Assembly (NCBI RefSeq): GCF_001434145.1
Contig: NZ_AZED01000008.1
Location: forward strand, 1-64,000
Length of the DNA: 64,000 bases
Reading direction: 5' to 3'
Origin: Lentilactobacillus otakiensis DSM 19908 = JCM 15040
GTDB taxonomy: Bacteria; Bacillota; Bacilli; Lactobacillales; Lactobacillaceae
Shown here: piece after piece, positions 1 to 64,000 of the stretch
How the letters are laid out: the number at the start of each line of letters is the position of its first letter
Position numbering within the stretch: the stretch's first letter is position 1
Notes under the pieces: generated by a model
Databases searched by the model: none
The model's input: the letters and a program-made list of their open reading frames with translations, nothing else
What the model was told of the DNA's origin: nothing
Translations under genes and position numbers: made by a program

Positions 1-56
1 ACGCCTTATGAAATATTCTTTAATGTAGTGTTGCACTTAATTTGACAATTCAAGCA

Positions 57-91
57 AGAAAAAAAGCAACTCCCAGAATGTGGAAGTTGCT
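57..91 (-). terminator. Rho-independent terminator after dnaN
   Basis: Read on the minus strand, arms AGCAACT and AGTTGCT with an imperfect inner stem are followed by a run of T. It lies just beyond the dnaN stop, so most dnaN transcripts should end here rather than continue into the next origin-region genes, which lie outside the window. Confidence 0.8.
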
Positions 92-109
92 GGTTGAATC
101 ATTTCGAAT

Positions 110-1249
110 TTAGAACGTTCTGATTGGCGTAATCAATTGAACAAAGCTGTCACTATCTTCTGTTGGGGTCAACGTAAATGGCCGAAGCGCAGAAGTGAAG
201 TCGATGTTAATGGTTGCCTGACTGAATGAACGCAATGCATCCTTCATGTAATCAGGATTGAAAGAAATTTCGAGTTCGTTACCTTCAAGGGTCTTAGGCT
301 CTAAATCTTCTTCAACATTACCAACATCTGGCGAGTTACCGTAGATTGTTACTGACTTCTTGTCAGGATCAATGGTAATTTTAACGACATTGTTTCTGGA
401 TTCATGTGAAAGTAATGATGCCCGTTCGATGGCAGCTAAAAGTTCAGGTGCTTCAAATGAAATTCGGGTATCGTGTGAATCTGGAATCAGACGAGTCGTA
501 TCAGGATAATTGCCTTCAAGTAATCGTGAGTAGAACAATGTGTTACCAATAACGAATAAGGCTTGGTTTTCTGTAACTGATAAGGAAACTTCTTCTTGAG
601 CGTCATCAATCATTTTGGATAATTCGGTCAAACTCTTACCGGGTATGACGAAATCATAGGAACCATTGATGGGCTTTTCAAGAGTAACTTTCCGTTGACT
701 CAATCGGTGACTATCAGTCGCAACCGCCATAACGTGGTTCTCTGAAATCACAAAATGAACCCCAGTTAGAATTGGTCGACTTTCTTGGTTAGAGACTGCG
801 ACAACTGTTTGACTAATGATTTGTTTGAAAAGATCGGCAGCCAAAGGAATTGAATCGTTTGTCTGAATTTCAGGAAGGTGTGGATAATTGTTGGCATCCA
901 AACCATTGATCGTAAATGAAGACTGGCCTGAAGTAATCATTGTTTGGAAGTTTTCACCAACTTCTAAAGTAATGGTATCTTTAGGCAGCTTTTTAACAAT
1001 TTCTGTAAAGAATCTGGCTGGTAACACAATGGCACCTGCAGATTCAATTGCTAACATATTGTCTGGATCGTCAGCCTTTAATGTGGTTTCAATGGAAATA
1101 TCAGCATCACTACCTGTTAGTACCAGACCATCAGGACCAGCAACTATTTTCAGTCCTGTCAGAATTGGAATAGTTGTTTTAGTAGAGATTGCTCTTGAAA
1201 CGGTGTTAAGACCTCTTGTGAATGCTGTTCGACCAATGGAAAATTTCAT
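110..1249 (-). CDS. dnaN: DNA polymerase III beta subunit (sliding clamp)
   Basis: A 379-residue protein of the usual DnaN length. It forms the ring-shaped dimer that tethers the replicative polymerase to DNA. The N-terminus MKFSIGRTAF, the internal SNQESRPILTGVHF segment and the C-terminal QLITPIRTF are typical of the three-domain clamp. The ATG is preceded by GGGAGG about 11 bases upstream. It lies downstream of dnaA in the same direction with a 189-base gap that itself carries DnaA boxes, so DnaA may influence its expression. Identification is secure from sequence and context. Confidence 0.98.
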   Translation of the reverse strand: MKFSIGRTAFTRGLNTVSRAISTKTTIPILTGLKIVAGPDGLVLTGSDADISIETTLKADDPDNMLAIESAGAIVLPARFFTEIVKKLPKDTITLEVGENFQTMITSGQSSFTINGLDANNYPHLPEIQTNDSIPLAADLFKQIISQTVVAVSNQESRPILTGVHFVISENHVMAVATDSHRLSQRKVTLEKPINGSYDFVIPGKSLTELSKMIDDAQEEVSLSVTENQALFVIGNTLFYSRLLEGNYPDTTRLIPDSHDTRISFEAPELLAAIERASLLSHESRNNVVKITIDPDKKSVTIYGNSPDVGNVEEDLEPKTLEGNELEISFNPDYMKDALRSFSQATINIDFTSALRPFTLTPTEDSDSFVQLITPIRTF

Positions 1250-1321
1250 ACTGTAATCGACCTCCCGGAAAGTGTAAGTATATATTAATTAATAAAAGAA
1301 AAGAGAAGTAACAGTAGGGCA

Positions 1322-1423
1322 TGTGGATATTGTGGATAACTTTTCACAAGTCTTTGGTCCCTAACGCTGAACCTGTGGATAAGACTGTGCACAACTTATT
1401 GACTTCTCTGTTATTTATCCACA
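1322..1423. promoter_or_regulatory. DnaA-box cluster between dnaA and dnaN
   Basis: Three perfect copies of the DnaA box TTATCCACA (or its complement) are at 1331-1339, 1374-1382 and 1415-1423, with a near match at 1322-1330. They fill the dnaA-dnaN spacer. With the larger cluster upstream of dnaA they form a bipartite origin layout like that of Bacillus subtilis. Confidence 0.85.
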
Positions 1424-1438
1424 GTCGATTATACCATT

Positions 1439-2788
1439 TTAGTTCAGGGCGCTTTTAATATCCGAGATTTCTTTTCTTAAATCGGCATCAAGTTTGATAA
1501 TTTCAGCAATTTTATCGCAGGCATGAATAACCGTTGTGTGATCCTTACCGCCGAATTCTTTACCAATCTTTGGCAGCGAGTTACTGGTCATTTCTCTGGA
1601 CAAGTACATCGCAATCTGGCGAGGCATGACGATTGATTTCATGCGTTTCTTGCCTTTGAGATCATTGATGGAAATGTGGAAATAACTGGCAACTTTGTTT
1701 TGAATGTCAACGATTGAGAGCTGACGGTTGTCTTGGCTCAACTTCAAGCCACGGAGTGCTTCATAGACCAAGTCAGTGGTAATCGGTTCATCTTTTAATT
1801 TGGAATAAGCTTGGACCCGAGACAGTGCGCCTTCAAGTTCCCGGACGTTAGAGTCAATTTGACCGGCAATGTAAGACAATGTGTCGTTGGGAATGACCAG
1901 GTTATCCAACTTGGCTTTATTTTTGAGAATCGCAATTCTGGTTTCAAGGTCAGGTGGTGTAATGTCTACTGGCAGACCCCAGGCAAATCGAGATACTAAC
2001 CGTTCCTGTAACTTAGGGATTTCTTGAGGAACTCGATCTGAAGTTAAAACAATTTGTTTGTCGTTATTATAGAGATCATTAAAAGTATGGAAGAACTCTT
2101 CTTGGGTTCCTTCTTTTTGGGCAAAGAATTGAATATCATCAACCATCAAAATGTCGACGTCCCGGTATGCGCGTCGGAACTCTTCAGTTCGATTGGTTTG
2201 AATGGCGTTAATGAAGTCGTTGGTGAAGGCTTCACTGGTGACATATTTAACGTTGGTTTCTGGATGATCCTCAAGGCGCTTGTTACCGATGGCCTGCATT
2301 AAATGGGTTTTGCCCAAACCAACGCCACCATAGAAGAACAAAGGATTGTAAAGTTTCCCGGGTTCTTCAGACACAATTAAAGCAGCGGCGTGGGCCATTT
2401 GGTTGCCTTTACCGATAATAAAGTTATCGAACGTGTAATTGGGATTGAGATGATTTTCCTTACTAAATGAAAACTTGTCATCGTCTTGTTCCTGATCTGC
2501 ATTGTTATCCACAGGTTTTTCTTGCGCTTCTTTATTAACGTCTGAATCCAGAATAAACTTTGGCTCGATGTTACCTTTGGTTATCACAAAAGCGTACTCA
2601 ATCAAGTTTGGTGCCAATTGTTCTTTCCAGTAATCCCGATGCAATTCAGAAGGTAAAGATAAAGTAAGTGTGGATCCATCAAAGCTGATCGGTTTGACTG
2701 GTTTGATCCAGGTATCATATGTAAGGTCAGTGGTGTTGCTGCGAAATTGATCGCTTAATTTCTGCCATAATGAATCCTTATCTAACAC
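1439..2788 (-). CDS. dnaA: Chromosomal replication initiator DnaA
   Basis: A 449-residue initiator ATPase that binds DnaA boxes and opens oriC. Visible parts in order: N-terminal helicase-loading domain (about 1-80), an acidic linker (about 85-110), the AAA+ core with Walker A GGVGLGKTH (about 154-162) and Walker B ILMVDDIQF, and the C-terminal DNA-binding domain with the signature GGKDHTTVIHACDKI. The start is GTG at 2788, preceded by AGAGGGGGAA, an unusually G-rich ribosome-binding site shared with many surface genes in this window. It is flanked on both sides by DnaA boxes, so it is probably autoregulated. Confidence 0.98.
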   Translation of the reverse strand: MLDKDSLWQKLSDQFRSNTTDLTYDTWIKPVKPISFDGSTLTLSLPSELHRDYWKEQLAPNLIEYAFVITKGNIEPKFILDSDVNKEAQEKPVDNNADQEQDDDKFSFSKENHLNPNYTFDNFIIGKGNQMAHAAALIVSEEPGKLYNPLFFYGGVGLGKTHLMQAIGNKRLEDHPETNVKYVTSEAFTNDFINAIQTNRTEEFRRAYRDVDILMVDDIQFFAQKEGTQEEFFHTFNDLYNNDKQIVLTSDRVPQEIPKLQERLVSRFAWGLPVDITPPDLETRIAILKNKAKLDNLVIPNDTLSYIAGQIDSNVRELEGALSRVQAYSKLKDEPITTDLVYEALRGLKLSQDNRQLSIVDIQNKVASYFHISINDLKGKKRMKSIVMPRQIAMYLSREMTSNSLPKIGKEFGGKDHTTVIHACDKIAEIIKLDADLRKEISDIKSALN

Positions 2789-2849
2789 TACGAATTCCCC
2801 CTCTGTTTTTTAGTCGTTGAACGAAATGCAAATTAATTTTAGCATTCCC

Positions 2850-3240
2850 CAGAAAAGTTTTCCACAGGCAAAAACAGCCTGTGCATAATTGTTTCACAGG
2901 GGTGGACGAAATGTATAAGTACCCTGTGGAAAAGTGGATAACGCACAGCAAAACACAGGTAATGAACAGGCAACTGTGGATAACTAAACCTGATAACAAC
3001 GGCTTTATCCTGAAATAAATTTTAGAAATCCACAACCTGTGGATAACTTTTAAAACAATGTGTGAACTTGTGGATAACCTTGTGCAAATCTCCAAAATCG
3101 GCTATGATTATTTGTGCGGTTATCCACACTTATTGTTCATGAAACAAATTTTAAATTATTTTTGATTTAATCAATCATGCAAAAGACTATTCCATTAGTG
3201 GACAAATTATGTTAATATATTTGGGAAATGCATTTGAACA
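2850..3240. other. Replication origin oriC
   Basis: Perfect DnaA boxes are at 2975-2983, 3038-3046, 3069-3077 and 3120-3128. One-mismatch boxes are at 2858-2866, 2925-2933 and 2933-2941. A strongly AT-rich stretch follows (about 3140-3240) and is the likely unwinding element next to the last box. The block lies between divergent dnaA and rpmH, the standard Firmicutes origin position. The segment 2789-3293 holds no gene. Confidence 0.92.
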
Positions 3241-3293
3241 TATTGTAATTAAATGCTTAAACGCGACTTTTACAGTTAAAGGAGGAATTTATC

Positions 3294-3428
3294 ATGAAAA
3301 GAACTTATCAACCAAAGAAACGTCATCGCGCTCGCGTTCATGGCTTCCGTAAACGTATGAGTACCAGCAATGGTCGTAAAGTGTTGGCTCGCCGACGTCA
3401 AAAAGGTAGAAAATCATTGTCTGCATAG
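3294..3428 (+). CDS. rpmH: 50S ribosomal protein L34
   Basis: A 44-residue, very basic protein starting [18 protein letters not shown] and rich in Arg and Lys to its end. This is the whole length of bacterial L34, a late-assembling part of the 50S subunit. A strong ribosome-binding site AAAGGAGG precedes the ATG. It is the first gene on the rightward replichore, directly after oriC, and is followed by a strong terminator that reduces read-through into rnpA. Confidence 0.98.
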
Positions 3429-3456
3429 ACCACTGACCATTCAGTGGTCTTTTTCA
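3427..3456 (+). terminator. Terminator after rpmH
   Basis: A ten-base-pair perfect stem AGACCACTGA / TCAGTGGTCT with a four-base loop is followed by TTTTCATTT. It overlaps the rpmH stop codon and allows L34 to be made in excess over the RNase P protein downstream. Confidence 0.85.
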
Positions 3457-3487
3457 TTTATTTTTCAAAAATCTGTGGAGATGGATC

Positions 3488-3853
3488 ATGCGAAAATCGT
3501 ATCGAGTAAAAAAAGAGTCTGAGTTTCAAGAAGTATTCGAAACTCATAACTCCGTTGCAAATCGTCAATTTGTTGTCTATTCTTTGGACAAACCCAATCA
3601 ATTACATTTTCGCGTCGGTATTTCTGTTGGTAAGAAGATCGGTAACGCGGTACATAGAAATTGGGTTAAGCGAAGAATTCGCCAATCCCTGTTGGAATTA
3701 AAGCCTTATCTCCGTCAGGACGTTGATTTCATCGTGATCGCACGTCCGGCAGCTGATCAAATGGCAATGGCTGATGTGAAAGCCAGCTTAATTCACGTAC
3801 TCAAGTTAGCTAAACTAATCGATCCCAACTATGATAGTGAGGAAAAAAGTTGA
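3488..3853 (+). CDS. rnpA: Ribonuclease P protein component
   Basis: A 121-residue basic protein that helps RNase P RNA trim the 5' leaders of pre-tRNAs. It begins [17 protein letters not shown] and carries the family signature around [12 protein letters not shown] (about residues 57-68). GGAG lies upstream of the ATG. Its stop codon overlaps the TTG start of yidC in TTGA, so the two are translationally coupled. Confidence 0.97.
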
Positions 3854-4686
3854 AAAAGAGAATAAAGAAATTACTAGTATTACTATCATTAGTAAGTTTG
3901 ACGGTAGTACTTTCCGCATGTAGCAATGCACCAATAACCAATCACAGTACAGGTATTTGGGATGGCTGGGTTGTCTTGAACTTCTCCAGAGCCATTATCT
4001 GGCTGTCTAAATTCTTTAGCGACAACTACGGAATGGGAATTATTGTCTTCACCATTCTTGTTCGGATTGTTATTCTGCCATTGATGATTTATCAAACCAG
4101 AAGTATGCGCAAGACCCAAGAGGTTCAACCGCAGCTGAAGGCTTTACAAAAGAAGTATTCATCAAAGGATGCAGCAACCGTTCAAAAGCTTCAGGCTGAA
4201 CAAAAGAAGCTGTATGCTGAAGCAGGTATCAATCCATTAGCCGGCTGTTTGCCATTGATTGTTCAGATGCCAATTCTGTTTGCTTTGTACCAAGCAATTT
4301 GGCGGACTCATATTTTGAGAAGTGGCACATTCTTCTGGCTGCAACTTGGTCATCCGGATCCATACTTCATCCTGCCAATTCTGGCTGCATTGTTCACTTT
4401 CATTTCTTCATGGTTGGCCATGAAAGGTCAGCCTGAATCCAATTCAATGACGACGATGATGACAATGGGGATGCCATTCTTCATTTTGATCATGGCCGTC
4501 AGCTTACCATCAGCGCTGTCATTGTACTGGGTAATTACCAACGCGTTCCAAGTAGGTCAAACCCTGGTTATTCAAAATCCTTGGAAGATCCGTCGTGAAC
4601 GTGAAAAGAAACAACGTGAAGAGCGTGAAAAACAACGGGCAATTAGAAAAGCCGTTAAACGTGCGAAGAAGAGTAAACGTAAATAA
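3850..4686 (+). CDS. yidC: Membrane protein insertase YidC/SpoIIIJ (lipoprotein)
   Basis: A 278-residue member of the YidC/Oxa1/Alb3 family, which inserts proteins into the cytoplasmic membrane with or without Sec. It has a signal sequence ending in the lipobox LSAC (Cys24), then membrane segments with the conserved core around [18 protein letters not shown], and a highly basic tail ([16 protein letters not shown]) that can contact ribosomes. The start is TTG, overlapping the rnpA stop by three bases. In most Firmicutes jag follows directly. Here a terminator and four unrelated genes intervene. Confidence 0.96.
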
Positions 4687-4694
4687 TTGATATT

Positions 4695-4727
4695 AACAGC
4701 GTGGTCATTTGGCCAGGCTGTTTTTTT
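4695..4727 (+). terminator. Terminator after yidC
   Basis: An imperfect stem with arms AACAGC and GCTGTT around an inner TGG/CCA pair is followed by seven T. It closes the rnpA-yidC unit. Confidence 0.7.
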
Positions 4728-4779
4728 ATTCTCAAAATCAGTTAAACTAAGTTAAATGGATGATTAAAGGAAGTTAACG

Positions 4780-5910
4780 ATGAAAAAAATTGTGATTGCC
4801 GTAGACTCGTTTAAGGGCAGTGCCAGTTCAACCGAAGCAGCTGAATATTTAAGTCGTGGTCTCATCCAAGCAAACCAGTCAGTTGAAGTGACCAAAGTGC
4901 CGCTTGCCGACGGTGGTGAAGGGACCGTCACAGCCATTCTCAGTGCCACTGACGGCAAATCGATGACCACGAAGGTGTCTGGACCTGTTGGTGGTCAAAT
5001 GGACGCTAAGTGGGGTTTGATTGATGATCAGACAGCCGTTATTGAAATGGCTGCCGCTGCAGGATTCACCCAAGATAAGAATCGTGATGTTGCCCTTAAA
5101 TCGACGTATGGTGTTGGCGAACTCATCCAAACCGCAATTGATCACGGGGTTACCAAAATTTATCTGGGTCTGGGTGGCAGTTCGACCAATGATGGTGGCG
5201 TCGGGATGGCCCAAGCTTTAGGTGGTCATTTTCTTGATCAAAATGGTGCTGAAATTACTCAGGGAATTGACGGCTTGGGACATTTGGCCAAAATTGACTT
5301 AACTGGCTTACAAGAGCGTCTCCGCCAGGTTCAAGTGATTGGTCTTTCAGATGTTGATAATCCCCTGACCGGAGAAACCGGTGCTACCCAAGTCTTTGGA
5401 CCACAGAAAGGTGTTGGCCCGGACCAAATTGGATTGTTCGATCACCGACTTCATCGACTGGCCGATTTAACGGCGAGTTCACTTGGGGATGATTTCTCAA
5501 ACGTGCCTGGTGTGGGGGCTGCTGGTGGTCTTGGATTTGGTGTCTTGGCATTTCTTGGTGGACGTCTAACATCTGGGATAAATGCCATCATTCATATCGT
5601 GGGATTGCAGACAATAATTCAAGATGCCGACTTGGTGATTACAGGCGAAGGCCAAATTGATCGTCAGACATTGAACGGCAAATTACCGATGGGCGTTTTG
5701 AAGGTCGCTCAACAAGCCAAGGTTCCGATTATTGCCGTTGCTGGAAGTGTGAGTGATCATATCCAGCCGCTTTATGAACAGGGGTTTGATTTGATTGTTT
5801 CCACCACGACTCGCCCCATGAGTGTGAGTGATGCAATTTCTGCGGCGCCTGAGTTAATTACCCAGACTGGGTATCGGTTGGGTAAGATGCTTTTATTTGG
5901 AAAAAATTGA
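4780..5910 (+). CDS. glxK: Glycerate kinase (GarK/GlxK family)
   Basis: A 376-residue kinase that phosphorylates glycerate with ATP and feeds it into lower glycolysis. Family features: the start MKKIVIAVDSFKGSASSTEA, the LGLGGSSTNDGGVGMA stretch (about residues 128-143), GVGAAGGLGFG, and VITGEGQIDRQTLNGKLP towards the C-terminus. The length is normal. The start is supported by AAAGGAAG. It is followed 24 bases later by an oxidoreductase in the same direction, probably one transcript. The pair is part of the block that splits yidC from jag. Confidence 0.93.
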   Translation: MKKIVIAVDSFKGSASSTEAAEYLSRGLIQANQSVEVTKVPLADGGEGTVTAILSATDGKSMTTKVSGPVGGQMDAKWGLIDDQTAVIEMAAAAGFTQDKNRDVALKSTYGVGELIQTAIDHGVTKIYLGLGGSSTNDGGVGMAQALGGHFLDQNGAEITQGIDGLGHLAKIDLTGLQERLRQVQVIGLSDVDNPLTGETGATQVFGPQKGVGPDQIGLFDHRLHRLADLTASSLGDDFSNVPGVGAAGGLGFGVLAFLGGRLTSGINAIIHIVGLQTIIQDADLVITGEGQIDRQTLNGKLPMGVLKVAQQAKVPIIAVAGSVSDHIQPLYEQGFDLIVSTTTRPMSVSDAISAAPELITQTGYRLGKMLLFGKN

Positions 5911-5934
5911 GCTAAGTGAAATGAGGATTTTGAA

Positions 5935-6945
5935 ATGACAAAACTAATGAAAGCTGCTCAGATTCAAAAATATGGACAGCAGCGACTAGATATTGTTCAA
6001 GTGCCGATCCCAGTAATTAGGGATAATGATGTCCTGGTGAAAGTTGCGGCGGCCAGTATTAACCCGATTGATTTGAAAACTCGCGACGGTCAGCTCAGAA
6101 TGTTATTGAAATACAAAATGCCCCTGACTTTGGGGAGCGATTTTTCTGGAACGGTGACTAAAGTTGGCAAATCCGTCGTTGCTTTTCACGTCGGTGATCA
6201 GGTTTACGGTCGGGTTCAGAAGAATCGGATTGGGACATTTGCTGAGTACGTGGGGGTTGATCAAGGTGACATCGCACTAAAACCTGTTAATCTCACCCTG
6301 CAAGATGCTGCGGCAATTCCGTTAGTCGCATTAACCAGCTACCAGGCGCTGGTTGACGTGATGCAAGTCAATCCTGGTGATAAGATCTTGATTCAAGCGG
6401 GTTCTGGTGGAATTGGCACGATGGCCATTCCAATCGCCAAGTCGTTAGGGGCATTTGTTGCCACAACGACAAGCGCTAAAAATGCAGAATTAGTCCGCAA
6501 ACTTGGTGCGGACCAAGTCATTGATTATCATCAAACTCACTTTGAAGATGTTTTAGTCGATTATGACTATGTATTTGACACACTGGGCGGTCAAGCCTTG
6601 ATAAATTCGTTTCGCATTGTGAAACCTGGTGGTAAAATTGTCTCAATTTCTGGAATGCCGAATGGTCGGTTCGCGAAAAATTATGGATTACCAGGTTGGA
6701 AACGACTTGCACTTTCGCTGGCAACGATGAACATTGCTCGATTGGAACGTCGAACTGGGGTTGAATATGACTTTTTGTTTATGAAGCCGAGTGGTCGCGA
6801 GTTGACCGCAATCACGACCTTGATCGAACAAGGCGTGGTTAAGCCGATTATTGACCGGGTGGTGCCCTTCGAAGATATTCAGTCTGCTTTTGATTATTCA
6901 GCCTCGGGGCGAGCGAAAGGAAAGATTTTAGTTGCGATCGGGTAG
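5935..6945 (+). CDS. NAD(P)H-dependent quinone reductase-like medium-chain dehydrogenase
   Basis: A 336-residue member of the zinc-independent branch of the alcohol dehydrogenase superfamily. The N-terminal GroES-like fold contains AASINPIDLKTRDGQ, the cofactor-binding Rossmann part contains ILIQAGSGGIGTMAIPIAKSL (about 151-171), and the C-terminus returns to the GroES fold. Zinc-ligand cysteines are not evident. The family reduces quinones or alpha,beta-unsaturated carbonyls, and the substrate cannot be told from sequence. GAGG precedes the ATG. It probably shares a transcript with the glycerate kinase. Confidence 0.85.
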   Translation: MTKLMKAAQIQKYGQQRLDIVQVPIPVIRDNDVLVKVAAASINPIDLKTRDGQLRMLLKYKMPLTLGSDFSGTVTKVGKSVVAFHVGDQVYGRVQKNRIGTFAEYVGVDQGDIALKPVNLTLQDAAAIPLVALTSYQALVDVMQVNPGDKILIQAGSGGIGTMAIPIAKSLGAFVATTTSAKNAELVRKLGADQVIDYHQTHFEDVLVDYDYVFDTLGGQALINSFRIVKPGGKIVSISGMPNGRFAKNYGLPGWKRLALSLATMNIARLERRTGVEYDFLFMKPSGRELTAITTLIEQGVVKPIIDRVVPFEDIQSAFDYSASGRAKGKILVAIG

Positions 6946-6968
6946 TTATACAGTTATACGATACAAAT

Positions 6969-7015
6969 AAAACGGACCAGAGATGAACAATATTCGCTCA
7001 TCACTGGTCCGTTTC
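6969..7015. terminator. Bidirectional terminator between convergent genes
   Basis: An 11-base-pair perfect stem AAACGGACCAG / CTGGTCCGTTT is extended inward by AGATGA/TCATC-type pairs. It lies between the plus-strand oxidoreductase and the minus-strand SDR and can serve both. Confidence 0.75.
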
Positions 7016-7080
7016 ACGTATACGACAGCAATTTGTCTACCAAGTTCAATCTGCACGATCATCCTCGGTTTGATGTATGT

Positions 7081-7851
7081 TTATTGATATCTCATACCGC
7101 CATCTACCAGAATCGATTGACCGGTAATATAGGCAGCATCTGGGGACGCAAACCATGACACAACCTTGGCAACGTCTTCTGGAGTTGCTTCTCTGCCCAG
7201 TGAAATTTCACTGAGGCAGTTTTTTTGTTGCTGCTCAACTGAAATACCTTTGATTTCAGCCGTTCGTTTATCAATCCCATCTCTTAATGGCGTTCTGACG
7301 ATTCCGGGATCGTAGGCATTGACCGTGATTTGGTCCTTGGCTAATTCTTTGGAAGCTGCCTGAGTAATTCCGCGGACACCAAACTTTGAAATTGAATAGG
7401 CACTTTGAAGAGCAGAAGCCTCAACTCCAGCAAGGGATGCAGCGTTGACAATTCGACCGCCGTGTCCCTGTTTTTTGAATTGCTCAGCTGCTGCTTGGGT
7501 GCCCCAATAGGTTCCTAACAAATTAACATCTAGCAATCGGCGAATGTCTTTTTCTGCAGAATCAACAATTTCATCGATGAAGGCCACACCGGCGTTATTG
7601 ACGTATACTGCTAATTCGCCAAGATCGGCAACCGCGTTTTGTACCAAATCAAAGACACTATTGCGGTCAGCCACATCCAAATGGTATGACTTTGCTGAAT
7701 AGCCTGCTTTGGTTAAATCAGCAGTTACCTTATCAGCAGTTTCACCGTTAATATCTGCGACAGCAATCGCAAACCCGTCTTTTGCTAATCGATGCGCGAT
7801 TCCTTCACCAATTCCTTGTCCTGCACCAGTTACAATTGCTAATTTTGCCAT
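7081..7851 (-). CDS. Short-chain dehydrogenase, acetoin/diacetyl reductase type
   Basis: A 256-residue SDR. The Rossmann motif TGAGQGIGEG is near residues 8-17, NNAGV is near the middle, and the catalytic Ser...YSISK motif and the late YITGQSILVDGGM segment are typical of the BudC/diacetyl reductase branch, which interconverts diacetyl, acetoin and butanediol. I chose the ATG at 7851 (MAKLAIVTGAG) because GGGGTGG precedes it. An upstream ATG in frame would add 27 residues that belong to no SDR. An 11-base inverted repeat plus T-tract lies in the leader. The branch assignment is an inference from sequence style. Confidence 0.85.
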   Translation of the reverse strand: MAKLAIVTGAGQGIGEGIAHRLAKDGFAIAVADINGETADKVTADLTKAGYSAKSYHLDVADRNSVFDLVQNAVADLGELAVYVNNAGVAFIDEIVDSAEKDIRRLLDVNLLGTYWGTQAAAEQFKKQGHGGRIVNAASLAGVEASALQSAYSISKFGVRGITQAASKELAKDQITVNAYDPGIVRTPLRDGIDKRTAEIKGISVEQQQKNCLSEISLGREATPEDVAKVVSWFASPDAAYITGQSILVDGGMRYQ

Positions 7852-7889
7852 TATATCCACCCCAAATTTATCATATTTTTTCCATAAAA

Positions 7890-7923
7890 TTAAAAAAGCT
7901 TCTGCAGTATACACTGCAGAAGC
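7890..7923 (-). terminator. Hairpin plus T-tract in the SDR leader (terminator or attenuator)
   Basis: Arms GCTTCTGCAGT (7898-7908) and ACTGCAGAAGC (7913-7923) form a perfect 11-base-pair stem around ATAC, and on the minus strand this is followed by TTTTTT. It lies about 40 bases upstream of the SDR start and about 290 bases downstream of the cation-efflux gene on the same strand. It could end the efflux transcript or attenuate the SDR message. In the rest of the gap (7924-8213) I recognise nothing. Confidence 0.7.
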
Positions 7924-8213
7924 GAATAACACTTTACCATTCTGATTTATTTAACGATTGCCCGTTAAACCTTGATAACCACCGATTGTCGATGGTGTGT
8001 CTGCTAACGGGGACCTATCCGTTTACTGCTCATGATCAAACTCACAGTAACCAATCACCGGCCATATTCGTTTGAGTTGAATATTGGCTCTCATCAACGC
8101 CAACTCTCTGGCAAACAACGCCAAACTACTCACCGATTCATTTTGTTTAACAAATTATCATTTAATTAGAATCGAATATAGCCCTCATTGTTTTATTTGT
8201 CAACCGATTTGAA

Positions 8214-9167
8214 TTAATCGACTGAGTGTGGATTGTCTTTTTGACTGACAGGATAGTTCATGACGTCGGCGTCCAAGATGTCATACTTCGCCATTAAGGC
8301 ATGCTCAACTTTTTCACCGATTGCATACGCAGTTTTTAGATCCGTATCATCAGCCAAATAGATTCCGATTTTCATTACAATTTGATCACCCAACCAGCGA
8401 GGTTCAATTCCCTGGATGCCGAGAACCCCTGGAATGGTGCTGATTGTTTTACTGTATTGTTCAATGTCTTTAGGGTCGAAACCTTCACTTAAGCGCATGA
8501 TGGTGGTCCTGAAAATACTGATTGATGAATGAAAAATCAAACAACCAACAATCAAAGTTGCGACACCATCCAACCATTGGGCACCAAGATAAGCACCACC
8601 AATGGATAGAAAGGTGCCAAAACTCGTCCAAGCATCGCTCTTAAGATCTTGACCTGATGCGGTTAACGCCTGGTTATTGAGCTGAATGCCCTTCTGTTTG
8701 TTAAATTGGGCCAGGATTGCAATGATACTGGCTGCAATGAGACTAACGGCGAGTGACCAATAGTTTGGACGAATGGTGTGGCCAGCAAGAAATTTGCCAA
8801 CCGCGAAAACACCATCGACAAAAATTTGGATACTAACAGCAAACATAATCGTTGCTGAAAGTAGTGCTGCAATGTTTTCATATTGCCAGTGTCCCACGAC
8901 ATGATTGGAATCAGGTGGACGTTTTGAAACTTTTAAGCCGATAATCAAAATGGCTGCCCCACAGACCCCAGTCAGGTTATTTAGGCCGTCAGCGATCAAC
9001 ACGGTGATTTGTGCAAAAAAGCCAATAATTAGTTCCGCAACCATGATGGCTGAGTAGGCGCTTAGGTTGACCCAGGTAATCTGCTGGGCCTCTTGAAGCT
9101 TGCTAAGTCGGTGTTGGCGGTCGATTTGAATGTTCCGGCCGGCGTCATATTGATTTGTGTTTGCCAT
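8214..9167 (-). CDS. Cation diffusion facilitator family transporter
   Basis: A 317-residue protein of the CDF family, which exports divalent metals (Zn, Mn, Fe, Co) in exchange for protons. About six membrane segments occupy residues 30-220, including the family pattern VLIADGLNNLTG in the second helix and LKSDAWTSFGTF in the fifth, both carrying likely metal-binding Asp residues. The cytoplasmic C-terminal domain begins near 230 (SEGFDPKDIEQY). AGGAAG precedes the ATG. It is divergent from jag. The metal is not predictable here. Confidence 0.9.
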   Translation of the reverse strand: MANTNQYDAGRNIQIDRQHRLSKLQEAQQITWVNLSAYSAIMVAELIIGFFAQITVLIADGLNNLTGVCGAAILIIGLKVSKRPPDSNHVVGHWQYENIAALLSATIMFAVSIQIFVDGVFAVGKFLAGHTIRPNYWSLAVSLIAASIIAILAQFNKQKGIQLNNQALTASGQDLKSDAWTSFGTFLSIGGAYLGAQWLDGVATLIVGCLIFHSSISIFRTTIMRLSEGFDPKDIEQYSKTISTIPGVLGIQGIEPRWLGDQIVMKIGIYLADDTDLKTAYAIGEKVEHALMAKYDILDADVMNYPVSQKDNPHSVD

Positions 9168-9422
9168 CTTATCACTTCCTAAATCGAAAACCTAAAGCGG
9201 CTGTGATCATAGATTGGTGTCCAACCCGACAAAAAAATTCTAGTCAAAGATGCTATTATTACCCATTATATCGACTTTATTGCGATTTAGTAGTTTGACG
9301 ATTTCAAATGTGACAAATTATTTAAAGTTTGCGTTTAGTTTCCGTTTTTCGCAACAAACCGTTTAATAATGCGCATTTTTATGCTATTATTAACCAGTTA
9401 ATTCAAATAAAGGGAGTTCATT

Positions 9423-10133
9423 ATGACAATTTACTCTGGAAAAACCATCCAAGACGCCGTAGAACAGGGTTTAACCGCATTATCACTCACTCAGGACCAA
9501 GTTGAAGTTACTGTTATTCAACAACCTAAGAATGGATTTTTAGGTTTCGGTCGCAAACTTGCACAGGTTGAACTTGCTAAAAAATCAAATACTCAAACTG
9601 AAACAATTACTGATAAACCAAGCCAAAAGCCAGTTTATGATGCCCATACTGATAGTGAAGAAACTGAAAACACCATTGATGTCGAAGAAGTTTCTCAAAA
9701 ATTAGCGAATTACTTGAACGATGTCCTTGAAGCAATGGGGTTCTCGTTCAAATTAAAGTTGGATTTAAAGAGCCGTCACTCAATTTATATTGATATTGAT
9801 ACTGACCAGGAGAGCCGCTTAATCGGCCGTCATGGCCGTACGATTAATGCGCTTCAAAATCTCTCACAGATTTTTATTAATCGTCTTGGTGCCAATAACG
9901 TCAATGTTGAATTGGATACTGCAAACTATCGATCAAGAAGAAGCGAATCATTGGTTCAGTTAGCTGATAAGACCGCTCGGAATGCCATCGCAAATGGCAA
10001 ACCAGTGTACCTTAATCCAATGCCGGCATTTGAACGGAAACAAATTCATAATGCGCTGGCTGACAATGATCATGTCATGACTTACTCGACTGGTAAAGAA
10101 CCCCACCGAGTGATTGTGGTTGCACCAAAATAG
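9423..10133 (+). CDS. jag: RNA-binding protein Jag/KhpB
   Basis: A 236-residue protein with three recognisable parts: the Jag N-terminal domain (MTIYSGKTIQDAVEQGL to about 50, including KNGFLGFGRKLA), a KH domain around ESRLIGRHGRTINALQNL, and an R3H domain near the C-terminus with ERKQIHNAL. KhpB works with KhpA in RNA binding and in cell elongation and division control in related Gram-positives. It has its own upstream region and a ribosome-binding site AAAGGGAG, consistent with its separation from yidC by the inserted genes. Confidence 0.95.
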   Translation: MTIYSGKTIQDAVEQGLTALSLTQDQVEVTVIQQPKNGFLGFGRKLAQVELAKKSNTQTETITDKPSQKPVYDAHTDSEETENTIDVEEVSQKLANYLNDVLEAMGFSFKLKLDLKSRHSIYIDIDTDQESRLIGRHGRTINALQNLSQIFINRLGANNVNVELDTANYRSRRSESLVQLADKTARNAIANGKPVYLNPMPAFERKQIHNALADNDHVMTYSTGKEPHRVIVVAPK

Positions 10134-10211
10134 TTCTCAAAACTGATTGACAATTCAGCATCTATAAAATATTATGTAGGTAATCATTCTTATCTTAACT
10201 AGGTAAAGTAG

Positions 10212-10265
10212 TCAAAGTGCTTTATCCATGCTATCTCTTTTTAGCATGGAGTGGCGCTTTTTTTG
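10212..10265 (+). terminator. Terminator between jag and mnmE
   Basis: The stem CCATGCTA / TAGCATGG is extended by AAGTGC/GCGCTT-type outer pairs and followed by seven T. It separates jag from mnmE. Confidence 0.75.
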
Positions 10266-10332
10266 TGCTTTTAGATAAGTTTTGTGGTTAAATAAAAACA
10301 CTATTCAATTATTCGTGGAGGGAAGCTTAATC

Positions 10333-11727
10333 ATGGTATTAACAACAACAGAATTTGATACGATTGCAGCTATTTCGACACCGCCTGGTGAAGGTGGCAT
10401 CTCAATTGTCCGGATTAGCGGGGAAGAGGCGTTTGATGTTGCCAAAAAGCTCTATCGTGGGAAAAATCTCGATAAAGTTGCTAGCAATACAATTAATTAC
10501 GGTCATATTGTTGATCCCGAAACGAATGAAGAAATCGATGAAGTGATGCTTTCGGTTATGAGAGCACCCCATACCTATACTGAAGAAGATATCGTTGAAA
10601 TCAACTGTCATGGCGGGATTGTTGCCACTAACCGGATTCTCCAATTGGTTTTAAGTTATGGTGCCAGAATGGCAGAACCAGGAGAATTTACCAAACGGGC
10701 CTTCCTGAATGGTCGAATTGATTTATCACAGTCTGAAGCGGTAATGGACCTAATTGAAGCCAAAACGGATCGTTCAATGAAGGCAGCAATCAGCCAGCTG
10801 GACGGTAATTTATCACATTTAATTAAACATCTGCGAAAAGATATTCTCGATGTGCTTGCTCAAGTTGAGGTTAATATCGACTATCCGGAATATGATGATG
10901 TCGAGACGATGACCAGTAAATTATTGCGGGAAAAGGCAACGGATGTCCATACCCGAATTGTCCAACTGCTAAAGACAGCCAAACAAGGTAAGATCTTGCG
11001 TGAAGGTTTAGCAACTTCAATTATTGGTCGACCAAATGTTGGTAAATCAAGTTTACTGAACAATCTGCTGCACGAGGACAAGGCGATTGTGACCGACGTG
11101 CCTGGTACCACTAGAGATGTTCTTGAAGAATACGTGAATGTGCGCGGTGTGCCATTGAAATTAGTGGATACTGCCGGAATCCGTGATACGACAGATAAGG
11201 TTGAAAAAATCGGGGTTGATCGTTCGAGAAAAGCGATCAACAGTGCTGATTTGGTCTTGCTGGTCTTAAATGCCAGTGAGCCTTTGACTGATGAAGATAT
11301 CAAGTTATTAGATGCCACTAAAGATAAACAGCGGATCATCATCCTTAACAAGACAGATTTACCCACCAAGATTGATTTGGATAAGCTCAAATCGCTTGCT
11401 GACGGCAATAACATCATTTCGACTTCTGCGATTAAAGCGGATGGTTTAACGCAGCTCGAAGAATTAATCGCCAAGATGTTCTTCGATGAAGGAATTGAAA
11501 GCAGTCAAAATGACGTCATGGTTACTAATGCCCGACACATCGGTCTGTTGAATCAAGCTAAACAAGCGTTGGAAGACGTTGTCAAGGGCCTCGATGATGG
11601 CATGCCGGTTGATTTGGTCCAGATTGATATGACTCGCTGTTGGGATTTCTTAGGTGAAATCACCGGTGACAGTTATCAAGATGAATTAATTGACCAATTA
11701 TTCAGTCAGTTCTGTTTAGGAAAATAA
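10333..11727 (+). CDS. mnmE: tRNA modification GTPase MnmE
   Basis: A 464-residue GTPase that, with MnmG, adds the carboxymethylaminomethyl (or related) group to wobble uridine 34 of tRNAs. The N-terminal formyl-THF-binding domain contains [15 protein letters not shown]. The G domain contains [17 protein letters not shown] and NKTD. The C-terminus ends in the invariant FCLGK, whose Cys is needed for modification. I chose the ATG at 10333, which is preceded by GTGGAGGGAAG, over an in-frame ATG 51 bases upstream. mnmG follows after a parS-like site. Confidence 0.97.
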
Positions 11728-11729
11728 CC

Positions 11730-11745
11730 TGTTTCACATGAAACA
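11730..11745. promoter_or_regulatory. parS-like ParB/Spo0J site 1
   Basis: TGTTTCACATGAAACA in the mnmE-mnmG gap differs from the parS consensus (TGTTTCACGTGAAACA) only at the centre. Read on the other strand it is identical to the copies at 22875, 26050 and 46266. Confidence 0.8.
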
Positions 11746-11760
11746 TTTGGAGGAAAAACA

Positions 11761-13692
11761 GTGAAAAGTTTAAGAGTTAGCGATGTTAAACAAAAGTATC
11801 GCGGCCAAGATTATGATGTTATCGTCGTAGGTGCCGGCCATGCTGGTTGTGAGGCTGCATTAGCAGCTGCCAGAATGGGGAACAAGACCCTGCTTTTGAC
11901 AATCAACTTGGACATGGTTGCATTCATGCCATGTAATCCATCTGTTGGTGGCCCAGCAAAGGGAACTGTTGTCCGCGAAGTTGATGCTTTAGGTGGTGAA
12001 ATGGGTAAGAATATCGATAAAACCTACGTCCAGATGCGGATGTTAAATACCGGTAAAGGCCCTGCTGTTCAAGCATTGCGGGCACAGGCAGACAAACATG
12101 CCTACCATGCTGAAATGAAGCATACAATTGAAAAAGAACCTAATTTGACTTTACGACAGGGAATCGTTGATTCTCTGATCGTTGAAGACGGTGTTTGTAA
12201 AGGTGTCATCACGAATACCGGTGCTGAATGTTACGCCAAGGCAGTGGTGATTGCTGCCGGAACCGCCGCCCGTGGAAAAATTATTATTGGTGAGTTGATG
12301 TACGCTTCTGGTCCTAATAACTCTCAGCCTGCCGAAAAGCTTTCAGGTAACCTGGAAGAACTCGGTTTCGACCTGGAAAGATTTAAGACTGGTACCCCAC
12401 CACGAGTTGATGGCACAACCATTGATTACTCAAAGACAGAAGAACAACCCGGCGACGAAGAGCCGCATCATTTCAGCTTTGAGTCATCCGATGACAACTA
12501 TCTTGCAGTTAAAGATCAATTATCTTGCTGGTTAACTTACACCAACGAAACGACTCATAAAATTATCCGTGATAATCTTGACCGGGCACCGATGTTTACC
12601 GGTGTTATTGAAGGCGTTGGCCCTCGTTATTGTCCTTCAATCGAGGATAAAGTGGTCCGGTTCGCTGACAAGAGTCGCCACCAATTATTCTTGGAGCCGG
12701 AAGGTCGCAAGACTGAAGAGTGGTATGTTGACGGCTTATCAACTTCAATGCCGGAAGAGGTTCAGCAAAAGATGATTCATTCGATTGTCGGAATGGAAAA
12801 CGCTCAAATGATGCGTCCCGGTTATGCGATTGAATACGATGTTGTCGCACCATACCAACTCAAGCCAACCTTGGAAACCAAAGTTGTCAAAAACCTGTAT
12901 ACGGCTGGCCAGACCAACGGAACTTCGGGCTATGAAGAGGCTGCCGGTCAAGGCTTAATCGCCGGAATCAATGCTGGTCGAAGAGCTTTGGGTAAGGGTC
13001 CATTCGTCTTGAAGCGAAATGAAGCCTATATTGGTGTGATGATTGATGATTTGGTTACTAAAGGTACCAAAGAACCCTATCGTTTATTGACCAGTCGAGC
13101 CGAGTATCGCTTACTTTTGCGGACAGATAACGCGGATATGCGTTTGACAGAAAAAGGTCATGAGATTGGCCTAATTTCTGACGAGCGTTATGCAAAATTC
13201 TTGGCAAAGAAAAAAGCGATTGAAGATGAATTCGACCGCTTAAGTACCATTCGGATCAAGCCTTCTGACGAGGTTAACGAATTTGTTCAGGCGCATGGTG
13301 ATAAGCCGCTTCAAGACGGCGTATTGGCATCAATTTTCCTCCGTCGACCTTATGTTGACTACAAGACGTTGATGCGGTTTATTCCCAAATCAGAAGAAAC
13401 CCCGGACCGTCACGTGATTGAACAGATTGAAATTCAAACCAAATATGCCGGCTATATCAAGAAAGCTGAGCAAAGTGTTGAAAAGATGAAGCGCATGGAA
13501 GCCAAGAAGATTCCTGACCGAATCGACTATGACGCCATTGATGGCATTGCCACCGAGGCGCGTCAGAAGCTCCAAAAGATCCATCCGGAAACCATTGCCC
13601 AAGCATCAAGAATAAGCGGTGTTAACCCTGCAGATATCGCCATTTTGAGCGTTTATATTCAGCAGGGAAGGATTAGTAAGTTGGCAGAATAA
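11761..13692 (+). CDS. mnmG: tRNA modification FAD enzyme MnmG (GidA)
   Basis: A 643-residue flavoprotein partner of MnmE in wobble-uridine modification. The N-terminal dinucleotide motif [18 protein letters not shown] is at about residues 22-39, followed by [13 protein letters not shown]. The second signature, [18 protein letters not shown], is near residues 387-404, and the C-terminal helical domain binds MnmE and tRNA. It starts with GTG at 11761, preceded by GGAGGAAAA. It lies 33 bases after mnmE, so the two are co-transcribed. Confidence 0.97.
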
Positions 13693-13693
13693 C

Positions 13694-13822
13694 AGAGTGT
13701 GACGAAACCCGTTTTGACCCCGGAGCATAAGATGATTCATTCAATAAGGAACGGTTTTGGTTCCTTGTTGAATGAATTGTCTTATGCAGTAGGGGTCAGG
13801 GTTGTCGGAACACGTTTCGGCT
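13694..13822 (+). repeat. Palindromic intergenic repeat, copy 1
   Basis: It begins AGAGTGTGACGA and ends GGAACACGTTTCGGCT. Inside, GCATAAG and CTTATGC bracket a long variable hairpin with arms related to ATTCATTC/GAATGAAT. The same ends occur at 17709, 17838, 18751 (reverse) and 59541 (reverse) around different hairpins. Confidence 0.8.
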
Positions 13823-13893
13823 ATATATCAGTAAGACAACCAACAAAATGAGTTTAGAGTAAACACATTTTGATTAGTTAAAATCAACCAAAT

Positions 13894-13925
13894 AAGGCTG
13901 GGAGCAAATTGCTCCCAGCCTTTTC
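13894..13925. terminator. Bidirectional terminator before the MFS gene
   Basis: AAGGCTGGGAGC / GCTCCCAGCCTT is a perfect 12-base-pair stem with a five-base loop and T-rich flanks. It lies directly at the 3' end of the minus-strand MFS gene and downstream of mnmG. Confidence 0.85.
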
Positions 13926-13926
13926 A

Positions 13927-15129
13927 TTAATTCAAAGCCTGCTGCTTATTATGAATGGTACTAAACAGAAATAAACTCAAGCCCATGCAGCTCATAATTG
14001 CCACTGACATCGGCAAATACGTGCCAGTTCCCATCAATCCAACCAATGGTGACATAATGCCACCAATTGCGTTTTGAGAAAGCCCCAGCATAGCCGACAA
14101 GCCACCGTTATTATGCAATGTTAGATTCATGATAATTGACGTTGTTAAGGTAAATAGCATTCCGAATTGCGTGACCGTCAAAAATACTAAGATGATCACT
14201 AGGAACAAATTATTCAAGAATAATGCACTGAGTGTGAGTGAAACGGATGTGATGAAGGTGGATGTCAGAATCACTTTTGTTTGGCCCGCTTCGGTGAATC
14301 TCCCTGCTAAAGCACCAGGAATGACTGAGCCAATTGCGATCCCGATACCATTTAATGCATAAAGCAGACTGAAACTCTGAACTGACATATGGAAAAAATT
14401 CTGGAAAACAAATGATGATGCAGAAATATAGCTGAATAAGCCACCAGATACCAAGCCAGTTGCCAGAACCAATCGCATGAAGCGTGAATTTTGCAGCAAC
14501 TTGAACATTTGCCCAATTGATTTTCCGGGACTCCCAGAGATTCGATTTTCAGGCGGTAGTGTTTCCTTGACCCCCAGCCATAAGGCGATCACTAAGACGA
14601 ATCCAATTCCTGCCAACAAGATGAAGATTCCTTGCCACTCAACGTAGCGGATCATAAAACCGCCGATGACCGGTGAGATCACTGGGAAAATCCCGTTGAC
14701 TGCCGATAACATTGAGTAGAACTTAGTTAGGAGTGGGCCTGAGAACATATCTGATGCAATGGCGCGGGACAGCACCTGTCCGCTTGCTCCTGCAAGGCCT
14801 TGAATGAATCGTAGAAGGATTAATAGATAAACCGAGCTGCTGTAAGCAATCATCAACGATACCAAGCCAAAGATGAAGAACCCAATCATCAAGGGCTTCT
14901 TTCGCCCATATTTGTCACTCAAAGGCCCAGAGATTAGCTGTCCGAGTGCCAATCCAATTAGACAGGCACTGAGGCTCAACTGAATCAGGGATGGCTGGGC
15001 ATTCAGATCACGAGTCATTTCGGGCAGTGCCGGTAAATATAGATCAATTGAAAGTGGCCCAGTCGCACTGATTGTTCCCAGAATGAAGACCAACCAGATT
15101 TTACTTTTTAATTTTGGAGTTGCATTCAT
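13927..15129 (-). CDS. Bcr/CflA family multidrug efflux MFS transporter
   Basis: A 400-residue MFS protein with twelve probable membrane helices. The family start appears as GPLSIDLYLPALPEMTRDL (about 24-42), and the loop 2-3 motif GPLSDKYGRKKPLMIG follows helix 2. Members export small drugs by proton antiport. GAGGTAAC precedes the ATG. A second member of the same subfamily is encoded at 55647-56849. Substrates cannot be inferred. Confidence 0.9.
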   Translation of the reverse strand: MNATPKLKSKIWLVFILGTISATGPLSIDLYLPALPEMTRDLNAQPSLIQLSLSACLIGLALGQLISGPLSDKYGRKKPLMIGFFIFGLVSLMIAYSSSVYLLILLRFIQGLAGASGQVLSRAIASDMFSGPLLTKFYSMLSAVNGIFPVISPVIGGFMIRYVEWQGIFILLAGIGFVLVIALWLGVKETLPPENRISGSPGKSIGQMFKLLQNSRFMRLVLATGLVSGGLFSYISASSFVFQNFFHMSVQSFSLLYALNGIGIAIGSVIPGALAGRFTEAGQTKVILTSTFITSVSLTLSALFLNNLFLVIILVFLTVTQFGMLFTLTTSIIMNLTLHNNGGLSAMLGLSQNAIGGIMSPLVGLMGTGTYLPMSVAIMSCMGLSLFLFSTIHNKQQALN

Positions 15130-15332
15130 GTCGTTACCTCTATTTCACAAGCAGAGTCATACAAAATATCATACAGTTTGATTTTAATATGAGCAATAAA
15201 TTAGGGTTCCCTTAATTAGCGGCGAAAGTGTTGTCATGGTGGGCAAATGTGATAGAATTAATATCGATTGCGTAAGCTAACCGTTATGGATAGTATGCAT
15301 TCCTAATTGTGTAGTTCACAAAGGAGCTTGAA

Positions 15333-15920
15333 ATGAAAGTATTTAAAGAAATCATGAGTTGGGTAATTCCCATCCTGGTCGGCCTATTGGTTGCCCTTTT
15401 AATTCGCCAGTTTGTCTTTACGTTTGCCAGAGTTGACGGACCTTCAATGGAGCCCAACTTGGTTAACAAAGAAAGGTTAATCGTCTGGCGGCATGCCAAG
15501 GTCAAGCATTTGAGCGTCATTGTCTTTGATGCCCATGGCGAAGACCCAACGGCCACTAAGCCTAAGACAGATTATGTCAAACGGGTCATTGGCCTTCCTG
15601 GTGACACAGTTTCCAGCAAGAATGGCAACCTTTATGTGAATGGTAAAGTTGTGCCACAGAAGTTCATCAGTATGAATGAGCGGACGACCGGTACTGGGAA
15701 TTGGGATTTGAAGTCACTTTCCAAGAGCTGGAATAAGAATACCAACGCTACTAAAGTTCCCAAGGGTGAATATTTTGTCCTTGGTGATCATCGAAGTGTT
15801 TCTAATGACGGTCGATACTGGGGCTTTGTGCCAAAGAAGAAGATTACTGGAGTTGCTAAGACTTTCTTCTGGGAAACTAATAAGACCAAACGAACCAACG
15901 TTAATAATTTGGGATACTAA
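15333..15920 (+). CDS. lepB: Signal peptidase I
   Basis: A 195-residue type I signal peptidase with one N-terminal membrane helix (about 9-30). It has the catalytic serine in DGPSMEPNL (Ser38), the catalytic lysine in YVKRVIGLPGD (Lys83) and the late box VLGDHRSVSNDGRYWG. It removes signal peptides of secreted proteins on the outer face of the membrane. The many secreted proteins in this window are expected substrates. AAAGGAG precedes the ATG. Confidence 0.96.
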   Translation: MKVFKEIMSWVIPILVGLLVALLIRQFVFTFARVDGPSMEPNLVNKERLIVWRHAKVKHLSVIVFDAHGEDPTATKPKTDYVKRVIGLPGDTVSSKNGNLYVNGKVVPQKFISMNERTTGTGNWDLKSLSKSWNKNTNATKVPKGEYFVLGDHRSVSNDGRYWGFVPKKKITGVAKTFFWETNKTKRTNVNNLGY

Positions 15921-15939
15921 AAATTCTCACACGACAAAT

Positions 15940-15987
15940 AATCTCACTAAAAGATTAATTACGAAATCTTTTAGTGAGATTTTTTAT
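15940..15987. terminator. Bidirectional terminator between lepB and the phosphatase gene
   Basis: AATCTCACTAAAAGATT / AATCTTTTAGTGAGATT form a 17-base-pair stem with a T-rich tail on both strands. It separates convergent genes and slightly overlaps the 3' end of the phosphatase gene. Confidence 0.9.
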
Positions 15988-16622
15988 TTATTATACGAAA
16001 TTATTTTCGGCTTATCTGTAACGTCCAGTTTTGTAATACTACCATTATCTGGCTGTTCAACATAGGGAACAGTCTCTGTATAAAGGGTTGCCAGATTTCT
16101 CAAAAATGTTCCATGTGAAACAACCAGGGCATTTTGACCATCTTTTAATTCGTTTTGGATGTGCTCAACTGCGACTTGAATGCGTTTTTTAAGATGATCA
16201 GATGTCTCTGCTTCGTGAAATGGGTCGGCATCATACATAAAGTCACGCATTTTCAGTAACCCATATTCCTTAATTAGATCTTCCTGATTGCGATGCCCAA
16301 GTGGCCCGCCAATCATATTCCAGGTTTGGATGCTGTCAATGCCTTCAAAAGAACCAAAGTAAATTTCGCGGACGTCCTGATGCACCTCACGGGTGATATC
16401 TTTGGAAGCTTGGTTATTGTCCAGAATAATTCCCAATGTGTGGATGGCACGCATCATATCGGAGCTTATCGCTAAGTCAAAGTGGGTCTGTGCCAGCTTT
16501 TGGCCGGTTGCCTTTGCTTGGGCTTCCCCTTTTTTAGTCAGGGGTGAGTCGATCCAACCCTGCATTCTACGAAATTGATTGAGTAAAGTTTGACCGTGAC
16601 GGACAAAATAAATGGTTTTCAT
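15984..16622 (-). CDS. Histidine phosphatase family protein (phosphoglycerate mutase-like)
   Basis: A 212-residue cytoplasmic enzyme of the histidine phosphatase superfamily. It has the catalytic RHG motif in IYFVRHGQTLLNQFRRMQGW (about 4-23) and the second catalytic histidine in LVVSHGTFLRN (about 165-175). The family includes metabolite phosphatases and mutases, and the substrate is unknown. It lacks a signal peptide, unlike the related secreted protein at 56897-58057. A parS-like site lies inside the gene (16107-16122). AAAGGA precedes the ATG. Confidence 0.88.
   Translation of the reverse strand: MKTIYFVRHGQTLLNQFRRMQGWIDSPLTKKGEAQAKATGQKLAQTHFDLAISSDMMRAIHTLGIILDNNQASKDITREVHQDVREIYFGSFEGIDSIQTWNMIGGPLGHRNQEDLIKEYGLLKMRDFMYDADPFHEAETSDHLKKRIQVAVEHIQNELKDGQNALVVSHGTFLRNLATLYTETVPYVEQPDNGSITKLDVTDKPKIISYNK
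16107..16122. promoter_or_regulatory. parS-like ParB/Spo0J site 2
   Basis: TGTTCCATGTGAAACA lies within the histidine phosphatase gene. It has the same asymmetric ATG centre as the other copies and a C at position 5, as in the B. subtilis parS. Confidence 0.75.
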
Positions 16623-16769
16623 ATCGAATCCTTTCGAGTTATTTTCTGTATCTAATTATATAAGAAATGCGGGCAAACAACACCCCTAACCACATATTTA
16701 TTCGAGTTCACAATTTCGTCACACTTATTTAAGGCTGATTTAAGTTCGCGGCAATAATATAAAGACAAT

Positions 16770-16921
16770 CAATTTTGAAAGATAAATTGGTCAAACAAGT
16801 GAACTTACTCCTCCAAAGTATGAAACTTGATTATCTTACGTCTCCCCCAAGAAGTAAGATCCCCTTTAATATGAATATGATTTGTAGCAACGCCTGGGTC
16901 CTTAGTCTCGGGCGCTTTTTT
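16770..16921 (+). ncRNA. Candidate small regulatory RNA with a CCCCC loop
   Basis: The gene-free stretch 16623-16982 contains three C-rich motifs: ACTCCTCC (about 16807), TCTCCCCC (16841-16848) and TCCCC (about 16860). The middle one lies in the 14-base loop of a 7-base-pair hairpin (ATCTTAC 16833-16839, GTAAGAT 16854-16860). The stretch ends in a G/C-rich hairpin and TTTTTT (about 16892-16921). This resembles staphylococcal Rsa-type RNAs, which use loop UCCC motifs against ribosome-binding sites. The promoter is weak (an AT-rich -10 near 16755-16763), so the 5' end is approximate. The kptA promoter appears to lie after the terminator (TATAAT at 16945-16950). Confidence 0.5.
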
Positions 16922-16982
16922 GTGGTCTGTGTGCAATTTGGGATTATAATAAAGTTAACATGGAGAGAATGGAGTCTTTCAA

Positions 16983-17531
16983 ATGGATCATCAATTAACC
17001 CGGTTAAGTAAACGATTATCATTTGTTCTGCGTCACCATCCGGACAAGATTGGCATTCGGCTGGATCATTATGGTCGGGTAGATTTGCAGACGTTGATTG
17101 AAAAATTTAACCGGCACTATGGAACCCCAATCAGTGAAAAAATAATCCGCGAAATCATGAAAGATAGTGACAAGCAGCGATATGCGATCGAAGGTAACAC
17201 AATCAGGGCGTTATATGGCCACAGCGTCCCCGTAGAGCCCTTAACGCCACCGACTGAACCACCAGAGAAGCTCTATCACGGAACCACACACGTGGCGGCT
17301 GAATTCATTGTCGATGAAGGCTTAAAAAAGATGGACCGCGATTTTGTGCATTTGTCTGCCAATACCAAGATGGCTGTTCAGGTGGGCAAAAGACGTGATC
17401 CACACCCTGTTATATTCGAAGTGGCTGCGAGAAAAGCTGCCGATTCAGGAATTTTATTTTATCCAACACAAAGCGGCATTTGGCTGGTTGATGCAATGCC
17501 GGCCAATTTCCTTAAAATTATTGCTCAGTAA
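16983..17531 (+). CDS. kptA: RNA 2'-phosphotransferase (KptA/Tpt1 family)
   Basis: A 182-residue protein of the Tpt1/KptA family, which moves an RNA 2'-phosphate to NAD+ to give ADP-ribose 1'',2''-cyclic phosphate. Visible conserved parts: RLSKRLSFVLRHHPDKIG near the N-terminus, the LYHGTTHVAAEFIVDEGL segment (about 95-112), and FVHLSANTKMAVQVGKRR. In fungi it finishes tRNA splicing. In bacteria the physiological role is unclear. GGAG lies eight bases before the ATG. A 52-residue zinc-ribbon gene follows after 20 bases. Confidence 0.92.
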   Translation: MDHQLTRLSKRLSFVLRHHPDKIGIRLDHYGRVDLQTLIEKFNRHYGTPISEKIIREIMKDSDKQRYAIEGNTIRALYGHSVPVEPLTPPTEPPEKLYHGTTHVAAEFIVDEGLKKMDRDFVHLSANTKMAVQVGKRRDPHPVIFEVAARKAADSGILFYPTQSGIWLVDAMPANFLKIIAQ

Positions 17532-17551
17532 AGAAATGAAGGGACACCAAG

Positions 17552-17710
17552 ATGAGTAATCAAGATGAAAAAGAACCAAAACCAGCTAAGATCAGAAGGC
17601 CCATGCAGGGAAACTGTCCAAAGTGCCATCGACCAATGTCGATTAGTTACGGGCTGAATCGGTGTCCTAATTGTGGCTTTATATTTAAGTCGAATTTCAA
17701 AGTTGAATAG
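17552..17710 (+). CDS. Small zinc-ribbon protein
   Basis: A 52-residue protein with two CPxC knuckles, NCPKCHRPM and RCPNCGF, predicting one structural zinc. The N-terminus is charged and Pro/Lys-rich. AAGGGA lies seven bases before the ATG, and the gene follows kptA closely, so they probably share a message. No function can be named, and an RNA-binding helper of KptA is only a guess from position. The stop codon TAG is already part of the next repeat element. Confidence 0.75.
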   Translation: MSNQDEKEPKPAKIRRPMQGNCPKCHRPMSISYGLNRCPNCGFIFKSNFKVE

Positions 17711-17837
17711 AGTGTGACGAGATCCGGGTGATCGCGGTGCATAAGCAGGCAAGGGCAATTGATGAACGATTTTTATTCATTGATTGCCCTTGCCTGTTTA
17801 TGTGTAGCCATCGGGGTCATCAGAGCACGTTTCGGCT
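17709..17837 (+). repeat. Palindromic intergenic repeat, copy 2
   Basis: Ends AGAGTGTGACGA and AGAGCACGTTTCGGCT match copy 1. Its central hairpin (GCAGGCAAGGGCAAT / ATTGCCCTTGCCTG around TGATGAACGATTTTTATTCA) is unrelated in sequence to that of copy 1. It overlaps the stop codon of the zinc-ribbon gene. Confidence 0.8.
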
Positions 17838-17963
17838 AGAGCGTGATGAGGGCTGTGTGCCCCCGGAGTGTAAGACGGAAATATTAATGATGAATGGTCT
17901 TTATTCATCATTAATATTTTTCACTTGCACAGTAGGGAGCAGGCCCGTCAGAGCACGTTTCGG
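17838..17963 (+). repeat. Palindromic intergenic repeat, copy 3
   Basis: It directly abuts copy 2. It begins AGAGCGTGATGAG and ends AGAGCACGTTTCGG, with a third unrelated AT-rich hairpin (AATATTAATGATGAAT / ATTCATCATTAATATT). The rest of the gap to 18144 holds only the ribosome-binding site of the next gene as far as I can see. Confidence 0.78.
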
Positions 17964-18144
17964 AACCCCCATTTCCAAAGGATTTCTTAAGATATCCGCA
18001 TTTACCCAGCATAATGCCCAGTCTTAAGTCTCAATTAAGTTTCCCCCGATATTCTAACAACATCAAATATGAAGGGAGGGCAACTTGATTAGCAGCTTAG
18101 ATCAAACCAACAATCTTTTAGCCACGAAAGGAAGTTTTTAATTA

Positions 18145-18615
18145 ATGAAAATTAAAAAATATTTAATCACCTTTGGAGCCGCAGCCGCGATGGTCGCACC
18201 AACATTCTTAGGTAGCGCGATTGCCAATGCTGATACAGTTCCAGCTCAACAGCAAGATAGAAAATCAGGCAGTGCTAAGCAATCCAAACACGCAAATGGT
18301 GACAACTTAACTCAAAGATCGCGTGAGAGCGGCAGTCAATATACCAACGATAACTCCGGCTATAACGTGACAGTCAAGGCAACCAATTTGATCAATACAC
18401 TCCACTACAACGTGAAAACCTCGACAGATAGTGGCGCTTCAAGTGCTGATCCATTTTCAATCAGCATTTACAAAGATGGTGAGCTTTATAAGACGATCAG
18501 TTCATCAACTGGAACATTGAGTGGCAGCTTGTGGGTGGGCTCAGGCACATACTCGATTAAAGTCTATACCACCAGTGCTGCCAACCATTGGACAGGCGGA
18601 TTAGCCACTTCCTAA
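18145..18615 (+). CDS. Small secreted protein of unknown function
   Basis: A 156-residue protein with a clear signal peptide (MKIKKYLITFGAAAAMVAP, likely cleaved after ANA near residue 29). A hydrophilic Lys/Gln/Ser-rich linker follows, then a C-terminal part (about 70-156) rich in Thr, Ser, Tyr and Val with alternating hydrophobic residues, as in a beta-sandwich. There is no sorting signal or Cys. AGGAAG precedes the ATG. I do not recognise the family. It is monocistronic, with a terminator following. Confidence 0.75.
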   Translation: MKIKKYLITFGAAAAMVAPTFLGSAIANADTVPAQQQDRKSGSAKQSKHANGDNLTQRSRESGSQYTNDNSGYNVTVKATNLINTLHYNVKTSTDSGASSADPFSISIYKDGELYKTISSSTGTLSGSLWVGSGTYSIKVYTTSAANHWTGGLATS

Positions 18616-18683
18616 AAGGTGCAATCTAACGGGATAAAGTTTTCATTTAGGTCAAATGAATACAAATGGGTCAATCTAAAAAG

Positions 18684-18727
18684 TGAGGCTGGGACAAAAG
18701 TGCAAACTTTTGCCTCAGCCCTTTTTA
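18684..18727 (+). terminator. Terminator after the secreted-protein gene
   Basis: GAGGCTG...CAAAAG pairs with CTTTTG...CAGCCT around TGCAAA, followed by CCTTTTT. It also resembles the ends of the intergenic repeats in being hairpin-rich. Confidence 0.7.
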
Positions 18728-18750
18728 GTGGTTTCATTACTACTTAGTAA

Positions 18751-18813
18751 AAACGTGCTCAAATCGGCTGATCCCCTTAAATTCTGGGATCAAAATGCCT
18801 TTTTTCGCACTCT
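18751..18813 (-). repeat. Palindromic intergenic repeat, copy 4 (short form)
   Basis: On the minus strand it starts AGAGTGCGA and ends TTTGAGCACGTTTTTA, with an inner stem GATCCC/GGGATC. At about 63 bases it is half the size of copies 1-3 and may be a decayed or minimal member. Confidence 0.6.
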
Positions 18814-18980
18814 CGCTTTTTTGTGTTCGCAATGGACCTAGCTCTAAAGATCAGCGAGCAACATGGTACAGGCATATATCTGTCTTGAATAAGTTCACTT
18901 TGTGAAAATTACTTTGACATTTCTGCGATTCGTTATATCATAAAACCAGCCAAGTAATTGATTGGCCAATTGAATAAAGT

Positions 18981-19150
18981 AGTCTGGGGTGCCCTAAACG
19001 GCTGAGAAAACACCCATTGAACCTGATGCAGTTAGGACTGTCGAAGGAAGAACGAAATTCTTTTTTGTGTGAGCTAATAGATATAAAGTCGATTAAACTT
19101 TTACTCTGTTCCCTCTTTCTTCGAGGTTTTGAAGAAAGGGGGATTTTTTT
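18981..19150 (+). promoter_or_regulatory. TPP riboswitch with transcription terminator
   Basis: The THI-box hallmarks are present: TGGGGTGCCC, GGCTGAGAA (about 18999-19007), ACCCATTGAACCTGATGCAG and a closing GGACTGTCGAAGGAAG. A 13-base-pair terminator hairpin follows (TCCCTCTTTCTTC / GAAGAAAGGGGGA, 19110-19143, then TTTTTTT). The GAAGGAAGAA end of the aptamer can pair with the TTCTTC arm, as expected for a switch. Bound thiamin pyrophosphate should turn the next two genes off. Confidence 0.95.
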
Positions 19151-19192
19151 ATTTTCAAATAGTTGTAAATAATTGTGTGGAGGAAATCGAAA

Positions 19193-20467
19193 TTGGCGAG
19201 TAAAGAAGCATTACTACAAGCAGTTGACGAGCATGAAAATCAGCTCTTAACGTTGTTGGAACGGTTAATTTCATTTGAAACGATGTCACCGCCAGCCCGT
19301 AATACAGTGGCGATTCAACAGTTTATTGATGCAGAATTAACCCAGGACGGATTTGAGACGAAGCGCGTGCCGTTTTATGAGGGCGATGAATTGCTGTCGG
19401 CTCAAAAAAATGGTTCTGATGCTAAAAATTACCATAGTTTACTCTTAAACGGCCATGTCGATGTCGCAACAGTTGACCGTGACAGTTGGCACACGGATCC
19501 ATTTAAGCTGACTCAAAAAGGTGATTTGCTGTTTGGTCGCGGTGTCAGTGATATGAAGGGTGGCATTGCCAGCTTTATATATCTATTTTCCTTGTTTAAA
19601 CAACTCGGAATAGATTTACCAGGCGATCTGCGTTTCCAATCTGTCGTTGGTGAGGAAGCTGGCGAGGCGGGTACGAAGACCTTACTGAAAAATGGTGAAA
19701 CCGCCGATTTTGCGGTTGTCGGAGATACCAGCAATATGAACTTTCAGGGTCAAGGTGGGGTCATCACCGGCTGGATCACTTTGAAAAGTCCTCATATCTA
19801 CCATGACGGTAACCGTGCCGCAATGATTACCACTGGTGGTGGCCTGAAAGCAGCCAACATGGTCGAAAAAATGATGGTTGTGATTCAGGCGTTGGAAAAA
19901 TTGGAGCAATACTGGGGAATCACCAAAAGCTACCCTGGTTTTGCACCGGGAATTGACACGATTAATCCGGCTTATATCGAAGGTGGGCTGCATCCGGCCT
20001 ATATTCCAAGTGAGGCTAAATTATGGATCACGGTTCACTTTTATCCAGATGAAAATGTTGACGATATCACTCATGAGATTGAGAACCAAGTGATTGCAGC
20101 TGCAAAATCCGATCCTTGGCTCAAAGATAACTTACCAACCTTTAAGTGGGGTGGTGATTCACTTTTGGCAGATAAGGGTGAGGTATTCCCTTCATTGGAG
20201 TTAGATCCACACCACCCGGGGATGCAGACATTGCAAAAGAGTTTCACTGAAGTGACTGGAGAACAGCCGACTTTGGGGATGTCGCCATCAGTATCGGATA
20301 GTGGCTGGTTCGGCTATTACCATATTCCAGCGGTCGATTTCGGCCCCGGTACCATGGAACAAGCTCACAGTGATAATGAGAGTCTCAGCTTTAAGCAATT
20401 ATTAGAATATACACGGATTATGGCCGCATTTATTTATGATTGGTGTCATTCAAAAGGAGAACAATAA
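19193..20467 (+). CDS. M20-family deacylase, probable formylaminopyrimidine deformylase (YlmB-like)
   Basis: A 424-residue metallohydrolase of the ArgE/DapE/ACY1 (M20) family. Metal-binding motifs: LLLNGHVDVATVDRDSW, GRGVSDMKGGIASF and VVGEEAGEAGT, with a late histidine in MEQAHSDNESL. I chose the TTG at 19193, preceded by GGAGGAAA; an in-frame GTG lies 18 bases upstream. Its place directly behind a TPP riboswitch and in front of a ykoE-type gene suggests the YlmB role, removing the formyl group from a thiamin degradation product so that the pyrimidine can be reused. The substrate is inferred from context. Confidence 0.82.
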   Translation: MASKEALLQAVDEHENQLLTLLERLISFETMSPPARNTVAIQQFIDAELTQDGFETKRVPFYEGDELLSAQKNGSDAKNYHSLLLNGHVDVATVDRDSWHTDPFKLTQKGDLLFGRGVSDMKGGIASFIYLFSLFKQLGIDLPGDLRFQSVVGEEAGEAGTKTLLKNGETADFAVVGDTSNMNFQGQGGVITGWITLKSPHIYHDGNRAAMITTGGGLKAANMVEKMMVVIQALEKLEQYWGITKSYPGFAPGIDTINPAYIEGGLHPAYIPSEAKLWITVHFYPDENVDDITHEIENQVIAAAKSDPWLKDNLPTFKWGGDSLLADKGEVFPSLELDPHHPGMQTLQKSFTEVTGEQPTLGMSPSVSDSGWFGYYHIPAVDFGPGTMEQAHSDNESLSFKQLLEYTRIMAAFIYDWCHSKGEQ

Positions 20468-21015
20468 TGAAAAAGAAATTTCGTCTACAGGATATTATTT
20501 TATTAGCGATCATTGCGATTGTCTTTGGTGCCATATTTGTCGGGACTGATTACCTTTACAACTTCCTGGCTGTGGCCATTGGACCCTTCTCAAATGAAGC
20601 CTTGTTCGGCCTTTGGATCATGGCTGGGCCACTTTCAATTTACTTAGTAAGAGTGCCGGGTGCAGCGATTATTGGTGAAGTTTTAGGAGCTGCCGCTGAA
20701 GTGATCTTTGGTGGAACATTTGGTGCCAGTGCCCTACTTTCCGGAATTGTTCAAGGAATCGGAAGTGAGCTTGGTTTTACGTTGTGGGGTTATAAAAACT
20801 GGAGCTGGCCGGTTCTGACAACTTCAGCTGTCACTACCACCGTTGTGTCATTTGGATATGAACTGTTCCGACTGGGATATGTCCACTATCACCTGCCAAT
20901 GATTTTGGCATTGTTCTCAGTTCGTTTGGTCTCGGTCTTCTTCTTCGGCGCCGTTTGTGTTCGAGCCATTTTCAAGATGTTGAGCCGATCACAAGTATTG
21001 AAACAAGTTCAATAA
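20467..21015 (+). CDS. ECF transporter S component, thiamin-pyrimidine type (YkoE-like)
   Basis: A 182-residue integral membrane protein with about five or six hydrophobic segments, for example DIILLAIIAIVFGAIFVGTD at the start. YkoE-family proteins are substrate-binding subunits of ECF transporters and bring in hydroxymethylpyrimidine or related thiamin precursors. The ATG at 20467 overlaps the previous stop codon (TAATG) with AAAGGAG upstream, so the two genes are coupled. No ATPase genes are adjacent, so it must use a shared ECF module elsewhere, or its own elsewhere. TPP control covers it. Confidence 0.85.
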   Translation: MKKKFRLQDIILLAIIAIVFGAIFVGTDYLYNFLAVAIGPFSNEALFGLWIMAGPLSIYLVRVPGAAIIGEVLGAAAEVIFGGTFGASALLSGIVQGIGSELGFTLWGYKNWSWPVLTTSAVTTTVVSFGYELFRLGYVHYHLPMILALFSVRLVSVFFFGAVCVRAIFKMLSRSQVLKQVQ

Positions 21016-21026
21016 AATTGGCAAAT

Positions 21027-21060
21027 TAAAAGGAGAACTCTCATCGGGGGTTCTCCTTTA
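21027..21060. terminator. Bidirectional terminator between ykoE-like gene and trpG
   Basis: AAAGGAGAAC / GGTTCTCCTTT is a near-perfect stem with T-rich flanks between convergent genes. Confidence 0.8.
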
Positions 21061-21067
21061 TTGTGTC

Positions 21068-21676
21068 CTACATCGGTGTGGCCGCGCTGTTGGCGGTCTT
21101 TACCACTGTCAAAAAGTTCTTGACTATCAGCTTACCGACTTCTGGGTCGGTCATAATCGATTCCGGATGAAATTGAACGCTGTAAACCATGTCGGCTGGA
21201 TTGCTGATGGCCATGATTTCGCCATCATCTGTTCGGGCTGTGATGTTTAAACTTGCTGGAACAGTCTGTGGATCAACGATTAACGAATGGTACCGAGCCG
21301 CCTCAAACTGTCTAGGACAATTCTTAAATAGTGGATCGTTCCCAACCAATTCCATCTTGGATGGCTTACCATGCATGAGTCGTGGCGCGTGAACAATTTG
21401 GGCACCGTATGCTTGGGCGATCGCTTGGTGTCCCAGGCAAACACCAAAAATTGGGACCTTGCCGAGAAATGCTTTCAAGATAGCTGGCATATTCCCAGCA
21501 TCTTCTGGGCGACCGGGTCCTGGTGAGAGAATGATGCTTTCAGGCTTTTCTTTCATTAAATTTTCAACATTAATTGCATCGTTTTTGACGACTTGAATTG
21601 TGTCAGATGTTTGGGTACCAATTAATTGGTATAGGTTGTATGTGAAGCTGTCATAGTTGTCAATTAGATAGTGCAT
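21068..21676 (-). CDS. trpG: Anthranilate synthase component II (glutamine amidotransferase)
   Basis: A 202-residue class I amidotransferase that supplies ammonia from glutamine to TrpE. The start MHYLIDNYDSFTYNLYQLIG, the oxyanion region ILSPGPGRPEDAG, the nucleophile in FGVCLGHQAIAQAYG (Cys about 79) and the His-Glu pair in VQFHPESIMT are all intact. It overlaps the 3' end of trpE by 17 bases and has GAGAGG before its ATG, so it is coupled to trpE. The same subunit can also serve PabB, but the tryptophan T-box upstream favours TrpG. Confidence 0.92.
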   Translation of the reverse strand: MHYLIDNYDSFTYNLYQLIGTQTSDTIQVVKNDAINVENLMKEKPESIILSPGPGRPEDAGNMPAILKAFLGKVPIFGVCLGHQAIAQAYGAQIVHAPRLMHGKPSKMELVGNDPLFKNCPRQFEAARYHSLIVDPQTVPASLNITARTDDGEIMAISNPADMVYSVQFHPESIMTDPEVGKLIVKNFLTVVKTANSAATPM

Positions 21677-23138
21677 CTAAAACACCTCTCTTTTCTGCGG
21701 TTTCCTGTAGTGCGGTCACGATGGCTCTAGCCTTGTTATTGAATTCTTGATATTCATGTTTGGGAATACTATCGGCGACAATTCCGGCAGCGCTGCGGAC
21801 AACCAAATCCTCGCCTTTTCGATAGGCTAATCGAATACCGATACACATGTCCAAGTCGCCGTCAAAACCGAGGTATCCCAGGCAGCCACCATAGAGGCCA
21901 TGCTTATTGTTTTCGAGTTCACCAATAATTTTCATTGCGGAAATTTTAGGGGCGCCAGATAATGTTCCGGCAGGCAGTAATGAGTTGATAATGTCGATTG
22001 ATGAAACCCCTTTGTCGACAGTGCTTTCAACCACAGAGCCCATATGCATGACGTTAGAGAACTTGAGCAGATTCCGATAAGCGGTCACTTTTACTGAGCC
22101 GAATTGACTAATGCTGCCAAGGTCATTGCGCCCCAGATCGATCAACATATTGTGCTCTGACAACTCTTTAGGGTTGTGTTGGAGTTCTTTGGCAAATGCG
22201 TCATCTTCTGCTTTGTCTTTCCCGCGGCGTCTGGTTCCAGCCAATGGGTAAGTGAACAGGGTCTGATCGCGTTTGGTAATCATGGTTTCCGGTGAAGCAC
22301 CAATCGTTTCGAAATCGTTGTGGCGGAAGTAGAATTGGTAGGGAGAGGGGCTTTCCTTGAATAATGTGGGGGTAGCCGCAAATAATGATCCGGTCATCTT
22401 GGCGTGCTGCGGATTGGAAATTTGCACCTGGAAGATGTCTCCATCGACGATATGTTGTTTCGCTTCTGCAACTTTTTCCTCAAATTCGGTTAATGAAAAT
22501 TGTAGTTTGAATGGTGTCATCGTAAGCGGTGGCAATGGTTGTCTGTCAGCTACCTGTAAGATTTCATCCTTCAACGAGTTCAATTTTGAAATAACCGCAT
22601 GGTATTGATCGTTGAGCTGACTTGAAGGGATGACTTGAGTCAATGTGACGGTCTTGGTCGTGTGATTGTAAGCAATTACCTGATCAATCAGCAGTAAATC
22701 AACATCGTTGAGCCCCATCGAGTCGTTGACTTTCGGTAAGCTGGCTGTGGTGGCATAGCGCGCGTAATCGTAACTGAAGTATCCGACCAGTCCACCAGAG
22801 AATGGCGGCAAGTGATGGAACTTTGGCATCTTATTATTCGCTAAAATCCTTTCCAGGACAGGCTTTAATTCAGTTGTTTCATGTGAAACATCGCCTTGGC
22901 TGTCTGTGGTGGCCAACTCGCCATTTCGATAGGTCAATGTCAGGGTTGGATTTAAGCCAATGAACGAATAGCCATCTTCTGTTTTCTTGGGTTTCCCCGT
23001 TAATAAGAAGCAGGGCTTGTCTGGTTGGTCAAATTGTTGGGTAACCGCAATCGGATCAAAGTCACCCATTTCAAAATTAATTGAAATTGGTATAGCTGGA
23101 AAATCCTTGGTATATTGTTGTAATTGTTCTAAATTCAT
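21660..23138 (-). CDS. trpE: Anthranilate synthase component I
   Basis: A 492-residue chorismate-binding enzyme giving anthranilate, the first step to tryptophan. The C-terminal catalytic domain shows PLAGTRRRGKDKAEDD, ELSEHNMLIDLGRNDLG, LLPAGTLSGAPKISAM and EYQEFNNKARAI, all typical of TrpE/PabB. I chose the ATG at 23138 because GGAGG lies eight bases upstream; an in-frame TTG is 15 bases further. A leader T-box with a UGG specifier indicates tryptophan control and hence TrpE rather than PabB. A parS-like site lies within the gene. Other trp genes are not adjacent. Confidence 0.92.
   Translation of the reverse strand: MNLEQLQQYTKDFPAIPISINFEMGDFDPIAVTQQFDQPDKPCFLLTGKPKKTEDGYSFIGLNPTLTLTYRNGELATTDSQGDVSHETTELKPVLERILANNKMPKFHHLPPFSGGLVGYFSYDYARYATTASLPKVNDSMGLNDVDLLLIDQVIAYNHTTKTVTLTQVIPSSQLNDQYHAVISKLNSLKDEILQVADRQPLPPLTMTPFKLQFSLTEFEEKVAEAKQHIVDGDIFQVQISNPQHAKMTGSLFAATPTLFKESPSPYQFYFRHNDFETIGASPETMITKRDQTLFTYPLAGTRRRGKDKAEDDAFAKELQHNPKELSEHNMLIDLGRNDLGSISQFGSVKVTAYRNLLKFSNVMHMGSVVESTVDKGVSSIDIINSLLPAGTLSGAPKISAMKIIGELENNKHGLYGGCLGYLGFDGDLDMCIGIRLAYRKGEDLVVRSAAGIVADSIPKHEYQEFNNKARAIVTALQETAEKRGVLDALSN
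22875..22890. promoter_or_regulatory. parS-like ParB/Spo0J site 3
   Basis: TGTTTCATGTGAAACA inside trpE is identical to the copies at 26050 and 46266. Confidence 0.8.
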
Positions 23139-23235
23139 AATGATATCCTCCAATACTTTAGTTGGCTTTCTGAAAATACTAAAGCTGGATTTGCCATCGC
23201 TTTCTTGATGTTTTCATTTAAAATCCTCCGTTATA

Positions 23236-23551
23236 TACAAAAAAATCCGCCCTAAATGTTTTCACATTAAGGACGGATTATTCCGCGGTGCCACCTTAGT
23301 TCAACTGATCAAAGAAAGACTATCTACCATATGTAAATCAAATCTTTCCCGTCAATTACGCTTAGCAAGGGACTAACATCCCTCCGGCAACTGACGTATG
23401 CCAACACGTTTCTTCGTACTTGTAAACTTTCGGAAGAACCCTCAGTGGTCCATTTAACTGTCTGCGTCCGGCCGCATTCTCAGCAATAGCGACTCTCTTT
23501 ACGTGCACAACAATCTTGATCTCCACTTCAATGGTTTATTTAGGACGGTAT
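23236..23551 (-). promoter_or_regulatory. Tryptophan T-box leader of trpE-trpG
   Basis: Read on the minus strand, the leader has a Stem I closed by AGTGG/CCACT (23523-23527 with 23444-23448). The specifier UGG is at 23450-23452, followed by A. The T-box sequence AAGGTGGCACCGCGG is near 23283-23297, and the terminator is AATCCGTCC... / ...GGGCGGATT plus T7 (23236-23279). Uncharged tRNA-Trp should allow read-through. The 5' end of the leader (23538-23548) repeats the terminator's 5' arm and could pair with its 3' arm. Confidence 0.92.
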
Positions 23552-23683
23552 TTAATTGTCATTAAAATTACGCTCTTTATGAGAAGATGTCAAGAAAATT
23601 AATAATTTATACTTTAGGGTTGACACATCCTCGAATTCATTATATGCTCTATGCAATTAAAATTTAACTTTCTTAGGAGATTC

Positions 23684-23915
23684 TAATCATGATAAAAATT
23701 AATTCAAAAATTAATCGATTTTATTACTATTGGTACGTTTAGTGTTCACACCGGACAGGATGTGGGCACTCACTCACATCCTGTGCGGCCAATAGTATTT
23801 CATCATGATTACTTACTTCGGTCACACAGTTATTTACCAAATATACTGCGGGACCAATTTTTTTACACAAAATTTCGACTCCCGTAGTGTTATATACACT
23901 GTGGGAGTTTTATTT
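23684..23915 (+). promoter_or_regulatory. Transcription attenuator of aroF-aroB
   Basis: Nested perfect pairings surround the leader peptide: TAATCATGAT (23684-23693, covering its start codon) with 23802-23811; the codons TACTATTGG (23725-23733) with CCAATAGTA (23789-23797); and a hairpin CCGGACAGGATGTG / CACATCCTGTGCGG (23751-23788). Two terminators follow: GGTC...CAGT / ACTG...GACC with T7 (23820-23864), and ACTCCCGTAGTG / CACTGTGGGAGT with a T-rich tail (23878-23915). A ribosome paused on the Tyr/Trp codons would break the middle stem and could change terminator folding. Confidence 0.72.
23689..23742 (+). CDS. Aromatic leader peptide of the aroF-aroB operon
   Basis: A 17-codon open reading frame encoding MIKINSKINRFYYYWYV. 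Six consecutive codons are Phe, Tyr, Tyr, Tyr, Trp, Tyr, directly before the last codon and the stop. AGGAG (23675-23679) lies nine bases before the ATG. It is followed by nested hairpins and two terminators before aroF. This is the classic composition of an attenuator leader peptide, here sensing aromatic amino acids, the end products of the shikimate pathway that aroF and aroB start. I do not know of it as described in lactobacilli. Confidence 0.8.
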   Translation: MIKINSKINRFYYYWYV

Positions 23916-23956
23916 TATTCAAAATAACGTCAAATATAGAAATGGAGATAATAGAT

Positions 23957-24973
23957 ATGATTATTGTACTTAAGGATGGACATGAAAACATTATTGATGA
24001 GATCAAGAGCCGCTTCACTGAAACCAACGAGGTATTTGTTCACAACAATCGAGTGGCGATTCAAGGCGTAAGTGAAGATGATTTAAATGCAGAAGAAAAG
24101 AATACGATTGATCTGATCATCGATAATGTTCCCGCTGCAGTTCAAGGCAGCCGCCTTTTTCACCCAGAAGACACGATTGTTACCACGCCGCATAGCCAAA
24201 TTGGTGGCGATAACTTCACCATGATGGCAGGTCCTTGCTCAGTTGAATCCGCAGAACACGTCATGAAAATGGCTAAGGTCGCCAAAAGTGGTGGTGCAAC
24301 AGTCCTCCGTGGTGGTGCCTTCAAGCCTCGGACCTCACCATACTCATTCCAAGGACTCGGCGAAGATGGTCTGAAATTCTTGAGAGCAGCAGCAGATGCT
24401 TACGACATGGATGTTTTAACCGAAGTTATGGATCAAGACCACGTGGCAATGGTTGAACAGTACACCGACATTTTCCAAATTGGTGCCCGAAACATGCAAA
24501 ACTTCTCACTTTTGAAGGCTGTTGGTAAAACTCAGACTCCAGTAATGCTAAAACGCGGAATGTCTGCTACGATTGATGATATCTTAAATGCGGCTGAGTA
24601 CATCGCAGCTGGTGGTAACCACAATATCATCATTACTGAACGAGGAATTCGGACATTTGATAACAAATACACGCGGAACACTCTCGATGTTGGTGCAGTG
24701 CCAGTGTTGCAAAAATTGACTCATTACCCAGTCATTCTTGACCCAAGCCACGCTGCCGGCCACACAGAGTTTGTCACTCCCGAAGCATTAGCCGGTGCAG
24801 CAGTTGGTGCCAGTGGGTTGGTTGTCGAAATTCACGACGATCCTGCCCACGCATTCTCCGACGGTGCCCAAGCATTGAAGCCAGACGAATACCGTGCAAT
24901 GGCCCAACAAGCATTTGCCATTCGACAAGTCATTACCACCCCAATTCAAGAAAAAAGTGAGGTAAAGTTATGA
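23957..24973 (+). CDS. aroF: 3-deoxy-7-phosphoheptulonate (DAHP) synthase
   Basis: A 338-residue type I-beta DAHP synthase, which condenses phosphoenolpyruvate and erythrose 4-phosphate in the first shikimate step. A ferredoxin-like regulatory domain (about 1-70, MIIVLKDGHENIIDEI) resembles that of the Thermotoga enzyme and usually mediates feedback inhibition. The barrel starts at MMAGPCSVES and contains LRGGAFKPRTSPYSFQGLG and ILDPSHAAGH. I chose the ATG at 23957, with GGAG nine bases upstream; an in-frame ATG at 23942 overlaps that site. aroB overlaps its stop by four bases (ATGA). Confidence 0.94.
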   Translation: MIIVLKDGHENIIDEIKSRFTETNEVFVHNNRVAIQGVSEDDLNAEEKNTIDLIIDNVPAAVQGSRLFHPEDTIVTTPHSQIGGDNFTMMAGPCSVESAEHVMKMAKVAKSGGATVLRGGAFKPRTSPYSFQGLGEDGLKFLRAAADAYDMDVLTEVMDQDHVAMVEQYTDIFQIGARNMQNFSLLKAVGKTQTPVMLKRGMSATIDDILNAAEYIAAGGNHNIIITERGIRTFDNKYTRNTLDVGAVPVLQKLTHYPVILDPSHAAGHTEFVTPEALAGAAVGASGLVVEIHDDPAHAFSDGAQALKPDEYRAMAQQAFAIRQVITTPIQEKSEVKL

Positions 24974-26049
24974 AAATAATCAAAGTTGAGTTACCGGATC
25001 ATTCATACAATGTGGAAATTGCCAAAGGAATCTTGGGCTGCACAGGCCAATTAGTCTCTAGTGTTTGGACTAAACGAAAAATCGCGTTAGTTAGTGATAG
25101 TAATGTTGCGCCACTCTACCAGGCAAAGGTTGCTGACGCACTTGAGGCAGTCGGTTTTACCGTTCACGAATACCAATTTCCGGCGGGTGAAGAGTCTAAA
25201 TCATTAGAAGTTTTAGCTGACCTGGCTCGGCAAATGGCAGCTGATCGTTTTAATCGTGATGACGGTGTCATTGCCTTGGGTGGTGGAGTTACTGGTGATT
25301 TAGCCGGCTTCCTGGCCGCAACCTACATGCGCGGAATCAGTTTGATTCAAATACCAACCTCATTATTGGCACAAGTTGACAGTTCCGTTGGCGGTAAGAC
25401 TGCTGTGGATCTGGACACTACCAAGAATATCATCGGCTCATTTTACCAACCTGATTTGGTGATTATTGATCCAGATACCTTAAACACTTTGAAGACTCGT
25501 GACTTAGTTGAAGGTTACGGTGAAATTGTCAAAGTTGCCGCACTTTCAGATGGTGACTTATGGAACTTGGTTAAATCAATCGACTCACCAGAGGATATCT
25601 TAGCGAATGCTGAAGAGTTGAGCATCCATTCCGTCCAATACAAGACGGATATTGTGATGGGCGACGAAAAAGAAGGTGGCCTTCGTCAGTTGCTAAACTA
25701 CGGCCACACAATTGGTCACGCTGTTGAAGCCTTGGCAGATGGCGGATTACGTCATGGTGAAGCAGTTAGCATTGGAATGATTGCCATGCAGCAAATCTTT
25801 GAAGACAAAGGGTTGGCCTTACCAGGGATTACCCAAGAATTGCGCGAACGTTTGGAAGCAGTTGGCTTACCAGTCACTTCTGATTTGCTGGATTCTGATG
25901 AAGTCTTTGATAAAATCAAAAACGATAAAAAGAACCGTGACGGTCATTTGAGCTTAATTTACGTCCATACAATTGGTGGACCGGTTATTAAATCAATTCC
26001 TAGTGATCAAATCCAGGAATTTCTTGATATTAAGACCGTTAAGGCTTGA
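24970..26049 (+). CDS. aroB: 3-dehydroquinate synthase
   Basis: A 359-residue NAD- and metal-dependent enzyme for the second shikimate step. Conserved parts: the NAD site around ALGGGVTGDLAGFLAATYMRG (about 97-117), PTSLLAQVDSSVGGKTAVD, the metal ligands in LLNYGHTIGHAVE (about 238-250), and RHGEAVSIGM. The start ATGA overlaps the aroF stop, so the two are coupled and both fall under the attenuator. A parS-like site follows immediately after the stop codon. Confidence 0.96.
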   Translation: MKIIKVELPDHSYNVEIAKGILGCTGQLVSSVWTKRKIALVSDSNVAPLYQAKVADALEAVGFTVHEYQFPAGEESKSLEVLADLARQMAADRFNRDDGVIALGGGVTGDLAGFLAATYMRGISLIQIPTSLLAQVDSSVGGKTAVDLDTTKNIIGSFYQPDLVIIDPDTLNTLKTRDLVEGYGEIVKVAALSDGDLWNLVKSIDSPEDILANAEELSIHSVQYKTDIVMGDEKEGGLRQLLNYGHTIGHAVEALADGGLRHGEAVSIGMIAMQQIFEDKGLALPGITQELRERLEAVGLPVTSDLLDSDEVFDKIKNDKKNRDGHLSLIYVHTIGGPVIKSIPSDQIQEFLDIKTVKA

Positions 26050-26065
26050 TGTTTCATGTGAAACA
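26050..26065. promoter_or_regulatory. parS-like ParB/Spo0J site 4
   Basis: TGTTTCATGTGAAACA directly follows the aroB stop codon. Confidence 0.8.
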
Positions 26066-26082
26066 ATATCATGTAATAAAGT

Positions 26083-26117
26083 AGCATCCAGGATTTTAAT
26101 GTCCTTGGTGCTTTTTT
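26083..26117 (+). terminator. Terminator after aroB
   Basis: AGCATCCAGGA / TCCTTGGTGCT (two mismatches) with TTTTTT. It ends the aroF-aroB transcript. Confidence 0.75.
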
Positions 26118-26189
26118 GTGGAACAATTACGCGTGAATGAAAGAATTGGTTTTCAATATGTAGTAGACTGCTACACAGGGGGTGCTGTA

Positions 26190-27338
26190 TTGAAAAAGTA
26201 TTTAGCAAAGGGTATTGCAGTTGTTGTTGCACTGGGTGGGCTTTTTGCCTTCTCAAATGTTACTCAAGTGCAAGCAAAATCCAGCTATCGGATTACCAAG
26301 ACAAAAAATTATTCATCAAAAACACCATTCTATAATAAGGGCAATGCCTACATGTGGAACGCGTCTCATACTAAGAAAATATTGAATATGAAAAATCATC
26401 CACGAACTCAATGGTACCGGGCCAAAAGTGTGATTATGAAGCATGGTAGCAAAAAAGCGGTTTACTACAAATTGGTTAATGTTTATAAGCCTTGGAATGG
26501 ATATGTTTGGCGCGGAAATCTCGTGAAGGGATATGGCCCAAAGTATTCAGGCCATTACCGAATCGGGTATTTCAAACTGAATCAGGACTTTCCGACTACG
26601 ATCAACGTTGACAATAATCCGGTCAAGGTGACATTACCCAGTGGAACCGTTTTTCGTGGCGCAACATATGTTTATAAACAAAAAACTTGGATTACATTGT
26701 CAGTTGGATCTTTAAGTAATCATTTCTTAACCAGCCTGGGCATTAAGTTAAACTCCAGTCAATTTGACGTAAGAAATATTACTTTGCTGTATTCGAGCAA
26801 AGACTTAAATCCCACTCCGCCAAGTTATCTGACGTCGATCAGTGCCCCCGACTTTCTCTTTCCAAGAACAACGGGTGATACAGATGGCAAGACATCGCCT
26901 GACTGGCAGAACAATTTGTACGTCGGGAAAAGTGAAATAACGTGGGGCGCTCAGTTACCATATTTGAGAACCACAACGGACGGTTACGTTGAGTATTATG
27001 GTAATATAACAGGTCAGACCCAAGGATTTTCAATTTGGGGAAATCCACTTGGAGTCCCACCAACTGCAAGTGAGCAGATTCTCGACTCTGAGAAATCTGG
27101 GAATACTTTAACCCTCTATTATGCTAGTCATATGGAGGGCCTTCAGGATAAACAGGTCACGCATAATGGCCGTTCGATGTATCAACTGATCATTCAAAAG
27201 CAATCTGAACCAGTTGTTGTTAAAAATTATTACTCTGACGGTAAACTGAGTGAAAAAACAGTTTACGAACAATATTTAGTAGGTGGCCAACCTTTCCATA
27301 ATCTGGATTTGCAGTATGATTATGAATATGGTGATTGA
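26190..27338 (+). CDS. Secreted protein with N-terminal YxWN...GYVWRG domain
   Basis: A 382-residue secreted protein. The signal peptide (MKKYLAKGIAVVVALGGLF) is likely cleaved after VQA near residue 30. A domain of about 85 residues follows, with the pattern YMWNASHTKKILNMKNHPRT, VIMKHGSKKAVYYKL and GYVWRGNLVKGY, shared with 43300-44136, 44313-44729 and 44794-46197. The rest is unlike anything I know. I chose TTG at 26190, preceded by AGGGGG at seven bases; the longer reading from 26118 would bury the signal peptide. The shared domain looks like a small cell-wall-binding or SH3-like fold. Confidence 0.78.
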   Translation: MKKYLAKGIAVVVALGGLFAFSNVTQVQAKSSYRITKTKNYSSKTPFYNKGNAYMWNASHTKKILNMKNHPRTQWYRAKSVIMKHGSKKAVYYKLVNVYKPWNGYVWRGNLVKGYGPKYSGHYRIGYFKLNQDFPTTINVDNNPVKVTLPSGTVFRGATYVYKQKTWITLSVGSLSNHFLTSLGIKLNSSQFDVRNITLLYSSKDLNPTPPSYLTSISAPDFLFPRTTGDTDGKTSPDWQNNLYVGKSEITWGAQLPYLRTTTDGYVEYYGNITGQTQGFSIWGNPLGVPPTASEQILDSEKSGNTLTLYYASHMEGLQDKQVTHNGRSMYQLIIQKQSEPVVVKNYYSDGKLSEKTVYEQYLVGGQPFHNLDLQYDYEYGD

Positions 27339-27347
27339 TCAGTGAAG

Positions 27348-27385
27348 AAGCCAGTTCCGGCAATGTCCGGTACGGGCTTTTTGTT
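27348..27385 (+). terminator. Terminator
   Basis: AAGCCAGTTCCGG / CCGGTACGGGCTT with a T-rich tail after the secreted-protein gene. Confidence 0.75.
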
Positions 27386-27483
27386 TTCATGAATACTGTC
27401 TAAAATTTTTGTCCCCAATTATAAAAAATGGTAACCTCAATGTATAGAGTTTTTTCGATTGATTAAAAAGGGAGACGGACAAA

Positions 27484-28266
27484 TTGGCCAAACCTCGTCC
27501 ACGCGAACAAACATATGAATTTACTGACAAACCCTCCTACCGCGAATGGCTGATCGAAACAGTCCGGGCAGCCTTGCCAGATGGGTTGGAACTGGCTGCA
27601 AGCAATTATGCTCGCTCGACGGCTAGTTCATATTGGTTGATTAAAGGATATGATGAGCACCAACAAGTTTATTGGGTGACGCTCCGAGTGGCGACTCATC
27701 GACTTTGGCTCCAAAACGCTCATCAAATTGAAGTTCTCTGGGAAGAACCGGGGACTTTTGGTGATTTATTTAATGCTGTTTCGGACAGCCTGCACCCGAT
27801 TGCTGTTCAAGAGGCAAAGTTTAGACTGAGCCCGTTAGATATCGCGGTCCTCAACCTGTTAATCACTTTAGAGCATCACAAATTAATCTGGTTTATTCGG
27901 ATGATTCCTGACATTGCCAGGGCACATAAGGATAAACTGTTTGATTTAACTACTGATTTTTTGGATTGTCAGTTGTTGCTTGGTGATCGCAATAATGCCA
28001 ATAACTTATTGCTGCCAATTGACGTACCGGCATTTCAAAAAAAATTGGCGACGTTCTTTGGTGAAAACTTGTTATTCTCTCAATTTACCAAACATTCATT
28101 ACTCAAGTTGCTCCCCACCAATCAATGGATTCAACCGATGCTTGATGAGCAGGGTAACGATGGTGAATGGGAAGACGAGATTCGGGATGCATATGGGCAG
28201 GACTTTGTTGATCTATGCCACCGTGAATTGAAACATCAGGAAAAAATCTATAAGAAAACCACTTAG
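27484..28266 (+). CDS. Conserved hypothetical cytoplasmic protein
   Basis: A 260-residue soluble protein with no signal peptide or membrane segment. It is rich in Trp, Leu and His, with an N-terminal mixed alpha/beta part (about 1-110, including YWLIKGYDEHQQVYWVTLRV) and a helical C-terminal half (about 120-255). The start is TTG at 27484 with AAAGGGAGACGG upstream. I do not recognise a family or catalytic motif. It stands alone between a terminator and the convergent regulator gene. Confidence 0.7.
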   Translation: MAKPRPREQTYEFTDKPSYREWLIETVRAALPDGLELAASNYARSTASSYWLIKGYDEHQQVYWVTLRVATHRLWLQNAHQIEVLWEEPGTFGDLFNAVSDSLHPIAVQEAKFRLSPLDIAVLNLLITLEHHKLIWFIRMIPDIARAHKDKLFDLTTDFLDCQLLLGDRNNANNLLLPIDVPAFQKKLATFFGENLLFSQFTKHSLLKLLPTNQWIQPMLDEQGNDGEWEDEIRDAYGQDFVDLCHRELKHQEKIYKKTT

Positions 28267-28287
28267 TCATTGGCTAAGTGGTTTTTG
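28255..28287. terminator. Bidirectional terminator
   Basis: AAAACCACTTAG / CTAAGTGGTTTT is a perfect 12-base-pair stem between convergent genes. Confidence 0.85.
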
Positions 28288-28295
28288 CGTCACAA

Positions 28296-29021
28296 CTAGT
28301 TAACTTGTGTTCTTTTAGCACCATGATCCTTAAATAAATACCCAAATCCCCTGATGGTTGTCAACATCTGGGGATTTTTTGGTTCAACCTCAATTTTCTT
28401 CCGCAGGTTACTGATATGGGTGTCGATAATTCGCAATGTAGCGCCCGTGGTATTGCCCCACACAGCAGAAGCAATCTGCGTACGACTGAGAACGGTGTTG
28501 GAATTGCTGACAAAGAATAGTAGTAATTTGTACTCAATCGGACTCAAATTGAGTTTTTGATTCCCATTATTAACTTCAAATTTACTTAAATCGATTTTCA
28601 GGTGCCCAACCACCAAACTTTCCGACTCCTGACTCTGCTGTGTCAGCTGGAGATTGTCTTTATTTTGGTAAACCCAAATTTTTTGGACGATTCGAGCGAC
28701 AATCTCACTCGTAGATTCTCCGAAGATGTAATCATCCAAGTGATAATCTAAAAAATAGGAACAAACAGTTTTGATTGGTCGTTGCTTTTCATCTAATAGC
28801 AGGATTGGCCCAGCGATTTGGCTGCGCAGGATCTGCAGCTCTGAAGCATTTGCCGGCAATTCCGTGGTACTTAAGTCCCAGACAACTCCGGAAACTTGTT
28901 GAAGCAGGTGGTCAAGTGGTTCAAATGAAACCCTGGTATTAATTTGAAAGGCGGCAAGCAGCTTCTCAAGCTTATCCGCCAGCTTTAAGTTTTGGCTGAT
29001 CAATAAGATTTCCAATGGCAT
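28296..29021 (-). CDS. OmpR/PhoB-type response regulator with degenerate receiver
   Basis: A 241-residue regulator. The C-terminal winged helix (about 140-235) is typical of the OmpR class: LNLSPIEYKLLLFF, VLSRTQIASAVWG and TLRIIDTHISNLRKKIE. The N-terminal receiver starts LEILLISQNLK, where the usual acidic pair (DD/DE) after the first strand is replaced by SQN; an Asp remains in VVWDLS near the phosphorylation position. No kinase gene is adjacent. The gene is divergent from pstS, so it probably controls the phosphate operon. The ATG at 29021 is preferred because GGAGG precedes it. Confidence 0.85.
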   Translation of the reverse strand: MPLEILLISQNLKLADKLEKLLAAFQINTRVSFEPLDHLLQQVSGVVWDLSTTELPANASELQILRSQIAGPILLLDEKQRPIKTVCSYFLDYHLDDYIFGESTSEIVARIVQKIWVYQNKDNLQLTQQSQESESLVVGHLKIDLSKFEVNNGNQKLNLSPIEYKLLLFFVSNSNTVLSRTQIASAVWGNTTGATLRIIDTHISNLRKKIEVEPKNPQMLTTIRGFGYLFKDHGAKRTQVN

Positions 29022-29049
29022 CCGGTCTTCCTCCATATTAGCTAAATTG

Positions 29050-29150
29050 TTTACATCTTAAGTTATGCCATACTTTTTGATGGAATTGTGATGTTTTACG
29101 TTACTTTTACATAAACGAAACTCGATATTTACATGCTGTTGTTATATTAA
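29050..29150 (+). promoter_or_regulatory. pst promoter region with TTTACRT repeats
   Basis: TTTACAT occurs at 29050-29056, 29106-29112 and 29128-29134, and TTTACGT at 29095-29101. The last three start at 11-base multiples, the spacing of PhoP boxes in Bacillus. An AT-rich -10 (TATATT, near 29143) follows. The shared intergenic region serves the divergent regulator gene and pstS. Confidence 0.6.
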
Positions 29151-29208
29151 CAATGTACTTAAATGAGTACTAAAAAAACTTGGGTTTTCATTAGGAGGAA
29201 ATCGAATT

Positions 29209-30099
29209 ATGAAAAAAAGATCTTTTTTTTCAACTATTGTAGCAGTAGCAGCTGTGGGAGTTTTGCTTGCGGGGTGTGGTTCAAGCAGCTCAAAGTCAAA
29301 GAAGTCTTCAGCTGATTCGAACGTCAAGATCACAGCTGTTGGATCAACTGCCTTACAACCATTAGTTGAACAAGCAGCCAGCAATTATCAAAAAGCAAAT
29401 TCAGGTGTTAATATTTCTGTTCAAGGTGGCGGTTCTGGAACTGGTTTAAGCCAAGTTCAAACCGGCGCGGTTCAAATTGGTAACTCAGATATCTTCGCAG
29501 AACAACAAGATGGTATCAAAGCTAAGGAATTAGTTGACCATCAAGTCGCCGTTGTTGGAATGACACCAGTTGTTAACAAGGACGTCAACGTCAGCAATTT
29601 GACCATGGCGCAATTAAAGGGCATCTTCACTGGTAAGTACACTAACTGGAAACAAGTTGGCGGTAAGAATGAGAAGATCACCGTTGTCAACCGTGCCCAA
29701 GGTTCAGGTACTCGTGCCACATTTGAATCAGCTGTCCTTGAAGGTGCTAAAGCAGTTAAGGCTCAAGAACAAGATTCAAACGGTACTGTTCAAAAGATCG
29801 TTTCAAGCACCCCTGGTACGATCAGCTACTTGGCATTCTCATACGTTAACAGCAAGCTTAAAGCCTTGTCAGTTAACAATGTAAAGCCAACTGATGCCAA
29901 CGTAACCACCAACAAATGGAAGATCTGGTCATATGAACATATGTACACCAAGGGTCAACCAAACAAAGCAACTAAGAAATTCTTAGACTACATGAACTCA
30001 AGCAAGGTTCAGGACAGCTTAGTTCAAAAACTTGGTTACATCAGTATTCATGATATGAAAGTTACTAAGAACGCTAGCAACGCTGTTAGCGAAAAGTAA
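29209..30099 (+). CDS. pstS: Phosphate ABC transporter substrate-binding lipoprotein
   Basis: A 296-residue lipoprotein that captures phosphate outside the membrane. The signal sequence ends in LLAGCG (lipid-carrying Cys about 23), followed by a Ser/Lys linker. The binding domain shows GSTALQPLVEQAA, QGGGSGTGLSQVQTG and the phosphate-contact segment NRAQGSGTRATFE. AGGAGG precedes the ATG. A strong intercistronic hairpin follows before pstC, which should keep pstS mRNA in excess. Confidence 0.96.
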   Translation: MKKRSFFSTIVAVAAVGVLLAGCGSSSSKSKKSSADSNVKITAVGSTALQPLVEQAASNYQKANSGVNISVQGGGSGTGLSQVQTGAVQIGNSDIFAEQQDGIKAKELVDHQVAVVGMTPVVNKDVNVSNLTMAQLKGIFTGKYTNWKQVGGKNEKITVVNRAQGSGTRATFESAVLEGAKAVKAQEQDSNGTVQKIVSSTPGTISYLAFSYVNSKLKALSVNNVKPTDANVTTNKWKIWSYEHMYTKGQPNKATKKFLDYMNSSKVQDSLVQKLGYISIHDMKVTKNASNAVSEK

Positions 30100-30132
30100 T
30101 TAGCAACATGAAATAAACAAATAAAACCCAAC

Positions 30133-30169
30133 GGAAGGCTGAAGGCAAATCAAATGCCTCCAGCCTTCC
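30133..30169 (+). other. Intercistronic stem-loop pstS-pstC
   Basis: Arms GGAAGGCTGAAGGCA and TGCCTCCAGCCTTCC (one mismatch in 15) without a following T-run. This is more a processing or stabilising hairpin, or partial terminator, than a full stop, and fits the need for more PstS than permease. Confidence 0.7.
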
Positions 30170-30224
30170 TCAAGTTAAAGTACTCATTTAAAATTCGACT
30201 ACCTACTATAATAGGAGGAAAAAC

Positions 30225-31148
30225 ATGGATGAAATTAAACATGATCTTCAAAACCCATCAAAAGCAACGCATGAAGACTTATTCGGCAGAGGAATTACCT
30301 ATCTCTGCATTGGCTTTGTGAGCTTGCTGGTTATCTCAATTTTGTACTTCATTACGACCCGTGGTTTAGCAACCTTCACCACTAACCACGTGAGTTTGTG
30401 GAAATTCTTATCAGGCACCAACTGGAACCCATCGTTATTAGACAAACACGGCAATCCCCAAATCGGTGCCTTGCCAATGATCGTCACCTCATTCAGCGTG
30501 ACCGTTCTCGCTGCAGTGGTTGCAACGCCCTTTGCACTGGGAGTTGCCCTGTTCATGACCGAAATTGCGCCGGAACGAGGGACTAAAATTCTTCAACCCG
30601 TAATTGAACTATTGGTTGGGATTCCTTCAGTTGTTTATGGTTTTATCGGCCTGTCAGTCATCGTGCCACTTATCCGTCATTCATTCGGTGGTACGGGTTT
30701 CGGAATTCTCGCCGGAACGCTGGTACTGTTCGTCATGGTTCTGCCGACGATCACTTCGCTGTCAGTTGATAGTATCAAAGCCGTTCCCATGTTTTACCGA
30801 TCCGCATCCTTGGCGCTTGGCGCGACGAGATGGCAGACTATTTACAAAGTTGTTCTGCGTTCCGCAACCCCTGGAATTTTAACAGCGGTTATCTTCGGAA
30901 TGTCACGCGCCTTTGGTGAAGCACTGGCTGTTCAAATGGTTATTGGTAACGCGGTTTTGATGCCTCATGGTTTATTGACCCCGTCATCAACTTTGACCAG
31001 TCAATTGACCACTGGGATCGGAAACACGACCATGGGAACTCTACCAAATAACGCACTTTGGTCACTAGCACTGATCTTACTGTTAATGTCATTAGTCTTT
31101 AATATCTTAGTTAGAGTCATCGGGAAGCGAGGCGCACTGAAGAAATGA
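30225..31148 (+). CDS. pstC: Phosphate ABC transporter permease PstC
   Basis: A 307-residue permease with six membrane segments. The ABC-permease EAA loop region is visible around RSASLALGATRWQTIYKVVLRSATPGI (shown by its core LGATRWQTI). It pairs with PstA to form the phosphate channel. AGGAGG precedes the ATG. It overlaps pstA by four bases (ATGA). Confidence 0.95.
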   Translation: MDEIKHDLQNPSKATHEDLFGRGITYLCIGFVSLLVISILYFITTRGLATFTTNHVSLWKFLSGTNWNPSLLDKHGNPQIGALPMIVTSFSVTVLAAVVATPFALGVALFMTEIAPERGTKILQPVIELLVGIPSVVYGFIGLSVIVPLIRHSFGGTGFGILAGTLVLFVMVLPTITSLSVDSIKAVPMFYRSASLALGATRWQTIYKVVLRSATPGILTAVIFGMSRAFGEALAVQMVIGNAVLMPHGLLTPSSTLTSQLTTGIGNTTMGTLPNNALWSLALILLLMSLVFNILVRVIGKRGALKK

Positions 31149-32032
31149 ACTCAAAAACAAGCAATAACATTGCGACTGGCGTGATCTATTTCTTGGTTGC
31201 GTGCGTCTTGGCAATCCTGGTCTTCCTGCTTGGTTATATCTTAATCACAGGAATTCCCCACGTTTCCTGGCATTTCTTAACCTCAGCTGCTCAATCCTTC
31301 GCAGCGGGTGGTGGTATCCGGGATCAATTATTTAACTCCATGTACCTGCTAGTTCTGACATTGATCATTTCGTTCCCAATTGCCCTGGGTTCTGGGATTT
31401 ATTTATCAGAATACGCCCCAGATAATTGGGTGACAGGGGTGATTCGGACCGCTGTCGAAGTTCTTAGTTCACTGCCTTCAGTTGTTGTTGGATTGTTTGG
31501 CTTCCTATTATTTGTGGTTAACTTCCACATGGGATTCTCCATCCTGGCTGGTGCGATTGCGCTGACGTTCTTCAACTTACCACTGCTAACCAGAAGTATC
31601 GAAGAATCATTGCAGGACGTGTCGGAACTTCAGCGGGAAGCCGGGTTATCACTTGGGTTGTCACGTTGGAAAACGATCACCGGGATTGTCCTTCCTGCTG
31701 CCTTACCAGGGATTTTAACTGGAATCATTTTGAGTGCCGGCCGGGTATTCGGTGAAGCCGCTGCCTTGATTTACACTGCCGGGCAGAGTGCCCCAACCGT
31801 TAATTACGGTGACTGGAATCCGATGGACAGCGCGAGTTTTCTAAACTTCATGCGTCCAGCTGAAACGTTGGCAGTCCATATCTGGAAGGTTAACACTGAA
31901 GGGGTCACCCCCGATGCCGCCGCTATTTCCAGTGGCGCATCTGCCGTATTGATCGTTGTCATTCTGTTATTCAATCTGTTAGCCAGAATGCTTGGCCGAT
32001 GGTTGTATAAACGCATGACAGCAACGAAGTAG
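31145..32032 (+). CDS. pstA: Phosphate ABC transporter permease PstA
   Basis: A 295-residue permease with six membrane helices and the EAA-like loop core EAGLSLGLSRWKTITGIV. It forms the membrane pore with PstC. Its ATG overlaps the pstC stop codon, so the two are coupled. pstB1 follows after nine bases with its own AGGAG. Confidence 0.95.
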   Translation: MNSKTSNNIATGVIYFLVACVLAILVFLLGYILITGIPHVSWHFLTSAAQSFAAGGGIRDQLFNSMYLLVLTLIISFPIALGSGIYLSEYAPDNWVTGVIRTAVEVLSSLPSVVVGLFGFLLFVVNFHMGFSILAGAIALTFFNLPLLTRSIEESLQDVSELQREAGLSLGLSRWKTITGIVLPAALPGILTGIILSAGRVFGEAAALIYTAGQSAPTVNYGDWNPMDSASFLNFMRPAETLAVHIWKVNTEGVTPDAAAISSGASAVLIVVILLFNLLARMLGRWLYKRMTATK

Positions 32033-32041
32033 GAGAATATT

Positions 32042-32836
32042 ATGCAAGAATATGATTACAATCAAACACACATTATCGATATTCCATTAGAAAAAGCGAT
32101 GACGACTGAGAATCTGCAGGTGTTTTACGGTGATAACCATGCCATGCATGATGCCACCCTGCAATTCCCCCGTCATCGAATCACCGCGTTAATTGGGGCA
32201 TCTGGTTCTGGTAAGTCAACATATCTCCGCTGTCTGAACAGGATGAATGACCGAATTGCCACGGTTAAAGGCAAAATTATGTATCGGGATATGGATATCA
32301 ATTCAAACAATATCAACGTTTATGAAGTCCGGAAGCACATCAGCATGGTGTTTCAACGGCCCAATCCATTTGCTAAATCCATTCGTGAAAATATCACCTT
32401 TGCGCTGAAACGTAACGGCATCAAAGATAAGAACGAGCTGAACAAGCGAGTCGAGGAAAGTCTAAAAGCCGCCGCTCTCTGGGATGAAGTCAAAGATGAT
32501 TTGGATAAAAGTGCCTTGGCACTCTCAGGTGGCCAAGCCCAACGGTTGTGCATTGCCCGTTGTGTAGCGATGAAACCGGATATCTTGTTGTTAGACGAAC
32601 CCGCCAGTGCTTTGGATCCTATTTCTACCGCAAAGATTGAGGAAACTTTGATGCAGCTGCGGGAAAATTACTCCATTATTATTGTGACCCACAACATGCA
32701 GCAGGCTTCGCGAATTGCCGACTATACGGCATTCTTCCACATGGGTCACGTTTTGGAATACGATGTCACTGAAAAAATATTCACAACACCACAAATAAAA
32801 GCGACCGAAGATTACATCTCTGGTAACTTCGGCTAG
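32042..32836 (+). CDS. pstB: Phosphate ABC transporter ATPase PstB (first copy)
   Basis: A 264-residue ATPase. Walker [10 protein letters not shown] is at about 52-60, followed by the Q-loop VFQRPNPF, the signature [10 protein letters not shown] (the usual third Q is A), Walker [14 protein letters not shown], and the switch His in THNMQQASR. An N-terminal extension of about 20 residues precedes the nucleotide-binding domain. It energises PstCA. A second, diverged PstB follows at once, as in B. subtilis and many lactobacilli. Confidence 0.95.
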
Positions 32837-32850
32837 GAGGATGGACAATA

Positions 32851-33606
32851 ATGCCAAAAATAATTACAAGTAAAGATGTCCATTTGAGTTACGGGCCCAA
32901 AGAAGCGCTCCACGGCATCAGTTTGGACTTTGAGGAACATGATATTACTGCATTGATCGGTCCGTCGGGCTGTGGGAAGTCCACTTATTTGCGTTGCCTG
33001 AACCGGATGAATGATTTGATCAAGGGTGTGAAGATCACTGGTTCCATGAAACTTGAGGATCAAGATATCTACGCTCCCGGGACTGACATCGTTGATTTGC
33101 GAAAACGCGTGGGGATGGTGTTTCAACAGCCCAACCCATTTCCGTTCAGTGTCTATGAAAATGTGGCTTATGGTTTACGACTCGCCGGCGAAAAGGATAA
33201 ACATGTCTTGGACGAACGAGTTGAAACTAGTCTGAAACAGGCTGCCATTTGGGACGAGGTTAAGGATCACCTGTATGAAAATGCTTTGTCGTTTTCAGGT
33301 GGTCAGCAGCAACGAATTTGTGTTGCCAGAGTGCTGGCGGTTCAGCCTGAAGTGGTGCTATTGGATGAACCGACCAGTGCCTTGGACCCGATTTCAAGTG
33401 CCAAGATTGAGGATACTCTGATGAATATCCGCGACCAGTATACGATCATCATTGTGACCCATAACATGCAACAGGCTTCAAGAATCTCTGATAAGACGGC
33501 GTTTTTATTGAATGGCGATTTAGTGGAGTTCAGCAAGACCGAGAAGATGTTTATTCACCCTGATGATGAAAAGACCAGTGATTACCTGAACGGAAAGTTT
33601 GGCTAG
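32851..33606 (+). CDS. pstB: Phosphate ABC transporter ATPase PstB (second copy)
   Basis: A 251-residue ATPase. It has Walker [10 protein letters not shown] (about 37-45), [16 protein letters not shown], the signature [13 protein letters not shown], Walker [14 protein letters not shown] and the H-loop [10 protein letters not shown]. It is clearly a paralogue of the preceding gene rather than an assembly repeat, since the two differ throughout. AGGAGG precedes the ATG. The two ATPases may form a heterodimer or alternate; this is not decided by sequence. Confidence 0.95.
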
Positions 33607-33620
33607 GAGGACTATATATA

Positions 33621-34358
33621 ATGAGAGAATTATTTGATGATGAGTTAAAAAAACTGCACGGACGCTTTGTGGAAATGGGATTGACGATTAGTGAACAGAT
33701 TTATAAGTCAACCACGGCATTCATTGAGCATGACAAGAAAGCTGCTCAGGAAGTGATTGATGCCGATGAGGAGACTAACTCAGATGAAATGAAGTTGGAA
33801 AAGCAGGCATTAAGTCTGATTGCCTTACAGCAGCCGGTTGCGACCGACTTTCGTGTCATTATTAGCATCTTGAAGGCCAGTTCTGATTTGGAACGAATTG
33901 GTGACCATGCCGTTAGCATTGCCCGTGAGACCATTCGGGTGAAGGGTAACCCACGGATTCCAAAGGTTGAAAAACAGATTGCCAAGATGACTGAGGAAGT
34001 CCGAAATATGTTGGAAAGCGCTTTGGATGCTTATGTAAAGAGTGATGCTGACGCTGCAAAAACGCTGTCAGACAACGACGTCAAAGTGGATGAACAATAC
34101 TTGGTAATCAGGGATGCCATTACTGAAGCGGTTCAATCTGATACTGCAACGGTGACTGCCAGTGCAAGTTATTTTATGGTCATCAAGCTCTTGGAACGAA
34201 TTGGTGATCACATTGTCAATTTAGCCGAATGGATTGTCTACTCAGCAGCTGGCCAAATTGTTGAATTGAACCCTGGTAAGTCAAATCCGGAGTTGGTGGA
34301 CAAGCTGTATTCAGAGGCAATTGTGAAAGACAAGGGAAAAGGGAAAGATAGCAAGTAA
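33621..34358 (+). CDS. phoU: Phosphate transport regulator PhoU
   Basis: A 245-residue all-helical protein made of two PhoU repeats, each with a metal-binding helix: DLERIGDHAVSIARE in the first and KLLERIGDHIVNLAEW in the second. PhoU restrains Pst transport and signals phosphate sufficiency to the regulator. It is the last gene of the operon, 14 bases after pstB2 with AGGAGG. With the only nearby regulator degenerate and without a kinase, how PhoU signals here is open. Confidence 0.95.
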   Translation: MRELFDDELKKLHGRFVEMGLTISEQIYKSTTAFIEHDKKAAQEVIDADEETNSDEMKLEKQALSLIALQQPVATDFRVIISILKASSDLERIGDHAVSIARETIRVKGNPRIPKVEKQIAKMTEEVRNMLESALDAYVKSDADAAKTLSDNDVKVDEQYLVIRDAITEAVQSDTATVTASASYFMVIKLLERIGDHIVNLAEWIVYSAAGQIVELNPGKSNPELVDKLYSEAIVKDKGKGKDSK

Positions 34359-34375
34359 GTGTGTTAATCAAAATA

Positions 34376-34418
34376 AGACCGGAGATCCGCATTGACTGCG
34401 GGTTTCCGGTCTCTATTT
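34376..34418. terminator. Terminator after phoU
   Basis: AGACCGGA...CCGCA pairs with TGCGG...TTCCGGTCT, then TATTTTT. It is located between convergent genes. Confidence 0.8.
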
Positions 34419-34439
34419 TTAACTTCAATTAATATGATG

Positions 34440-35354
34440 TTACTTTGCAACAACAATTCGGCCAGCATGCTTTGAATCTAGCAACTGATGGCCTTTGATC
34501 ACGCCATCAAGGGTAAATGGCAGTTTGTAGCCAATGCGAATCTTCAGCTTGCCTGCTGCCATCAGTTTCAACATGGTATTTAAAGCATCGTCATCCGAAA
34601 TCTCTTGAGTGGGATGAATGTGGTTGAAGTGGACGGTTTTGTCGGTCTCGGCTTTACCATCGGCCACACTGGCAACAATGCCGCCGTCTTTGACGATCTG
34701 GCCATCGCTTTCGTAGCCGTTACCGTTCAGTGCTGCATCAATCACAACATCAGCTGTATTTGCCAGAACTTCGGCTGGATCTTCTTTGTCATAGGCAACA
34801 TATTGATCAATGCCCAGTGATTTGACGTATTCTTCATTCGTACTGGAACCAATCCCAATGACTTTGGCGCCAACATCCAGTGCGATTTGAGCAGCTAATG
34901 AGCCAACCCCACCAGAGGCACCCTTCACTACAACGGTTTGTCCAGGTTGGACTTTGCCGAATAAGTGAACGCCCTTATAGGCAGCGAGTCCAGGGGTCAC
35001 AATCCCGGCAGCGGCGATGTATGGGATACCGCTGGGGATCAGCACAGTATTCGAGTCTTCACCAACTGAGTACTCCGCGTATGATTCATGACCATGGGCA
35101 ACGACTCGATCGCCAATATCAAACCCGGTCACATCTGCGCCGACTTTTTCTACGAATCCAGCCACATCACGGCCGGGAATCGTTCGCTCATCTGTCGACC
35201 CAACCTTTCCAGCCCGACGTAGCGCTTCAATATTATTTAAATTAAAGGCTTCAGTTTTGATCAAAATCTGGTTGGAATCGATTTTCGGTGTCGGAACTTC
35301 GTATTCTTGAAATACTTCTGGACCGCCGTTTTTTTCGTAGCCAAATGCTTTCAT
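34440..35354 (-). CDS. NADP-dependent zinc-free alcohol dehydrogenase family oxidoreductase
   Basis: A 304-residue medium-chain dehydrogenase of the quinone oxidoreductase type: MKAFGYEKNGGPEVFQEY at the start, IPGRDVAGFVEKVG, and the Rossmann motif VVKGASGGVGSLAAQIAL (about 145-162). No structural zinc site is seen. Three ATGs stand in a row; the third (35354) has the best distance to AAGGAG. The substrate is unknown. It is not an obvious part of the phosphate operon, which converges on it. Confidence 0.83.
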   Translation of the reverse strand: MKAFGYEKNGGPEVFQEYEVPTPKIDSNQILIKTEAFNLNNIEALRRAGKVGSTDERTIPGRDVAGFVEKVGADVTGFDIGDRVVAHGHESYAEYSVGEDSNTVLIPSGIPYIAAAGIVTPGLAAYKGVHLFGKVQPGQTVVVKGASGGVGSLAAQIALDVGAKVIGIGSSTNEEYVKSLGIDQYVAYDKEDPAEVLANTADVVIDAALNGNGYESDGQIVKDGGIVASVADGKAETDKTVHFNHIHPTQEISDDDALNTMLKLMAAGKLKIRIGYKLPFTLDGVIKGHQLLDSKHAGRIVVAK

Positions 35355-35466
35355 CATCATCGCTCCTTCATTTGTAGGTTTATACAAATTCAGTGTAATT
35401 CATATGCATGTGAAAGCAATTAATTTGAACGTTTAATATACATAAGTGTAATGTTAAGCTAATCTG

Positions 35467-36654
35467 CTAAGCGGCGTTTTTGGCTGACAACCGTTTCCGG
35501 ATGGCTCTGTTGAGCACAAACAAGAATCCGAGCGAGAGGACCGCAAAGGCGACCGACCCAATACTGATGTGATTCAATCCAACGATTCCAACCAAGCTCG
35601 AAGCCGTCGCGGATCCCAGTGAAATCCCGAAGTTAAAGAAAATCGAACTGAGGGATGATGCGAAGACCAGTGACTGTGGATAATCTTTTTCGGCAATGTT
35701 GAGGAAATGAATCTGCATGGGTGAGTTGATGATCGTGACAATTAATGTCAGGACCATCATGATCGCCAGCCCTGCGATTTTACTATGGAGCGCAAAAGGA
35801 AAGACAGCCAACAGGGCAATATCAGCCACGTAAAAGATTGGCATTTTTTGCAAACTATTTGGTTTTTCCGCCATCATGCCCGAAAGTCGATTGCTAATGA
35901 TACTCATGATCCCAATGATGAACAGCAGCCAGTTCAAGCTTTGAGTGCTGAATCCCATTGAGGTTGTGAGCAGTGGTCGGATATAAGTATAGTAGCCGTA
36001 CATGGTGGCGGCGGTGAATAACACCAGGAAGACACCATAGTAGATCCGAGGGTCCAGCAAAATGGTTAGTTGGTTCTTAATCGTACTCTTGGTTTGTTTG
36101 ACTTTCTTTGGCAGAATTTGTGCTAATAATAGGAAGGTAAAAATACTAATGATCGAAATCCCCCAAAAAGTGTAGCGCCAGCCAAAGCTCGTGCTGACTG
36201 CAACTCCAATTGGTACACCAAAGACCGAAGCGATACTGAAACCGGCAAAAATCCATGACACCAGTGATGCCCGTTTATCCCGTGGGGCGATCGTGCTGGC
36301 GAAAGTCATGATCAATGAAATGATCGAGCCGGCCGTCGTGGCAGTAATAATTCGAGACGCCATCATGGTGAGGTAACCCACCGAAATTGCACTCAGTGTA
36401 TTGCCGATTAAAAAGACAATCATCAGAGTAAGCAAGGTCTTGTATCGACTATACCGACTAGTCAGAATCGTCACAAAGGGTGTGCTGACGGCGTAAACCA
36501 TCGCAAAGATCGTCACCAGATAACCCATAGTTGAGATGGGGGTGTGGAACTGCGATGAGAGGTCTGGCAGAATCCCGACCACAATAAACTCATTACATCC
36601 CAACATAAAGGCGACGAGAATGAAAACTAACGATTGAATCTTATACTTTGTCAC
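35467..36654 (-). CDS. MFS efflux transporter (DHA1, AraJ/PbuE-like)
   Basis: A 395-residue major facilitator with twelve predicted helices. It has the start helix VFILVAFMLGCNEFIVVGIL, the motif FVTILTSRYSRYKTLL after helix 2 and the PRDKRASLVSW loop. Members export sugars, nucleosides or drugs, and the substrate cannot be read from sequence. The ATG at 36654 is preceded by GGAGGGC. Upstream lie a parS-like site and a small hairpin-rich region. Confidence 0.85.
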   Translation of the reverse strand: MTKYKIQSLVFILVAFMLGCNEFIVVGILPDLSSQFHTPISTMGYLVTIFAMVYAVSTPFVTILTSRYSRYKTLLTLMIVFLIGNTLSAISVGYLTMMASRIITATTAGSIISLIMTFASTIAPRDKRASLVSWIFAGFSIASVFGVPIGVAVSTSFGWRYTFWGISIISIFTFLLLAQILPKKVKQTKSTIKNQLTILLDPRIYYGVFLVLFTAATMYGYYTYIRPLLTTSMGFSTQSLNWLLFIIGIMSIISNRLSGMMAEKPNSLQKMPIFYVADIALLAVFPFALHSKIAGLAIMMVLTLIVTIINSPMQIHFLNIAEKDYPQSLVFASSLSSIFFNFGISLGSATASSLVGIVGLNHISIGSVAFAVLSLGFLFVLNRAIRKRLSAKNAA

Positions 36655-36678
36655 TTGTAAGCCCTCCAGACGGCAAAT

Positions 36679-36694
36679 TGTTTCATGTGAAACT
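36679..36694. promoter_or_regulatory. parS-like ParB/Spo0J site 5 (one mismatch)
   Basis: TGTTTCATGTGAAACT differs only in the last base from copies 3, 4 and 6. It lies upstream of the MFS gene. Confidence 0.7.
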
Positions 36695-36744
36695 TCCTAT
36701 CAAATCATAGCACATGAAGGGCATAGATAGTGAAGTTACATCGT

Positions 36745-36876
36745 GATTGTGCCTGCTGTCAAGAAGTCAGTGAACTTCTCAGTAAAGACGAGAAGGCTCC
36801 TAAGGGCGCGGTTGCCGTTAACTAAACTAAATATCAGTAAAAATTAACGCCCGATCGTTTTTGATCGGGCGTTTTT
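36745..36876 (+). ncRNA. Orphan switch-like RNA ending in a strong terminator
   Basis: Within the gene-free stretch 36655-36981, AGAAGT/ACTTCT and CTTCTC/GAGAAG (36763-36796) are mutually exclusive hairpins. GGGC(...)GTTAA (from about 36803) can pair with TTAACGCCC (36844-36852), which is also the 5' arm of the terminator AACGCCCGATC / TGATCGGGCGTTTTT (36846-36876). The antiterminator has a T-box-like bulge, but no Stem I or true T-box sequence is found and no plus-strand gene follows nearby. It may be a small RNA or a decayed leader. Confidence 0.4.
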
Positions 36877-36981
36877 GGATGGAGATTGAAATATTGAATT
36901 ATATAAAATATTTACACTTGAGTTTAGTAGGAACGTTGTTAAGTAGTTAGTTGTCTCTGTGATTATTATGTGTATGAATGC

Positions 36982-37446
36982 CTAGTGAACAATTGCGGTC
37001 ACTTTAGAAACACGGGTCGCCGTATAACGTTGGTAGTAGTACGGTTGATGCTTGGGTTCGCTATTATCATCGGTCTTTGTATAGCCAATCTTTATCTTAC
37101 TCCAATTTTTATTAGGTGTAATAAAGATCCATACGGCAGTAGATAAATCGTCATCGTCTGCACCATTGAGTAGGTATGTTCCGTACACATGAGATGACAG
37201 CATCCATTTGCATCTAAGGGTACCATTGACTGTATTCTTTATCACAAAGCCATCCTTAGTGGCATAAAAGTACATGTGTGTTTTTGTAGCGTTAGTTCCT
37301 CGAGAAACAGTCGCCGACCAGTATTTACCCTGAATTGGCGCTGGAATGCCATCATGGGTTTCGCTAGCATTTGCGGTTGAGCTGAAGGTAACTGCAACAA
37401 ATAGTATTCCTAAAAGTGATATGATCCATTTCGTAAAATTGTTCAA
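36982..37446 (-). CDS. Small secreted protein of unknown function
   Basis: A 154-residue protein with a signal peptide (MNNFTKWIISLLGILFVAV, likely cut after ANA near residue 27). The mature part is short, rich in Lys, Thr, Tyr and Trp, with probable beta strands (MYFYATKDGFVIKN, TAVWIFITPNKNWSKIKIGY). I chose TTG at 37446 because AGGGGGA lies seven to nine bases upstream and the signal peptide begins there. No family is recognised. It is the first of a run of secreted-protein genes. Confidence 0.7.
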   Translation of the reverse strand: MNNFTKWIISLLGILFVAVTFSSTANASETHDGIPAPIQGKYWSATVSRGTNATKTHMYFYATKDGFVIKNTVNGTLRCKWMLSSHVYGTYLLNGADDDDLSTAVWIFITPNKNWSKIKIGYTKTDDNSEPKHQPYYYQRYTATRVSKVTAIVH

Positions 37447-37728
37447 AATGATTTCCCCCTGTTGACTAATTGATTCCCCAAATTTTGGATTAGTTCTGTT
37501 AGTGTAACTTGTCAATTAGTTTTTGAGAAAATAATTGTGAAAAAAATTCCTCAAATATTTTTCTTCTTGAGTTGATTCTCCGCATATATGGAAGGAAAAA
37601 GCAAAGCTTATTCCAACATACCGTTATGTATTGAACAAAGTATTATAATGTTTTTGTAAAGTGCTATAACCAGAAATGGGTACAATAAATGTAACCCGAG
37701 AGCAAATTATATTTTGGGGGAATGGATG

Positions 37729-38481
37729 ATGAAAATGAATCACATAGTTCGGGAATTGTTGGTAACGCTTTCGGTAGCTGGAATACTATTAGGGGGATCC
37801 GTTGGGGTTCATGCGGCCGATGTCAACACAAGCAATCAACCGCTTGCTCAAAATTCGACTACATCACCTGCAGTGAACCAATCTGCAGACGTTAATTCTT
37901 CGTCACAGTCGGCAGGTATTAACCAAACATCTAATAACAATTCGACTGTGCCAACTGTAAAGAAAGACGTAAGTCTCGAGAGTGATGTGGGGACATCAGC
38001 CCAAACGCCCAAAGAGAAGAAGAGCGTTTCTCGATCAACAGAATATAAAGAAACCACGACCAACTATAAGGTTAAGAAGAATAAGCATGGCAAGAAAACT
38101 GTTAAGCAGCAAGTAATTCGAAAACAGGTCGCTAAGAATACCAAGAAGGCTAAGCAGCCGAAGCCAGTTAGTGACAATTCAACTACCACTCCGAAGACTG
38201 CCCCAACTAGTCCAGCGACAAGTAATGATGCTGCCGAACAGACTAATACGCAAAGTACTCAGACACAACCGACAATTACTCCGGCCGAAGCACAAGCTAA
38301 CCAGGATGCTCAAAATGCCAACATTCAGCTGCAGCCACAGTTAACGGAATCTCAAATTTCTGCTAATCAGGGCCAAGCAGTTTATGACATTACCGGAGCC
38401 TTCTCGAATGTAGTGGGTCAGGGAACGGCAATTGTTAATTCAATCTGCGAAGTCATTTCGACCATCAGAAACTTGCTTTAA
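37729..38481 (+). CDS. Secreted low-complexity protein
   Basis: A 250-residue protein with a signal peptide (start MKMNHIVRELLVTLSVAG, cut near VHA about residue 29). A long Asn/Ser/Thr/Gln-rich region with a Lys-rich middle (KVKKNKHGKKTVKQQ) follows, then a more hydrophobic C-terminal helix ending SICEVISTIRNLL. There is no LPXTG anchor. The ribosome-binding site is TTGGGGGA; either of two adjacent ATGs (37726, 37729) fits. The next secreted gene starts 22 bases downstream, suggesting an operon. Function unknown. Confidence 0.68.
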   Translation: MKMNHIVRELLVTLSVAGILLGGSVGVHAADVNTSNQPLAQNSTTSPAVNQSADVNSSSQSAGINQTSNNNSTVPTVKKDVSLESDVGTSAQTPKEKKSVSRSTEYKETTTNYKVKKNKHGKKTVKQQVIRKQVAKNTKKAKQPKPVSDNSTTTPKTAPTSPATSNDAAEQTNTQSTQTQPTITPAEAQANQDAQNANIQLQPQLTESQISANQGQAVYDITGAFSNVVGQGTAIVNSICEVISTIRNLL

Positions 38482-38503
38482 ATTGATTTAGAGGGGGATA
38501 ATA

Positions 38504-39478
38504 ATGGTGAAGCCGAACAGGTATTTGTTTAGAGCTTTTAGTTTAGTGGGTATTTCGTTACTGTCATTGTTGTTGGTCAGCACCACAGGTGCGTCAGCCC
38601 ATGACTTGAGTCAGTATACTCCGGTTACGACTGACCAAAACCAGAATAACAACAGTGACAATAACAATAACGATAATAATAACAACGATAACAATAATAA
38701 TGGTGGAGGCGGCTATATTCCGGGAGGAATTCCTGGAGGTGGAAGCAGTAATAATAACAATGGTGGTGGAATCTCTGCTGGTGGTGCAACTGCGGGGGCA
38801 ACATCGGGTGCGAATGCATCAAGCGGGATAGAATCTGGAAGCAATCAAACAAATGGTTCAAATGAGCAAAAGCAACCAGTAACCAACACCGATTCTCAAG
38901 GCGGTGATACCTCTACAAGCAGCATGCAAAGTTCTCAAGGAGACCTGCCATCGAATCAAAGCAACAACACTGGGAATGATGCCATACGCTCTGCTAAATC
39001 CAATCCTAAAAACAAGTCTAGGTCAGAGAGTATGGGCGCATATCAACAAGTCAATGGAAGAAACCGGTCTTCAAGTAAGTCAGACAATGATTTTGTTGTT
39101 GACAACCCCAATCCATTTCCAGAGCCATCTCATACTTGGAAGAAGTGGTATAGTCAGAGAGGACAGACAACATCAAAGACCACAAAAGATTATGAAGTAT
39201 ACGCAGCTGGTATGCTTGGTGACTATGGTCCTAAACCGGGTAAAAAAGTACAAATGATTAAGGTGACTTTAAGCAGGAGAGGGCGGTCTAAGAAGTCACT
39301 GCTTGTTAGGGAAATCCAAAAGGTAAATAAGAAAAAGATATTGTATTATACGGTGACACATTATTTGGATTATGATTCGGCTGATAGATATGAGCTATCC
39401 AAAATTAAGTATTATTTGGATATACATCATAAACACTATGTTGGACTTTCTAAAGTGATTGAAACGCGCAGATTATAA
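38504..39478 (+). CDS. Secreted Asn/Gly-rich protein with basic C-terminal domain
   Basis: A 324-residue protein: signal peptide (FRAFSLVGISLLSLLLVS, cut near ASA about 32), an Asn/Asp run (about 45-66), Gly-rich and Ser/Gln-rich linkers to about 190, and a compact basic C-terminal domain (about 205-324) with many Tyr, Lys and Arg. GAGGGGGA precedes the ATG. It is placed between the low-complexity gene and the triplet of small basic proteins, probably in one transcript. Function unknown. Confidence 0.68.
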   Translation: MVKPNRYLFRAFSLVGISLLSLLLVSTTGASAHDLSQYTPVTTDQNQNNNSDNNNNDNNNNDNNNNGGGGYIPGGIPGGGSSNNNNGGGISAGGATAGATSGANASSGIESGSNQTNGSNEQKQPVTNTDSQGGDTSTSSMQSSQGDLPSNQSNNTGNDAIRSAKSNPKNKSRSESMGAYQQVNGRNRSSSKSDNDFVVDNPNPFPEPSHTWKKWYSQRGQTTSKTTKDYEVYAAGMLGDYGPKPGKKVQMIKVTLSRRGRSKKSLLVREIQKVNKKKILYYTVTHYLDYDSADRYELSKIKYYLDIHHKHYVGLSKVIETRRL

Positions 39479-39495
39479 GGAAATGAGGTAAAGTC

Positions 39496-39930
39496 ATGAC
39501 AAAAAGATTGAATCTATTTTTTCTCATCATTTCAGTTGTTGGACTTGGACTTTTAAGCCCAGTGCAGCATAAATCATTTGCCAGTTCAACTTGGAAACCA
39601 GCATATTCAGATATGCTTGGTAAGCCATATAAACACAAGGTTGTGAAGTATAGTCCCACTGGGTGGGGAAATTATGAAGGTGGCTACCGAAAGGAATACT
39701 TCAGTTCGGATAAGCACATTCAGTATAGGTATTTGTTGAAGTCTCGGACAATGGTTTATCGGTACAACAACCACGACAAGCTGCTGCAGTCAAAGTATAA
39801 TTACTTAAAGATTGTGATGCGACATGGCCACAAGACGCCTGAATATTCATACTATTACAAGCTTGGCCATCATAAGTGGGTTTATTCAGTGACATATAAA
39901 TATTGGCTACGAGGTCCGGTTAAGTATTAG
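39496..39930 (+). CDS. Small secreted basic protein, paralogue 1 of 3
   Basis: A 144-residue protein with a signal peptide (cut near SFA about 30) and a mature part of about 114 residues very rich in Tyr, Lys, His and Trp. It shares with the next two genes the patterns W..Y, YKYSP/KYN..NW..YE, a TKYNYRKL-like core (here SKYNYLKI), HGHKTPEYSYYYKLG and the exact end type PVKY. There is no Cys and no anchor. GAGGTAAAG precedes the ATG. Family unknown to me. Confidence 0.7.
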   Translation: MTKRLNLFFLIISVVGLGLLSPVQHKSFASSTWKPAYSDMLGKPYKHKVVKYSPTGWGNYEGGYRKEYFSSDKHIQYRYLLKSRTMVYRYNNHDKLLQSKYNYLKIVMRHGHKTPEYSYYYKLGHHKWVYSVTYKYWLRGPVKY

Positions 39931-40041
39931 GCAACTTCTTAGCCAAGCAATCATATTTATGAACACTGAGAGGAATCCGCAAAGTTTACAGACATGATTC
40001 TTCGTTGATAACGATCACGTGGTTAGTGTAAGGGGATAAAA

Positions 40042-40479
40042 ATGAAAAAAACATTCTATCGAACACTTTTATTAATCGGCACCGTCTTTGCTGGATTCTT
40101 AGCTTTTGCTAGCCTTCATCCACAAGCTGCCACATGGCATCAATATAGTCCCAAAATTATGGGATATGCAAAAAAGCAACGCATAATCAAATACAATGGA
40201 AGTAATTGGTGGAACTACGAAGAAATTTACTTGAAAAAGTATTTTAAAGATACCCAATCTACCAAGTATCAGTACAATCACAAATCCAGGAAAATGATTA
40301 TTCGATATGTTAACCCATCCAAATCTTTGGGAGTTAACACAAAATATAACTACCGGAAGCTGGTGTTTCATGGCAGCAAATCCCAACCGGTGATTCAATA
40401 CTATTACAAGCTTGGAAATCAGAAGTTTCAATTCTTGTATACAATCAAGTATTGGATGTTTCACCCAATTAAATATTAG
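40042..40479 (+). CDS. Small secreted basic protein, paralogue 2 of 3
   Basis: A 145-residue paralogue of the previous and following genes: signal peptide (TLLLIGTVFAGFLAF, cut near QAA about 30), then GYAKKQRIIKYNGSNWWNYE, TKYNYRKLVFHGSKSQP, YYYKLGNQKF and the end HPIKY. AAGGGGATA precedes the ATG. It is 111 bases after paralogue 1, with no clear terminator between them. Function unknown. Confidence 0.7.
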   Translation: MKKTFYRTLLLIGTVFAGFLAFASLHPQAATWHQYSPKIMGYAKKQRIIKYNGSNWWNYEEIYLKKYFKDTQSTKYQYNHKSRKMIIRYVNPSKSLGVNTKYNYRKLVFHGSKSQPVIQYYYKLGNQKFQFLYTIKYWMFHPIKY

Positions 40480-40519
40480 ATGATGGATGGAAGCTTACAT
40501 CGGTAATGAGGTGAATTAT

Positions 40520-40951
40520 ATGAAACGTACGTTTATTCTGAAGCTGTTGTTGCCACTTTCTTTTCTTGCATTTGTATTATTAACGCCTATAGAAGCTTCC
40601 GCCAACACTAACTGGAAGCATCTTGATATGAATTCTCTTGGATATGCCTCTAAGCAAAAGGTACTCAAGTACAATTCTGTGAACTGGGGTGAGTTTGAGG
40701 GCGATCGCCAGGACTTATTCAAAGATACCAAGCATGTAGAGTACAAGTACACGAAGCACTCAAGAACCATGGTGATGCGCTATAAGAATCCACAACGTTA
40801 CTATTTGAAAACAAAGTATAATTACCGGAAACTGATTTTTCGACATGGGCACCAAACACCCATTATCACATACTACATGAAGGTTGGTCATGATAAGTGG
40901 AAGTTTGTGAACACGATTCAATTTTGGATGAAGAAGCCAATTAAATATTAG
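40520..40951 (+). CDS. Small secreted basic protein, paralogue 3 of 3
   Basis: A 143-residue paralogue: signal peptide (ILKLLLPLSFLAFVLL, cut near ASA about 28), GYASKQKVLKYNSVNWGEFE, TKYNYRKLIFRHGHQTP, YYMKVGHDKW and the end KPIKY. I chose the ATG at 40520 because GAGGTGA is six bases upstream; a reading from 40487 would add a non-signal extension. It is 40 bases after paralogue 2. The conserved C-terminal -P(I/V)KY suggests the end is functionally important. Confidence 0.7.
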   Translation: MKRTFILKLLLPLSFLAFVLLTPIEASANTNWKHLDMNSLGYASKQKVLKYNSVNWGEFEGDRQDLFKDTKHVEYKYTKHSRTMVMRYKNPQRYYLKTKYNYRKLIFRHGHQTPIITYYMKVGHDKWKFVNTIQFWMKKPIKY

Positions 40952-40960
40952 CTACAATAG

Positions 40961-40990
40961 AAGCCTCAGAGTTTGCACTGGGGCTTTTGT
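40961..40990 (+). terminator. Terminator after the secreted triplet
   Basis: AAGCCTCAG / CTGGGGCTT with TTTTG closes the run of small secreted-protein genes. Confidence 0.7.
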
Positions 40991-41085
40991 CCTGGTTAAG
41001 TGTTGGCTTTATTTCGTTGAAGACTAATGGACCGTTGAACAACAGCATCAACTTAAAGACCGTGTCGTATTAGAAGGGATAGAGA

Positions 41086-41487
41086 ATGGCTAAGTTTATT
41101 ACTATGAAGTTTCATGGAATCAGCATGTTAGTTTTATTATTAATTACCTTATATTTATGCTACATTTCTCTTCAAAATGGTATTAATATTTGGTTCGCTG
41201 CAGCTACTTATACTGATCAAACGACTTCATTGGTTGAAAAAATTACTTGGTTTTTCCGTTACTATGGTGTTGTTATTTCGCTTTTATGTATTGCAACCCT
41301 TTGGATTTTGAAGTTTAATGGAATTATTGTAACGATCGCCATGGTAATCTATCTCCTATTGTTAGCAAACATTGATGCGCCAGATGGCTTCTTTGACACG
41401 CCTTCCAGCTTCGTTGTTCCTTGTCTCGTCGTCTTGTTTGTCATTATAATGGCTATCTCAAACTTTTTGCGGCAAAATAGCTGCTGA
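41086..41487 (+). CDS. Small integral membrane protein
   Basis: A 133-residue protein with about four membrane segments (near 12-30, 58-75, 78-96 and 107-125) and short loops, ending in RQNSC. AAGGGATAG precedes the ATG. No family is recognised. It lies between the secreted triplet and the LexA/ArpU/helveticin locus. A role as immunity or secretion helper would be speculation. Confidence 0.65.
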   Translation: MAKFITMKFHGISMLVLLLITLYLCYISLQNGINIWFAAATYTDQTTSLVEKITWFFRYYGVVISLLCIATLWILKFNGIIVTIAMVIYLLLLANIDAPDGFFDTPSSFVVPCLVVLFVIIMAISNFLRQNSC

Positions 41488-41572
41488 AGGTTATTGATCC
41501 AACTTAATTTGAATATGATGCCGTTCGGCTAACATTTATGTTCTATCCACTTAGGTATCTTACAATCTTCAT

Positions 41573-41614
41573 GCAAAACGACTCAACACCTTATTAGATG
41601 TTGAGTCGTTTTGC
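41573..41614. terminator. Bidirectional terminator
   Basis: GCAAAACGACTCAACA / TGTTGAGTCGTTTTGC is a perfect 16-base-pair stem between the membrane protein gene and the convergent ArpU-like gene. Confidence 0.9.
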
Positions 41615-41617
41615 TGT

Positions 41618-41965
41618 CTATTGGAAACATAACAACTGCTCGGAGCTGATGTGCGCAAATATCAGGAGTGCCATGTTCTGATAGCGATAGCCGGTTCGCT
41701 CCGAGATAAAACCCATGTGGTACTTGTCTGCCAAATCAGTAAAGGTTTTGATCGAAGTCCAGCGGTTAATATAGCGATCCCTTAATAGATCGGCGAGTAA
41801 TGCTGTAGATTCATCAACTTGGCTCATCTTGTCTAACGCTTCAATTCTGATTTGGCATTCATGCTGTGCCCGGTCTGAGGAATTAGAAATGGCTTTGATT
41901 TTCCAATCCTTGTATTCGTTTAGGTAGGCCTTGGCATTTTGGATGGTGCAGGCGCGATTAATCAT
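41618..41965 (-). CDS. ArpU-family phage-type transcriptional regulator (orphan)
   Basis: A 115-residue protein resembling ArpU/RinA-type activators of late genes in Gram-positive phages. An N-terminal helical part (MINRACTIQNAKAYLNEYKDW) is followed by a sigma region 4-like segment (about 57-100, LLADLLRDRYINRW then SERTGYRYQNMAL). No other phage gene is nearby, so this is a domesticated or remnant regulator. The promoter has a perfect LexA box between -35 and -10. AAGGAGG lies somewhat far (14 bases) from the ATG. Confidence 0.7.
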   Translation of the reverse strand: MINRACTIQNAKAYLNEYKDWKIKAISNSSDRAQHECQIRIEALDKMSQVDESTALLADLLRDRYINRWTSIKTFTDLADKYHMGFISERTGYRYQNMALLIFAHISSEQLLCFQ

Positions 41966-42020
41966 GGTGATCTGGGTAACCTCCTTCCTTTAGATTTTTG
42001 GAAAAGGAATAAGTCATCTT

Positions 42021-42050
42021 TATTATACGAACGTATGTTCGACAAAGCAA
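42021..42050 (-). promoter_or_regulatory. LexA-controlled promoter of the ArpU-like gene
   Basis: On the minus strand TTGCTT, a 17-base spacer and TATAAT form a near-ideal sigma-A promoter. The spacer contains CGAACATACGTTCG (42028-42041), a perfect Gram-positive SOS box (GAAC-N4-GTTC). LexA bound there would block the polymerase, so the gene should be induced by DNA damage. Confidence 0.82.
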
Positions 42051-42070
42051 GAACAACTTTTGAGGTGGAT

Positions 42071-42130
42071 TGGCAGTAAGGTGGCAGTATATTGGCAGTT
42101 TTGCCCGGAATTTCTGGGTTACACTATGTT
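42071..42130 (+). promoter_or_regulatory. Triple direct repeat at the helveticin-like promoter
   Basis: TGGCAGT is repeated at 42071-42077, 42082-42088 and 42093-42099, exactly 11 bases apart, so on one face of the helix. A possible promoter (TTGCCC 42101-42106, then TATGTT 42125-42130) follows directly. Such an array just upstream of, or touching, the -35 box is typical for an activator that binds as a multimer. Confidence 0.6.
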
Positions 42131-42221
42131 TGTCAAATCGATTTGATGCATCATTCGCCGATTTAATGCCGGAGTTGAATTGGCTAACAAAAAATACATT
42201 TAAAGAAAGAAGATTTTAATT

Positions 42222-43175
42222 ATGACAGAAGCATCATTGGAATATCACATCACGGATAACGGTAATGGTATTTTGGAAAAGAAAGTTATTCAGAAGTTTT
42301 ACATTGGTAGTAAATATTTTTACGCACTACAGCTACAGGCTAGTAATAAAATGAACGTTGTTTTTTCAAGAGGCTTGTTGCCAACTGATGGTTCTAACAC
42401 AGTTATCATGACTGATAAAATGTTACTAACCAATTTTGGACATTCTCAGACTCTTGAATATTACAAGGACCCGATTGACGGTCAGGATTACTTTTGGGTT
42501 GCCATGAACAACAAAAACACCCCATCATCAGACGAATATTGGGCTACCCAAATTGGAAAGATTCAATTTGTCGCTAATACAACTTTGGATTATACTCAAG
42601 CGCCACGACTGACAAACTTAGTCGCAGCAAATGCTAAAGGAAAAGCGCCATTTTCTATTGCACGTGCTGACGGTGCTCTATCGTCAACGCCGACGGCTAA
42701 TCGAACAGATGGCGGTAAGCAACGACTAATGTTCATGACTAGTAACGCCACTGATGACAAGGGCAGTTATCAACTATCCGCATATAATGTGGATACAATT
42801 AATGCAAAGCTGCATGCATCTGCGTCTGGAACAGTCTCATGCGCTGATCTCACAAGTAATCTTGTTAGTGCTTACGTCCAAAAAGCAGGTTCTTTCGAGG
42901 TTCCAAATAAATCGTGGCAAGGCTTAGAATTTGCAGATGATAATTCTGTATATATTTCTGGTGGCCATACAGGAATGACGCCTAAAATTATGAAGGGTAA
43001 TTGGCAGTTTACCAAGCAGCAAACGGTTAGCTCATCTGATGTTGATGACATCAAAGACGTTGAAACTGAAGGAATTCAACTCAAAGGAAGTAAAATCTAC
43101 GTTGGCCTTGAATTTCACGGTAACTCTGATCCACATCGCGTCTATTCTATTAGTAAATCTGATTTTACCTTTTAG
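42222..43175 (+). CDS. Helveticin J-like class III bacteriolysin
   Basis: A 317-residue protein with clear similarity in pattern to helveticin J of L. helveticus: GSKYFYALQLQ (29-39), GHSQTLEYY (73-81), YWATQIGKIQF, APRLTNLVAANAKG and AYNVDTINAKL (about 187-197). Helveticin J is a large heat-labile bacteriocin active on related lactobacilli. Like helveticin J it has no recognisable signal peptide. No immunity or transporter gene of known type is adjacent. The repeat array upstream and the divergent SOS-controlled ArpU-like gene suggest regulated expression. Confidence 0.82.
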   Translation: MTEASLEYHITDNGNGILEKKVIQKFYIGSKYFYALQLQASNKMNVVFSRGLLPTDGSNTVIMTDKMLLTNFGHSQTLEYYKDPIDGQDYFWVAMNNKNTPSSDEYWATQIGKIQFVANTTLDYTQAPRLTNLVAANAKGKAPFSIARADGALSSTPTANRTDGGKQRLMFMTSNATDDKGSYQLSAYNVDTINAKLHASASGTVSCADLTSNLVSAYVQKAGSFEVPNKSWQGLEFADDNSVYISGGHTGMTPKIMKGNWQFTKQQTVSSSDVDDIKDVETEGIQLKGSKIYVGLEFHGNSDPHRVYSISKSDFTF

Positions 43176-43213
43176 TAAGTACAAGAGATCCCATGAGATA
43201 GGTTTCTAAAGTA

Positions 43214-43252
43214 AATCAGGCTCAGTCAAAAATTTTGACTGAGCCTGATTAT
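43214..43252. terminator. Bidirectional terminator
   Basis: An 18-base-pair perfect stem AATCAGGCTCAGTCAAAA / TTTTGACTGAGCCTGATT between the helveticin-like gene and the convergent secreted-protein gene. Confidence 0.92.
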
Positions 43253-43299
43253 TTGGTTCTTGAAAGAGCTTGGTTACTTGAATTCTTATGATTTAACAT

Positions 43300-44136
43300 T
43301 TATTCCGGAATTGCAATGGTAAATCCAGGAGCTTCATCATCGATAAGACGGTGAGGATTATTGTAATAATAAATGCCGATTTGATATTGGGTCAATGCAT
43401 TCCGCTTTGTTTGACTGTAACTTTTGTCTAAACCAGCTTTGATTAACTTAAACCGAGTGTTATCGGAGATATTTGGCTTGTAAAATCGTTTATTAAAGTA
43501 TTTTTGGACAGTTGGAAATTCAAGAATATTTTTATACCCATCAACCCTAGGGCTTGCCCATGCCCAAGGACTGGCTCCATCTGCAGCCTTGGTAAGTTGA
43601 ATTGATAAATGAGTATTCGGGAATAGTTTTAAAACCTCGCGAGTTAGTTTTTGTGAAGGTGATTTTTGAACATAATGTAAATATTCAGAATCGGTGTTGA
43701 AATAACGATAATAAATATTGTTGAGTTGTTTGTAGTTTGGATTAATACCAGGAGTTAGATAACTATGCCAGACGATCCCACGTATTTTACTGGCTTCATT
43801 ACCATTCGGGGTGATTCCTTGAATATAGTAATAAAGTGATTTTTTTGAATTGTGGGACAAGATCAAGCTTTTGCCATAATATCGCCAACTATAATTCTTA
43901 TACTTTCGTAAGTTAGCTTTAGCTTTTGTATGGATACCGTTCCAAAGATAAGTATTCTTGGAATTATTAGCCAAGTGATATGCAACGTTAGCGTTGTTAC
44001 CAGTCATCCTTTTGACGACCGTGTAGCCAGAATCAGCTTTGGCATTGATCATAGTTGTGGTATAACCAACGATCAGACTCGAAATAATTAATGCAAACAT
44101 CTGAGATTTCTTTAAACTGAACATTTTCTTGGTCAT
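43300..44136 (-). CDS. Secreted protein with YxWN...G(Y/I)VW domain
   Basis: A 278-residue secreted protein. The signal peptide is cut near AKA (about 35). The shared domain follows (TYLWNGIHTKAKANLRKYKN, KSLILSHNSKKSLYYYI, IRGIVWHSYLTPG, about 60-145), then a C-terminal part with SQTKRNALTQYQIGIYYYN that may be a separate fold. I chose the ATG at 44136, with GAGGGG nine bases upstream. It is related in its N-terminal half to 26190-27338, 44313-44729 and 44794-46197. Function unknown, probably cell-surface. Confidence 0.72.
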   Translation of the reverse strand: MTKKMFSLKKSQMFALIISSLIVGYTTTMINAKADSGYTVVKRMTGNNANVAYHLANNSKNTYLWNGIHTKAKANLRKYKNYSWRYYGKSLILSHNSKKSLYYYIQGITPNGNEASKIRGIVWHSYLTPGINPNYKQLNNIYYRYFNTDSEYLHYVQKSPSQKLTREVLKLFPNTHLSIQLTKAADGASPWAWASPRVDGYKNILEFPTVQKYFNKRFYKPNISDNTRFKLIKAGLDKSYSQTKRNALTQYQIGIYYYNNPHRLIDDEAPGFTIAIPE

Positions 44137-44312
44137 TGTTAACATCCCCTCATGTTATTTATCCTTTGTATACCTGATCACGAGCTAGACTTGAAAATTA
44201 AAGATGCTCACAGCTCGTATGTTTGCGATGGCTTATATCTCTACTTGCTAATTGATGGACACAAAACGGATGGCCTAATCGAGTCACCTGTTTTGGATTT
44301 AATCATGTGAAA

Positions 44313-44729
44313 TTAGTTGTCTTCTGGTAATTGATTTGGATTATTACCTTTAGATTCATTAGGATTATGTCCCTTCGTTAAATAACCACGCCAAACCCAA
44401 CCTGTATTGTGTTGACCATCCACTTGGTAATACACACGCTTTTTAGATCCCTTTTGAAGAACCCAAACATCAACCACATTCCAAGTTTCGTATGGATATT
44501 TATTTAAGTTGGAATGTTTGCTAACTGTAGGTATTTTCCAAAGAATGGCACTCTTCTTTGGATTTTTAGTATGGTAAGGGACTCCTGGATAGGCTCTTCC
44601 CTTAATAACTTTCCACCCCGATTTAAGAACGATTCGTTGCTGTGCTGATACGGGCATAGTTGTGACCGGGAGCACAATACCAATCACAAAGACACTCAAA
44701 ATTATAGTTAACAAAATTCGTTTCTTCAT
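44313..44729 (-). CDS. Short secreted protein consisting of the shared surface domain
   Basis: A 138-residue protein: signal peptide (RILLTIILSVFVIGIVLPV, cut near VSA about 29) plus one copy of the shared domain (AILWKIPTVSKHSNLNKYPY, VWVLQKGSKKRVYYQVDG, GWVWRGYLTKGHNPNES). It has essentially nothing else, so it shows the borders of the domain, about 90 residues. AGAGGAAAG precedes the ATG. It may be a truncated paralogue or a free-standing domain protein. Confidence 0.72.
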   Translation of the reverse strand: MKKRILLTIILSVFVIGIVLPVTTMPVSAQQRIVLKSGWKVIKGRAYPGVPYHTKNPKKSAILWKIPTVSKHSNLNKYPYETWNVVDVWVLQKGSKKRVYYQVDGQHNTGWVWRGYLTKGHNPNESKGNNPNQLPEDN

Positions 44730-44793
44730 TCAGCTTTCCTCTTTTCAAATTGATTGTAGCTTGAAAGACACAGCGATAAATGACTTAAATGTT

Positions 44794-46197
44794 TCATGAG
44801 GCACTTTCATCACCATTCAAAAACCCATCATAATAACTGACTGGCTTATAAAGGTAAGGCAAGACTTCAGTATCGTTATCATTAAACGACTGAATTTCAC
44901 GTTCGTTCTCTGACGACCACCAAGTATCATTGCCGCTGGTTTTTAAGACTGATTTGGCAAAGGTCATGTGGATTTGGTTGCCCGGATTGAACGTGGGATT
45001 GTTGAATAAAACTTGATACTGGCTTTGCCAGTTACCATTTTCGTAATGGTACTGGGTAAAGCCGGAACTTGAAACCCGCCGATAATACTGAGACTTGGAT
45101 GTATCGATGAGTTTTAAGATTTTGCTTTGATGAACGGCGTAACTCACATTATCTTGAAAGGTGGGTGCGACGTACCAAATACCATCTTTCAAGGTTGGCT
45201 GAGTATTGGACAGCTTCAAGATGTTGCTTGTGGGAACGTATCGTAACCAACGATTCAAATCAACGAGCGAGAGGTTGTGGTTGGGGCCAAAGCCGTTACC
45301 ATAAACGTGGGTGATTGGACCGTTGCTGTAGGTTGCCACTTGAGCGTTGGGATCAGCGAAGTCAAAGCCGCGGCCACCGAATGGCATGACCGATACTTGA
45401 TTAACGTCATAGTTGGCGATTGGCTTGGCACCGTTTGGTAATTTAGCTAAATCCAAGACTGCTGAAAAGGCGTTGATTTCTTCCCAATTGCCACTGGTGG
45501 CGTTGCCGTTGAGGATTCCGATCATTGGCACGCGTACCCAATGCTTTGGTGCGTAATAAACCTTGCGCATGATGATGCGAGCACCGTTGTGGTTGCCATA
45601 GTTCAGCATTTCAGGAAGATAGGAATGACGCTTCTTCAAAAAATTAAGGGCTCGCTTTTGGTCGCTAAAGGATGGTATTTTGGCAAAACGACTGATGCCA
45701 TCCTGGTTAATCTTACCGTGAATTCGAGCCGAAGAGGAGTAGATGCCGGAAGCATTCCATTGGTCAATGTTCCGGGATGCACCACGGCGGAATGCCCGGT
45801 TGGATAGCAGCACGTTTAAGGTTGGGTAACTGTAGAAGCCGCCCTTGTAGTATTTGCCTTGAATCAGCTGTCCATGCCAGACATAACCCTTGATTTTATT
45901 ATTAGCGCTGTGAACGTAATAGTAACTGCCAAAGTAGTTGTGGGTTTTGATGGTCACCCGCTTGGTTGAGTAGAGATTGGTTCGTGGATAGTTCTTTAAG
46001 TTGTGGAGCTTCTTATTATAAGCAGCGTTCCACACGTAAATATTCTTGCCGGAGTTGGGCAGGAATGATGTCTTTTTAAATGTTTTATTAGTGGTTATTT
46101 TAGTTTTCGCATGAACAGAAGTTGCCGGTTGCACTGCGAACATTGAGATTGCGGCCAGCCCGGTAATTGCTCCCGTCAAGATAATTGACTTGTTCAT
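44794..46197 (-). CDS. Large secreted protein with the shared surface domain
   Basis: A 467-residue secreted protein. The signal peptide is cut near VHA (about 29). The shared domain (NIYVWNAAYNKKLHNLKNYP, KRVTIKTHNYFGSYYYV, KGYVWHGQLIQGKYY) is at about 50-125. A long C-terminal part follows with FLKKRHSYLPEMLNYGNHNG and VYGNGFGPNHNLSLVDLNRW and no recognised motif. The ATG at 46197 has AAGGGGGGA upstream. Three minus-strand genes (43300-46197) share the N-terminal domain and probably arose by duplication. Confidence 0.73.
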   Translation of the reverse strand: MNKSIILTGAITGLAAISMFAVQPATSVHAKTKITTNKTFKKTSFLPNSGKNIYVWNAAYNKKLHNLKNYPRTNLYSTKRVTIKTHNYFGSYYYVHSANNKIKGYVWHGQLIQGKYYKGGFYSYPTLNVLLSNRAFRRGASRNIDQWNASGIYSSSARIHGKINQDGISRFAKIPSFSDQKRALNFLKKRHSYLPEMLNYGNHNGARIIMRKVYYAPKHWVRVPMIGILNGNATSGNWEEINAFSAVLDLAKLPNGAKPIANYDVNQVSVMPFGGRGFDFADPNAQVATYSNGPITHVYGNGFGPNHNLSLVDLNRWLRYVPTSNILKLSNTQPTLKDGIWYVAPTFQDNVSYAVHQSKILKLIDTSKSQYYRRVSSSGFTQYHYENGNWQSQYQVLFNNPTFNPGNQIHMTFAKSVLKTSGNDTWWSSENEREIQSFNDNDTEVLPYLYKPVSYYDGFLNGDESAS

Positions 46198-46265
46198 GAA
46201 ATCCCCCCTTGGCCACATTATATGCCAGAAGAAGAACCCATGCCAATTTCACGGACCGTTTCAAA

Positions 46266-46281
46266 TGTTTCATGTGAAACA
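46266..46281. promoter_or_regulatory. parS-like ParB/Spo0J site 6
   Basis: TGTTTCATGTGAAACA, the most distal of the six copies from oriC in this window, lies between the surface-protein gene and the terminator at 46291. Confidence 0.8.
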
Positions 46282-46290
46282 CCGACGATG

Positions 46291-46333
46291 AAAAGCAGGC
46301 AACGAGTTTCGCGCTCGTTGCCTGCTTTTTTTC
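46291..46333. terminator. Strong hairpin terminator
   Basis: AAAAGCAGGCAACGAG / CTCGTTGCCTGCTTTT is a perfect 16-base-pair stem plus extra T. It has no plus-strand gene directly upstream, so it may insulate the following regulator gene or end an unannotated transcript. Confidence 0.85.
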
Positions 46334-46448
46334 GATTCAACAGATGTTACTTAACGTCGTAATTGAATCCTTGTAAATACAATTGCTGACAAGCAGAAAT
46401 ATTTTCTGTATAATAAATGGTACAATTAAGTTAACAAAGGATATTAAA

Positions 46449-46652
46449 ATGGAAATTAGTAAACAATTACGATTCTATCGTTCTCAAAACCATTTAACTC
46501 AGGATGCAGTTGCCCACGCGTTGAATATTTCAAGGAAGACTGTTTCAGGCTGGGAAAACGGGCGAAGTAAACCTGATATTGTCTGTACTGCCAAGCTCTG
46601 CCGATTGTATGGAATCTCATTTGAAGAATTGATCACGGCAGGCAAGCAATAG
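46449..46652 (+). CDS. Small XRE-family transcriptional regulator
   Basis: A 67-residue protein that is almost only a helix-turn-helix domain: EISKQLRFYRSQNHLTQDAVAHALNISRKTVSGWENGRSKPD in two stretches, the second helix being ISRKTVSGWENG (about 28-39). Such minimal XRE proteins act as dimeric repressors. I chose the ATG at 46449, with AAAGGA upstream, over a longer reading without a site. Its target is unknown; the following phosphatase locus is a possible one. Confidence 0.8.
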   Translation: MEISKQLRFYRSQNHLTQDAVAHALNISRKTVSGWENGRSKPDIVCTAKLCRLYGISFEELITAGKQ

Positions 46653-46778
46653 AGAAACGCTCCCTGCCAAACATTTACCCACTTTTTACAATTATTTTGC
46701 CGGTAATTTACGTCACCCAAGTACACTAAAGTTGAATCAGGAGTGGTTATCAGGGACTATCTGAAAGATGGTGAAATT

Positions 46779-46880
46779 ATGTCAACAATGTTAAACGAAA
46801 TCAAGCATACCCCCAAGTTGGGTTGGGAGATATCACTTGTGGTTTTGCTGATACTTGTTGTTCTGATAAGCATTTCATAG
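46779..46880 (+). CDS. Putative 33-residue single-pass membrane peptide
   Basis: The reading frame encodes a short polar start (MSTMLNEIKHTPKLGWE) followed by one membrane segment (ISLVVLLILVVLISIS) up to the stop. The ribosome-binding site is weak (GGTGA). It lies 25 bases before the secreted phosphatase gene. Small membrane peptides of this kind can be toxins or transport helpers, and I cannot decide. It is supported only by its composition. Confidence 0.4.
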   Translation: MSTMLNEIKHTPKLGWEISLVVLLILVVLISIS

Positions 46881-46905
46881 AAAAGGTCATCTTGGGAGGA
46901 TTAAC

Positions 46906-48672
46906 ATGGGAAGTAGACATAGTAGTGCAATTTTGAAAACGGTTCTGAAAAGTGCCTTCATTTTGACACTGACTGGAGCCGCTGTTTTAGGCTCACAGAC
47001 GAATGGAATTAAGGCGAATGCCAAATCAGACAGCAGTGTTTCAAGTGAATTGGACGCGGTCCCGGCATCATATGGGTATTTTGTTGATCAATATAAGCAA
47101 AACATTAAGACGAACAACACGCCAGACACCAATCCGGCGATTGCGTTATTCAATAACACATTCTTGAAATACTGGGACGCAAGTACTGGAACTAAGGTCA
47201 ACACGACCGTCATGCAGGAAAATTTGGATAAATCCATTCAGATCACTAATGGCGCTTCACAGGCAGAAATTGACCGATCATATTTAACGGACCGACGAGA
47301 TCTTCGGTACAATTTGATTAGTGGGTTTGGGCCGTACGCACCTGCATTTATTAAGGATACCAATGCTCAGACTGATTTCAATGCGGTTCCTGATGCACCA
47401 TTACCTGCAGGTTCACCATACAGCTCCATGCAATGGGCAGATGAAAACTCAACCCTTGGTTCAGCTGTAAAATTGGTCAATATTGCTGAAGATTCAGCTT
47501 GGTCAGGAACCGGGACCCCAAAGGCTTACATCAAGTTCACACGGCCATATCGTCAAAGCGATCAAGTTAAAGTTAACCCATATTTGACCAACGTCATGGC
47601 CAGCGCAGCAGCGACTGATTACGACTTCCCAAGCGGCCATACAACAGCTGCCTTTGAGACTGGGGAGACATTGGCGTACCTCTTCCCACAACGTTATCAA
47701 CAATTAATTACCCGTTCTTCTGAAGTTGGTTATGACCGAGTTCTTGCTGGTCGACATTCACCACTTGCTGTTATGGGTGGTCGAGTTATCGGAACTGCCA
47801 TGACTGCAGCAACTTTGAACGATCCTGATAACAAACAACTCATGAGTGAAGCTTATCAGGATACTCAAAAGGATTTGGCCAACGCTGAAGACAAATCAGC
47901 ACAGGATACATTCAGCGATTACCAGACGAACCTTAAAAATTACACTTACCGTCTCACTTATGGATTCTCCCCAGTCGGTGATACCACAAAACCAATGGTT
48001 GTTCCTAAGGGTGCTGAAGTTCTCCTGCAAACCCGTTTACCATATCTAAATGATACCCAACGCCGTGAAGTGCTCTTTACCACTGGCTTAACATCCGGTT
48101 ATCCAATGGAAGATGATACCGAAGGCTGGGGTCGTTTGAACCTCTTCAAGGCAGCTAACGGTTTTGGCGAATTCTTGAATGACACTACCGTCAACATGGA
48201 CGCTGCCAAGGGTGGTTTCAATGCTGCAGATACTTGGAAGAACGATATTTCCGGGAATGGCGGTCTGACCAAGGAAGGGACCGGATCATTAACCTTACTT
48301 GGTAATAACTCATACAAGGGTGGAACTACCGTTAAAGGCGGTACTTTGGTTGCCGCAAACGACAGTGCCCTTGGTGCCGGCAGCTTGAGCTTAACTAGCG
48401 GCAAGTTAACCTTATCCGCTAAGAATGTCACCGTTAAAGGCAATTACACCCAGAGCAGTAAAGGAATTTTGAACCTGGCATCAAATAACAAGGTTTCAGT
48501 TTCCGGCACCGCTAAACTTGGTGGTAAAGTCGTTATCAATAATGTGAAGGGACTTAAATCCGGAGTAGTTATTCTTAAATCTAACAAACTTTCCGGTAAG
48601 TTTGCCCATCACTCATTGCCTAAAGGTTGGCATTTGGACTACACTAAGCACAATGTCAAATTAGTTAAATAA
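46906..48672 (+). CDS. Secreted PAP2-type acid phosphatase with autotransporter-like beta repeat
   Basis: A 588-residue secreted protein. The signal peptide is cut near NAK/ANA (about 37). The PAP2 (class A acid phosphatase) domain shows KFTRPYRQ (about 209), DFPSGHTTAAFETG (about 240-253) and EVGYDRVLAGRHSPLAVMGG (about 270-289), so the active site looks intact. Residues from about 450 match the autotransporter-associated beta-strand repeat: GGLTKEGTGSLTLLGNNSYK then GGTTVKGGTLVAAN. That repeat is mostly found in Gram-negative autotransporters. It may serve to bind or form a surface beta-helix. AGGAGG-like GGGAGGA precedes the ATG. Confidence 0.88.
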   Translation: MGSRHSSAILKTVLKSAFILTLTGAAVLGSQTNGIKANAKSDSSVSSELDAVPASYGYFVDQYKQNIKTNNTPDTNPAIALFNNTFLKYWDASTGTKVNTTVMQENLDKSIQITNGASQAEIDRSYLTDRRDLRYNLISGFGPYAPAFIKDTNAQTDFNAVPDAPLPAGSPYSSMQWADENSTLGSAVKLVNIAEDSAWSGTGTPKAYIKFTRPYRQSDQVKVNPYLTNVMASAAATDYDFPSGHTTAAFETGETLAYLFPQRYQQLITRSSEVGYDRVLAGRHSPLAVMGGRVIGTAMTAATLNDPDNKQLMSEAYQDTQKDLANAEDKSAQDTFSDYQTNLKNYTYRLTYGFSPVGDTTKPMVVPKGAEVLLQTRLPYLNDTQRREVLFTTGLTSGYPMEDDTEGWGRLNLFKAANGFGEFLNDTTVNMDAAKGGFNAADTWKNDISGNGGLTKEGTGSLTLLGNNSYKGGTTVKGGTLVAANDSALGAGSLSLTSGKLTLSAKNVTVKGNYTQSSKGILNLASNNKVSVSGTAKLGGKVVINNVKGLKSGVVILKSNKLSGKFAHHSLPKGWHLDYTKHNVKLVK

Positions 48673-48740
48673 TAAAAAATGTTGACATCAATCTCAAAAT
48701 GGATTAGTATTTGTGTCAATCAGAAACATTAGATTTTGCT

Positions 48741-49011
48741 AAGACAAGGAGAGTAGTCTCTTAGAACTTTTTCAGGGAGAATCGGGTAAGTGAGAACGAT
48801 TCAAAAGCCTAAGTGATGAAAGTAGCCTTCGAGCGACGAATGCGAGCGAATTTGCGAGTGTTTGTTGGGAGCGCCCATTACAGCGCCAGTGTATCGCTAA
48901 AGCTTATTTGGCCGTACATGGTGAGTCGATAGTTGTGAAGCTGTCGAGAATTTGGGTGGTAACACGTGTAAACGTCCCTTAAGATCGTAAGGATCTTAAG
49001 GGACGTTTTTT
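48741..49011 (+). promoter_or_regulatory. T-box leader of brnQ (specifier probably GUA, valine)
   Basis: The T-box core GGGTGGTAACACG is at 48954-48966, followed by a 16-base-pair terminator AACGTCCCTTAAGATC / GATCTTAAGGGACGTT with T6 (48971-49011). Stem I starts near AAGGAGAGTAG (48746-48756); AAGG can pair with CCTT (48826-48829), placing GTA (48822-48824) plus G in the specifier position. Valine fits a branched-chain amino-acid transporter. The specifier is less certain than the T-box itself. The stretch 48673-49036 has no gene. Confidence 0.85.
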
Positions 49012-49036
49012 GTTTGCAATTAAGGAGGTCTTCAAA

Positions 49037-49201
49037 ATGAGAATTAGTTTAAATCGAACTAAATCAGGTGGGATTAGCCGAGTCACGAATGGTCAATTTG
49101 GATGGATTAAAAGAACATTGAGAAATTTAACGTCTGTAAATTATAAGGAGCGCTTAATATGGAAAAAACAACCAAAAAGTTATCATTTAAGCATTATCTA
49201 A
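49037..49201 (+). CDS. Small ORF between the T-box and brnQ
   Basis: A 54-codon frame starting MRISLNRTKSGGISRV, basic, ending SYHLSII. It has a very strong ribosome-binding site (AAGGAGG, eight bases before the ATG), stronger than many genes here, and overlaps the start of brnQ by 43 bases in another frame. It may be a real small protein or a translational coupling device that opens the brnQ start. No homology is recognised. Confidence 0.45.
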   Translation: MRISLNRTKSGGISRVTNGQFGWIKRTLRNLTSVNYKERLIWKKQPKSYHLSII

Positions 49202-50541
49202 TTATCGGTTCAATGTTGTTCGGGATGTTCTTTGGTGCTGGAAACTTGATTTTCCCCATTCATTTGGGACAGCTTGCTGGCGCCCACTGGATTACTGCTG
49301 GGATTGGCTTTCTGTTAACTGGAACCATTTTACCTTTACTTGCTATTATTGCGATTGCTGTAACTCACAGTAACGGAATTTATGACCTAGCCAAACCAAT
49401 TGGCAAACGTTACGCCACTTTCTTCATGGTACTGGTTTGTGCCACTCTTGGCCCACTGTTTGCGACTCCCCGGACGGCGACAACACCATTTCAAATTGCG
49501 TTTGCCAGCCATCTGAATCCTGCTCAACAACCAATGTGGCTATTGATTTACTCATTGATTTTCTCCGGGATCACTTTCTGGGCATCACGAAAACCCACTG
49601 GAATTATTAATTCAATTGGTAAAATTTTGAACCCTGCATTTTTAGCATTACTTGCCATTATTTTTGCATTTGCATTCATGAGCCCAATCAGTTCAGCTTC
49701 AAAGGCCCCAATTACGGATGCCGCTTATCAAAATGGTTCAATTCTCAACGGTTTTCTACAAGGTTATAACACGATGGATTGTATCGCCGGGTTGCTCTTC
49801 GGAATCGCCATCATTACTGCCATTAAGAGTTTAGGTGCCACCAGTGCTAAAGAAATTTCAATGACCACTATGAAATCTGGTGCCCTGGGCATCGGGCTTG
49901 AAGCAATTATCTATATTGCATTAATCTGGTTGGGCGCTACTAGCCTCGGCAGTTTCAAGTTATCCATTGATGGTGGGATTGCCTTTAACCAGATTGCCAA
50001 TCATTTCATGGGTATCACTGGTGAGATTCTGTTGGCAATGATGGCCACCTTGACATGTTTGACGACTGCTGTTGGTCTCTCAACTTCATTCTCAGAAGCT
50101 TTGCATGCTAAATTCCCATCCATTTCATATCGAACTTGGTTAATCATTGCCACTGGTTTATCATTTGGAATCGCCAACTTTGGCCTTGATACCATCATTG
50201 CTTGGTCAACACCAATGCTGATGTTCCTTTACCCACTGGCAATCACCTTGATTATCCTCTCAATTTCCTCACCATTGTTTGGTCATGACAGCCGGGTATA
50301 CATCTGGACAACCATCTTCACAATCATTCCAGCTATCTTGGATGCAATCGCCGCTGCCCCAGCAATCATTTCCAAGTCAGCGATTGCGACAACTATTTTG
50401 AAATTAGATGATTTTCTCCCAGGTGCCTCACTTGGGATGGACTGGTTACTGCCTGCTGCCATTGGTCTGATCATTGGTTTGGCAATCCACTTCATCACAG
50501 CTATGGGCGGTGCCAGAGCGACTCAAATCGAAAAAGACTAA
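49159..50541 (+). CDS. brnQ: Branched-chain amino acid:cation symporter BrnQ
   Basis: A 460-residue permease of the LIVCS family with about twelve membrane helices. Family pattern: GSMLFGMFFGAGNLIFPIHLGQLAG at the start (core MFFGAGNLIFP), TPRTATTPFQIAF and the helix with GATSLGSFK. It imports leucine, isoleucine and valine with Na+ or H+. AAGGAG precedes the ATG. The T-box leader ties its expression to charging of a branched-chain tRNA. Confidence 0.94.
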   Translation: MEKTTKKLSFKHYLIIGSMLFGMFFGAGNLIFPIHLGQLAGAHWITAGIGFLLTGTILPLLAIIAIAVTHSNGIYDLAKPIGKRYATFFMVLVCATLGPLFATPRTATTPFQIAFASHLNPAQQPMWLLIYSLIFSGITFWASRKPTGIINSIGKILNPAFLALLAIIFAFAFMSPISSASKAPITDAAYQNGSILNGFLQGYNTMDCIAGLLFGIAIITAIKSLGATSAKEISMTTMKSGALGIGLEAIIYIALIWLGATSLGSFKLSIDGGIAFNQIANHFMGITGEILLAMMATLTCLTTAVGLSTSFSEALHAKFPSISYRTWLIIATGLSFGIANFGLDTIIAWSTPMLMFLYPLAITLIILSISSPLFGHDSRVYIWTTIFTIIPAILDAIAAAPAIISKSAIATTILKLDDFLPGASLGMDWLLPAAIGLIIGLAIHFITAMGGARATQIEKD

Positions 50542-50557
50542 TTCATTTTAAAATGAA
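50542..50557. promoter_or_regulatory. Perfect palindrome after brnQ
   Basis: TTCATTTTAAAATGAA starts one base after the brnQ stop and lies about 75 bases upstream of the antiporter gene, near a possible -10 (ATATAATAG). It may be a weak terminator or an operator for the antiporter gene. Confidence 0.4.
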
Positions 50558-50632
50558 CACATATTAACATAGAACCTGAAACACATATAATAGAAGTTAA
50601 ACACATAATCTTAAGTGAAAGGAGGCCATCGC

Positions 50633-51856
50633 ATGTCCTTTATCGGTGCACTTTGCATACTACTGGTATTGACGACACTGGCGGGACATTTATCAAATCG
50701 AATCGGGGTACCATCAGTTATCGGCCAAATCTTGGTTGGCATCATCGTTGGACCAGCGGTGTTTGGCTGGATTCATCTCGATAATATGATCAATCTATTT
50801 TCTCAAATTGGTGTGATCATCCTGATGTTCATTGGTGGACTTGAAAGCAATTTGAAGCTGCTGCGAAAGTATTTGCGGCCGGCAATTGTGGTTGCCATCA
50901 TCGGCGTGATCTTCCCAGTTATCATGATTGGCGGCGCCTGTTGGGCATTTTCGTTCTCGCCTTTAGAGGCAATCTTCATCGGCGTCGTCTTCAGTGCCAC
51001 TTCAGTTTCAATTTCCGTTGAAGTGCTGCGAGATTACAAGTCGTTGGATACCAAGGAAGGTGCGACTATTCTGGGGGCAGCGGTGGCTGACGACATTATC
51101 GGCGTTATCCTACTGTCGATCATGATTAGCATCATGGGCACGCAAGGGGTTGCAACCGGCGGCTCATCTACCAGTTTGACCCTGGTTTTCATCGAACAAA
51201 TTGCGTTCTTCGGCCTGACATATTTAATGGTCAAGTGGATTGTGCCTTACATGATGCGAATTGGTGAACGCCTGCTGATGGCCTCCAGTGTGACAATTAC
51301 GTCGATGGTCATCTGCTTGGGAATGGCGTACATTGCTGAAGCAGTTGGCTTGAGTGGTGCGGTGGGTGCCTTCTTTGCTGGCATCGCCGTTGCCCATACC
51401 CCTTATCGAGACACAATTGAGAACCACATGGAACCAATTGGCTACGCAGTTTTTGTTCCGATGTTCTTTGTCAGCATCGGCTTGAACATGTCGTTTGCTC
51501 ACATTGGTGATTCACTGTTGTTCGTCGGAATTCTGACAATTCTGGCTTGCTTGAGCAAATTGTTTGGCTGTGGAATTGGCGCCTTGATGAATGGCTTCAA
51601 TCTGAACAGTTCTTATATGATTGGTTCAGGGATGATCTCCCGTGGTGAAATGGGATTGATCACCGCTCAGATTGGGTTCTCGTCAGGCTTGCTATCCGAT
51701 TCGTACTATTCAGATTTAATTTTAGTTATTATTCTTTCGACATTAATTGCACCATTCTTGCTGAAGCACGCGATTCATCTGTTGCCGGCTGATGACAAAG
51801 CCGATTTGCCATTAGGCGTTGAAGATGACTCGTCGGAACACGCTTCTGCTAGTTAA
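50633..51856 (+). CDS. Cation/proton antiporter (CPA2, KefB/NapA type)
   Basis: A 407-residue membrane protein with about twelve helices. Recognisable parts: NRIGVPSVIGQILVGIIVGP at the start, VFSATSVSISVEVLRD, GAAVADDIIGVILLSI (the paired Asp of the ion site, as in NapA), and MISRGEMGLITAQIG near the C-terminus. It exchanges Na+ or K+ for protons. There is no C-terminal TrkA-N domain, so it is of the short NapA-like type. The ATG at 50633 has AAAGGAGG upstream. Confidence 0.9.
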   Translation: MSFIGALCILLVLTTLAGHLSNRIGVPSVIGQILVGIIVGPAVFGWIHLDNMINLFSQIGVIILMFIGGLESNLKLLRKYLRPAIVVAIIGVIFPVIMIGGACWAFSFSPLEAIFIGVVFSATSVSISVEVLRDYKSLDTKEGATILGAAVADDIIGVILLSIMISIMGTQGVATGGSSTSLTLVFIEQIAFFGLTYLMVKWIVPYMMRIGERLLMASSVTITSMVICLGMAYIAEAVGLSGAVGAFFAGIAVAHTPYRDTIENHMEPIGYAVFVPMFFVSIGLNMSFAHIGDSLLFVGILTILACLSKLFGCGIGALMNGFNLNSSYMIGSGMISRGEMGLITAQIGFSSGLLSDSYYSDLILVIILSTLIAPFLLKHAIHLLPADDKADLPLGVEDDSSEHASAS

Positions 51857-51867
51857 CAGTGTATACG

Positions 51868-51900
51868 AAAAAAGTTAGGCGTTTTTGCCTAACTTTTTTG
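51868..51900. terminator. Bidirectional terminator
   Basis: AAAAAAGTTAGGC / GCCTAACTTTTTT is a 13-base-pair stem with A and T tracts between convergent genes. Confidence 0.92.
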
Positions 51901-51915
51901 TCGTCCAGATTATAA

Positions 51916-52398
51916 TTAAAGAACTTTCTTCTCAGTATACCGTTGTTCAAGATTGTTGAAGTCGTAGTCCTTGATGTTTTGAATATCATCTTTACCATTG
52001 AAGAAAGCCGTGTAGCTGCGAGAAAGCATCAGGTTCAACTGGCTATTTTCGCCAAACTGGACCATGATGACTGGGATATTAGCTTCGTGAGCGGAGCCAA
52101 TTTCAAAGACGGTGCCGGAGTCTGGTTCAGTTAAACCGTCTTCCAGTTGATAGTCCAAGATGGCGACCACAACGTCAGTTTTATGTACTTGGCGCATGTC
52201 GGATGCGAAGACGGCGTCCTGCCATTTGAAGCTGCCAAAGGGTTCGGACTCGAATTGATGGTCCTGAGGGATGAAGATACCGTCAGCGTCAATGGTGGGG
52301 TTTTGTTTCAGTAAACTGACCACTTGGCTGATGCGATCCTTTTGACCGTCACTAAAAAAGGGTGAAGCAAGGTAGACTTTGTTTTTGTTGGTTGACAT
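51916..52398 (-). CDS. Nucleoside 2-deoxyribosyltransferase
   Basis: A 160-residue enzyme that swaps bases between 2'-deoxynucleosides in nucleoside salvage, a typical lactobacillus activity. Motifs: VYLASPFFSDGQKDRI at the N-terminus, DVVVAILDYQLEDGLTEPDS, and the catalytic Glu in SGTVFEIGSA (Glu99, matching Glu98 of the L. leichmannii enzyme). The length is as expected. GGAGG-type sequence precedes the ATG. It is transcribed alone. Confidence 0.93.
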   Translation of the reverse strand: MSTNKNKVYLASPFFSDGQKDRISQVVSLLKQNPTIDADGIFIPQDHQFESEPFGSFKWQDAVFASDMRQVHKTDVVVAILDYQLEDGLTEPDSGTVFEIGSAHEANIPVIMVQFGENSQLNLMLSRSYTAFFNGKDDIQNIKDYDFNNLEQRYTEKKVL

Positions 52399-52587
52399 GG
52401 TTGGTTCCTCCCTATTTAGTACTAATTGTACATGAAAATCGGGAGAAAAACTCAGGAAATATTGGTATTTGAAAATCCATGAGGTATACTCTGGTGAATG
52501 TGACAGGTTAATTGAAATGGCGTCTATAAAATATTACAATTAAGGTATAGGGATAAGCGAAGTGTTCGCTGATTGGGGGATGTTCTG

Positions 52588-55113
52588 GTGATATATAAAA
52601 TGGAAAATAGGAATTTAACTTTTAGGAAAATTGTTTTGGCGATCATTGTTGGGACTGTTATTTTGATACTAGGGGCTTTTGCCTTTAACAAAAAGGTATT
52701 CGCGGCTGATCAGGCTACTTTCTCTAGCCCATTTAACCTGAGCGATAGTATTGATTCTAACCACACATATACTAGTCAGGAAGCAATTCATTTTTCATTT
52801 AACTTAAAGAAAGGTGAACGAATTCAGAAGAATGATCAAATTATCATCAATGTTAATAAAGATGCCAGTGAAACTCCGGGTTTTGATCTGAGCTCCCTTC
52901 AAATTAATTCGATTTCATCAGATAATTTCTTTACTTTTACCACGGATGGTTCCTCTAGTCCGGCCAAAATTATTATTACTGCAACTAAAGATGTTGATTA
53001 CTCAACTCTTGGCCAAGCTGGAATCTCATTGTACGCTAAGCCGTCAAAGAGTACTGCGAATACAGACAAAAAAGCGACATACACGGTGTCAACCGACTAT
53101 AAGCGAGGAAATCAAACCGCGCAAATATCGCAAATATTAGGAGATAATTCCTTTACTGTCGACAACAGTTCTTCCTCTGGTGGTGGCGTTGGTACTAAAA
53201 TAAGTCAGCAAATTTTTGGTGGCTTAGCAGGGCTACCAGTGCCGACAGAAGAGCTAAAATTAAATGGTGAGAATCGTTATGACGTTAATTATTATGCCTA
53301 TTTTAACGATGATTCTTCCGTTAATAAAGGTATTTTGTACTGGTATACAAGAAATGCCTTTGTTGCTTGGGCTCAGATTACTTTGCCTGATGCGAAAAAT
53401 ATTCCCAAATCACTGACATGGACTTTGTCTACAGATCCGTCAAATTATCCATTTTACACACCAATGATGAAGGTTTATAGATCAGATAACCTTGATACGC
53501 CAACTTCCGAGTGGAGTGTTGTTAATAGCACCCCTAACAAGATTACCTTTAAAGCTACGAATCTTGGCAAAGATGATGCAAACAAATCTTTTGACATTCC
53601 ATTCCTAATTACTACTAATAAGGTCACTGATGTTTCAAAAGTGACATCGTCTATTGAAGATAATGGCACTAATCCTGTGAAGATCGATCCATTTACTGCC
53701 AAGCTATTTTATAATAGTACAATTGCTGCTGGTTTTATCCCAATTCTAACTGTCGAAGATAAAACAGTTACATTAGCCCAAGCTCGACAAATGCTTTTCA
53801 ATAACGGTCAAACGCTCAAAGATGACAATGACATTTTGAATCAATTTGCTACAGTTACCGATAACAACTCAGCCTCAAGTGAATTGCATGGTCAGAATAC
53901 GCTACACTTTGGTGTTGGGTATGATAAAGACACAGCACTTTCCTATGGTAATATTAAGGATGGTGGAACATATGAGATTCCGATCTATGCGGGGAATGCT
54001 GCTGGCTCAACCCAAACCCAGACAGCAATACTCAAGGTTGAAGATCCAACACCAGATCTCAATAATATAAATGCAGAATTTGTCGATGTTGATGGGCAAA
54101 CCTCATTCCCTAACAATAACTTCACCGTAAAGCCTTCTTCAAACACAAAGCAGGGTGATGTCTGGGATCTCAACAAGATCCTAACATTTGGAACAATTCC
54201 ATCCGGTTATCACTTGGCAGTTGGCAGTGAACTAAAGACTGGTCAAACACAACCTTCAATCACTTGGGGAACTACAAAATCCCCAGTTAAGATTTATGTT
54301 AAGAAGGACACAACACCGACACCAACCCCTAATCCAAAACCAGATCCAACTCCCACACCGACACCAACGCCTACCCCAACGCCCGGCGGTGGCGGCAGTT
54401 CCAACGAAGGCGGCAACATTGCCACCAAAGGAACCGTTGTCTACTCACTGAAGAAGATTTATCTCTACAAGAACACCACCTTCAGTACCCATGAACGTAA
54501 AGCCGGTTACGTATCCAAACCGCGAGTTTACCGTCCAATGTTTGTCGTAACTGGTTATGGGCACTCAGCAAATGGTCGTTTGCGTTATCAAGTTCGCGAT
54601 GTTAACCACTTAACCAAGAATCGTGGTAAGACTGGTTACATCACCGCACAGTGGGCCTACGTTCGTCCGGTCTATTATCAGACGATGCACTCAACCGTGA
54701 CTGTTATTAATCCACGCGGGGTCAATGCCTATATGTATAAGAACTTGACTGCTAAGACGAGAAACTACAAACAAGGCACGGTTCTTCATGTTACCAAGAT
54801 TGTTAAGCATAATTTGACAACTCGATTCGTTCTGGCAAACGACCAATACATTACCGCAAACCGGAAACTGGTAACTATGGATAAGCAGACGCAGCCTCGT
54901 TATATCAAAGTTAAAAAAGCAATCTACCGTTACCAAGATGTCAACTTGAGCAAACGGAATAAGCGTGCGCACTTCAAGAAGGGCACCAAGATTAAGATCA
55001 AGAACTACGATTACTCACACGCAAACAGTGTGACGAACCATGGTGCTTTAAGATATCACATTGCTGGCGGCTACATTACCGGTAATTCAAAGTACGTCAA
55101 GATTGTGAGATAG
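52588..55113 (+). CDS. Large cell-surface protein with DUF5776-like C-terminal repeats
   Basis: An 841-residue surface protein. A signal anchor or peptide (IVLAIIVGTVILILGAFAF) is cut near VFA (about 40). The Asp/Ser/Thr-rich adhesin-like N-terminal region runs to about 560 and may contain immunoglobulin-like folds. A Pro-Thr linker (about 575-605) follows, then Gly/Ser, then basic repeats (about 615-841) with YSLKKIYLYKNTTFSTHERK and INPRGVNAYMYKNLTAKTRN typical of DUF5776 wall-attachment domains. There is no LPXTG. I chose GTG at 52588, eight bases after GGGGG; ATG 52600 is possible. The role is probably adhesion. Confidence 0.82.
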   Translation: MIYKMENRNLTFRKIVLAIIVGTVILILGAFAFNKKVFAADQATFSSPFNLSDSIDSNHTYTSQEAIHFSFNLKKGERIQKNDQIIINVNKDASETPGFDLSSLQINSISSDNFFTFTTDGSSSPAKIIITATKDVDYSTLGQAGISLYAKPSKSTANTDKKATYTVSTDYKRGNQTAQISQILGDNSFTVDNSSSSGGGVGTKISQQIFGGLAGLPVPTEELKLNGENRYDVNYYAYFNDDSSVNKGILYWYTRNAFVAWAQITLPDAKNIPKSLTWTLSTDPSNYPFYTPMMKVYRSDNLDTPTSEWSVVNSTPNKITFKATNLGKDDANKSFDIPFLITTNKVTDVSKVTSSIEDNGTNPVKIDPFTAKLFYNSTIAAGFIPILTVEDKTVTLAQARQMLFNNGQTLKDDNDILNQFATVTDNNSASSELHGQNTLHFGVGYDKDTALSYGNIKDGGTYEIPIYAGNAAGSTQTQTAILKVEDPTPDLNNINAEFVDVDGQTSFPNNNFTVKPSSNTKQGDVWDLNKILTFGTIPSGYHLAVGSELKTGQTQPSITWGTTKSPVKIYVKKDTTPTPTPNPKPDPTPTPTPTPTPTPGGGGSSNEGGNIATKGTVVYSLKKIYLYKNTTFSTHERKAGYVSKPRVYRPMFVVTGYGHSANGRLRYQVRDVNHLTKNRGKTGYITAQWAYVRPVYYQTMHSTVTVINPRGVNAYMYKNLTAKTRNYKQGTVLHVTKIVKHNLTTRFVLANDQYITANRKLVTMDKQTQPRYIKVKKAIYRYQDVNLSKRNKRAHFKKGTKIKIKNYDYSHANSVTNHGALRYHIAGGYITGNSKYVKIVR

Positions 55114-55122
55114 CTTCAATCC

Positions 55123-55157
55123 AAAAATGGTATTCCACCTCGGAATACCATTTTTGT
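55123..55157 (+). terminator. Terminator
   Basis: AAAAATGGTATTCC / GGAATACCATTTTT, a perfect 14-base-pair stem after the surface protein gene. Confidence 0.9.
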
Positions 55158-55201
55158 TTTACAATAAAGGATAAAAGAGCAAGGACAGGAGTAGATCGGC
55201 C

Positions 55202-55657
55202 ATGATTGAACATGTACAAGGCATTAAGGGTGAAAAACTAAATCAAATTGCTCAAATCTGGTTAGACGCTAACCTGGATGCACACTCGTTTATCGATCCA
55301 ACCTACTGGGCAAATTACTATGACGGGGTCAAGAAGGAGCTTGCCAAGGCAGAATTGTTTGTTTTTGAGAAAGATGGCCAAATTCGAGGATTCCTTGGGA
55401 TTGATGGAAATTATATTGCTGGACTGTTCGTGGCCAAAAAGTATCGTGGACAAGGAATTGGTTCCCAATTACTGGCTGCTGCCAAGCAATCACGTTCGGA
55501 ACTGACACTGTCAGTGTATGAGAAGAATTCACGGGCTTATCACTTCTACATTAAAGAAGGCTTCCAAGAGGAGAACCACGAACTGGACAAAGTTACCGAT
55601 GAGTTTGCGGTTAACATGAAATGGGCACGGGACGGAGGTGTCGAGGATGGCGGATAG
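55202..55657 (+). CDS. GNAT family N-acetyltransferase
   Basis: A 151-residue acetyltransferase with the acetyl-CoA-binding motif GLFVAKKYRGQGIGSQLL (about 80-97) and the later LSVYEKNSRAYHFYIKEGF typical of the fold. The substrate is unknown. Its stop lies 11 bases inside the following drug-efflux gene, so the two are coupled and may act on the same compound (modification plus export), which is inference only. Confidence 0.87.
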   Translation: MIEHVQGIKGEKLNQIAQIWLDANLDAHSFIDPTYWANYYDGVKKELAKAELFVFEKDGQIRGFLGIDGNYIAGLFVAKKYRGQGIGSQLLAAAKQSRSELTLSVYEKNSRAYHFYIKEGFQEENHELDKVTDEFAVNMKWARDGGVEDGG

Positions 55658-56849
55658 TAAAATTCAACCACGAATGGGAAATACCGGTTTCATTATTTTT
55701 TTGGCGCTTCTAAGTGCATTCGTCCCTCTTTCGACTGATTTGTATTTACCTGCCCTTCCTGAAATGACGAAGTTCTTCGCCGTTCCCGAAATTGTGATGA
55801 ACCTGACTTTGATCTTATTCTTCGTATTCTATTCCATCGCAACTTTATTCTGGGGACCCTTAAGTGATCGATATGGCCGGCGACCGATTCTGCTGGTTGC
55901 TCTGACCTTATACATGCTTGCCAGTATCCTCTGTGGGATTGCGACAAATGCTTATGAGATCATCTTCTTCCGCATCCTCCAAGCGATTGGCGGTGGGGTT
56001 GCCACCACTGTTGCGACTGCGGTTATTAAAGATGTCTTTGTAGGTCGGAAACAGGAAACCACCTTGGCGATTGTCCAGTCCATGGTGGTCATTTCACCGG
56101 CAGTTGCGCCAGTGATTGGGTCACTGCTGCTGACATTTATCTCCTGGCGAGGCATTTTCTTTGCCCAGGCTTTACTTGGTCTGTCAGTGATTTATGGCTC
56201 AATCATCTTTAAAGAAACCCACGCTTCAGAGAGTGGGACGACTAGTGTCATGAAATCCTTTGGTCGACTTGGAGCACTCTTACTGAATCCTGGCTTCACA
56301 GCGTTACTGGTCACTTTTTCGTTGATGTCGATTGTTTCCTTGTCGTACATTTCTTCATCATCGTATATTTTCCAAGATACGTTCCACCTGAGCAGTCGAA
56401 TGTTTAGCCTATTCTTCTCGTTTAACGCCATTGGCATGCTACTTGGACCACTGGTCTATATTCCGTTGTCGAAGTATATCGACCGGTTTACGATCATTTA
56501 CGCATCGTTTGGCATCACGATTGTTGCCGGCATCTTGGTGCTGATGTTTGGCCAAATGACGCCAATTGCCTTTGCATTGACGCAATTTCCAGCAACTCTG
56601 GCCAGCAGTGCGGTTCGACCGCCAGGAACCTACTTAGTATTGAAACAGGAAGAAAATGATAATGGGTCGGCATCGGCTTTATATAGTGCGGGTGGGACCA
56701 TCTTCGGTAGTATTGGCATGGTCATCGTCTCTGTAGCAGAGGCAACACCAATTGCCGCGATTGCCTGGATTAACATCATTATGGGTGCAATTTGTGGTGT
56801 GCTATTGCTGGTTTCCATGACCTTCTTACGAAAAAAGATTATTATCTAA
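55647..56849 (+). CDS. Bcr/CflA family multidrug efflux MFS transporter
   Basis: A 400-residue MFS protein with twelve helices. The subfamily motif PLSTDLYLPALPEMTKFF (about 25-42) and the loop WGPLSDRYGRRPILLVAL are well preserved. It is a distant paralogue of 13927-15129. I chose the ATG at 55647 because GGAGG lies eight bases upstream; a GTG at 55638 is less well placed. It is coupled to the GNAT gene. Confidence 0.9.
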   Translation: MADSKIQPRMGNTGFIIFLALLSAFVPLSTDLYLPALPEMTKFFAVPEIVMNLTLILFFVFYSIATLFWGPLSDRYGRRPILLVALTLYMLASILCGIATNAYEIIFFRILQAIGGGVATTVATAVIKDVFVGRKQETTLAIVQSMVVISPAVAPVIGSLLLTFISWRGIFFAQALLGLSVIYGSIIFKETHASESGTTSVMKSFGRLGALLLNPGFTALLVTFSLMSIVSLSYISSSSYIFQDTFHLSSRMFSLFFSFNAIGMLLGPLVYIPLSKYIDRFTIIYASFGITIVAGILVLMFGQMTPIAFALTQFPATLASSAVRPPGTYLVLKQEENDNGSASALYSAGGTIFGSIGMVIVSVAEATPIAAIAWINIIMGAICGVLLLVSMTFLRKKIII

Positions 56850-56854
56850 CTCAA

Positions 56855-56889
56855 AAAGGGCGACCATTGCTGGCCGTCCTTTCATTTTT
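56855..56889. terminator. Bidirectional terminator
   Basis: AAAGGGCGACC / GGCCGTCCTTT stem with T-rich end between convergent genes. Confidence 0.75.
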
Positions 56890-56896
56890 CTGAAAA

Positions 56897-58057
56897 CTAT
56901 TTTAATACTTTAACAGTCGCGGTCTTATTACCAAAGACAGTTTGACTGATTTGATCTGAGTTCATATCAAGCGACTTGGAAGCATTCTTAGGAGTTGAAG
57001 TGAGTTTCAGATTCATACCCTTCTTGAGCTTGTTCAAAGTGGCTTTGCTTAACTTGAAGACGAAGTTTCCGTTTGTGTTTGCGTTGGCTTTCTTCAATGT
57101 TGATCCCTTGGTATTTTGAAGCACCAATGATGCACCAGTTGATGTTGAACCGGAAACCTTGTTCTTATTCAAATAGAATTTATTAACTTTTAACGTATTC
57201 TTAGGGAGTTTTTGTAATGCCGCTCCCTTATTAATTGTGTAGAGGATTGTCTTGTCAGTGACGTTGGATGGGAAATAGAACTGCCCATTCTTATAGGTAA
57301 CCTTCATCGTTGCTTCATTACCCCAGTTTACAAATCCAGGGACCGTGTAGTTCTTTTCTGATGAGAGCCATTCTGGAATTGACATTCCCGAACTGACAAC
57401 CAAGACATTGCCACCAGTCTTCTCAGCTTTTTGAGCAATATAAGTTAATTCAGTGTTCATCCGATCAATCACTTGTGTCGAGCTTTCAGCCTTCAAAGAT
57501 TCAGGAAGGGTTGGGTCACTGTATTTACCGAAATCGACGGTTTCAGCAGCGTGGTAAGCATCTTGGAGTGCTGGCCAGAAGTCCTTGCCAAGTGCCTGCT
57601 GCGCCTTACTAAAGTCTTGGGGTCCGGAATACGTCCCAGCTGGACGCAAGAGTGGCATGGTCACTTTGTTAACGTCATCGTACTTTTGACCTTCAAAGCT
57701 GCCATAACCACCCTCACGTAAATTGGATGTCCAGTTGACTTTCAGGTTCCCATTGCCGGATGACTGTAATGCATAGGTTGCAGTCCGGAACGTCCGCATA
57801 TTATCAGCAGAATAAGCCGCTTTGAACTTCAAACCGTACAAACCATAGCCTAATTGGTGGGCAACCGAAACACCGGTGTCAGTTAGTGGACTGTCAGCCC
57901 AACCTTGACCACGGCCATTGACGTTAAACATTGTTTGCCCGTGACGAGTCAAATAGATGTTAACTGTTTTGGCGGAAACATTTTGCGAAGATGTTCCAAC
58001 ACCAATACTAAGAGCTCCAGCAAATAATAGCGCAAACCAAAAATGTGATTTCTTCAT
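56897..58057 (-). CDS. Secreted histidine phosphatase with C-terminal Ig-like domain
   Basis: A 386-residue secreted protein: signal peptide (FWFALLFAGALSIGVG, cut near VSA about 29), then a histidine phosphatase domain with the catalytic motif IYLTRHGQTMFNVNGRGQGW and the second His region replaced by VLVVSSGMSIPEW. There the expected catalytic His (SHG) reads SSG, so activity is doubtful. The C-terminal part (about 290-386) resembles a bacterial Ig-like or wall-binding domain. The ATG at 58057 has AGGAGGGG upstream. Confidence 0.83.
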   Translation of the reverse strand: MKKSHFWFALLFAGALSIGVGTSSQNVSAKTVNIYLTRHGQTMFNVNGRGQGWADSPLTDTGVSVAHQLGYGLYGLKFKAAYSADNMRTFRTATYALQSSGNGNLKVNWTSNLREGGYGSFEGQKYDDVNKVTMPLLRPAGTYSGPQDFSKAQQALGKDFWPALQDAYHAAETVDFGKYSDPTLPESLKAESSTQVIDRMNTELTYIAQKAEKTGGNVLVVSSGMSIPEWLSSEKNYTVPGFVNWGNEATMKVTYKNGQFYFPSNVTDKTILYTINKGAALQKLPKNTLKVNKFYLNKNKVSGSTSTGASLVLQNTKGSTLKKANANTNGNFVFKLSKATLNKLKKGMNLKLTSTPKNASKSLDMNSDQISQTVFGNKTATVKVLK

Positions 58058-58193
58058 GTTAACCCCTCCTAAAAGTATGAACAAATATACCTAAATTTTA
58101 GCATTAAACCCTTGTAAACGATACTAATATTTACAAATATTTTTGAATCGTTCGGCTGTTACTTTGATATCATATTAAGTGTGGAGGTATGCT

Positions 58194-59261
58194 ATGAAAA
58201 AAATCTTAAAGGCACTATTAATCATCTTGTCTGGATTGGTCTTGATTGTCGGTGTATACGTCGCCTATGTTTATTTGACGTATCACCGTGTTCCGGATAA
58301 CGTGAAACTCAAACCGCACAACAGAAACTCACAGGTATTGCAAACGAATCATCAGTACAAGGCAATGACCTTTAACATTGGTTATGCTGCCTATCCTAAA
58401 AACTATTCATTCTTCATGGATGGTGGGAAATACTCACGGGCATTTAGTAAACAGTCGGTGCTCAATGATTTGAATGGGATTCATAAAGCCGTTCAACAAG
58501 TTGATCCCACTTTGATGTTTTTCCAAGAAGTCGATACGAATGGTGATCGTTCGTTTCACGTCAACGAAGTTCAGTGGCTGCGGGATCGGATGAGCAATTA
58601 TTCCAGTGTGTACGCCCAGAATTATGATTCGGCCTATCTGTTCTATCCACTGACCAGGCCGATTGGGAGAGCTAAATCGGGGTTAGTTACATTAGCTAAA
58701 GCCAAAATAAGTGATAGTACCAGGTATCAGCTGCCGATTGATACGGATTTTAATAAGTTCATGGATTTGGACCGGGCAATTTCTGTCACCCACATACCAG
58801 TGAATAATGGGAAACAGTTGGCCGTGATCAATCTGCATATGTCGGCGTTCACTAAGAATGCAAAAGTCCGGAAGGCACAAATTGAGAAACTGTTCGCCAA
58901 AATGAAAATCGAACAGGCCGCTGGCAACTACGTCATGGTCGCTGGTGATTATAACCATGATATGTTAGGCAATAGTCCAGAAGTCTTCGGAACGACCGGC
59001 AAACGGATGAATTGGACGCATCCATTCCCGGCCGACCAGTTGCCTAAGGGCTTTAGAATCGCTAAGCAGGGGTTAGCTGATGCGAAAGTTCCATCCGTTC
59101 GAGCAAATGGCACGCCCTATCATCCAGGTAAGACATACACGTCGTTAATTGATGGCTTCCTGCTGTCAGATAATATTCAAGTCAACCGGGTTCACGTGAA
59201 GTCACTTGGATTTAAGAATTCAGATCATAACCCGGAAGTGCTGGAATTTGAACTGAAATAG
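58194..59261 (+). CDS. Membrane-anchored endonuclease/exonuclease/phosphatase family protein
   Basis: A 355-residue protein with one N-terminal membrane helix (LLIILSGLVLIVGVYVAYVY, about 8-27) and an external EEP domain. Metal and catalytic motifs: MTFNIGYA (about 57-64), MFFQEVDTNGDR, VAGDYNHDMLG and the final SDHNPEVLEFEL. The EEP fold includes sphingomyelinases, phosphatases and DNases, and the substrate is not defined. The ATG at 58194 has GGAGG upstream. It is divergent from the secreted phosphatase gene. Confidence 0.85.
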   Translation: MKKILKALLIILSGLVLIVGVYVAYVYLTYHRVPDNVKLKPHNRNSQVLQTNHQYKAMTFNIGYAAYPKNYSFFMDGGKYSRAFSKQSVLNDLNGIHKAVQQVDPTLMFFQEVDTNGDRSFHVNEVQWLRDRMSNYSSVYAQNYDSAYLFYPLTRPIGRAKSGLVTLAKAKISDSTRYQLPIDTDFNKFMDLDRAISVTHIPVNNGKQLAVINLHMSAFTKNAKVRKAQIEKLFAKMKIEQAAGNYVMVAGDYNHDMLGNSPEVFGTTGKRMNWTHPFPADQLPKGFRIAKQGLADAKVPSVRANGTPYHPGKTYTSLIDGFLLSDNIQVNRVHVKSLGFKNSDHNPEVLEFELK

Positions 59262-59342
59262 CTCTGAATCCCTTGAAATTGGGGGGATTGTGTCTTAATA
59301 GAATTGAGAACATTCATCAGTTGATGCATTGGGGGAATCAAT

Positions 59343-59471
59343 ATGGGGATTTTTGATGTTGGTGATTTTATTTTTGTTGTGATTACTTTTATCATTGTAA
59401 TTGCGATCGCGATTGCATTCGTTTATTACGGGGTTAAAATATACAGATCATTTATGAAGCACAATTCATGA
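59343..59471 (+). CDS. 42-residue single-pass membrane protein
   Basis: The frame encodes a short N-terminus (MGIFDVGDF), one long membrane segment (about 9-30, rich in Ile, Val, Phe and Ala), and a basic tail (VKIYRSFMKHNS). A good ribosome-binding site (GGGGGA, seven bases before the ATG) and a strong terminator right after the stop support it as a real small gene. Function unknown; small membrane regulators and type I toxins look alike. Confidence 0.65.
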   Translation: MGIFDVGDFIFVVITFIIVIAIAIAFVYYGVKIYRSFMKHNS

Positions 59472-59480
59472 GGACATATT

Positions 59481-59518
59481 AAAAGGCGAGAATCTCGGAA
59501 TGAGGTTCTTGCCTTTTT
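59481..59518 (+). terminator. Terminator after the small membrane protein gene
   Basis: AAAAGGCGAGAATCTC / GAGGTTCTTGCCTTTTT forms a long stem with few mismatches and a T-run. Confidence 0.85.
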
Positions 59519-59540
59519 GTTTTTAACTATTAGTTTGTTG

Positions 59541-59657
59541 AAACGTGCTCGGATGCAACTGATGCTAACTTCTAAGCAAACTCTGATTCAAGCCCAAGAC
59601 CTGGGCTTCAATCAGAGTTTGCTTAGAAAACGCATCACCCGTTGCTTCTCGCACTCT
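59541..59657 (-). repeat. Palindromic intergenic repeat, copy 5
   Basis: On the minus strand it starts AGAGTGCGAGAAG and ends GAGCACGTTTC, the family ends. The centre holds the hairpin CTAAGCAAACTCTGATT / AATCAGAGTTTGCTTAG. Like the others it sits in a gene-end to gene-end gap, here next to the 3' end of the epimerase gene. Confidence 0.78.
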
Positions 59658-59662
59658 ATTCC

Positions 59663-61015
59663 TTACCACCCAATCTTACCCGTATCCTTTGGAATGGTAA
59701 CTTCACCGTTCTCAACGGCCGTAAAGGCGTCGTCAAGGACTTGGAGCGCTTGATCGAGTTGTTCTCTAGGAATGACCAACGGCGGCTGGAAACGCAAGAT
59801 ATTGCCTGCCAGAGTGATAATAACCACGCCGTGCGCGAACGCATAGTAGATAACCTTGGTGGCTGCATCACTATCTGGTTCTTTAGTCTTAGGATCCTTC
59901 ACTAATTCAATTCCACCGTTCAAGCCCCACATCCGGACGTCACCGATCATTGGATGGCGTTTTTGCATATCGAGAAAACGTTGTTTGGCATAAGCACCAT
60001 CCGTGGCTGATTTCTCAACTAAACCTTCGTCTTCAATAATATCTAGTGTTGCCAGTGAAGCCGCAGAACATACTGGGTTGCCGGCAGTGGTGAACAGGTG
60101 CGCCGGTGCATCCAAACTCTGCATAACTTCTTTCTTGCCAATCACGGCACTGAGCGGCATGCCGGAAGCTAAAGATTTACCAACAGACATCAAATCAGGT
60201 TCGATATCCTTAAACTGTTGGATGGCCCACATTTTGCCAGTCCGGCCAAGCCCTTGATTGACTTCATCAATCGCAAAGAGGATGCCGTTGTCATGACAGA
60301 ATTTGTAAACCAGTTGCATGTATTCTTCGGGTGCTTTGATGATCCCACCATCGCCTTGGATTGGTTCAATTAAGACACAGGCAGTTTCGTCAGCAGGTAA
60401 GAAGGATTCGAATGGTTTCTTAAATTCATTGAAGTAACGGAGTGAAATGTCGTGTTCAGTTTCTCCTGGATAAGTCCGATATGAGTCGGGATATGGAACG
60501 TGGACAACACTGGGAAGCATTGGTCCAATCTTACGGGTCATATTGAGACTACTTCCCGATAAAGTTTGCGAACCATATGTCGAACCATGATAGGAACCCA
60601 TGTAAGAAACGATGTACTGACGGCCCGTATAAGCTCTCGCAAACTTGATAATTGCATCGTTTGCGTCTGAACCGGAGTTTCCGAAACTCACCATTTTCGG
60701 CGTATCACCAGGTGCAATTTTCGCCAACTTTTCGGAAAGTTCCATTCCCGGCACATGATGGAAATATGCCGGGGTGTAATGAATCAATTTTTGTGCTTGA
60801 TCTGAAATAGCTTTGACGACTTTTTCATGGGTGTGACCAACATTAATGGCAGATGCACTTGCCAGCAAATCAATGTATTTGTTGCCATCAACGTCCACTA
60901 ATGTTGCCCCGTGAGCGTGATCGATCACCAAATCATAATAGTTGATTCGCGCGGAACGAGCATAGTACTTGTTTTCTTCACCAATTAATTTAGACGCTTT
61001 GTCTAATTTACCCAT
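59663..61015 (-). CDS. Isoleucine 2-epimerase (PLP-dependent, aminotransferase class III fold)
   Basis: A 450-residue enzyme. From memory it agrees almost throughout with the L. buchneri branched-chain amino-acid racemase (EC 5.1.1.21), which epimerises isoleucine to D-allo-isoleucine and racemises valine and leucine. Class III features: GNSGSDANDAIIKFARAYTG, YHGSTYGSQTLSGSS, FAIDEVNQGLGRTG and the PLP lysine in SVGKSLASGMPLS (about 280). The near-identity supports the species group. It lies 17 bases after the APC permease gene, so the two form an operon. The permease may carry the substrate. Confidence 0.93.
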   Translation of the reverse strand: MGKLDKASKLIGEENKYYARSARINYYDLVIDHAHGATLVDVDGNKYIDLLASASAINVGHTHEKVVKAISDQAQKLIHYTPAYFHHVPGMELSEKLAKIAPGDTPKMVSFGNSGSDANDAIIKFARAYTGRQYIVSYMGSYHGSTYGSQTLSGSSLNMTRKIGPMLPSVVHVPYPDSYRTYPGETEHDISLRYFNEFKKPFESFLPADETACVLIEPIQGDGGIIKAPEEYMQLVYKFCHDNGILFAIDEVNQGLGRTGKMWAIQQFKDIEPDLMSVGKSLASGMPLSAVIGKKEVMQSLDAPAHLFTTAGNPVCSAASLATLDIIEDEGLVEKSATDGAYAKQRFLDMQKRHPMIGDVRMWGLNGGIELVKDPKTKEPDSDAATKVIYYAFAHGVVIITLAGNILRFQPPLVIPREQLDQALQVLDDAFTAVENGEVTIPKDTGKIGW

Positions 61016-61032
61016 GAAATCACCAACCTTTA

Positions 61033-62493
61033 TTAATCTTTATCTTTTTCGTGTTCAGCCTGCTTATCAATTGTTGCTGTTGAATGGCTCATGCCATATG
61101 CGAAGTAAATAATCATTCCTAAAACGAACCAGCCGAGTGCATAAGTCTTTGCTTGAATATCCAAGCCCCAGAAGATTCCTAAGGCACCCAAGAAGCCAAG
61201 TGCTGGCAATACTGGGTAGAGCGGCATTTTAAAGCTTGGCATTGGAATATCTTTTCCTTCACGTGGGCGAAGTGCATAAATGCCGAGTGAAACAAACATG
61301 AAGGCAATCAAGGTTCCTGCTGAAATCAGTTGAGCCAAGAATGTGAATGGGAAGAAGGCACCCAAAGCAATGGCGATAATGGTTAACACGATTAAAGCCC
61401 GGTTAGGCAAGTTGTTTTCCAACTTTCCAAGCCATTTTGGCAAAAGGCCATCACGACCGAATGAGTAAATGAGTCGTGAACCGGCAAGCATCATACCAAT
61501 TAAGGCAGTAAACATACCAACAACCGCAATAGCTTGAACCACAGTGGCGATTAATGCATGACCACTTTGACGTAAAGCCCAGCCAACTGGTTCAGCGTTG
61601 TTTGCGTATGCAGAATATCTAAACATTCCAACCAATACCAGTGAAACTGCGATGAAAAGAACTACGGCAATGACCAATGATCCAAGAATTCCTCGAGGCA
61701 TGGTCTTTTGTGGATCTTTCGCTTCAGCTGAATTGGCAGCGATTGAATCAAAACCAATGTAAGCCAGGAAGATTTCAGAAACACCAGCGTAAATTCCTTG
61801 CCAGCCACCAAATGCGGAACCATCGGCGTTGACATGATACTTAGGAATAAATGGGGTATAGTTGCTCATCTTAAGGGCAGTGGCACCAACGAAAATGAAA
61901 ATTAAAATTGCAATCACTTTAAGAATAACCAGTGTGTTTTCAACACGGGCGGTTTGGGAAGCACCACGAGAAAGTAATGTGGTAACTAATAGGATAACAA
62001 CAATGGCGATTAAATCCATCAAGCCACCGTTCGTACCAGTTGACGCAGTGGACAATGCCGTCGGTAGTTTTGCACCTAATGGCGAAATTAACCCTTGGAA
62101 GTTTGCCGAAAGCCCTGACGCAACGAACGCCACAGCGATGAAGTATTCAGCTAACAGTGCCCAGCCGGCAATCCAGCCCCAGAACTCACCGAAAACAACG
62201 TTGATCCATGAATAAGCAGAACCAGCGAATGGCATTGCGGCAGCCATTTCAGCGTAGGCAAAGGCCACGATTCCAGCAACGATTGCGGCCGCCAAGAATG
62301 AAAGGGAAACGGCAGGACCAGCGTGTTGTGCAGCAACAACTCCAGGCAAGGTAAAAATAGAAGTTGAAACAATCGTTCCGACACCAAGCGCCAGGAAATC
62401 TTTGGTGGTTAAGCTCCGAATCAAATGTGAATCCTTATCTTGATAAACAAGGGGATCTTCTTTTCGGAACATTTTATCAGTTAAACTACTCAT
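61033..62493 (-). CDS. APC superfamily amino acid permease (CAT/YfnA type)
   Basis: A 486-residue transporter with about twelve to fourteen helices. Typical parts: LGVGTIVSTSIFTLPGVVAA in the first helix, AFAYAEMAAAMPFAGSAYSW, and AYIGFDSIAANSAEAKDPQK after helix 6. The CAT/YfnA group carries amino acids, often branched or cationic. Directly followed by isoleucine 2-epimerase, it may import L- or export D-branched-chain amino acids (inference). AGGAG precedes the ATG. Confidence 0.9.
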   Translation of the reverse strand: MSSLTDKMFRKEDPLVYQDKDSHLIRSLTTKDFLALGVGTIVSTSIFTLPGVVAAQHAGPAVSLSFLAAAIVAGIVAFAYAEMAAAMPFAGSAYSWINVVFGEFWGWIAGWALLAEYFIAVAFVASGLSANFQGLISPLGAKLPTALSTASTGTNGGLMDLIAIVVILLVTTLLSRGASQTARVENTLVILKVIAILIFIFVGATALKMSNYTPFIPKYHVNADGSAFGGWQGIYAGVSEIFLAYIGFDSIAANSAEAKDPQKTMPRGILGSLVIAVVLFIAVSLVLVGMFRYSAYANNAEPVGWALRQSGHALIATVVQAIAVVGMFTALIGMMLAGSRLIYSFGRDGLLPKWLGKLENNLPNRALIVLTIIAIALGAFFPFTFLAQLISAGTLIAFMFVSLGIYALRPREGKDIPMPSFKMPLYPVLPALGFLGALGIFWGLDIQAKTYALGWFVLGMIIYFAYGMSHSTATIDKQAEHEKDKD

Positions 62494-62698
62494 ATAATCA
62501 CTCCTAATCTCAGTACAAAATTTTGCATACTAAACGAAAACTTTGAACACTGATAATTTATTTATTGTGGAAACCACACTTTCTAAATACGAAAACGATC
62601 GCGGTTTCCTTCCTCGATCAACAATATGTAAATAATAATGACAAAAAAACAAAATTTCTCTCAAATTCCATTCAGCATGCGAGTAGTTTAACGCATTT

Positions 62699-62730
62699 TT
62701 AATTAGATTGTCAATATAAAATCTAATTAA
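62699..62730. promoter_or_regulatory. Inverted repeat upstream of the permease-epimerase operon
   Basis: TTAATTAGATT (62699-62709) and AATCTAATTAA (62720-62730) are perfect 11-base arms with a ten-base spacer. It lies about 205 bases before the permease start in the AT-rich gap 62494-62880 and could bind a dimeric regulator. The rest of the gap holds the promoter listed next and nothing else I recognise. Confidence 0.5.
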
Positions 62731-62788
62731 AATCTCATTTTAAAAGGAAGACTATTATAATAAATTAGACACAAACTTCAGATTTCAT

Positions 62789-62823
62789 TTGCCGAACCGT
62801 GCCTTAATCACTATAATAGTGAT
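62789..62823 (+). promoter_or_regulatory. Promoter of the DUF536 gene with palindromic -10 region
   Basis: TTGCCG (62789-62794), a 17-base spacer and TATAAT (62812-62817) make a good promoter. The -10 box is the centre of a palindrome ATCACTATAATAGTGAT (62807-62823), so a repressor could cover it directly. Confidence 0.65.
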
Positions 62824-62880
62824 GTGTGACTGCGAACAGCCTGTTTGCAAACTAAAATTATTCATGTTGGGGGCGACATT

Positions 62881-63414
62881 ATGGAACTGACTATCAAAGA
62901 GTTGGCGGACGAATTATCGGTATCGAAAACTGCAATTAGAAAACATATGGACGATAAGTTCAGAGATACATATACGATAAAAAAGGGAAACAAGATTCTG
63001 ATCAAAGATGAGGGTGTTGAGGTTCTCAAAGGTCAATTCAAGAACCAGAATGAACACACCGAGAGCGAACAGCCAAAGCAAACCGCTAACCAGTTATCCG
63101 TTAAGGGCGGCGATAAGCAGACTGCCCTTTTAGCTGAGCAGCTCGAAGATCAACGGAAACAAATTGATGCAAAGGACAAACAAATTGCTGAGTTACATCA
63201 ACTTCTCGACCAATCACAACGGTTGCAATTGGATGTTCAAAACAAACTCAAACAGTTGGAAAGCCAAGGTACTTCTTCAGTAAAACAAACCATTCCAGAA
63301 TCAGTTAATGAAGAAGATCATTCAGAGGACAAAATTCCTGACAGCTACCAGCCGAGCAATGCGCGATTTCAAGAAGCAGGGAAGAAAAAGCACTGGTGGC
63401 AGTTTGGCAGATAA
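62881..63414 (+). CDS. DUF536 family protein (plasmid replication-associated type)
   Basis: A 177-residue protein: N-terminal winged or helix-turn-helix segment (MELTIKELADELSVSKTAIRKH, in two parts), a long Gln/Lys-rich coiled coil (about 85-140, LAEQLEDQRKQIDAKDKQIAEL in two parts), and a Trp-rich tail KKHWWQFGR. DUF536 genes usually follow repA/repB on lactic acid bacterial plasmids. No replication gene is present here, so this is a chromosomal copy. The ATG at 62881 has TTGGGGG upstream. Confidence 0.82.
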   Translation: MELTIKELADELSVSKTAIRKHMDDKFRDTYTIKKGNKILIKDEGVEVLKGQFKNQNEHTESEQPKQTANQLSVKGGDKQTALLAEQLEDQRKQIDAKDKQIAELHQLLDQSQRLQLDVQNKLKQLESQGTSSVKQTIPESVNEEDHSEDKIPDSYQPSNARFQEAGKKKHWWQFGR

Positions 63415-63511
63415 GATTTTTAACTCATTTTTTGAATAGCATTTATCATTCATGGTCATATCGGCGTCGGCCGAACTAACAGCTATTATTTGGACAGCTA
63501 GTCAATTCGTA

Positions 63512-63550
63512 CAAAAAGGAAGCGGGGAGAAATCCCTGCTTCCTTTTTTT
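63512..63550. terminator. Bidirectional terminator
   Basis: AAAAAGGAAGCGGG pairs with CCCTGCTTCCTTTTT around GAGAAAT, between the DUF536 gene and the convergent membrane protein gene. Confidence 0.88.
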
Positions 63551-63564
63551 TGTTAATGACGTGA

Positions 63565-64000
63565 TTATTCTTTTTTGAAGCGATATTCGAACCAGAGTCG
63601 GTCTTCATATGGTTTGAGGGCCTTTTCGAGTTGTGATCGTAATAGATTAACCCGTAAGTCGGCCGCCAAGATGATGGCACAGAATGCAAGCATTGTCAGT
63701 TCAACCGCAATGAGCCCCCAATTTTGCTTGGCGGTCATCACTAGCCATTCTTCCAAAACAAGTAAGAAGATCATTGATTTGGTCTTGCTTGCAAGCCAGT
63801 ACCAATGATTGATTCCTCTTAATTTTTTGGTCACGAAGGCCAATTTTTCTCCTGCCAGCCTAACTGGGTATTTAATCGCAACCTTTAGAGGGGAAGCATC
63901 TTGTGAGACCAGCCTTGATACGTAAGATGAAGATTTTCCAAGAGAATTTTTTGATAAGAAGTCGCCAATCCAAAGAGAAATCAGCAGATAAAGCATCAGA
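63565..64000 (-). CDS. Membrane protein, partial (continues past window end)
   Basis: At least 143 residues of a membrane protein; an ATG at 63996 may be internal, since the frame is open to the window edge. Three hydrophobic segments are visible, the last two near KSMIFLLVLEEWLVM and LIAVELTMLAFCAIILAADL, followed by a charged tail. No motif is recognised. It converges on the DUF536 gene. Confidence 0.6.
   Translation of the reverse strand, partial: LMLYLLISLWIGDFLSKNSLGKSSSYVSRLVSQDASPLKVAIKYPVRLAGEKLAFVTKKLRGINHWYWLASKTKSMIFLLVLEEWLVMTAKQNWGLIAVELTMLAFCAIILAADLRVNLLRSQLEKALKPYEDRLWFEYRFKKE

Follow-up and report, generated by a model that had tools for sequence, protein, structure and literature searches.

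What controls the aroF-aroB operon of Lentilactobacillus otakiensis? The question arises from a 64,000-nucleotide stretch of its genome (the window), in which aroF (DAHP synthase, PF00793; 23957-24973) and aroB (3-dehydroquinate synthase, PF01761; 24970-26049), both assigned by Pfam on the plus strand, are preceded by a short open reading frame and a chain of complementary sequence words. T-boxes and repressors are generally credited with amino acid control in Firmicutes. Taken together, the sequence of this leader, its relatives and folding models make it highly likely that the operon is governed by a ribosome-mediated transcription attenuator whose signal is the charging state of Phe, Tyr and Trp tRNAs, sensed jointly.

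The leader frame, found by a frame scan of the window and by comparison of leaders, runs on the plus strand from an ATG at 23689 to a TAG at 23740-23742 and comprises 17 sense codons for the peptide MIKINSKINRFYYYWYV. It has its own ribosome-binding site, AGGAG (23675-23679), and carries the six consecutive aromatic codons Phe-Tyr-Tyr-Tyr-Trp-Tyr at 23719-23736, just as the initial annotation had described. A short frame with a ribosome-binding site and a run of end-product codons, the mark of a leader-peptide attenuator, is therefore present at the level of sequence. Further upstream, a promoter-like site, TTGACA-17-TATGCT (23620-23648, plus strand), matches the consensus at 10 of 12 positions; it is weak evidence, since four such sites occur in the region where 2.5 are expected. 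Within the 64 kb, one other frame of 8-40 codons contains six aromatic codons in a row (minus strand, 17629), and five dinucleotide shuffles of the window gave none. In the whole genome, the codon pattern of three Phe or Tyr, a Trp and a further Phe or Tyr occurs six times, as does its reversed control. The aromatic run by itself is thus not rare; what is rare is the joint occurrence of frame, stems and conservation.

On the minus strand, divergent from aroF-aroB, lie trpE-like and trpG-like genes (PF00425/PF04715 and PF00117). A T-box upstream of the trpE-like gene (23266-23540, minus strand; 91.7 bits, just below the cut-off of 93) lies next to the aromatic leader in divergent orientation. 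Elsewhere in the window, a T-box (48732-48982) and a TPP riboswitch (18975-19066) both exceed their Rfam cut-offs.

The RNA downstream of the ribosome-binding site can adopt two alternative folds, whose strands all lie on the plus strand. Two complementarities pointed out in the initial annotation proved exact: TACTATTGG (23725-23733), within the codon run, is the complement of CCAATAGTA (23789-23797) with a spacing of 55 bases, and TAATCATGAT (23684-23693), which spans the leader start codon, is the complement of ATCATGATTA (23802-23811). These form helices P2 and P1, respectively, of an OFF fold that also includes P3 (23754-23764 with 23775-23785, -16.2 kcal/mol) and the two terminators that had been placed ahead of aroF and were recovered there. 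The weaker one, T1 (23820-23855), is built from segment 4 (23820-23829) and segment 5 (23846-23855) and is followed by AATTTTTTT, with a U tail at 23856-23864. The stronger one, T2 (23877-23909), is built from segment 6 (23877-23890) and segment 7 (23896-23909), with a U tail at 23910-23919; in the terminator scan it is the one site found against 0.3 expected in shuffles. In the ON fold, segment 1 (23741-23749), which begins in the stop codon, pairs with segment 2 (23762-23770), which P3 overlaps, to give a hairpin of 9 pairs (-10.6 kcal/mol). Segment 3 (23781-23790), the antiterminator strand, then pairs with segment 4 (-12.1 kcal/mol), and 23845-23853 in T1 pairs with 23880-23888 in segment 6 (helix 5:6, 9 pairs, -14.1 kcal/mol). 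Because segments 2 to 6 each join one helix of both folds, the OFF and ON sets are mutually exclusive along the chain. Sequence and covariation thus reveal both an intrinsic terminator ahead of the operon's first gene and an antiterminator exclusive with it. Covariation places P3, the 3' strand of P2 and segments 1 to 5; both-side changes, including those at third codon positions, place the 5' strand of P2. The 5' strand of P1 rests on a swap test and its 3' strand on sequence, segment 6 on the terminator scan and a duplex test, and segment 7 on the terminator scan. The initial reading of the locus as a stalling attenuator gains support from relatives, but its mechanism was incomplete: its two pairings are both helices of the OFF fold, and it contained neither the ON helices nor a relay between T1 and T2.

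From these folds and the position of the frame, the device is very probably a relay of seven segments whose gate is the stop codon. If aromatic amino acids are plentiful, the leading ribosome would reach that codon and cover segment 1, leaving segment 2 to pair with 3 (P3), 4 with 5 (T1) and 6 with 7 (T2). Once that ribosome had left, P1-P2-P3, a long hairpin, would also lock in the start codon and the codon run. Under shortage of an aromatic tRNA, the ribosome would halt on the Phe-Tyr-Tyr-Tyr-Trp-Tyr codons, upstream of segment 1; there it would prevent P2 and leave segment 1 free, so that 1:2, 3:4 and 5:6 could pair, neither terminator would form and aroF would be transcribed. T1 would double as a relay, its 3' arm being the antiterminator of T2, and a T1 that lacks a U tail and cannot terminate could still release segment 6 through its stem.

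How widely is the leader conserved? A blastn census using the leader as query matched 56 of 397 genomes, a count that includes short chance matches and is superseded by a covariance model. It placed leaders in the window's own genus and in Secundilactobacillus (g20; genera are given here as numbered handles). Of twenty weak matches checked, 8 proved not to be leaders and 12 did, the degenerate L115 included; the weaker matches revealed the same peptide upstream of transketolase-like genes in other genera. The covariance model, R1, was built from 41 leaders and includes the codon columns, which biases its matches towards such codons. Across the taxonomic family it matched 95 of 397 genomes in 16 of 40 genera, including 20 of 24 genomes in the window's genus. 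All 96 family matches were read, giving 94 leaders, one degenerate locus (L115) and one false match (L212). A sample of the order gave 16 matches in 395 genomes: 11 in the same family, four in genus g65 of family f3, and one in genome G704 that was rejected, its sequence being identical to L212. A sample of the class gave two in 299, the window itself and genome G838. Within G838's own family, the model hits 14 of 26 genomes (E up to 0.1); all 14 belong to a single genus with 15 genomes, and seven of them have two matches. Of the 21 matches there, 20 were read. A match is rare in a sample of family f3 (1 of 58 genomes). Outside the window's family, the leader thus occurs in 18 genomes of two other families. 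Six antisense matches are attributed to the palindromic nature of the stems.

The 118 leaders read in total all have at least four aromatic codons among the last 12 (range 4-7 residues), and Phe, Tyr and Trp are all represented there in 99. The order of the run drifts (FYYYWY, FSYYW, YYYFWF, FYSYW, FYYYFGFF, YYYYQPR, FYYDYLF), and a partly conserved L/I-N-R/S stretch precedes it. The initial annotation had proposed aligning the leaders of relatives in search of conserved aromatic codons and compensatory changes in the stems, and that alignment came out in its favor. Loss of the frame or of the run with the stems kept, which would have spoken against it, is not seen among the 118 leaders, a comparison that is not blind given the codon columns of the model. 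The degenerate locus L115 (genome G169, near 1403-1490, minus strand) presents the reverse case: its codon run is retained and its stems are gone, segments 1-3, the stretch between two CAGTAAT repeats, having been lost.

The terminators and the words of the chain vary among genera. Of 94 leaders, only 56 carry a U tail behind T1 (g1, 16 of 20; g16, 13 of 13; g20, none of 14; g13, none of 4), and a usable T2 candidate with a U tract lies downstream of T1 in 92 of 94. Read by eye, g16 has the same chain in quite different words (CACTTAG/CTAAGTG), and short variants, namely the four g13 leaders and L214, are without segments 1-2 and have their stop codon by segment 3. The example read is L207, with GCATCTGTG and CACAGATGC as the pairing words. 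In the g13 leaders and L214, a terminating ribosome would block segment 3 directly, which would give the same sign of control.

Covariation was assessed on an alignment of 91 of the 118 leaders (A4), which omits near-duplicates as well as the g13 leaders, L213 and L214. The OFF helices are paired in 92.3% of cells, all 34 of their pairs show changes on both sides, and the number of cells with both-side changes is 603, compared with 161 in shuffles; the fitting of A4 to the OFF structure favors these counts. The ON helices 1:2 and 3:4 are paired in 78.6% of cells, with both-side changes at 16 of 18 pairs and 168 both-side-changed cells against 71 in shuffles. In neither case was the observed number reached in 500 shuffles, which is not to be read as a probability, since the sequences are related and shuffles overstate the contrast. 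Further pair types of the ON helices are not exceptional in A4 (53 of 500 shuffles). In a plain MAFFT alignment of the first 41 leaders, the OFF helices are paired in 89.6% of cells and 15 of their 34 pairs have both-side changes; for the ON helices the figures are 88.2% and 9 of 21. As the structures were drawn mainly from L001, the window's own leader, and L112, paired cells are favored over slid controls.

Individual helices bear on a narrower account, compatible with the attenuator, in which only P2, the pairing of the codon run with its downstream complement, matters and helices 1:2 and 5:6 are by-products. P2 has the best-kept core in the 91 leaders, with four pairs intact in 100% of cells. 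At two third codon positions, P2 switches from C-G to U-A in 22 cells and from U-A to C-G in 33, preserving both the pair and the aromatic codon. Against the narrower account, helix 1:2 is paired in 87.8% of cells and shows both-side changes at all 8 of its pairs, and the T1 stem is kept in 93.8% of cells even though many T1 have no U tail. Helix 5:6 is also specific to its own leader: the mean energy is -12.42 kcal/mol for own duplexes, -8.30 for duplexes swapped between genera and -5.83 for shuffled ones, and the own duplex is better than the swapped in 65 of 77 leaders; in g30 it is worse, and in g7, g22 and g38 it is hardly better. Helix 3:4 is less well kept, at 71-72% of cells. P1 averages -7.9 kcal/mol against -5.0 when swapped and is better in 59 of 81 leaders; in g16 and g30 its own pairing is no better than swapped.

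The sign of control was examined by folding 94 leaders (near-duplicates included) up to the T1 loop with a ribosome placed at several codons. The footprint was taken as 15 nt 3' of the P site, the value for the E. coli ribosome. A read-out at the T2 loop, tried first, did not separate the ribosome positions; the read-out was then moved to the T1 decision and shuffles were added. Mean sequestration of segment 4 by upstream RNA was 0.63 with the ribosome at the first aromatic codon, 0.677 at the third, 0.49 at the fifth (mostly Trp) and 0.419 at the stop codon, and 0.265 in ribosome-free RNA. Shuffled leaders gave 0.453, 0.436 and 0.493 for the third codon, stop and no ribosome, respectively. 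The value at the third codon exceeds that at the stop in 78 of 94 leaders (mean difference 0.258, against a mean of 0.017 and a maximum of 0.068 in 15 shuffled sets) and that without a ribosome in 81 (0.412, against -0.04 and 0.002). Thirteen of 16 genera follow the expected direction in each contrast; the opposite is found in g7, g8 and g22 relative to the stop, and in g7, g8 and g24 relative to ribosome-free RNA. The effect is weak for a ribosome with Trp in its A site, whose value exceeds that at the stop in 46 of 94. The leader of the window itself retains P3 in its most stable fold even with a stalled ribosome, so that the ON fold must win kinetically, during transcription, with 1:2 made first. 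The largest difference in folding, that between stalled and ribosome-free RNA, is also what would be expected were P2 alone decisive. Weighed against the covariation of 1:2, the specificity of 5:6 and the persistence of T1, the P2-only account is considered unlikely, and the full relay remains the preferred reading.

Two further explanations would replace the relay altogether. The leader could be a riboswitch, a T-box or a protein-binding RNA that contains the small frame by coincidence. Amino acid genes in this group are usually controlled by T-boxes, the neighboring trpE-like gene has one upstream on the opposite strand, and the fold of the aromatic leader is both elaborate and conserved. 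Against this, a search of Rfam 15 found no family above its gathering score at the leader, the T-box model (RF00230) gave no match on 23600-23960 or 23640-23960, and the only family with an E of 1 or less was RF04312, at 23.1 bits (E 0.42) against a cut-off of 59. The frame, its ribosome-binding site and its stop are conserved, and the third codon positions in P2 co-vary with their partners while the codon stays aromatic. Read by eye, g1, g30 and g16 all begin segment 1 at 10-12 nt downstream of the first base of the Trp codon, even though g30 has its stop one codon later. An RNA-only or protein-binding leader is consequently regarded as very improbable. A TnaC-like arrest, in which the nascent peptide senses a free aromatic amino acid and not tRNA charging, could draw on the partly conserved L/I-N-R/S stretch, but it is just as improbable, since the run varies where exact residues near its end should be kept and since arrest on surplus would turn biosynthesis on when it is unneeded.

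The genes behind the leader, named by similarity to Pfam-named clusters, fit control by aromatic supply. The first downstream gene of the 118 leaders is tkt in 48, aroF in 29, aroE in 21, an aminotransferase in 15, an MFS gene in 3, aroC in 1 and unassigned in 1. Operon orders, each taken from one genome per case (the window for g1), are tkt-aroE-aroF-aroB in g15, g16, g24, g30, g33 and g38; tkt-aroF-aroB in g22; aroE-aroF-aroB-aroC-aroA-tyrA-aroK in g3 and g7; aroF-aroB in g1, g2 and g6; aroC-aroA-tyrA-aroK in one g20 genome (G057); and an aminotransferase with a D-2-hydroxyacid dehydrogenase in g13, in one g30 genome (G271) and in one g33 genome (G097). The leader keeps its position at the operon head while the gene behind it changes. 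If the proposed mechanism is correct, these bacteria, which span 16 genera of one family and extend outside it, would commonly regulate flux into the shikimate pathway (transketolase, DAHP synthase) at this leader, which would offer a simple handle on the production of aromatics and perhaps of phenyllactate.

Some of these loci hint at wider roles. Aromatic leaders lie upstream of MFS transporters at L205, L206 and L210, and at L223 (g29) aroC-, aroA- and aroK-like genes follow the MFS gene, so that the transporter may serve aromatic compounds. At L221, L230, L231 and L245, aromatic leaders precede an aminotransferase and then a D-2-hydroxyacid dehydrogenase-like gene, a pair that could make phenyllactate. 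Secundilactobacillus collinoides has an apparently second aroF (L032) on the contig of L026, with no aromatic leader in the 1.5 kb upstream.

Leader-peptide attenuators as such are already known; the aromatic leader family matches no Rfam model. Among the matches listed in the open-access literature, no aromatic leader peptide was described in lactobacilli; that scope extends neither to most subscription papers nor to Panina 2003 on aromatic control in low-GC Gram-positives. The classical leader-peptide attenuators are trpL, pheL and hisL of enterobacteria, with which the aromatic leader shares a short frame of end-product codons, a terminator, an exclusive antiterminator and a place at the head of a biosynthetic operon. 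It differs from them in having its control codons upstream of segment 1 and its stop codon inside it, so that stalling would free segment 1 and not mask it, in its predicted reading of three aromatic amino acids at once, in its relay-linked tandem terminators and in matching no Rfam leader family. Within Firmicutes, leader-peptide attenuation has been predicted for His (PMC2965389, PMC9413887). Those leaders, as presented in the available portions of these papers, have His codons, precede hisS-type genes or his operons and occur in other taxa, and no aromatic, aro or tkt leader is named in those portions. With the T-box (RF00230), such as its neighbor before the trpE-like gene, the aromatic leader would have in common the sensing of tRNA charging and antitermination, and it shares a metabolic field; unlike a T-box, it would sense through translation.

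The closest parallel is the trpB motif, RF04312, which PMC11109978 describes as a strong riboswitch candidate, an attenuator not being excluded, with a stem P1 whose right shoulder is a possible antiterminator and then a terminator. In the order, 69 of 118 genomes contain it at E up to 0.001, the cut-off being exceeded in 26, and the matches number 81. Thirty-two of these loci (L272-L303, Lactobacillales; 21 over the cut-off) were examined, among which L283 and L284 are alike and L280 and L281 nearly so. With frames chosen by highest Trp count, all 32 have a Trp-codon frame ahead of the motif, with one Trp codon in 8 and more in 24, often WQxWRR, and the stop codon lies 8-29 nt ahead of the motif in all 32. 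As in the aromatic leader, the stop region of the frame can pair with RNA downstream, here the motif's own P1: the stretch from the stop codon onwards forms a duplex with the left P1 arm at a mean of -12.8 kcal/mol against -5.1 when shuffled, better than shuffled at 31 of 32 loci, though within one standard deviation at 7. Under a fixed rule (ATG, Shine-Dalgarno match of 5 of 6), 30 of 32 loci have a frame, 30 have Trp and 22 have two or more Trp, compared with 1.4%, none and none of 640 shuffles. RF04312 differs from the aromatic leader in its Trp codons, its five segments and its sequence. Most likely, then, the trpB motif is a Trp leader-peptide attenuator of the same stop-gated design, and the orphan riboswitch candidate becomes directly testable as such. 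It seems rather probable that both belong to an unrecognised class of stop-codon-gated relay attenuators in Bacilli, with control codons upstream, the stop codon inside segment 1 and a chain of alternately pairing words. Such a class would comprise five segments in the trpB motif (Trp), seven in the aromatic leader and a short variant without the first toggle, would stand at the head of whichever gene leads an aromatic operon, and would explain the orphan trpB candidate. The chain of segments also shows how attenuators could grow by segment pairs without a change of sign.
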